Virus record (IMG/VR): IMGVR_UViG_3300017987_000433
Coordinates: 1 to 20,503 of that record
Direction: 5' to 3' (one strand)
Origin: a virus
DNA: 20,503 bases
How positions within the stretch are numbered: the first letter of the stretch is position 1; each line of letters opens with the position of its first letter. Position numbers and translations under genes: made by a program. The notes below the pieces were generated by a model. It saw only the letters and a list, made by a program, of their open reading frames with translations, did no database searches and was not told where the DNA came from. Shown here one piece after another: positions 1-20,503 of this stretch.

Positions 1-71
1 AAGGTTTAAAGAAAGCTGAAACAGAGGTTGTGAAAAGTATGAATAAATTTCGGCGATTGAGAATACGTTAG
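1..71 (+). CDS. C-terminal fragment of an unknown protein (partial)
   Basis: The frame beginning at base 3 is open from the window edge and ends at TAG 69-71. It gives about 22 residues that are rich in Lys and Arg and end in RRLRIR. The next gene begins 12 bases later behind an AGGGGG ribosome binding site, which fits the dense same-strand gene packing here. Too little is visible to name a function, and it could be a chance open frame. Confidence 0.4.
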   Translation, partial: GLKKAETEVVKSMNKFRRLRIR

Positions 72-83
72 GGGGTGTATTTG

Positions 84-254
84 GTGGCTAAGGATTTTAA
101 GCATATAAAAGATCCATACAAACGTAGAGATGCTATAGTAAAGCAAAATGAAAAAGACCATGATAGTTTTTTACAAGATGCTTATAATAAAACACATACG
201 GTGGTAAAAAACATGGTTGATGAGTGTAGAAAGAAATTAGAACGAACGGTTTAA
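84..254 (+). CDS. Small basic hypothetical protein, 56 aa, GTG start
   Basis: This open frame encodes 56 residues beginning VAKDFKHIKD and ends at TAA 252-254. AGGGGG at 70-75 lies 8 bases before GTG 84. TTG 81 is an in-frame alternative start only 5 bases from the same site, so GTG is preferred. The protein is charged and probably helical, with no membrane segment and one Cys. Its stop codon merges with the AAAGGAGA ribosome binding site of the kinase gene, so the two are probably on one message. I do not recognise the family. Confidence 0.6.
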   Translation: MAKDFKHIKDPYKRRDAIVKQNEKDHDSFLQDAYNKTHTVVKNMVDECRKKLERTV

Positions 255-265
255 AGGAGAGAATT

Positions 266-904
266 ATGAATTACTTAGTAGGAATTTCAGGAAAGGCAAG
301 ATCAGGTAAAGATACATTTGCCCAGATGTTGGCTCGAAGGTTACAAGCAGAAACAGGGTATAGTTTTGTTCTCATGGCTTATGCTCACGAGTTGAAGAGT
401 AGGATACAGAAAGATTTTGATATGTCCTATGAGCAACTTTGGGGCGATGAAAAAGAGGAATATGATAGACGTTATAAGAAAGATAGGCAGAATTGGATCG
501 CCGGCCGAAGAGATCATGATGAAATTAAAGAAAATTTTTGGACGCCGAGGGAAGTCATGCAAGCATACGGCCAGTTTTTCAGAACTATAGATTATGATTT
601 CTGGGTTAAATATTTATTTAAAGTTGTTGAAGAGCAAGGGTTTGAAAACGTTATAGTTACTGATTTAAGACATATCAATGAAGTAGATGCTGTTGTTAAT
701 AGGGGTGGATATCATGTTAGAGTGGAACGTAAAGAAAAAGATGATGTTCATAATGATCAGCATATTTCTGAAACGGCTTTAGACGAAGGTTATAGAATTG
801 ATTTTAAAGTTGATAACAGTGGAACGCTTGAAGATTTAGATCGAGCGGCTGAAGATGTAGCTAAATTCATAATGGATTCAAAGAAGTTAAATTTGATTGT
901 TTAA
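266..904 (+). CDS. Deoxynucleoside monophosphate kinase (T4 gp1-like)
   Basis: The product (212 aa) is probably a cytoplasmic P-loop kinase that phosphorylates dNMPs to dNDPs to feed phage DNA synthesis. The N-terminus reads GISGKARSGKDT (residues 6-17), a Walker A loop of the GxxRSGKDT form typical of phage T4 gp1 and relatives. A second conserved block, VTDLRHINEVDAV (about residues 131-143), corresponds to the Asp/Arg-containing segment after the central strand in this family. Length is close to the usual 200-250 residues. ATG 266 follows AAAGGAGA at 7-8 bases. The gene sits upstream of packaging genes with other small metabolic genes. The family call is by motif recognition. An adenylate kinase-like or other nucleotide kinase is the main alternative. 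Confidence 0.85.
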   Translation: MNYLVGISGKARSGKDTFAQMLARRLQAETGYSFVLMAYAHELKSRIQKDFDMSYEQLWGDEKEEYDRRYKKDRQNWIAGRRDHDEIKENFWTPREVMQAYGQFFRTIDYDFWVKYLFKVVEEQGFENVIVTDLRHINEVDAVVNRGGYHVRVERKEKDDVHNDQHISETALDEGYRIDFKVDNSGTLEDLDRAAEDVAKFIMDSKKLNLIV

Positions 905-916
905 AGGAGAAATAAA

Positions 917-1276
917 ATGGCAAGTAAGAAAAAAGGTTTAACAATTAAAGTAGCACCAGATGATATTGTTTATACCAGTATAAATAAAAGTAAAGATAAT
1001 TATAATAGCGCCAGACTGGTAGCTAAAGTAGGTGAGAAAGCTTATATGAATATTGGTGTAGAATGGGAAGGTGAGACCGTGCCTTCTTTCGCTATGGAAT
1101 TAATGGGGACCCTGACTGCCAGCCAAATTGAACCTAACACAATTGTGGAAGGTAAAGAAGATGAGTATAATGAGTATGAAGAAGGCGCAAAGAAATGTGG
1201 CAGTCCTAAGAAACCTAAGATGAAGAAAAAGATGAAGAAAATGGATAAAGAAGATTCTGATTTGGAGGATGAATAG
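917..1276 (+). CDS. Hypothetical protein with charged Lys/Glu tail, 119 aa
   Basis: Behind an AAAGGAGA site, 12 bases after the kinase gene, lies a 119-residue protein in two parts. Residues 1-75 look like a compact beta-rich domain with alternating hydrophobics (for example ARLVAKVGEKAYMNIGVEW). Residues 78-119 are a low-complexity polyampholyte of Glu/Asp, a Lys-rich stretch around 97-112 (KKPKMKKKMKK) and an acidic end. The tail is probably disordered and could contact nucleic acid or virion proteins. No family is recognised. Its stop codon overlaps the possible start of a small Cys-containing frame. Confidence 0.7.
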   Translation: MASKKKGLTIKVAPDDIVYTSINKSKDNYNSARLVAKVGEKAYMNIGVEWEGETVPSFAMELMGTLTASQIEPNTIVEGKEDEYNEYEEGAKKCGSPKKPKMKKKMKKMDKEDSDLEDE

Positions 1277-1407
1277 AAGTAGGAAGTTCGCAGTTTTGCA
1301 ACTCGCATTGTTCTAGACAAGCTGATTTATTGTTTAGCAAACGTGATGGTAATTGGCAAGAATTTTATGCTAATTGTATGTCTATTTGTAAACAAATAAA
1401 AAGTTAA
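1273..1407 (+). CDS. Possible small CX3C...CX3C protein (about 44 aa), non-canonical start
   Basis: The 146-base gap between two clear genes holds an open frame ending at TAA 1405-1407. From about 1279 it encodes a peptide with FCNSHC near its start and NCMSIC near its end, so two CX3C pairs are about 24 residues apart, which could bind one zinc ion. The frame is closed upstream by TGA 1270-1272. The only candidate starts after GGAGG (1264-1268) are ATA 1273, which overlaps the previous stop as ATAG, and later in-frame TTG codons. ATA is a very rare start, so this may be a chance frame or the remains of a gene. The paired Cys spacing is the only support. Confidence 0.3.
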   Translation: MEVGSSQFCNSHCSRQADLLFSKRDGNWQEFYANCMSICKQIKS

Positions 1408-1422
1408 AAAGGGGTTATTAAT

Positions 1423-1653
1423 ATGCCAATTTCAGAAGAGGCTTATAGAGAACCTAGTTGGATCAGATTTAGAAAAGGTTGGACCATAGCTAGACAAACT
1501 AACCAGAGATCTAGATTCATGGTTTTTAGTGATTATCCCAGAAATTATAGAGGTGGAGAATTTCCAACACCAGGGTATAATCCCAATCATCAAAGTATAC
1601 GGGTTGAAAGAGTTAATTTATATACTGATGATTTAACATTGAAAAAAAGGTAA
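1423..1653 (+). CDS. Small basic hypothetical protein, 76 aa
   Basis: ATG 1423 follows an AAAAAGGGG site at about 8 bases. The 76-residue product is rich in Arg and aromatic residues (EPSWIRFRKGW near the N-terminus, then DYPRNYRGGEF). It has no membrane segment, signal peptide or Cys. The composition suggests a small folded protein, perhaps one that binds nucleic acid, but I recognise no family. The next gene starts 16 bases after its stop, and the stop region supplies AAAGGGGAA as that gene's ribosome binding site. Confidence 0.65.
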   Translation: MPISEEAYREPSWIRFRKGWTIARQTNQRSRFMVFSDYPRNYRGGEFPTPGYNPNHQSIRVERVNLYTDDLTLKKR

Positions 1654-1669
1654 AGGGGAATTAAATATA

Positions 1670-2230
1670 ATGGTTTCAGTTGAGGAAAGGGTAGCGATAT
1701 TTGAAAAGGAATTAGATTTAATATTTGATGATAGTGTAAAAGAATTTACAAAACTATGTTTGGTAGCAGCGCCGGATTATTTTTTCACGGATTGTCCGGC
1801 ATCGTCTTCTGGTAAATATCATCCAATTAATGAGTTGGGACCAGATGGAACTATTTTACATACTAAGAAAGTTTTTACTGTAGCGTATGAGTTTTGTCGT
1901 GGGCTTGGTTGTGAAAATCATAGAGATGAAATTTTAAGTGCGTGTATTATACATGATCTAAGAAAACAAGGCTTGACTAAATCAGGTCATACCACTAAAA
2001 ATCATCCTGACTTAGCGGCCCAATTAGTCGATGAAGTTCAAAGAGACACAATGTTATTAGATGATGAATCATATAATTTAATAAGAAATATGGTTGGTTA
2101 TCATTATGGTTTATGGTCAACAGGTAAATGGGTTAAAGATCTATCAAATTACTCTATGGAAGAGTTATGTATGTATATATCTGACTATATAGCGTCAAAA
2201 CGTTGTGTAGAAGTTGATAGTAGGAGGTAA
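1670..2230 (+). CDS. HD-domain phosphohydrolase
   Basis: This 186-residue protein carries the metal-binding signature of the HD superfamily: His64 in TILHTKK, the His95-Asp96 doublet in ACIIHDLRK, further histidines at 107, 112 and 145, and Asp172 in YISDYIASKR. Family members hydrolyse phosphoester bonds in nucleotides, cyclic nucleotides or dinucleoside polyphosphates in the cytoplasm. The H...HD...D order with the final Asp in a helix resembles small YqeK- or dNTPase-like forms. The exact substrate cannot be read from sequence. With the dNMP kinase upstream, a role in nucleotide pools or in degrading a host signalling nucleotide is plausible. ATG 1670 follows AAAGGGGAA. The 3' end carries the AGGAGG site of the next gene. 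Confidence 0.8.
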   Translation: MVSVEERVAIFEKELDLIFDDSVKEFTKLCLVAAPDYFFTDCPASSSGKYHPINELGPDGTILHTKKVFTVAYEFCRGLGCENHRDEILSACIIHDLRKQGLTKSGHTTKNHPDLAAQLVDEVQRDTMLLDDESYNLIRNMVGYHYGLWSTGKWVKDLSNYSMEELCMYISDYIASKRCVEVDSRR

Positions 2231-2231
2231 T

Positions 2232-2525
2232 ATGGGATTTACGATAAATGAGGATTTAGGGATAGGCGAACTTTCCCCAGGTTCTACTGAAAGACGTTGG
2301 GAACCTGAGGGCGGTGTAGGTAGGCATAGAGAGAAGATACATAGAGAAAGTAGACATGCTGATGAGTTTAAAAATTTACCATTTAAATTTTCTAAGCCAC
2401 GAAAAGCAGGCCGAAGACATTATGTAAAATGTGTAAAATGCGGAGAGATTTTTTATGTATCTGTTAATACTGTAGGAATTGTCTGTAAAAATTGTAACGC
2501 TTATGTAAGCGTTGAGGAGGTGTAA
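2232..2525 (+). CDS. Zinc-ribbon protein, 97 aa
   Basis: The product has a charged, probably disordered first half and a C-terminal zinc ribbon: CVKCGEIF (about residues 66-73) and CKNCNAY (about 85-91), two CX2C knuckles about 15 residues apart that would hold one zinc ion. The start is set at ATG 2232 because AGGAGG (2222-2227) lies 4 bases before it. An in-frame ATG at 2214 precedes that site and would overlap the HD gene. Such small zinc ribbons in phages often bind DNA, RNA or the transcription machinery, but the partner here is unknown. The last codons form a perfect inverted repeat next to the following gene's ribosome binding site. Confidence 0.75.
   Translation: MGFTINEDLGIGELSPGSTERRWEPEGGVGRHREKIHRESRHADEFKNLPFKFSKPRKAGRRHYVKCVKCGEIFYVSVNTVGIVCKNCNAYVSVEEV
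2496..2513 (+). promoter_or_regulatory. Perfect inverted repeat abutting the ribosome binding site of the 2529 gene
   Basis: AACGCTTA, two bases, then TAAGCGTT is a perfect 8-base inverted repeat. As RNA it gives a 7-bp stem (2496-2502 with 2507-2513) and a 4-base loop. It ends one base before GAGGAGG (2514-2520), which serves the TTG start at 2529. The hairpin lies in the final codons of the zinc-ribbon gene, so ribosomes on that gene would melt it. It may hold the ribosome binding site open or bind a regulator. Function is inference. Confidence 0.5.
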
Positions 2526-2528
2526 TGA

Positions 2529-2972
2529 TTGACAATTGATGATAGGAATGGAGATGAAAAGAAACGTAGAGGCAGGCCTAAAGGATTTAGGTTAAGCGAA
2601 GAAAGTAAACAAAAGATTTCTAAAAGTAAAGAAGGTCAAAGACACACACAAGAGACTAAGGATAAAATTTCCAAATCTTTAATTTTATATTTTAGAAAGT
2701 TAAATCCACTTTCAGAAGAAATAGAGAAACGTTATTGTAGATGTGACGACGATGATACATGTGGTTGGGTACATGATGTACGTAATGATTTAGATAGTTT
2801 AACAGATGTTATGACTGATAGGTCGTTGAGGAATACCCGGCGAATAGAGCTTACATGTGGTAATTTTATAGAATTTTTCGGCCATAATGTAACGCCTGAA
2901 ATGATAGTTTTATTTAAAGAATTTTGTAAGTTAAATGGTTTAAATCCTGACGATGCTTATGATAAACTTTAA
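2529..2972 (+). CDS. AT-hook/NUMOD3-like DNA-binding protein, TTG start
   Basis: The 147-residue product starts with an AT-hook-like RRGRPKGF (residues 13-20). Two repeats follow, SEESKQKISKSKEG (23-36) and TQETKDKISKSL (40-51), resembling the NUMOD3 DNA-binding module of homing endonucleases. No nuclease catalytic domain is visible. The rest is helical with five Cys, three of them near 70-78 (CRC...C). TTG 2529 is the only start after AGGAGG (2515-2520), because TAA interrupts the frame upstream. An out-of-frame ATG at 2525 lies at ideal spacing but stops after four codons. Lying directly before the probable small terminase, it could be a packaging accessory or a transcription factor. The N-terminal DNA-binding role is fairly secure, the job is not. 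Confidence 0.65.
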   Translation: MTIDDRNGDEKKRRGRPKGFRLSEESKQKISKSKEGQRHTQETKDKISKSLILYFRKLNPLSEEIEKRYCRCDDDDTCGWVHDVRNDLDSLTDVMTDRSLRNTRRIELTCGNFIEFFGHNVTPEMIVLFKEFCKLNGLNPDDAYDKL

Positions 2973-2981
2973 GGAGGTGCC

Positions 2982-3512
2982 ATGGCAAAGCAAGGTAGGC
3001 CTAAAAGTCCTCCTAAAGCGAAGGAGATGCTGAAGGAGGTTATACCTATAGATGATATATTTAATCCGGAGGAAAAGAAAATATATGAGTCTTTGGTAGA
3101 TATTTATTTAAAAGATTTTGAAAGCGATGATCTCACAGCCGGTGATATGGATGATGTAATGAGTTTGGCTATGAATCGTGTGCTTGAAATACGCTTGTTA
3201 AAGACAAGCAAAGGTAGTACAGATGCGCAGCTTGATATAGCAGGTACGATTGAAAAGATGCGCAAGCAGAACGAAAAACTTAAAGAAAGTTTATCTACCA
3301 GAAGGAAGGATAGAATAAATCCACATGAACATAAGGGTTTTTCAATTATTGATTTAGCTGTAGCTTTTGAAGAGGATAAAAAGAAAAAGTTAAAGGACAA
3401 GATAAAAACACATAAATTAGAAGAAGATATAATTCTAAAAGAATATAATAAATTCGAAGGAAATAGGTATGATTTAGATGTAGAATTAGAAGAGGGAGGT
3501 GATCCCTCTTAG
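2982..3512 (+). CDS. terS: Probable terminase small subunit
   Basis: The 176-residue protein begins MAKQGRPKS, with a Gly-Arg-Pro element of AT-hook type. It continues with helical segments (about 31-75), a long coiled-coil-like helix (about 85-108, IEKMRKQNEKLKESL) and a very charged tail. This resembles P27-type small terminases, which bind packaging sites as rings and hand DNA to the large subunit. Sequence similarity is weak to the eye. The strongest evidence is position: it abuts the large terminase, with stop TAG 3510-3512 overlapping the GTG start by one base. AAGGAGGTG (2971-2979) precedes ATG 2982. Its final codons form a hairpin over the terL ribosome binding site, which suggests coupled translation. 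Confidence 0.65.
   Translation: MAKQGRPKSPPKAKEMLKEVIPIDDIFNPEEKKIYESLVDIYLKDFESDDLTAGDMDDVMSLAMNRVLEIRLLKTSKGSTDAQLDIAGTIEKMRKQNEKLKESLSTRRKDRINPHEHKGFSIIDLAVAFEEDKKKKLKDKIKTHKLEEDIILKEYNKFEGNRYDLDVELEEGGDPS
3490..3510 (+). promoter_or_regulatory. Hairpin sequestering the terL ribosome binding site
   Basis: Bases 3490-3497 (AAGAGGGA) pair perfectly with 3503-3510 (TCCCTCTT) around a 5-base GGTGA loop. The same bases contain GGGAGGTGATCC (3494-3505), matching the classic 16S rRNA 3' end complement AGGAGGTGATCC at all but one position. The terL GTG starts at 3512. The hairpin therefore buries an exceptionally long ribosome binding site, and a ribosome finishing terS would open it. The sequence is direct observation. 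Coupling is inference. Confidence 0.65.
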
Positions 3513-5260
3513 TGTCTCACCTGGTTAAAATAAAAAATAGAAAACTCATATATAGACAAGGGACAGAATTAATAAATTTTTATAGACAAAACCCTTGTAT
3601 TGCTGCTTGGGATCTTTGTAGAGCTGATCTAGCCCCTATACAACGTGTAGTTTTTGAAGCTATGTGGTTTAAAGATTACGTAATCGGTGTTATGGGTAGG
3701 GGTTGTGGTAAAACTTATATGCAAGGATTATTAGCTGTTCTAAGTTGTTTATTATACCCAGGTTATAGAGTTGGATTAATAGCTCCCACCTTTCGTCAAT
3801 CCAAAATGATTTTTTCCGAGGTTGAAAAGTTATATAGTAAATCAGCTATAATACGACAAGCTGCTGAAAAAAGACCTATCAGACAAACAGATACATGTTA
3901 TTTAAAATTCAAAGCTGTTGGTGGGTATAATGGTTCTTATATTGAAGCATTACCTCTCGGTATAGATGGTGCTAAAATTAGAGGATCTCGTTTTTATTTA
4001 ATTTGTGTAGACGAGCTTGCCCAAGTACCAGATAAAGTTCTTGATTTAGTTGTTCGTCCATTCGCAGCTGTTTCTTTAGAGCCTATGGAAAAAGTTAGAA
4101 GATTGGAGCAGCAGAGGAAATTAATAGAAGAGGGTTTAGCAACAGAAGATGATTTTGAAGATGAAAGTGTAAACAAGATGGTGATGACTTCATCTGGTTT
4201 CTTTAAATTTAACCATATGTGGCGGCGTATGAAGGACCATTGGGAAATGATGGATAAGTTAGGTAATGATTCAAGGCATATGGTTTTTCAAATTCCTTAT
4301 TGGTTTATGCCTCCGGGATTTTTAGAACTTGATAGTATTGAAGAAGCCAAACGTACAATGTCTTCTTATGAGTTTCAAATGGAATATGAAGCTGCTATGA
4401 TTTCAGATTCTGAGGGTTTTTTCAAAGCATCTTTGTTAGAAGAATGTACTATAGATAGTGGTGTGGAGATAGAATTATCTGGAAGAAGTGATGCGCAATA
4501 TGTTGTTGGTGTAGACCCAAATCAAGGTGGTGCTGCCAGTTGTGGTGTGGTAATAATAAAATTAGGGGTTGTTAATCAAGTAGTTAATGTTTTAGAATTA
4601 AAAAATAAAACTACACAAGGTTTGACAGAGGCTATACAGAGAATATATGATTCTTATAATGTAATGAGAATTTTTATGGATAAGGGTGGTGGTGGAAAAG
4701 CTATCATGGATTTATTAGAAGAAGGTTATGGTGGCCATGAACCTCTAATAGATCGTACAGATAAAGATAAAGCGCATTTAGAGGGTCTGCATGTTTTAGA
4801 AATGGTGAATTTTAATCCTTCTTGGATCTCTGATGCTAATTTTTCAACATTAGCTTTGTTAGAGGATAAAAGGTTAAAATTCCCTGAAGCACCTACTGGA
4901 GTTCAGGATAAATTTGCTATAGTGTTTTCAAAAATAAATATGCTGAAATCTCAAATGCTCAGTATTATTGTAACACAAACACCAAGCGGTCTTTTACATT
5001 TTGATACGCCTAAGAAAGGACAGAATAAGGATTTGTATTCAGCCATGATATTAGCAGCTCATGGTGCGCGTATAATAGAAAGAGAGTTAGAGGAAGATGG
5101 TTTGCCTGTATTATATACAAGTGGTGGTATGGTCCGGCAACATGCTGCAAGCAGTAGTTGGGATCAACATGTGCCTAGTATAGGGCAATCCCAAGCGCCT
5201 GTAGTTAGGACCACTGGACGAGAATTAGGTGCTGCTGTTTTAAAGAAAAGAATTAAATAA
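3512..5260 (+). CDS. terL: Terminase large subunit (packaging ATPase/nuclease)
   Basis: This 582-residue motor protein translocates DNA into the prohead through the portal and cuts it. Walker A is VMGRGCGKT (about 60-68) and Walker B is FYLICVDE (161-168), with the catalytic Glu following the Asp. The RNase H-fold nuclease domain shows its acidic residues in VVGVDPNQGG (Asp335), RIFMDKGGGG (Asp390) and NKDLYSAMILA (Asp507). The C-terminal ~60 residues form an extra Ser/Gln-rich tail. Length is normal for the family. The GTG start overlaps the terS stop and is served by a GGGAGGTGAT site inside a hairpin. The call is secure. Headful versus cohesive-end packaging cannot be told from this sequence alone. 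Confidence 0.95.
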   Translation: MSHLVKIKNRKLIYRQGTELINFYRQNPCIAAWDLCRADLAPIQRVVFEAMWFKDYVIGVMGRGCGKTYMQGLLAVLSCLLYPGYRVGLIAPTFRQSKMIFSEVEKLYSKSAIIRQAAEKRPIRQTDTCYLKFKAVGGYNGSYIEALPLGIDGAKIRGSRFYLICVDELAQVPDKVLDLVVRPFAAVSLEPMEKVRRLEQQRKLIEEGLATEDDFEDESVNKMVMTSSGFFKFNHMWRRMKDHWEMMDKLGNDSRHMVFQIPYWFMPPGFLELDSIEEAKRTMSSYEFQMEYEAAMISDSEGFFKASLLEECTIDSGVEIELSGRSDAQYVVGVDPNQGGAASCGVVIIKLGVVNQVVNVLELKNKTTQGLTEAIQRIYDSYNVMRIFMDKGGGGKAIMDLLEEGYGGHEPLIDRTDKDKAHLEGLHVLEMVNFNPSWISDANFSTLALLEDKRLKFPEAPTGVQDKFAIVFSKINMLKSQMLSIIVTQTPSGLLHFDTPKKGQNKDLYSAMILAAHGARIIERELEEDGLPVLYTSGGMVRQHAASSSWDQHVPSIGQSQAPVVRTTGRELGAAVLKKRIK

Positions 5261-5310
5261 TAATGTAACCTCACTATTTATAGAACTGTTTTTATTAGGA
5301 GGATTTAATT

Positions 5311-5604
5311 ATGAGCGACGAGATTTCCTTTTTCAAAAAAACATTTTGGGATTTATGGTTTCAGAAGATTTTTAGAAATATTGCTTCTGTAAAATATCAA
5401 TGGTTAGCTTTACTGTATGTACCTACTATTTGGGGTATGTTTCATATGAAGCCTGATGGTAAGGAACCTTGGATAGGTGCTGCGGCAGGTTTAGCATTTT
5501 TAGGGGGCGGTTTTGTAACTTTAGCTTTAGGTAGAATAATTACAAGAACAGCTCTTAAAGAAGAAGCTGGTGAAGCGGATAAGGAATTAAATACAGATAA
5601 ATAG
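5311..5604 (+). CDS. Two-TM small membrane protein, holin-like
   Basis: The 97-residue product has an amphipathic charged N-terminus, a first hydrophobic segment (about 29-45, YQWLALLYVPTIWGMF), a short polar turn (KPDGKEP), a second segment rich in Gly and Ala (about 54-75), and a charged tail. Two membrane segments with an acidic/basic tail match class II holins, which open the inner membrane at lysis. ATG 5311 follows AGGAGG at 9 bases. It is followed 9 bases later by another membrane protein of possible spanin-like build. No endolysin is visible in the window, so a head-associated or other membrane role remains possible. Confidence 0.5.
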   Translation: MSDEISFFKKTFWDLWFQKIFRNIASVKYQWLALLYVPTIWGMFHMKPDGKEPWIGAAAGLAFLGGGFVTLALGRIITRTALKEEAGEADKELNTDK

Positions 5605-5613
5605 GAATGAATT

Positions 5614-6573
5614 ATGGAGTCTAAATATAGGTGGGATATTTTTGGGATAGTTAAAAGTATTACGTTGGTGATTTGTGTTTTATTTTTATTTACTAAGTTT
5701 AATGCTTTAGTAGATATGTTTAAACCAACACAACCATCTCCACCACAAATTGTTAAGGTTGATGATAATGCTTGGAAAATAGCTTTCGAAGCAAGTAAGC
5801 AGCAAGTGGCGGATTTGAAAAAGATATTAGAAGAACAAAATAGTAAAATATTACAATTATCTAAAGAAAATAATGAGAAGATAGACGAAGTGGGTATAAT
5901 AAAAGCTAAGCTTGAACAATCTGTAAAGCTTCAACAAAAATCTTCTCATGTTTATTTGAAAGGTAAAGTAACGGATCATCATTTTATAAAGATTTATAAA
6001 AAAGCTTCGGATGGACAGGAATACCCAATAGCTTGGGCAATGTTTCATCCCAACCAACCAGATCCAAATAAATTATGGAAAGTTGGAACATATCCTGTTG
6101 AAATAGAAGCTAATATAATTGAAACTGAAGATAAAAAAGGTAAGTTTAATAGATATGTAGAATTAAATGCTAAGAATAACCAAATGAAGGAAACAAAAGG
6201 TAATTTATATCCTATTAAATTAACTGAAGTTAAATGGGCTAAAAACAAAATAAGCCATAAAAGTTTTAGTTTTTTAAATCCAAGATTAGGATTAAGTGGT
6301 GTTTTTACTAATGATTTTTTTGCGCCAACATTAGATTTAAGTATAGCTTCTTATGGAAGAACAAATGTTGATATGGATTGGCGCTTTCTAACATTTGGTG
6401 CTGGAATATCTAATACTGATGAAGAGGATGATGATTTTGTATTTTCATTCTCACCCGCCCAATGGAATTTTGGAAAAGCAGTTCCTTTAATTAATAATGC
6501 ATTTATAGGACCTAGTATTGGTTGGGCCGGCGCAGACACCTCATTTGGTGTATCCTTTTCAATTCCATTTTAA
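5614..6573 (+). CDS. Membrane-anchored coiled-coil protein with outer-membrane-like C-terminus
   Basis: The 319-residue product has four visible parts. Residues 10-27 are a hydrophobic anchor after a basic N-terminus. Residues about 50-108 form a coiled coil (ADLKKILEEQNSKILQLSKEN). Residues 110-205 are a mixed beta domain. Residues 220-319 have alternating hydrophobic strands and Gly/aromatic turns, finishing SFGVSFSIPF. A terminal Phe on an alternating strand is the classic outer-membrane beta-barrel signature. Read together, the protein could be anchored in the inner membrane, cross the periplasm and insert in the outer membrane, acting like a spanin of unusual architecture. I recognise no family. 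The start follows a weak AGGAA site. The alternative is a host-envelope modifier or a membrane-tethered virion assembly factor. Confidence 0.5.
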   Translation: MESKYRWDIFGIVKSITLVICVLFLFTKFNALVDMFKPTQPSPPQIVKVDDNAWKIAFEASKQQVADLKKILEEQNSKILQLSKENNEKIDEVGIIKAKLEQSVKLQQKSSHVYLKGKVTDHHFIKIYKKASDGQEYPIAWAMFHPNQPDPNKLWKVGTYPVEIEANIIETEDKKGKFNRYVELNAKNNQMKETKGNLYPIKLTEVKWAKNKISHKSFSFLNPRLGLSGVFTNDFFAPTLDLSIASYGRTNVDMDWRFLTFGAGISNTDEEDDDFVFSFSPAQWNFGKAVPLINNAFIGPSIGWAGADTSFGVSFSIPF

Positions 6574-6588
6574 TAAAGGAGTGTAGAT

Positions 6589-6768
6589 ATGGCTACAAGT
6601 TATTTAGAAGATCGTTCAAAATATAGAGCTAATCAAGATGCAACTACGTGGTCCGGCGAAGATTATTATGATATAGAGAAATTGATTGGTAGACCAGATT
6701 ATATAAAAGTAGATGCAACCACTAACTCTGGTATTAATGTAGATAATGCTGGAACAATTTTAGTATAA
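6589..6768 (+). CDS. Small hypothetical protein upstream of portal, 59 aa
   Basis: An intact 59-codon frame fills the gap before the portal gene. It starts at ATG 6589 behind AAAGGAG (6575-6581) and ends at TAA 6766. The product begins MATSYLEDRSKYRANQD and is acidic, without Cys, membrane segment or signal peptide. The C-terminal half (KVDATTNSGINVDNAGTILV) looks like two or three beta strands, as in small virion or head-tail joining proteins. It lies between membrane genes and portal, so a structural role is possible. I recognise no family. Confidence 0.65.
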   Translation: MATSYLEDRSKYRANQDATTWSGEDYYDIEKLIGRPDYIKVDATTNSGINVDNAGTILV

Positions 6769-6782
6769 AAAGGAATTAAATA

Positions 6783-8603
6783 ATGGAAGATAAATTTAAA
6801 AAGATAACAGCTCAACTCCAAAAACAATTCCCGGATGTAGGGATACATAAAGTTGAGACAAATGTTAACACAGGACAGGCATCATTTTATTTACAACCCA
6901 CAACTAAAACTTTAGCATTTCTCGAAAATGGAGGGGCAGTTGTACCACGCCAATTTCGAGATAAAGCTGCTACTATAACAAGAGACGCTCTTGATAGAGG
7001 GTATCTGGATCTGGCTCAGAAAGATCCATATGAAGATTCCCCCCAGAATCTATTTAAAAGAGCAGATAAATATTATTATAAAGAACCTTTAGTTGGTACA
7101 ACTATTAATTTATTAGCTAGTTTAGCATTTAAGGGTTTTGAAAATGATATAGATGATGAAAAAATTAAACAATTTTATGATACTTGGTGTTTTGATGTAA
7201 GGATGGATGAGGTTTTGGAATGGATCTTTCTTGATTTTTTCAAGATCGGCCATGTTATAACTTACAAAGTTTTAGCCAAATACGAACCACGAGTATCATA
7301 TCTATCACCTGTTCCAGGTAAAAAATTAAATAGACCAACTAAAACAAGTACTGGAGAACAAGCTGCTAAAAAGAATATTTGGTCCAAAGGACATTTACCA
7401 GTAGCTTATACAGTTTTAAATCCACAGTTATTTGTTGTTACAGGTAATTTATTATTTGATAAAGTATCTGTTTCTTTAAGATTACCTCCAGAGTTAACAA
7501 CAATGTTGGGCAAACCTACAGCTGAGTTAACAGAGGATGAAAAGGCTTTGATTAAAGCTTTACCTGCAGATTTAAAAGCTGCTGCTGAAAAAGGCGGAGA
7601 ATATAAATTAGATTCTAGGTTGGTTGGAAGTGTTACTTACAGAAAGCAACCTTATGAGAGATATGCTAGACCAAGATCAACGCGTGTTTATGATGCATTG
7701 GATTATAAAAAAGCTTTACAAAACGCTGACCTAAGCACGTTAGATGGTATTTCTAATTATATTTTAAAAATTACAATAGGATCTGATGAGTATCCCGTTA
7801 CTACACAGTCTGAGTTAGAGGCTGTAGCACAATTATTTAATACACCCAGCAAATCATTTGATGTGGTTTGGAATCACACATTACAAGTTGAAAAGATAGT
7901 TTCTCCTGAAATAGAGGCTATTCTTGGACAAGATAAGTATGCACAAGTTAACGATGATATTACAGGGGGTTTAGCTATTTCTCGGGCCCTTATAGATGGT
8001 ATTTCTGATTTGAATACAGCTGAAGCTAGTTTAGTAACAAAAGGATTGATGGAAGAAATAAATTATGCAAGGAATCAAGTTACTAGGTGGTTATATAGAG
8101 AGTATCAACAAATTGCCGAGGCTATGAAGTTTGATAGATTTCCTAAGGTTAGGTGGGATGAAAGCGTCCTTCAAGATCTTATCCTTTATATGAATACTGT
8201 GTCTCAATTAGTTGATCGTAGAATGTTGAGTTATAGAACAGCTCATGAGGTTCTTGGTTTTGATTATCCGAACGAATTGATGAATATGAAAGAAGAATTT
8301 CCACTGGTTGAAGATGGTACGTTTGGTATTATTGGTTCACCCTGGCAACAAGCTAAAGGTATGGGGAGTATGGTACAACCCACCCAGAAAGCTCCGACAG
8401 GAACACCTTCTCAAGGCCGGCCAACAGGTCAACCAGCTAAGACTAAACAAAAAGATACAGATGTTACCCCAAGTAAAACAAAACCAAAGAAACCACAGAA
8501 AGCTAAATTAACAATTGGGGAATATGTTGAAGGTATGAGTGAAGAAGAATTTGCTAATTTTCAACATCAATTAAACATAGTAAGATTAAAAAATAAGAAA
8601 TAA
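6783..8603 (+). CDS. Portal protein
   Basis: A 606-residue protein two genes downstream of terL and directly before the protease and capsid genes has the position and size of a portal, the 12-fold ring through which DNA enters the head. The sequence supports this: an N-terminal winged region with DKYYYKEPLVGTTINLLASLAF (about 96-117), a helical clip/stem section with WIFLDFFKIGHVITYKV, and a long helical crown near 400-470 (LVTKGLMEEINYARNQVTRWL). The last ~110 residues are a Pro/Lys/Gln/Thr-rich linker (about 525-575) ending in a short charged helix. ATG 6783 follows AAAAAGGA. Context and overall pattern make the call firm, although no single catalytic motif exists for portals. Confidence 0.85.
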   Translation: MEDKFKKITAQLQKQFPDVGIHKVETNVNTGQASFYLQPTTKTLAFLENGGAVVPRQFRDKAATITRDALDRGYLDLAQKDPYEDSPQNLFKRADKYYYKEPLVGTTINLLASLAFKGFENDIDDEKIKQFYDTWCFDVRMDEVLEWIFLDFFKIGHVITYKVLAKYEPRVSYLSPVPGKKLNRPTKTSTGEQAAKKNIWSKGHLPVAYTVLNPQLFVVTGNLLFDKVSVSLRLPPELTTMLGKPTAELTEDEKALIKALPADLKAAAEKGGEYKLDSRLVGSVTYRKQPYERYARPRSTRVYDALDYKKALQNADLSTLDGISNYILKITIGSDEYPVTTQSELEAVAQLFNTPSKSFDVVWNHTLQVEKIVSPEIEAILGQDKYAQVNDDITGGLAISRALIDGISDLNTAEASLVTKGLMEEINYARNQVTRWLYREYQQIAEAMKFDRFPKVRWDESVLQDLILYMNTVSQLVDRRMLSYRTAHEVLGFDYPNELMNMKEEFPLVEDGTFGIIGSPWQQAKGMGSMVQPTQKAPTGTPSQGRPTGQPAKTKQKDTDVTPSKTKPKKPQKAKLTIGEYVEGMSEEEFANFQHQLNIVRLKNKK

Positions 8604-8633
8604 ACTAACCAATTAAATAATAAGGGGGAAATT

Positions 8634-8690
8634 ATGGCAAAGCGTAAGAAATTGTACATTAAAGGTGCAGACAGAAGAAAGAAGTCATAG
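8634..8690 (+). CDS. Very basic 18-residue micro-ORF
   Basis: Between portal and protease an ATG at 8634 follows AAGGGGGAA (8622-8630), a full-strength ribosome binding site, and runs to TAG 8688. The product begins MAKRKKLYIKGADRRKK, and more than half of its 18 residues are Lys or Arg. It could be a nucleic-acid-binding or head-interior peptide, or a leader whose translation controls the protease gene. The good ribosome binding site and strong bias argue against chance, but nothing proves expression. Confidence 0.4.
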   Translation: MAKRKKLYIKGADRRKKS

Positions 8691-8712
8691 TAGTTTATAA
8701 GGAGGAGTTGAT

Positions 8713-9804
8713 GTGGAAAAATTATATTTAAAAGCTGAGATTCAATTGCATGAAGAAACAGAAGCTTTGAGAGAAGAAGCGGCTTCTGTTATTGAGCTGC
8801 CTAAAGAAGGCGAAAAGCAGATTGATTTACAATATTTTTCTGCTGTTTTTGTTTCTTCTGGCGCTAATCTAAATCATGCATATTTTCTTCCGTCAGAACT
8901 GGTAAAGGCTGAAAATACCATAATTAACAAGGCCATGGATGTTGAACACAAAGAATCCGAAATAGTTGGACATATTTATGATAGAGCATTCATGGATAAA
9001 AAAGGAAATAAATTAGAAATTGAGGAATTAGCATCTATGGAAACAGCCAGCTTAGATGAACAAGATATGCACATTGTTATAGCTGGTATTGTGTACAAGA
9101 ACAGATTCCCTGATTTGGCAAAGGAAGTTGCTGAGGGTAAGTGGTCTGTAAGTATGGAAACATATTTCGGAGATTATGATATTAAGGTTGGAGATTTAAT
9201 ATTACCTCGCAAGGAGGCAGAAGCATTAGGTTTAGCAACAGAAGAAGATAATATTTTTGGTAAATTAGCTAAGGTTATAAAAAACAAAGTTGAAATAGCC
9301 GCTGGAAAATTAGATAGAGTTTTACGTGGTATAAATTTTTCTGGTTGCGGGTTTGTACAAAACCCAGCTAATCCACCATCAGTTGTATTGGAAACTGCTG
9401 CTGATAAAGGAAACAAGAATGATGTTGATGCGAAACCAATTATTCTTAATTATGATTTGTTAGAGGAAGAGGATGATAATAATGTAACCTCTAATAATAC
9501 AGAGGTAACTTCTTCTGAAGAAGCAGAACTTCAATATAATGATACAATTGGTATTTGCGTTAGTTTCAAAAAGGAAATTTATGATACCACTTTTAAAGGC
9601 ACTTTAAGTAAAGTGGTTCATACAGATTGGTGCACGTTGTATGATAGGCCGTGCACTTCTTTTTCGAGGGACACTACAGATCCTGATTGTCTAAGGAATA
9701 AGGTTCGGTATGTCGCCACTAGTTGCGTAGAGGACTATATGGAAAAGAGAGCCGGTGAAGATAGAAGAAAAGAATTGTTAGCTAGTTTGAAAAAGTTGCT
9801 TTAA
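8713..9804 (+). CDS. Prohead protease with Cys-rich C-terminal extension
   Basis: This 363-residue protein probably cleaves scaffold and capsid proteins during head maturation. The N-terminal ~225 residues match the herpesvirus-assemblin-like phage prohead protease pattern: His79 in MDVEHKESEIVGHIYD, the serine in GKWSVSMETY (Ser145 or Ser147) and the closing FSGCGFVQNPANPP (about 209-222), a hallmark of this family. After an acidic linker (about 247-275), a second domain (about 278-363) has Cys282, 307, 314, 326 and 338 and a His in VVHTDWC, suggesting metal binding or disulfides. GTG 8713 is the only in-frame start after AAGGAGGAG. An ATG two bases earlier is out of frame and stops after six codons. 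The protease call is firm. The tail is unexplained. Confidence 0.8.
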   Translation: MEKLYLKAEIQLHEETEALREEAASVIELPKEGEKQIDLQYFSAVFVSSGANLNHAYFLPSELVKAENTIINKAMDVEHKESEIVGHIYDRAFMDKKGNKLEIEELASMETASLDEQDMHIVIAGIVYKNRFPDLAKEVAEGKWSVSMETYFGDYDIKVGDLILPRKEAEALGLATEEDNIFGKLAKVIKNKVEIAAGKLDRVLRGINFSGCGFVQNPANPPSVVLETAADKGNKNDVDAKPIILNYDLLEEEDDNNVTSNNTEVTSSEEAELQYNDTIGICVSFKKEIYDTTFKGTLSKVVHTDWCTLYDRPCTSFSRDTTDPDCLRNKVRYVATSCVEDYMEKRAGEDRRKELLASLKKLL

Positions 9805-9858
9805 AAGCTGATTGCTACGAGTCAGTTAAAATAATAATCGTAAAGAGGAGGATTTGAT

Positions 9859-10293
9859 ATGCCACAATTAGGACAAGCCCAAACAGGGTTACTTAGAAGT
9901 ACTCCAAAATTAACTAGAATTAATGGTGATGATAATTTAAAAGTTATTTGGAGAAACATGGGTAATAATCATGCTTATCCATTTTTCTGGGGCGACTCTT
10001 TTACAGTCGCATCAGGTGTTACAGAAATCACATTAGCTAGTGGTGTTAAATTTCATGGTTTTGATTTAGCTACATATGGAAACGTTACAGCTACACCGTG
10101 TTGGAATGCTGGTGCTTTCTATATTACGAAAGATACCACAGCTAATACTATTAAATTCACCTGTGCTACTGCTGGAGCGAATGATGGTTCATCTAAAGTA
10201 GATGTAAAATTTGCTCTTGGTGTAGACCCAGTTATTGAAGGCATTTATTGCAGCACTTGGAGTGCAAGCAATATTAAAGCTGATTTACCATAA
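9859..10293 (+). CDS. Beta-rich probable virion protein (decoration-like), 144 aa
   Basis: ATG 9859 follows AGAGGAGG. The product is rich in Thr, Ala, Gly and Asn and shows repeated short strands (FTVASGVTEITLASGVKFHGFD), without charge clusters, membrane segments or signal peptide. This is typical of small capsid-decorating or head-fibre proteins. It sits between protease and scaffold in the head operon. The 53-base gap before it holds only the ribosome binding site. No family is recognised, so the call rests on composition and position. Confidence 0.55.
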   Translation: MPQLGQAQTGLLRSTPKLTRINGDDNLKVIWRNMGNNHAYPFFWGDSFTVASGVTEITLASGVKFHGFDLATYGNVTATPCWNAGAFYITKDTTANTIKFTCATAGANDGSSKVDVKFALGVDPVIEGIYCSTWSASNIKADLP

Positions 10294-10344
10294 TTTTAAG
10301 TAGTAAAAAAGTTTGATTATATTTTTGTTGTGGAAGAGGAAAAG

Positions 10345-10404
10345 ATGTGTTACAAGCCCACTAATAAAATGGGCAATTCAGGTTGGTTATTTGAAAATAT
10401 ATAG
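10345..10404 (+). CDS. Possible 19-residue micro-ORF in the pre-scaffold gap
   Basis: In the 150-base gap before the scaffold gene, ATG 10345 follows AAGAGGA at about 4 bases and runs 19 codons (MCYKPTNKMGNSGWLFENI). The frame contains a hairpin at 10356-10374. Nothing else supports expression, and a leader or chance frame is equally likely. Confidence 0.2.
   Translation: MCYKPTNKMGNSGWLFENI
10356..10374 (+). other. Short hairpin in the pre-scaffold gap
   Basis: GCCCA (10356-10360) and TGGGC (10370-10374) form a 5-bp GC-rich stem with a 9-base loop inside the AT-rich gap 10294-10443. No T-run follows, so it is not an intrinsic terminator. The rest of the gap is AT-rich. A TTGAAA (10391) and a TATAAA (10111+1000, that is 11 bases before the AGGAGG region) lie 14 bases apart, which is poor promoter spacing. 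Function is unknown. Confidence 0.3.
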
Positions 10405-10443
10405 ATACTATATAAAGCAAAAATATATAGGAGGTATTATTAG

Positions 10444-11229
10444 ATGGATGAAAAATTAAGGAAAGATGTTAAAGCTGTAGTGGCTGAGATTTTTTCCGAA
10501 AAAGAAGAGGAAGAGATTCGTAAACAGACGGAGGATGCTCTTAGTCAATCTGCTAACGCGATTGAGGAACTAACACAAGAACTAGAGACTAAGAACACTG
10601 AGTTTGATGAATTGAAATCCCAACTTTCTGAATCTGAAGAAAAAGCTGAAGGGTTCAACACTGAGCTTGAGGCGGCTAAAGGGGAACTTGAAGGCGTGAA
10701 AGAAAAACTTACAGAAGCAGAAAATGCATTGGAAGAAATGAAGAAAGATAAAGCTACTGAACTTAGAATGTCTGAGCTTGAGGAAGCTGGTGTTGTATCT
10801 GATAAAGAAAAACAAGCGGCTAAGGTTAGAGAGATGTCAGATGAGGATTTTGAAATTTATAAATCAGAACTGAGCACTCTTAGAGCATCTATTCTGGCAG
10901 AACTAGAGAAAACAAAAGAGGAATCTGAGCCAGAGGAGAAAGCCGAAGTTGAAGAAAAATCAGAAGAATCAGAAGAATCCGAAGAAGCCGAGGAAAAAGA
11001 AGAGAAAGTTGAAGAAGAAGCTGCTAAAGATCCGAAAGAAGAGGAAGTTGAAGAGAAAGAAGAGGCTAAAGAGGAAGAAACTGAAGATGTAGAACCAGCT
11101 CAGATTGATCCAAAACACGCCATATCAGCTGCATTGAATTTTGAAGTTTATCCTACTGAGGATATGAAGGATAAATATTTAAAGATGGGTCAAGCTATGG
11201 CGAGTTTAATGGTTGATAAAGAGGATTAA
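10444..11229 (+). CDS. Capsid scaffolding protein (acidic coiled coil)
   Basis: The 261-residue protein is almost wholly helical and charged. Residues about 20-110 form a long coiled coil (heptads such as IEELTQELETKNTEFDELK). Residues 155-220 are a Glu/Lys low-complexity region. The last ~40 residues (DPKHAISAALNFEVYPTEDMKDKYLKMGQAM) look like a folded capsid-binding end. This build and the position between protease and capsid gene fit an internal scaffold that organises the prohead and is then degraded by the protease. ATG 10444 follows AGGAGG. Scaffolds share little sequence, so the call is by architecture and context. Confidence 0.75.
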   Translation: MDEKLRKDVKAVVAEIFSEKEEEEIRKQTEDALSQSANAIEELTQELETKNTEFDELKSQLSESEEKAEGFNTELEAAKGELEGVKEKLTEAENALEEMKKDKATELRMSELEEAGVVSDKEKQAAKVREMSDEDFEIYKSELSTLRASILAELEKTKEESEPEEKAEVEEKSEESEESEEAEEKEEKVEEEAAKDPKEEEVEEKEEAKEEETEDVEPAQIDPKHAISAALNFEVYPTEDMKDKYLKMGQAMASLMVDKED

Positions 11230-11264
11230 GAAATAAAAGAGAATGATTAAGGAGGAAAAAGGAT

Positions 11265-11924
11265 ATGTTTATACCTAGACATCCTGTTGTAGAAAATCAA
11301 TTCTGCAGTTATGCAGCTCAAACTAGCACCACAACTGGTGTTGGTGGTGTGCTTTGCTACGCAGGCGCAGTTTTATATTTAGATGCTAGTGCTACTAATC
11401 AGGAAGCGATTGTGAAACGTTATGACACTTTTGCTGCTGAACCTACAAATGCTGACGAGAGAGTTCCTTTTGGTTTCTCTATGCAGAAGGTTAAAACTGG
11501 ATACCATCAGGTACATCCAGCTGGTTTTATGATGCCAGGCGACCTTGGTTCAAGTGATGTTATTGCGCAACCTTCGTACTCTAGTGGTGCTATCAATGGT
11601 ACTAAAGAAGCACCTGTCGGTGTTGCTCATCTTGGTATCTGGGATACAGTTCATTATACAACAGATTTCACTGGTGATCATACAGCCGGTGCAGCTGTTT
11701 GTGCTGCTGTTACACCTGGAGATTTTTTCCGTGTTGCTGCTAATTTAGAGTCTATGATTACGACAAGTACTACAGATGCAGATAATGCTGATGTAGATGG
11801 TCAGGTTTTACCTAACGTTACAACTAACGTAGCAAGATGCGTGAAAGGTGTGAGCGCTGCTAAATGTAGTGCTAATATGAATAACACTACACTGTATCCG
11901 ATTAGAATTAAACTTTTAGTATAA
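11265..11924 (+). CDS. Beta-rich probable head protein upstream of the capsid gene, 219 aa
   Basis: ATG 11265 follows AAGGAGG. The 219-residue product is rich in Ala, Gly, Thr and Val, with a Gly/Pro-turn pattern (VPFGFSMQKVKTGYHQVHPAGFMMPGD, VTPGDFFRVAAN) and has no membrane segment. It resembles the general look of DUF2190-type or other capsid-stabilising proteins that lie directly before the major capsid gene. The identification is tentative. It could also be a minor capsid or head-fibre protein. Its gap to the capsid gene holds only a weak stem (GCAC/GTGC near 11946-11959) and the capsid ribosome binding site. Confidence 0.55.
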   Translation: MFIPRHPVVENQFCSYAAQTSTTTGVGGVLCYAGAVLYLDASATNQEAIVKRYDTFAAEPTNADERVPFGFSMQKVKTGYHQVHPAGFMMPGDLGSSDVIAQPSYSSGAINGTKEAPVGVAHLGIWDTVHYTTDFTGDHTAGAAVCAAVTPGDFFRVAANLESMITTSTTDADNADVDGQVLPNVTTNVARCVKGVSAAKCSANMNNTTLYPIRIKLLV

Positions 11925-11995
11925 ATAAGTGAATTATGGATTAAGGCACGATTATAGTGCTTCCAAAATTAAAGATAATAGGAGGAGTTGTTATT

Positions 11996-13066
11996 ATGGA
12001 AAGACAAGAAATGATGGAGCTTTTTAAGGCCACTGCTGAAATTCAAACACCTGAGGGTTTGGCTGCTTATAGAGCTTTTGCGGCTGCATTAACAACTCCA
12101 ATTTTGCAGAAAATTGAATTAGAATCAATTATGCGTCAATTATTTGCGGTTGAAAGACTAGGACCAGGAGCACAAGCTGTGTATCCAATTGCTGAAGATT
12201 TTGAAATTCCAGTATGGGTACTTCCTGGGCTTGGTTACGTCGCTCAGAACTTCATCGAGGGTATCGGAGAAGAGGTATATGTTCCTACGTTTACCATTGA
12301 TGCATCTGCGGATTGGAAAATTACTTATGCTAGAGATTCTCGTATAGATATTCCACAGAGAGCAGCAGCTAGAGCCGCCAAAGATTTAGCTAATTATGAA
12401 GAAGAATGTGGTTGGAGAGTTATTATGCCAGCTGCTACTTCAGCTTTCTCAGGCAAAGGTTTGTTAGGTTCAAGACCTGCTCCTATCTATGAGATTAATC
12501 CAACTGGTACTGGTGCTGGTTATCTTTCTAAGGAACTGATCAATAAAATGATGGTTGGTTTTAAGAGAACTGGTAGGACACTTACAGATTTGTATGTATC
12601 CCCTGAAGATGCTGCTGATATTCGTGAGTGGACTGATACGGATATTGATCCTGTAACCAGACGTGAGATTTTCCAAGCGGCCGGTATGGGTAAGATTTGG
12701 AATGTAACTCTCCATGAGGTGCAACATTTAGGTGCTACTGGTATGTATAATATTAATGGTAGTACATCATCTTATGGAAAATTTTTAGCTGACGGTGCGA
12801 ATGCATATAATAATTATACTTTAGATAATCCTAATGTGACAGCTGCTGATGGAACTGTCAGTACATTAGGCGAAACTCAAATTTTGGGTTTTGATCTTAG
12901 TGTAAATGATTCTCTCGTCATGCCTATTAGAAAAGACTATGAGGCTTATGACGATCCGACTTTACTTAGAGTCCAAAAACAAGGCTTTTTTGGTTGGGCC
13001 GAGATAGGATTTGCTTGTTTGGACAGCAGAATGCTTGGAATGGGAGTCATTGATAGAAGCTTATAA
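11996..13066 (+). CDS. Major capsid protein (HK97 fold)
   Basis: The product (356 aa) is the main shell protein. It follows scaffold and protease and has the usual length and features of HK97-fold capsids: an N-terminal helical arm, an E-loop-like acidic/aromatic strand region (YPIAEDFEIPVWVLPGLGYVA, about 59-79), a spine helix with DIPQRAAARAAKDLANYEEE, a P-domain with LTDLYVSPEDAADIREW, and a closing FGWAEIGFACLDSRMLGMGVIDRS, typical of the family's last strands. The start is set at ATG 11996 because GGAGGAG (11981-11987) lies just upstream. A GTG at 11957 in the same frame precedes that site. A strong hairpin follows the gene, as is common after highly expressed capsid genes. Confidence 0.85.
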   Translation: MERQEMMELFKATAEIQTPEGLAAYRAFAAALTTPILQKIELESIMRQLFAVERLGPGAQAVYPIAEDFEIPVWVLPGLGYVAQNFIEGIGEEVYVPTFTIDASADWKITYARDSRIDIPQRAAARAAKDLANYEEECGWRVIMPAATSAFSGKGLLGSRPAPIYEINPTGTGAGYLSKELINKMMVGFKRTGRTLTDLYVSPEDAADIREWTDTDIDPVTRREIFQAAGMGKIWNVTLHEVQHLGATGMYNINGSTSSYGKFLADGANAYNNYTLDNPNVTAADGTVSTLGETQILGFDLSVNDSLVMPIRKDYEAYDDPTLLRVQKQGFFGWAEIGFACLDSRMLGMGVIDRSL

Positions 13067-13092
13067 AATTAGTTTTTATTAATACAACAAAC

Positions 13093-13120
13093 ATCTTGTG
13101 CCGTTTCGGCGGCACAAGAT
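13093..13120 (+). terminator. Strong hairpin after the capsid gene (terminator or processing/stability element)
   Basis: ATCTTGTGCC (13093-13102) pairs perfectly with GGCACAAGAT (13111-13120) around an 8-base loop GTTTCGGC, a 10-bp stem. No T-run follows (AGTATTATG), so it is not a textbook intrinsic terminator. It may be a partial terminator, an RNase stop that stabilises capsid mRNA, or a Rho-independent signal of reduced strength. Location just after the capsid gene is the usual place for such a signal. Confidence 0.65.
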
Positions 13121-13136
13121 AGTATTATGAGGTTGT

Positions 13137-13457
13137 ATGTTAAACAAATTATTAATTATTTTATTTGCAATTATACTCACCGAAGCTATAACTCAGGTTA
13201 TAACAAAATCTGAACTTTTTAAACCTATCAGAAAATTCTTTTTTGATAGGAGAAATAATAAGTTTTGTAGTTATATGCACGACCTACTTGACTGTGGGTA
13301 TTGTGTGTCTGTATGGGTTGGATGGTTTGTAGTAATTGCTTTTTTGTATATAAACAGCGTTGTTATTAATGTGTTTTTTGTAGGATTGGTTTTACACAGA
13401 TTATCCAACATTTTACATTTTATAATTGATAGAATTAATAGGGATGATTTATCTTAA
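13137..13457 (+). CDS. DUF1360-like small membrane protein
   Basis: The 106-residue product has hydrophobic segments at about 3-22 and 57-88 and a central DLLDCGYCVSVWVGW (about 49-63), with CXXC directly before the membrane helix. It ends VLHRLSNILHFIIDRI. The pattern of CxxC-x-SxWVG followed by HRLSN is characteristic of DUF1360 proteins found in phages and some bacteria, whose function is not known. ATG 13137 follows a modest GAGG site next to the post-capsid hairpin. Its place between the capsid gene and the neck/fibre genes is typical of phage accessory membrane proteins. A redox or envelope role is conceivable from CXXC but not shown. Confidence 0.7.
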   Translation: MLNKLLIILFAIILTEAITQVITKSELFKPIRKFFFDRRNNKFCSYMHDLLDCGYCVSVWVGWFVVIAFLYINSVVINVFFVGLVLHRLSNILHFIIDRINRDDLS

Positions 13458-13497
13458 GGACAAGGGTTTTAAATAAAAAAGAGAAGGAGAACGAACA

Positions 13498-13965
13498 ATG
13501 AAAGGAAGCGTTGTAAATACATCTGCCATGTGGATGCATGCTATGAAAAGGGCTGTTGCGCCCGGAGCAAGAATTCCACTAGATGAGTTGTATGATCAGT
13601 ATGGAAAGAAACATGATTTACCAAAAGGTGATCCTTTTATTGCATGGTTAAAAGATGTAAAATTAAGGGATAACCCGAATTGGAAAATTGTTTTAAATGA
13701 TAAAGAAGAAAAGAAAGAAGAAAAAGAAGTTGTAAACGTTGCTAAAACTGAAAGATTAGATTTAACCAACGTTAATCCTAAAAAGATGGCAGTAGATGAG
13801 GTTGTTGCTTTATCTGTAAGGCAGGCTAGAGATATACTTCCTAAAGTATCGGATGTTAAACTTCTTAAGTATGCTTTACAAGAAGCTGCTCCTAGATCTG
13901 GTAAGGATACTTTGTGCCAACTTCTTAGGAAAAGAATTAGAGAATTAGAAACAATAAGGAGGTAA
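13498..13965 (+). CDS. Basic helical phage protein, 155 aa, unknown function
   Basis: The product opens with NTSAMWMHAMKRAVAPGARIPLDELYDQYGKKH, which has the look of a conserved phage module. It continues with a Lys/Glu linker (about 71-83) and ends in helices with ALSVRQARDILPKVSDVKLLKYALQEA (about 103-129). I do not know a described function. The position after the capsid gene suits a head-completion, neck or small virion protein. ATG 13498 follows AGAAGGAGA. The final codons (AGG AGG TAA) form one arm of the competing hairpins that reach into the next gene's ribosome binding site. Confidence 0.65.
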   Translation: MKGSVVNTSAMWMHAMKRAVAPGARIPLDELYDQYGKKHDLPKGDPFIAWLKDVKLRDNPNWKIVLNDKEEKKEEKEVVNVAKTERLDLTNVNPKKMAVDEVVALSVRQARDILPKVSDVKLLKYALQEAAPRSGKDTLCQLLRKRIRELETIRR

Positions 13966-14008
13966 GTTTTTTGTACCTCCTAGGTTTACGATAAAAAATT
14001 AGGAGGTA
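13957..14008 (+). promoter_or_regulatory. Three-segment RNA switch upstream of the first fibre gene
   Basis: Three segments compete for pairing. A (13957-13964, AGGAGGTA) covers the last codons and stop of the 13498 gene. B (13974-13982, TACCTCCTA) can pair perfectly with A (8 bp, 9-base loop). C (14000-14008, TAGGAGGTA) is the ribosome binding site for ATG 14016 and can pair perfectly with B (9 bp, 17-base loop). The two structures exclude each other. B-C hides the ribosome binding site and A-B frees it. A short pairing of TAGGA (14000-14004) with TCCTA (14012-14016) could also close the start. Pairings are seen directly. The regulatory logic is inference. Confidence 0.65.
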
Positions 14009-14015
14009 ACATCCT

Positions 14016-15539
14016 ATGTCAAGAAGTTTTTTAGACCAATTAGTTCAGATTAGACGTTCTGGCACTTATGATGATAGTGTTTCTGGTGTAAATAATTCTA
14101 ATATAGCAGAACCTACAGTATCTGGTTCTTTGCAAGAAGATTTAAATGTCATCAGAACATTAATGAAGGATGTTAAGGGGACGTCTTATTGGTACAGTGA
14201 TTTAGGAAGTTATTTTGATCCAACTAATACGGATGCTGGAGATGCGGCTAATAAAACTTTAAGTTTAGACAACATTTCTGGTAATACGTTGGATTCAAAA
14301 ACTGTTATAATTGCTGTTACTGATAATAATAGTGGTTCTTATTATACAGTATCAGGTACTTCTCAAGGTATATTATTCTATCCCACATCTTTAATGTATG
14401 CAGATCCTGCAGATAGACGAGGATTGCCTATCTTTGAAAGTACTACTAATAGTGGTACTTACTATGATGAAGGTGGATCGGATAATGTATGTCGTATAGA
14501 CGTTATTGATGCTGATACCGAAGCAGAAATGCAAGATGGTTCTGGTTACACCATTTATGCTAAATTCCATGATGGTGCTGATCAAGGCGGATCTGGTGAA
14601 AATACGGATGTTTATGCTAAATTCTATGCGAATGGTGCGGAATGTGATTTATCAACAGTTTCACCTACGCCTAGCAGCGTTTATTTTATTTATCCATATC
14701 GTAGAAGAATGTCAGATATGGCTGAATATGAGTGGTTAAGAACTGACTTCGTCAGCTCTTGGGAAGGTGATATTGAATTAATTGAGGATATAAGTAATCT
14801 TTGGAGTTTCACTGGTGCAAGTGATAATACCACAGATCCTACCTGGACCAACACCGCTGCTAATTATTTATTAGATGGTAATCCTGATGATTTAACTGAA
14901 GCCATTAATGATATAAATGATGGTGTTGGTAATTTAACTTACACATCTACATATTTATCAAGCGGACAGACTGTTACAGCATCTTTGAATGCTTTAGGCC
15001 TTGGAATCGAGAGTAATGATAGTGATATTACTAGTATTAATAGTAGTATTTCTTCTATCAACAGTTCATTAAGTTCATTACAATCTCAGATTTCATCTAA
15101 TGATTCAGATATAGCTGCTAACGCTGCTGACATCGATGATTTAGAAGCTGCTGCTGGTACCTCAACAGGTCTAGCTGGATTAGTGTATAGTTCAACAAAC
15201 TATGTAACTAATGGTACTTCATTAGAAACAGCTATTGGCGCGTTGGATGCTGCTATCGGCGGGACATCTGGTGTTAAATATGTGGAAACTACAGCTGGTG
15301 CCATCACTGCTAATGTGGAACACGGTTTACCATATAGCATTACATACACACCTGATGCCACAGCCGGCCAAGAAGGTAATAATATGGACGTTTATCTTAG
15401 TGGTCAGTTACTAGCTGCAGATACCGGTGCTGCTGGAGCTAATGCTGATAGAGACTACGGAGAGACAACTACTTCAGGTATTACATTTAGATTTGATATA
15501 CCTGCTGGAAGAAACATAACTTATGTTGTTAGACAGTAA
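14016..15539 (+). CDS. Fibre/appendage structural protein, first copy (507 aa)
   Basis: The protein is Ser/Thr/Asn/Asp/Gly-rich. A conserved N-terminal domain (about 1-270) includes GTSYWYSDLGSYFDP, AKFHDGADQGGSG and YPYRRRMSDM. A helical spacer follows (about 325-375) with a repeated SNDSDI and a run of SINSS/SLSSLQ heptads of trimeric-coiled-coil character. The C-terminal beta domain (about 440-507) contains MDVYLSGQLLAADTG and ends in alternating strands (TYVVRQ). This build is typical of trimeric phage fibres or whiskers. Nearly its whole length is repeated in the C-terminal half of the next gene. Its ribosome binding site lies in competing RNA hairpins. Whether it is tail fibre, head fibre or neck whisker cannot be decided here. 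Confidence 0.65.
   Translation: MSRSFLDQLVQIRRSGTYDDSVSGVNNSNIAEPTVSGSLQEDLNVIRTLMKDVKGTSYWYSDLGSYFDPTNTDAGDAANKTLSLDNISGNTLDSKTVIIAVTDNNSGSYYTVSGTSQGILFYPTSLMYADPADRRGLPIFESTTNSGTYYDEGGSDNVCRIDVIDADTEAEMQDGSGYTIYAKFHDGADQGGSGENTDVYAKFYANGAECDLSTVSPTPSSVYFIYPYRRRMSDMAEYEWLRTDFVSSWEGDIELIEDISNLWSFTGASDNTTDPTWTNTAANYLLDGNPDDLTEAINDINDGVGNLTYTSTYLSSGQTVTASLNALGLGIESNDSDITSINSSISSINSSLSSLQSQISSNDSDIAANAADIDDLEAAAGTSTGLAGLVYSSTNYVTNGTSLETAIGALDAAIGGTSGVKYVETTAGAITANVEHGLPYSITYTPDATAGQEGNNMDVYLSGQLLAADTGAAGANADRDYGETTTSGITFRFDIPAGRNITYVVRQ
14025..15536 (+). repeat. Duplicated fibre unit, copy 1
   Basis: From Ser4 (SFLDQLVQI) to the final Gln, the product aligns with residues 511-1010 of the next protein with only small gaps. 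Near-identical blocks include DDSVSGVNNSN, KGTSYWYSDLG, DAGDAANK, NISGNTLDSKT, LWSFTGAS, LGLGIESNDSDIT and NADRDY. By eye well over half of the positions agree. The DNA is also similar but carries many silent changes, so the duplication is not recent. Confidence 0.9.
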
Positions 15540-15565
15540 TAAAAAACTAGTAAAGGAAAAATACT

Positions 15566-18500
15566 ATGGCTAATTACGATATGTTAACTGTAAGTGGATC
15601 TGTGCCTAGTACTGGGTTGGTTAGATTAGCTAATTCCAGTAATGCTACTTGGACGGTCCACCATAGAGAAATACCAGTCGGATTAGCAGCTCCTTCGGAT
15701 CTTACATATACCGAATATAAATTATGGGGCTACGGTAGTTATCCTAATGAGGGCTCAGCTAGCTGGCAATCACTACCTGCTAGTGGTACTGTCAACATCA
15801 CGATAGACGATGAAGCAGGTCTTCAAGTTATTTCAGCCAGGTTTAGAGATGCAGGTGAAACTGAATCCTCAGTTGTTACTGCTAGCGGCGTAATTTATGA
15901 ATGGTCAGAACCTTCGAAGTCAGGCGGACTTTCTTGGGTTAGTTTAACCGATGAAGGCGATCAAAGTGCTATTCTAAGATCCGCTGCTAATAATATAGAT
16001 ATAACTTTTGATAAAAACAATTTAGATCTTTTAAAATTTCATAACAGAGATTTTTCAGGTTTAACTGTTGTTAGTGATAAAATAACAGTCACATCTGGTA
16101 GTCAGATTTACAAAGTTCTTGATCTTGATTATAATTCAGATGGTTATGCATCGATTAAGAAAACTTTTTCAACTGATGCTACACCATTCATTACAGTAGA
16201 TATAGGTGATGGTCATAAAACACTTACTACCTACAGTGGTGCTATAAAATCAGATGTTACTGGTGGTTATTTAGATAGAATTGATAATTATTCTTTTAGC
16301 TCACCAGATCCAGAATGGGGAACTTATTTTGATAATACATATTGGGAACCTACAACCAATCCAGCATGGCCTTATGCTAAAGGTTCTTGGGATGGAGAAA
16401 AGTGGGTTGCGGAATTAGATACTAATTTAGCTCCGGGATGGTATTATTTAGCTTTAGTACCTGTTTCAGGTACATCATGGGCCGACGATTTTAGGCCTAC
16501 TAAAATAAGAACAACTATTTCTGGCGGTGTTGCTGGTCAAATTAATTTATATGAAGTATATTCAGCTACTGATGCTGGAGGAAGCCCTACTATTGTTGAT
16601 GTAAGTGATTATACTTCTTTAGATGAAGAAACAATGAGTTGGACTGCTGGACAAGATGTAGCATTGCTTTTAATGACTTCTAATGGTAATGCATTTAGCG
16701 TGACTAATAATGAATTTTATTATACACCGAGTGATAAAGAATTAACTTTTGATGTTTATAAATTTTCACAGTATGGGTTTGCTACTATAAATGCGCTATT
16801 TTTCACTACAGACTCTGTAACCGCTGGTTATAATGGTACTTCTATAGCTTTAAAAGTTCAAGTGCTTGATACCAACGGTGAAGGGGTTGAAAATGCTCCG
16901 GTAACTTTTTCCGGAACTGGTGATGATATTGGTGATTTTAGTGCCAATCCTGTTTATACTGATGGAGATGGTATAGCTACGGCTACACTTAATTTAGATA
17001 CTTTAGGAACAGCTACTTATGATGCCTCATGTGATGGTATTCATACTTTAACCGATCAAGTGACTTATTGTTATGATTACACTGCCGGTGTAAGAAGTAT
17101 ATTGAACCAATACACTCAGATAAAAGAGTCGGAAACTTTCGATGATAGTGTATCTGGCGTAAATAATTCAAATGTAGCAGAACCTACTGTGTCAGGTTGT
17201 TTAAATGATGATTTGAATGTGGTTAGAAGTATTAAGAAACAAATAAAAGGTACATCTTATTGGTATAGCGATTTAGGTAATTATTTCGATCCTACCGATA
17301 CTGATGCTGGCGATGCGGCTAATAAAGATCTAAATTTAAGTAATATTTCTGGAAACACTTTAGATTCTAAAACCATTATATTAGCTGTTGAAGCCGATAA
17401 TTCTGGTTCAGGGTTTTCAATTTCCACGAATGATACAGGATTTGTATATAGCACTGGTTTATCTTATGCTACACCTACTAATAGATTAGGTCTACCTATT
17501 TTTGCTAGCACCACTAATAGTGGTAGTTATTATGACGAGGGTGGAGCAGATAATGTGTGCGTAATAGATTTGATAGATTCTTCATCCGGCGTGGAGTTTG
17601 AAGATGGTTCTGGTAATTTAATTTATGCCAAGTTCCATGATGGGGCTGATGCTCCCACAGGTTCCGGAGTAGGAACTGATGTGTGGGTTAAGTTCTATGC
17701 TAATGATGCTCCTTACACATGGACAGCAGATGATCCTAGCTTAATTTCTATGATTTTCCCATATAGACGAAGATTGTCTGATATGGAAGAATATAATTGG
17801 TCAAGAACAGATTTTGTTAATGGTTTTGAGGGGGATGCTAATTATATAGATGATGTAGAAAATTTATGGAGTTTTACTGGCGCATCTAACGGCGTTTTAG
17901 ATCCTACCTGGACTAATACATCAGGTTATTATCCATTAGATGGTGATCCTGATGATTTGATGGAAGCTATTAATGATATAAACGATATTGTTGGAAATTT
18001 AACTTATACATCCACCTATATAGTTAGTGGTGAAACTGTCACAGCGTCATTGAATAAACTAGGTCTCGGTATAGAGTCTAATGATAGTGATATTACAACT
18101 ATTAATGGTCAGATTTCTTCTATTAATAGTTCATTAAGCTCATTACAAACTCAGATTTGGTCTAATGATAGTGATATTGCTACCAATGCTAGTGGTATTG
18201 ATAATTTAGAGGCTGCTATAGGTTCAGATACAGGTCTTGCTGGATTAATTTATAGCTCTAATAACGCTGTAACTGATAATACTTCTATAGAAACTGCTAT
18301 TGGTGCATTGGATGCAGCAGTTACTGGTTCTTCTGGCCAGAAATATATTGAAGAATTAGTTTCAGATATTACTACTGGTGTGGAACATGCTACGCCGATT
18401 TCATATACACCTAATTCCACAGCTGGTCAGGAAGGTATTAATATGGATGTGTGGTTAAATGGTCAATTATTAGCTGCTAGTACGGGGGCTAATGGTGTTA

Positions 18501-18598
18501 ACGCTGATAGAGACTATTCAGAAACTACTACATCTGGAATAACTTTTACGTTTGATATATCAAGCGGAGAAACCTTGATGTATGTTATAAGGCAATAA
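15566..18598 (+). CDS. Large fibre/appendage protein with Big_1-like domain and duplicated C-terminal half (1010 aa)
   Basis: This probable adhesin-type virion protein has two halves. Residues 1-510 are specific to it: Ig/Fn3-like strands near 45-112 (ARFRDAGETESS), beta-rich middle segments with many Trp and Tyr (about 230-310), and a domain at about 412-501 with SIALKVQVLDTNGEGVENAPVTF and DGDGIATATLNL, the hallmark of the bacterial Ig-like group 1 (Big_1) fold seen in invasins. Residues 511-1010 repeat the whole preceding protein, including its coiled-coil spacer and C-terminal strand domain. ATG 15566 follows AAAGGA, 26 bases after the previous stop. The pair may form one appendage, with the shared half mediating trimerisation or docking and the unique half displayed. 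Receptor binding is inference. Confidence 0.7.
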   Translation: MANYDMLTVSGSVPSTGLVRLANSSNATWTVHHREIPVGLAAPSDLTYTEYKLWGYGSYPNEGSASWQSLPASGTVNITIDDEAGLQVISARFRDAGETESSVVTASGVIYEWSEPSKSGGLSWVSLTDEGDQSAILRSAANNIDITFDKNNLDLLKFHNRDFSGLTVVSDKITVTSGSQIYKVLDLDYNSDGYASIKKTFSTDATPFITVDIGDGHKTLTTYSGAIKSDVTGGYLDRIDNYSFSSPDPEWGTYFDNTYWEPTTNPAWPYAKGSWDGEKWVAELDTNLAPGWYYLALVPVSGTSWADDFRPTKIRTTISGGVAGQINLYEVYSATDAGGSPTIVDVSDYTSLDEETMSWTAGQDVALLLMTSNGNAFSVTNNEFYYTPSDKELTFDVYKFSQYGFATINALFFTTDSVTAGYNGTSIALKVQVLDTNGEGVENAPVTFSGTGDDIGDFSANPVYTDGDGIATATLNLDTLGTATYDASCDGIHTLTDQVTYCYDYTAGVRSILNQYTQIKESETFDDSVSGVNNSNVAEPTVSGCLNDDLNVVRSIKKQIKGTSYWYSDLGNYFDPTDTDAGDAANKDLNLSNISGNTLDSKTIILAVEADNSGSGFSISTNDTGFVYSTGLSYATPTNRLGLPIFASTTNSGSYYDEGGADNVCVIDLIDSSSGVEFEDGSGNLIYAKFHDGADAPTGSGVGTDVWVKFYANDAPYTWTADDPSLISMIFPYRRRLSDMEEYNWSRTDFVNGFEGDANYIDDVENLWSFTGASNGVLDPTWTNTSGYYPLDGDPDDLMEAINDINDIVGNLTYTSTYIVSGETVTASLNKLGLGIESNDSDITTINGQISSINSSLSSLQTQIWSNDSDIATNASGIDNLEAAIGSDTGLAGLIYSSNNAVTDNTSIETAIGALDAAVTGSSGQKYIEELVSDITTGVEHATPISYTPNSTAGQEGINMDVWLNGQLLAASTGANGVNADRDYSETTTSGITFTFDISSGETLMYVIRQ
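17096..18595 (+). repeat. Duplicated fibre unit, copy 2
   Basis: This is the C-terminal 500 residues of the 1010-aa protein, beginning SILNQYTQI directly after the Big_1-like domain. It matches the entire preceding 507-aa protein collinearly. Divergence is concentrated around residues 605-635 and 685-725 of the large protein, whereas the spacer and start regions are conserved. Confidence 0.9.
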
Positions 18599-18613
18599 TA
18601 AGGAGGAAAAATT

Positions 18614-19012
18614 ATGTCAACTTACACTCCACCTGCAGGTGATGCGGTGAATTTCACTTTTTCTGGAGACTATACAGCTCCTGATGGAGACGCGGTAAAT
18701 TTTGCTTTTGGGTTAATTGCCACAGTAGTTTCTAGTTTTTCTATGAGTGATGTTTATGATGAGGACGGGTTCAATCAAATGGTAGTAAGATTTACCAGTG
18801 ATATTGATGGAACTTATAGAATAGAAATGGGAGGAACTGGCGTTAATACTGGTGATTTATTAGCTTCCGGAGCTTGTATAGGTGATTTAGAAGTGGAAAA
18901 TACTATAACCGTAACCCAGATAAAAGCTGCTACCAGCTATTCTGGATACGGAGAATATAGGCTTAACATTTATGTTAAGAGTACAGATGATATATGGACA
19001 TTTTATGAATAA
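18614..19012 (+). CDS. Beta-sandwich virion protein with N-terminal motif repeat, 132 aa
   Basis: ATG 18614 follows AAGGAGG. The N-terminus holds two copies, 16 residues apart, of Y-T-x-P-x-G-D-A-V-N-F-x-F (residues 4-16 and 20-32). A probable Ig-like domain follows (VVRFTSDIDGTYRIEMGGTGV, then LASGACIGDLEVENTITV). There is no signal peptide or membrane helix. Such short tandem motifs before a beta-sandwich are common in phage appendage proteins. It lies in the fibre operon, so it may cap or decorate the large fibre. The exact role is unknown. Confidence 0.6.
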   Translation: MSTYTPPAGDAVNFTFSGDYTAPDGDAVNFAFGLIATVVSSFSMSDVYDEDGFNQMVVRFTSDIDGTYRIEMGGTGVNTGDLLASGACIGDLEVENTITVTQIKAATSYSGYGEYRLNIYVKSTDDIWTFYE

Positions 19013-19037
19013 TTAAAGAATTAGGAGGAAAAGGTTA

Positions 19038-19391
19038 ATGTTAAAAGATAGAGCGGAAAGAAATAGATTAAGACAAGTTATAATGGCAGCTGAGAAAAAG
19101 AAAGTTGTGTCACAGGAAGAGATTGGGTTTATAGTTACATTAATTGAGCGTTTCAGGGTTGACCTGGATAAAAAAGTAAAACAAATGAGTGTTTTGCAGG
19201 GTGAAATTACTCAATTAAAATATAATGAACAAGTAATTATGACTTTAATCGAGAATATGATTTCAGCTGCTGAGAGAGCTTTAGAAAGACAAGAAAGATT
19301 TGATAAAATGAAAAATGAATCTGTTGAAGAAGAGATTCTTGATCAGACAGATATTGTGAGTACAGAAGAGGTTGAAGAGGAAAGTGAGTAG
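19038..19391 (+). CDS. Coiled-coil protein, 117 aa, unknown function
   Basis: ATG 19038 follows AGGAGG at 9 bases. The product is almost all helix: a basic N-terminal helix (RAERNRLRQVIMAAEKKK), a long amphipathic section (about 27-95) and a Glu-rich tail. No Cys or membrane segment is present. It could be a chaperone or assembly helper for the fibre proteins around it, or a small virion component. No family is recognised. Confidence 0.6.
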   Translation: MLKDRAERNRLRQVIMAAEKKKVVSQEEIGFIVTLIERFRVDLDKKVKQMSVLQGEITQLKYNEQVIMTLIENMISAAERALERQERFDKMKNESVEEEILDQTDIVSTEEVEEESE

Positions 19392-19428
19392 TACTTTTGT
19401 TGATTAGATGGATAAGGATAAGGTAATA

Positions 19429-19455
19429 TTGAGATTTTATTAACTAAACTATAAA
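19429..19455 (+). promoter_or_regulatory. Candidate sigma70-type promoter
   Basis: TTGAGA (19429-19434) and TATAAA (19450-19455) each match the bacterial -35 and -10 consensus at five of six bases. The 15-base spacer is short of the ideal 17. They lie in the 192-base gap 19392-19583, the longest without a convincing gene in this part of the window. In so AT-rich a sequence a chance match is quite possible. Confidence 0.3.
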
Positions 19456-19470
19456 ATAGGACGGGTAATT

Positions 19471-19578
19471 ATGGTCAAGCATTACACTGCGAACACAGCA
19501 ATGAGCAAAATAAAAAATTGCGCCACAGCTGTGTTCTCAGTGTGCTTGGCTTTTTTTGTGCTTAATTTAGGAGATTAA
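19471..19578 (+). CDS. Possible 35-residue hydrophobic micro-ORF overlapping the stem-loop
   Basis: ATG 19471 opens a 35-codon frame ending at TAA 19576, five bases before the next gene's ATG. The product begins MVKHYTANTAM and has a membrane-like segment ATAVFSVCLAFFVLNLG. The upstream TAGGACGGG is a poor ribosome binding site. The frame lies on a terminator-like stem-loop whose T-run encodes the Phe residues, so the hydrophobic stretch may be a by-product of the RNA structure. I rate the terminator reading as more likely. Confidence 0.25.
   Translation: MVKHYTANTAMSKIKNCATAVFSVCLAFFVLNLGD
19474..19557 (+). terminator. Long stem-loop followed by T7: intrinsic terminator or structured RNA
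   Basis: Three stem blocks stack: 19474-19481 with 19543-19550 (8 bp, one G-U), 19485-19489 with 19538-19542 (5 bp), and 19491-19499 with 19528-19536 (9 bp). A TTA bulge and one C-T mismatch separate them. Inside the 28-base loop GCAA (19505-19508) can pair with TTGC (19518-19521). Seven T residues follow at 19551-19557. This is a strong Rho-independent terminator separating the upstream fibre genes from the receptor-type genes. The length and the candidate promoter just upstream leave open a short independent RNA of about 95 bases. Confidence 0.75.
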
Positions 19579-19583
19579 ATAGT

Positions 19584-20114
19584 ATGATTATATTGCGCAA
19601 AATACAAACTATAGCACCATCAACAGCTGAATGTGTGGGTATAGCTGAAGAGTTACTTGGTACTATAGATAGTAATAATCAAATATTTAATACACAAAAC
19701 GATTATGAAAGTGGGACTGTGAGTGTTTTGTATAATGGTCAGGCCCTTCACGCCCCAGATGATTTTACTGAGGATGGGGGCACCCAAATAACTTTCATAT
19801 ATATAGCACCAAGACCGGATGATGTTTTAAGGGTGTCCTACAAATATGCATCTTGTAGCGGGACATTATCTTCAGCGGAAAAGGGCAAGCAAAACATAGC
19901 AAATGGAGTAGATCAACAATTTATAAGTTTTAGCAGTGTTTTTTCTAGTACTAATTACGTTTTAACAACGAATTTAACTAATATAGTAGATTCAACGCCT
20001 TCTGTATTTCCTTATATAGTGGGATCTAAATCAACAAATGGTTTCACTGTATATTTTCAAGGAGAAATAGATTCAAGTAATTATGTTTTAGAATGGATTG
20101 CTATGGAATTATAA
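19584..20114 (+). CDS. Two-domain fibre-tip-like protein, 176 aa
   Basis: The N-terminal part (about 25-90) is a strand domain with SVLYNGQALHAPDDFTEDGG and ends DDVLRVSYKYA. Its LNG/YNGQ-L turn matches the C-terminal domain of the two fibre proteins upstream. The C-terminal part (about 95-176) has NGVDQQFISFSSVFSSTNYVLTTNL and GFTVYFQGEID, ending NYVLEWIAMEL, a pattern of H-type-lectin-like beta domains common at phage fibre tips. It would probably bind host surface sugars. ATG 19584 follows AGGAG just beyond the terminator-like stem-loop. Confidence 0.6.
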   Translation: MIILRKIQTIAPSTAECVGIAEELLGTIDSNNQIFNTQNDYESGTVSVLYNGQALHAPDDFTEDGGTQITFIYIAPRPDDVLRVSYKYASCSGTLSSAEKGKQNIANGVDQQFISFSSVFSSTNYVLTTNLTNIVDSTPSVFPYIVGSKSTNGFTVYFQGEIDSSNYVLEWIAMEL

Positions 20115-20138
20115 TAATATAGGAGGATAAAAAGTAAA

Positions 20139-20503
20139 ATGGCAAAGTTTTGTGGTAAGAGTTTAAAACTAGGCACTAATGAATCCGTTTATTTTGGCGA
20201 CAGCGATCAAGCTAGATTGTGGTTTGATGGTGCTGAATTTAATGTAAATCACACTATAAGCGGTGTAGCTGCCACTGCTGGATACCATTTGATAAGAAAA
20301 GACCAAGTAGATGATGCTATATCTACAGTTACTGGTACTATTATAACCGACCACGGACAATTAACAGGCCGAGATGATGATGATCATACCCAATATATTC
20401 TAGTAAATGGAAATAGGGCATTTACTGGTACAGTGGGTGGTATTACACCTACAGCTGATGCTCATCTTACGACTAAAGCTTATGTTGATTCTTTAATCAA
20501 CGG
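20139..20503 (+). CDS. Tail fibre/appendage protein, N-terminal part (runs off the window)
   Basis: An ATG at 20139, 12 bases after AGGAGG, opens a frame that stays open to the window end (121 complete codons). The product begins MAKFCGKSLKLGTNESVYFGD. It contains ITDHGQLTGRDDDDHTQYIL, then GNRAFTGTVGG and HLTTKAYVDS. The DHGxLxGxxDDDHTQY...GxRxxTG...TKAYVD series is a widespread phage tail-fibre and collagen-like-appendage motif. The function is host attachment or attachment of further fibre parts. The C-terminal receptor-binding portion lies outside the window. Confidence 0.75.
   Translation, partial: MAKFCGKSLKLGTNESVYFGDSDQARLWFDGAEFNVNHTISGVAATAGYHLIRKDQVDDAISTVTGTIITDHGQLTGRDDDDHTQYILVNGNRAFTGTVGGITPTADAHLTTKAYVDSLIN

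Follow-up and report, generated by a model that had tools for sequence, protein, structure and literature searches.

Does a phage gene encode a single chain that is held in the inner membrane by a helix and in the outer membrane by a barrel, and that serves as a spanin during lysis? The question arises from an open reading frame of an uncultured tailed phage, virus record IMGVR_UViG_3300017987_000433, whose whole 20.5-kb stretch (20,503 nucleotides) is called the window below. In u-spanins of the T1 gp11 type, an N-terminal lipobox provides the outer-membrane anchor and a C-terminal helix the inner-membrane one (PMC6139136). Kongari et al. (2018) could recognize no spanin in about 13% of the phage genomes of their survey, and they considered that, in principle, an outer-membrane protein might take the part of an o-spanin (PMC6139136). 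We found no report of a barrel-anchored spanin in the open-access full-text literature.

The gene considered here (5614-6573, plus strand) starts with ATG and encodes 319 amino acids, as described in an earlier reading made from the sequence only. Judged by sequence comparison, it is a real, conserved gene and not a chance open reading frame, since relatives at 20-70% identity to the window protein occur in about 30 contigs. IMG/VR searches gave overlapping sets of 11, 18, and 30 relatives and a scan of genome contigs gave two more. Some 31 of the relatives from uncultured viral contigs are distinct, and the family alignment comprises 31 distinct full-length members. Some members lie on contigs of 435 kb and 266 kb. 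No relatives were retrieved in searches of Pfam, NCBIfam, PDB sequences, and annotated phages and plasmids. The N-terminal half matches Rz-like spanin PHROGs (phrog_7584, 6.6e-4; phrog_4297, 0.013), but these matches are weak and confined to the helix and the coil, and membership in these PHROGs was not accepted. Scanning the surroundings of the gene for promoters and terminators gave nothing above chance level.

Architecture of the predicted protein

The AF2 model of the full-length protein (17 sequences, mean pLDDT 82.5, pTM 0.56) contains a helix at residues 9-35, a beta domain at residues ~123-200, and six strands between residues 224 and 318. The N-terminal helix (residues ~9-35; 5638-5718, plus strand), also located by a hydropathy and charge scan, is the sole hydrophobic helix of the protein and would be its inner-membrane anchor. 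By hydropathy, all 31 members have one such N-terminal helix and no second one. A lipobox is absent from the first 45 residues in 31 of 31 members. Identity with a T1-type u-spanin is thus ruled out, there being neither a lipobox nor a C-terminal transmembrane helix (the C-terminus is predicted to be beta). A plain outer-membrane protein with a cleaved signal peptide was also considered: a crude rule finds a loose SPase I-like site in nine of the 31 members and none in the window protein.

The helix is followed by a heptad-repeat, coiled-coil-like segment (residues ~64-105; 5803-5928, plus strand), defined by a hydrophobic periodicity of 3.5 residues. The periodicity is modest in each sequence taken singly (p 0.005-0.15 in most members, 0.085 in the window protein) and is missing in a few distant members, but its position in the chain is otherwise constant from member to member. 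AF2 breaks residues ~64-105 into short pieces with no continuous long helix, so that the assignment as a coiled coil comes from the amino acid sequence and not from the model. A type II N-terminal helix followed by a coiled-coil periplasmic domain, a feature of i-spanins, is therefore present to the extent that this modest periodicity indicates. Next comes the middle beta domain, predicted to be periplasmic (residues ~123-200; 5980-6213, plus strand). The N-terminal helix is common to the whole family, and a heptad region of ~45 residues and the middle and C-terminal beta domains are found in most members.

The C-terminal domain (residues ~224-319; 6283-6570, plus strand) ends in TSFGVSFSIPF. 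When modeled alone with 31 sequences (pLDDT 89.5, pTM 0.79), it forms six meander strands in a barrel-like arrangement, the main strands having 9, 13, 14, 13, 9, and 11 residues. Thus, most of the architecture proposed in the sequence-only reading is recovered. The N-terminal anchor, the beta domain, and a C-terminal part of ~100 residues with alternating strands and a final Phe all reappear in the model, and the fold predicted for the C-terminus is a meander barrel similar to those of the outer membrane and not a beta-sandwich. The coiled coil stands as a heptad-like segment, but its length is about 42-45 residues and not the ~60 originally given.

In structure comparisons, the best match of the C-terminal domain is 9xzt (BBn6, 90 residues; Z 9.0, rmsd 2.8 over 83 residues), which we take from its name and size to be a designed six-stranded barrel and which may be a soluble design. 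The matches that follow have Z below 8, a range in which, according to the guide of the comparison tool, similarity may reflect a common arrangement only. They start with chain F of 5x5y (Z 6.0), of a soluble periplasmic or lipocalin-like beta-domain type, and continue with many matches at Z 4-5, which include PagL, OmpA, OmpW, OprF, NspA, Ail, and designed transmembrane barrels as well as lipocalin-like enzymes (Z ~4.5) and soluble barrels. A protein of an uncultured phage, A0A6J5RKD4, is a close structural relative, with a TM-score of 0.79 to the C-terminal domain.

Two features of the sequences help to tell a membrane barrel from a soluble one. A terminal Phe with hydrophobic residues at positions -3, -5, -7, and -9 is the C-terminal signature of outer-membrane proteins. 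The chain ends in Phe in 29 of 31 relatives vs. 4 of 245 other open reading frames of the same loci, and the full pattern is found in 24 of 31 vs. 0 of 245, although the 31 members share kinship and do not represent 31 independent events. On the apolar face of the strands of the barrel-like domain, Lys/Arg make up 0% of the residues and Asp/Glu 1%, and 73% are hydrophobic; on the opposite face, 50% are Gly/Ser/Ala/Thr and 16% are charged. When the middle domain is split likewise, 18% and 30% of the residues on its two faces are charged; since faces were picked by hydrophobicity in both domains, the evidence lies in the comparison between domains and not in the absolute values. The C-terminal signature and the face composition favor a membrane barrel over a soluble one.

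Genomic context and possible relatives

In the window, the gene is preceded by the terminase large subunit gene (3512-5260, plus strand; phrog_2, 1.7e-26) and by a 97-amino acid holin-like membrane gene (5311-5604, plus strand). It is followed by a gene for a ~60-amino acid protein conserved in 19 loci (6589-6768, plus strand) and by the portal gene (6783-8603, plus strand; phrog_16240, 4.8e-6). A major head protein was also found in the window by PHROG search. The same order, terminase, holin-like gene, 319-amino acid-type gene, ~60-amino acid gene, and portal, is usual in most members. This is evidence against a spanin: in most relatives, and in the window too, the neighborhood of the gene is that of terminase and portal and not that of an endolysin. 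At the corresponding place in a 119-kb relative (L012), the terminase-adjacent holin-like gene is missing, and a second, partial terminase-like open reading frame (L012:2436-3173) precedes the full-length terminase large subunit gene (3198-4934).

A different arrangement is seen at two loci. In L057, a 147-amino acid M15-like endolysin candidate, the spanin candidate, and a holin gene follow one another with a 4-base overlap at each junction. In L050, a 147-amino acid gene overlaps the spanin-candidate gene by 4 bases; it matches the endolysin family phrog_894 (1.8e-9) and also Peptidase_M15_3, at 8e-4, short of Pfam's own cut-off. The L057 gene of 147 amino acids has no profile match and is called an endolysin because it resembles that of L050. 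The lysis-cassette neighbors are an endolysin-like gene in both loci, a holin gene in L057, and, in the window, the holin-like gene only. The 97-amino acid window gene has no direct PHROG match; its holin-like character is supported indirectly, via its alignment (2e-13) to the L057 homologue, which matches the holin family phrog_1356 (3.9e-5). A role in lysis, which had been proposed from this neighbor only, thus gains support from the endolysin-coupled relatives. A 234-amino acid open reading frame with, by eye, the look of a TIR-like nucleotide-binding protein immediately precedes the endolysin gene in the lysis region of L050 (L050:1240-1944).

It also speaks against a spanin that the endolysin of the 87-kb and 119-kb relatives, which belongs to the same family (2.8e-32 in the 87-kb relative), is encoded ~9-11 kb from the spanin-candidate gene. 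No credible lipoprotein gene was found in the 87-kb contig, which may be incomplete, so that one sees in it no spanin of the Rz1 type or of the T1 type. Similarly, no o-spanin lipoprotein partner was found within the 20.5-kb window. Directly upstream of the endolysin gene, both of these relatives encode a ~331-amino acid protein that is actin/ParM-like by eye (L096:1955-2953, minus strand; L097:490-1485, plus strand). In the very distant members L030, L059, L060, and L062, the neighbors are unrelated to lysis, a further point against a spanin.

Proteins of flavobacterial phages may be further relatives. Foldseek matches the 319-amino acid protein to gp061 of Flavobacterium phage tant8-1 (E 2.3e-3, probability 1.00), encoded directly after an annotated peptidoglycan hydrolase gene. 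Homologues of gp061 follow annotated or likely endolysin genes in Flavobacterium phage 1/32 (F132_47, after a DD-transpeptidase), Tenacibaculum phage Gundel_1 (Gundel1_87, after an L-Ala-D-Glu peptidase), and Polaribacter phage Leef_1 (Leef1_12, after an N-acetylmuramidase); some others have no endolysin annotated alongside. The four named proteins share the N-terminal helix, the coil, and the middle beta region with the 319-amino acid family. Their C-terminus is much shorter; some proteins of the flavophage set finish with a short hydrophobic stretch, and those of Leef, Freya, and Molly with about three strands and a terminal Phe. With the full family set, hhalign aligns residues 14-203 to the flavophage family (probability 69%, E 4.4e-5), covering the helix, the coil, and the middle domain and not the barrel. 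A smaller set, A2, gave a probability of 13%, and for this reason the homology stays tentative. In the parts consulted of the paper on the North Sea phages, no spanin is mentioned for Leef, Danklef, or Gundel (PMC8776804).

These tentative relatives, from Flavobacteriia, which are Gram-negative, are the only ones with known hosts. Homologues in phages of Gram-positive hosts, named in the sequence-only reading as evidence that would refute a bridge, did not turn up in the searches. Matches in WOR-3 and Aenigmatarchaeota metagenome-assembled genomes were not accepted as hosts: misbinning is likely, since there was no further case among ~200 relatives of the WOR-3 genome.

Proposed function and alternatives

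The inner-membrane helix, the coil, the barrel of outer-membrane type, and the coupling to endolysin and holin genes, taken in combination, lead us to read the 319-amino acid protein as a single-chain spanin, or a spanin-like protein, with a helix in the inner membrane and a barrel in the outer membrane, a reading to which we give a probability of roughly 0.6. Prediction and comparison support the order of the domains, the fold of the barrel, the lack of a lipobox, and, for relatives, a coupling of the gene to those of endolysin and holin; context and architecture make it probable that the protein belongs among the spanins. We infer from them insertion into the outer membrane, bridging of both membranes, membrane fusion or outer-membrane disruption, and a function in lysis.

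In the mechanism that we propose, the N-terminal helix would hold the protein in the inner membrane with the remainder in the periplasm, and the coiled coil and the beta domain would cross the periplasm and the peptidoglycan. The barrel would sit in the outer membrane, where the BAM machinery of the host probably inserts it on reading the C-terminal Phe signature. As long as the peptidoglycan is intact, the protein would be trapped in the meshwork. Once the endolysin has cut the wall, the periplasmic part may collapse or oligomerize and thereby draw inner and outer membrane towards each other, in the way suggested for Rz/Rz1 and T1 gp11. The number of strands is a difficulty. All natural monomeric outer-membrane barrels known to us have at least eight, vs. 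six per chain predicted here, and for this reason an oligomeric barrel is considered. The bridge from inner to outer membrane suggested in the sequence-only reading is thus strengthened by the barrel-like C-terminus and by the endolysin-coupled relatives, and weakened by the strand count.

The same strand count would suit a small designed barrel such as BBn6, and some soluble beta domains match the C-terminal domain about as well as outer-membrane barrels do (5x5y chain F and the lipocalin-like proteins). One may imagine a periplasmic protein that is anchored in the inner membrane, has a soluble barrel at its C-terminus, and works at the inner membrane or on the peptidoglycan but never enters the outer membrane, for example as an i-spanin-like or holin-regulating subunit; by sequence, the N-terminal half matches nothing but Rz-like i-spanins. 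We consider this rather unlikely: an almost charge-free apolar face opposed to a Gly/Ser-rich one is the opposite of a soluble barrel surface, the C-terminal signature is that of outer-membrane proteins, and no lipoprotein partner was found in the 87-kb relative.

That most relatives have the gene between those of terminase and portal leaves room for two other explanations. An outer-membrane or envelope protein with a different role, for instance in superinfection exclusion or in remodeling of the envelope, could lie near structural genes by history only. A superinfection exclusion family, phrog_4980, is weakly matched by one member (0.011), and distant members have non-lysis neighbors. However, the mostly uncleaved-looking N-terminal helix and the coiled coil would be superfluous in a plain outer-membrane protein, and the coupling to endolysin and holin in L050 and L057 together with the endolysin adjacency in the tentative flavophage relatives points to lysis, which makes this explanation improbable. 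Even less credible, and in our view very improbable, is a protein of the virion structure, such as one of the tail or the neck. The conserved place beside terminase and portal would fit, but every member has an N-terminal membrane helix, profile searches gave no significant match to any virion family, and in L050 and L057 the gene is found next to an endolysin gene and not with terminase and portal.

The single-chain spanin that we favor would resemble T1 gp11 u-spanins in that one protein is proposed to connect both membranes, with a beta-rich periplasmic part, no conserved periplasmic cysteines, and lysis genes nearby in some relatives. It would differ from them by the reversed order of its anchors and by the nature of the outer-membrane one. 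Its N-terminal half is close to lambda Rz in having a type II membrane helix and a coiled coil, as well as weak Rz-like PHROG matches, but Rz needs a separate outer-membrane lipoprotein, Rz1, which the fused barrel would replace here. With the OmpA transmembrane domain, OmpX/Ail, OmpW, PagL, and NspA, it would share an antiparallel meander barrel, an outer-membrane-type C-terminus, and an apolar outer face. In contrast to these proteins, which have eight strands and match at structural Z of only 4-5, the family has six strands, no recognizable sequence relation to them, and an inner-membrane anchor in place of their cleaved signal peptide.

The family is therefore a concrete candidate for the missing spanin route through an outer-membrane protein. 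Its signature, an N-terminal helix, a coil, a C-terminal barrel ending in Phe, and no lipobox, can be searched for and is invisible to lipobox-based annotation. If the barrel inserts, the protein would be one of the rare single chains that are integral to both membranes, and it would offer a test of how BAM deals with a barrel tethered to the inner membrane. A bolder version, possible rather than probable in our judgment, is that of a third spanin class widespread in uncultured phages, some with genomes of several hundred kilobases, in which the chain is integral to both membranes through a natural six-stranded outer-membrane barrel or an oligomeric one with six strands per chain.

Other open reading frames of the loci

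Near the spanin-candidate gene, extra open reading frames occur at places that vary from relative to relative (L008:3676-4860, L003:5979-6821, L004:3864-4451, L010:474-1241, L032:2111-2944). Several are of mobile type by eye, TnpB-like in L008 and endonuclease-like in L004 and L010. Shortly downstream of the candidate gene in L011, a large tail-fibre-like protein (L011:6165-8945) is followed by a reverse-transcriptase-like open reading frame (9157-10185), a pair that by eye is reminiscent of a diversity-generating retroelement. In the window itself, the 1010-amino acid open reading frame at 15566-18598 carries a second copy of most of its 507-amino acid neighbor (14016-15539), shared from DDSVSGVNNSN onwards, an apparent tail-fibre duplication.
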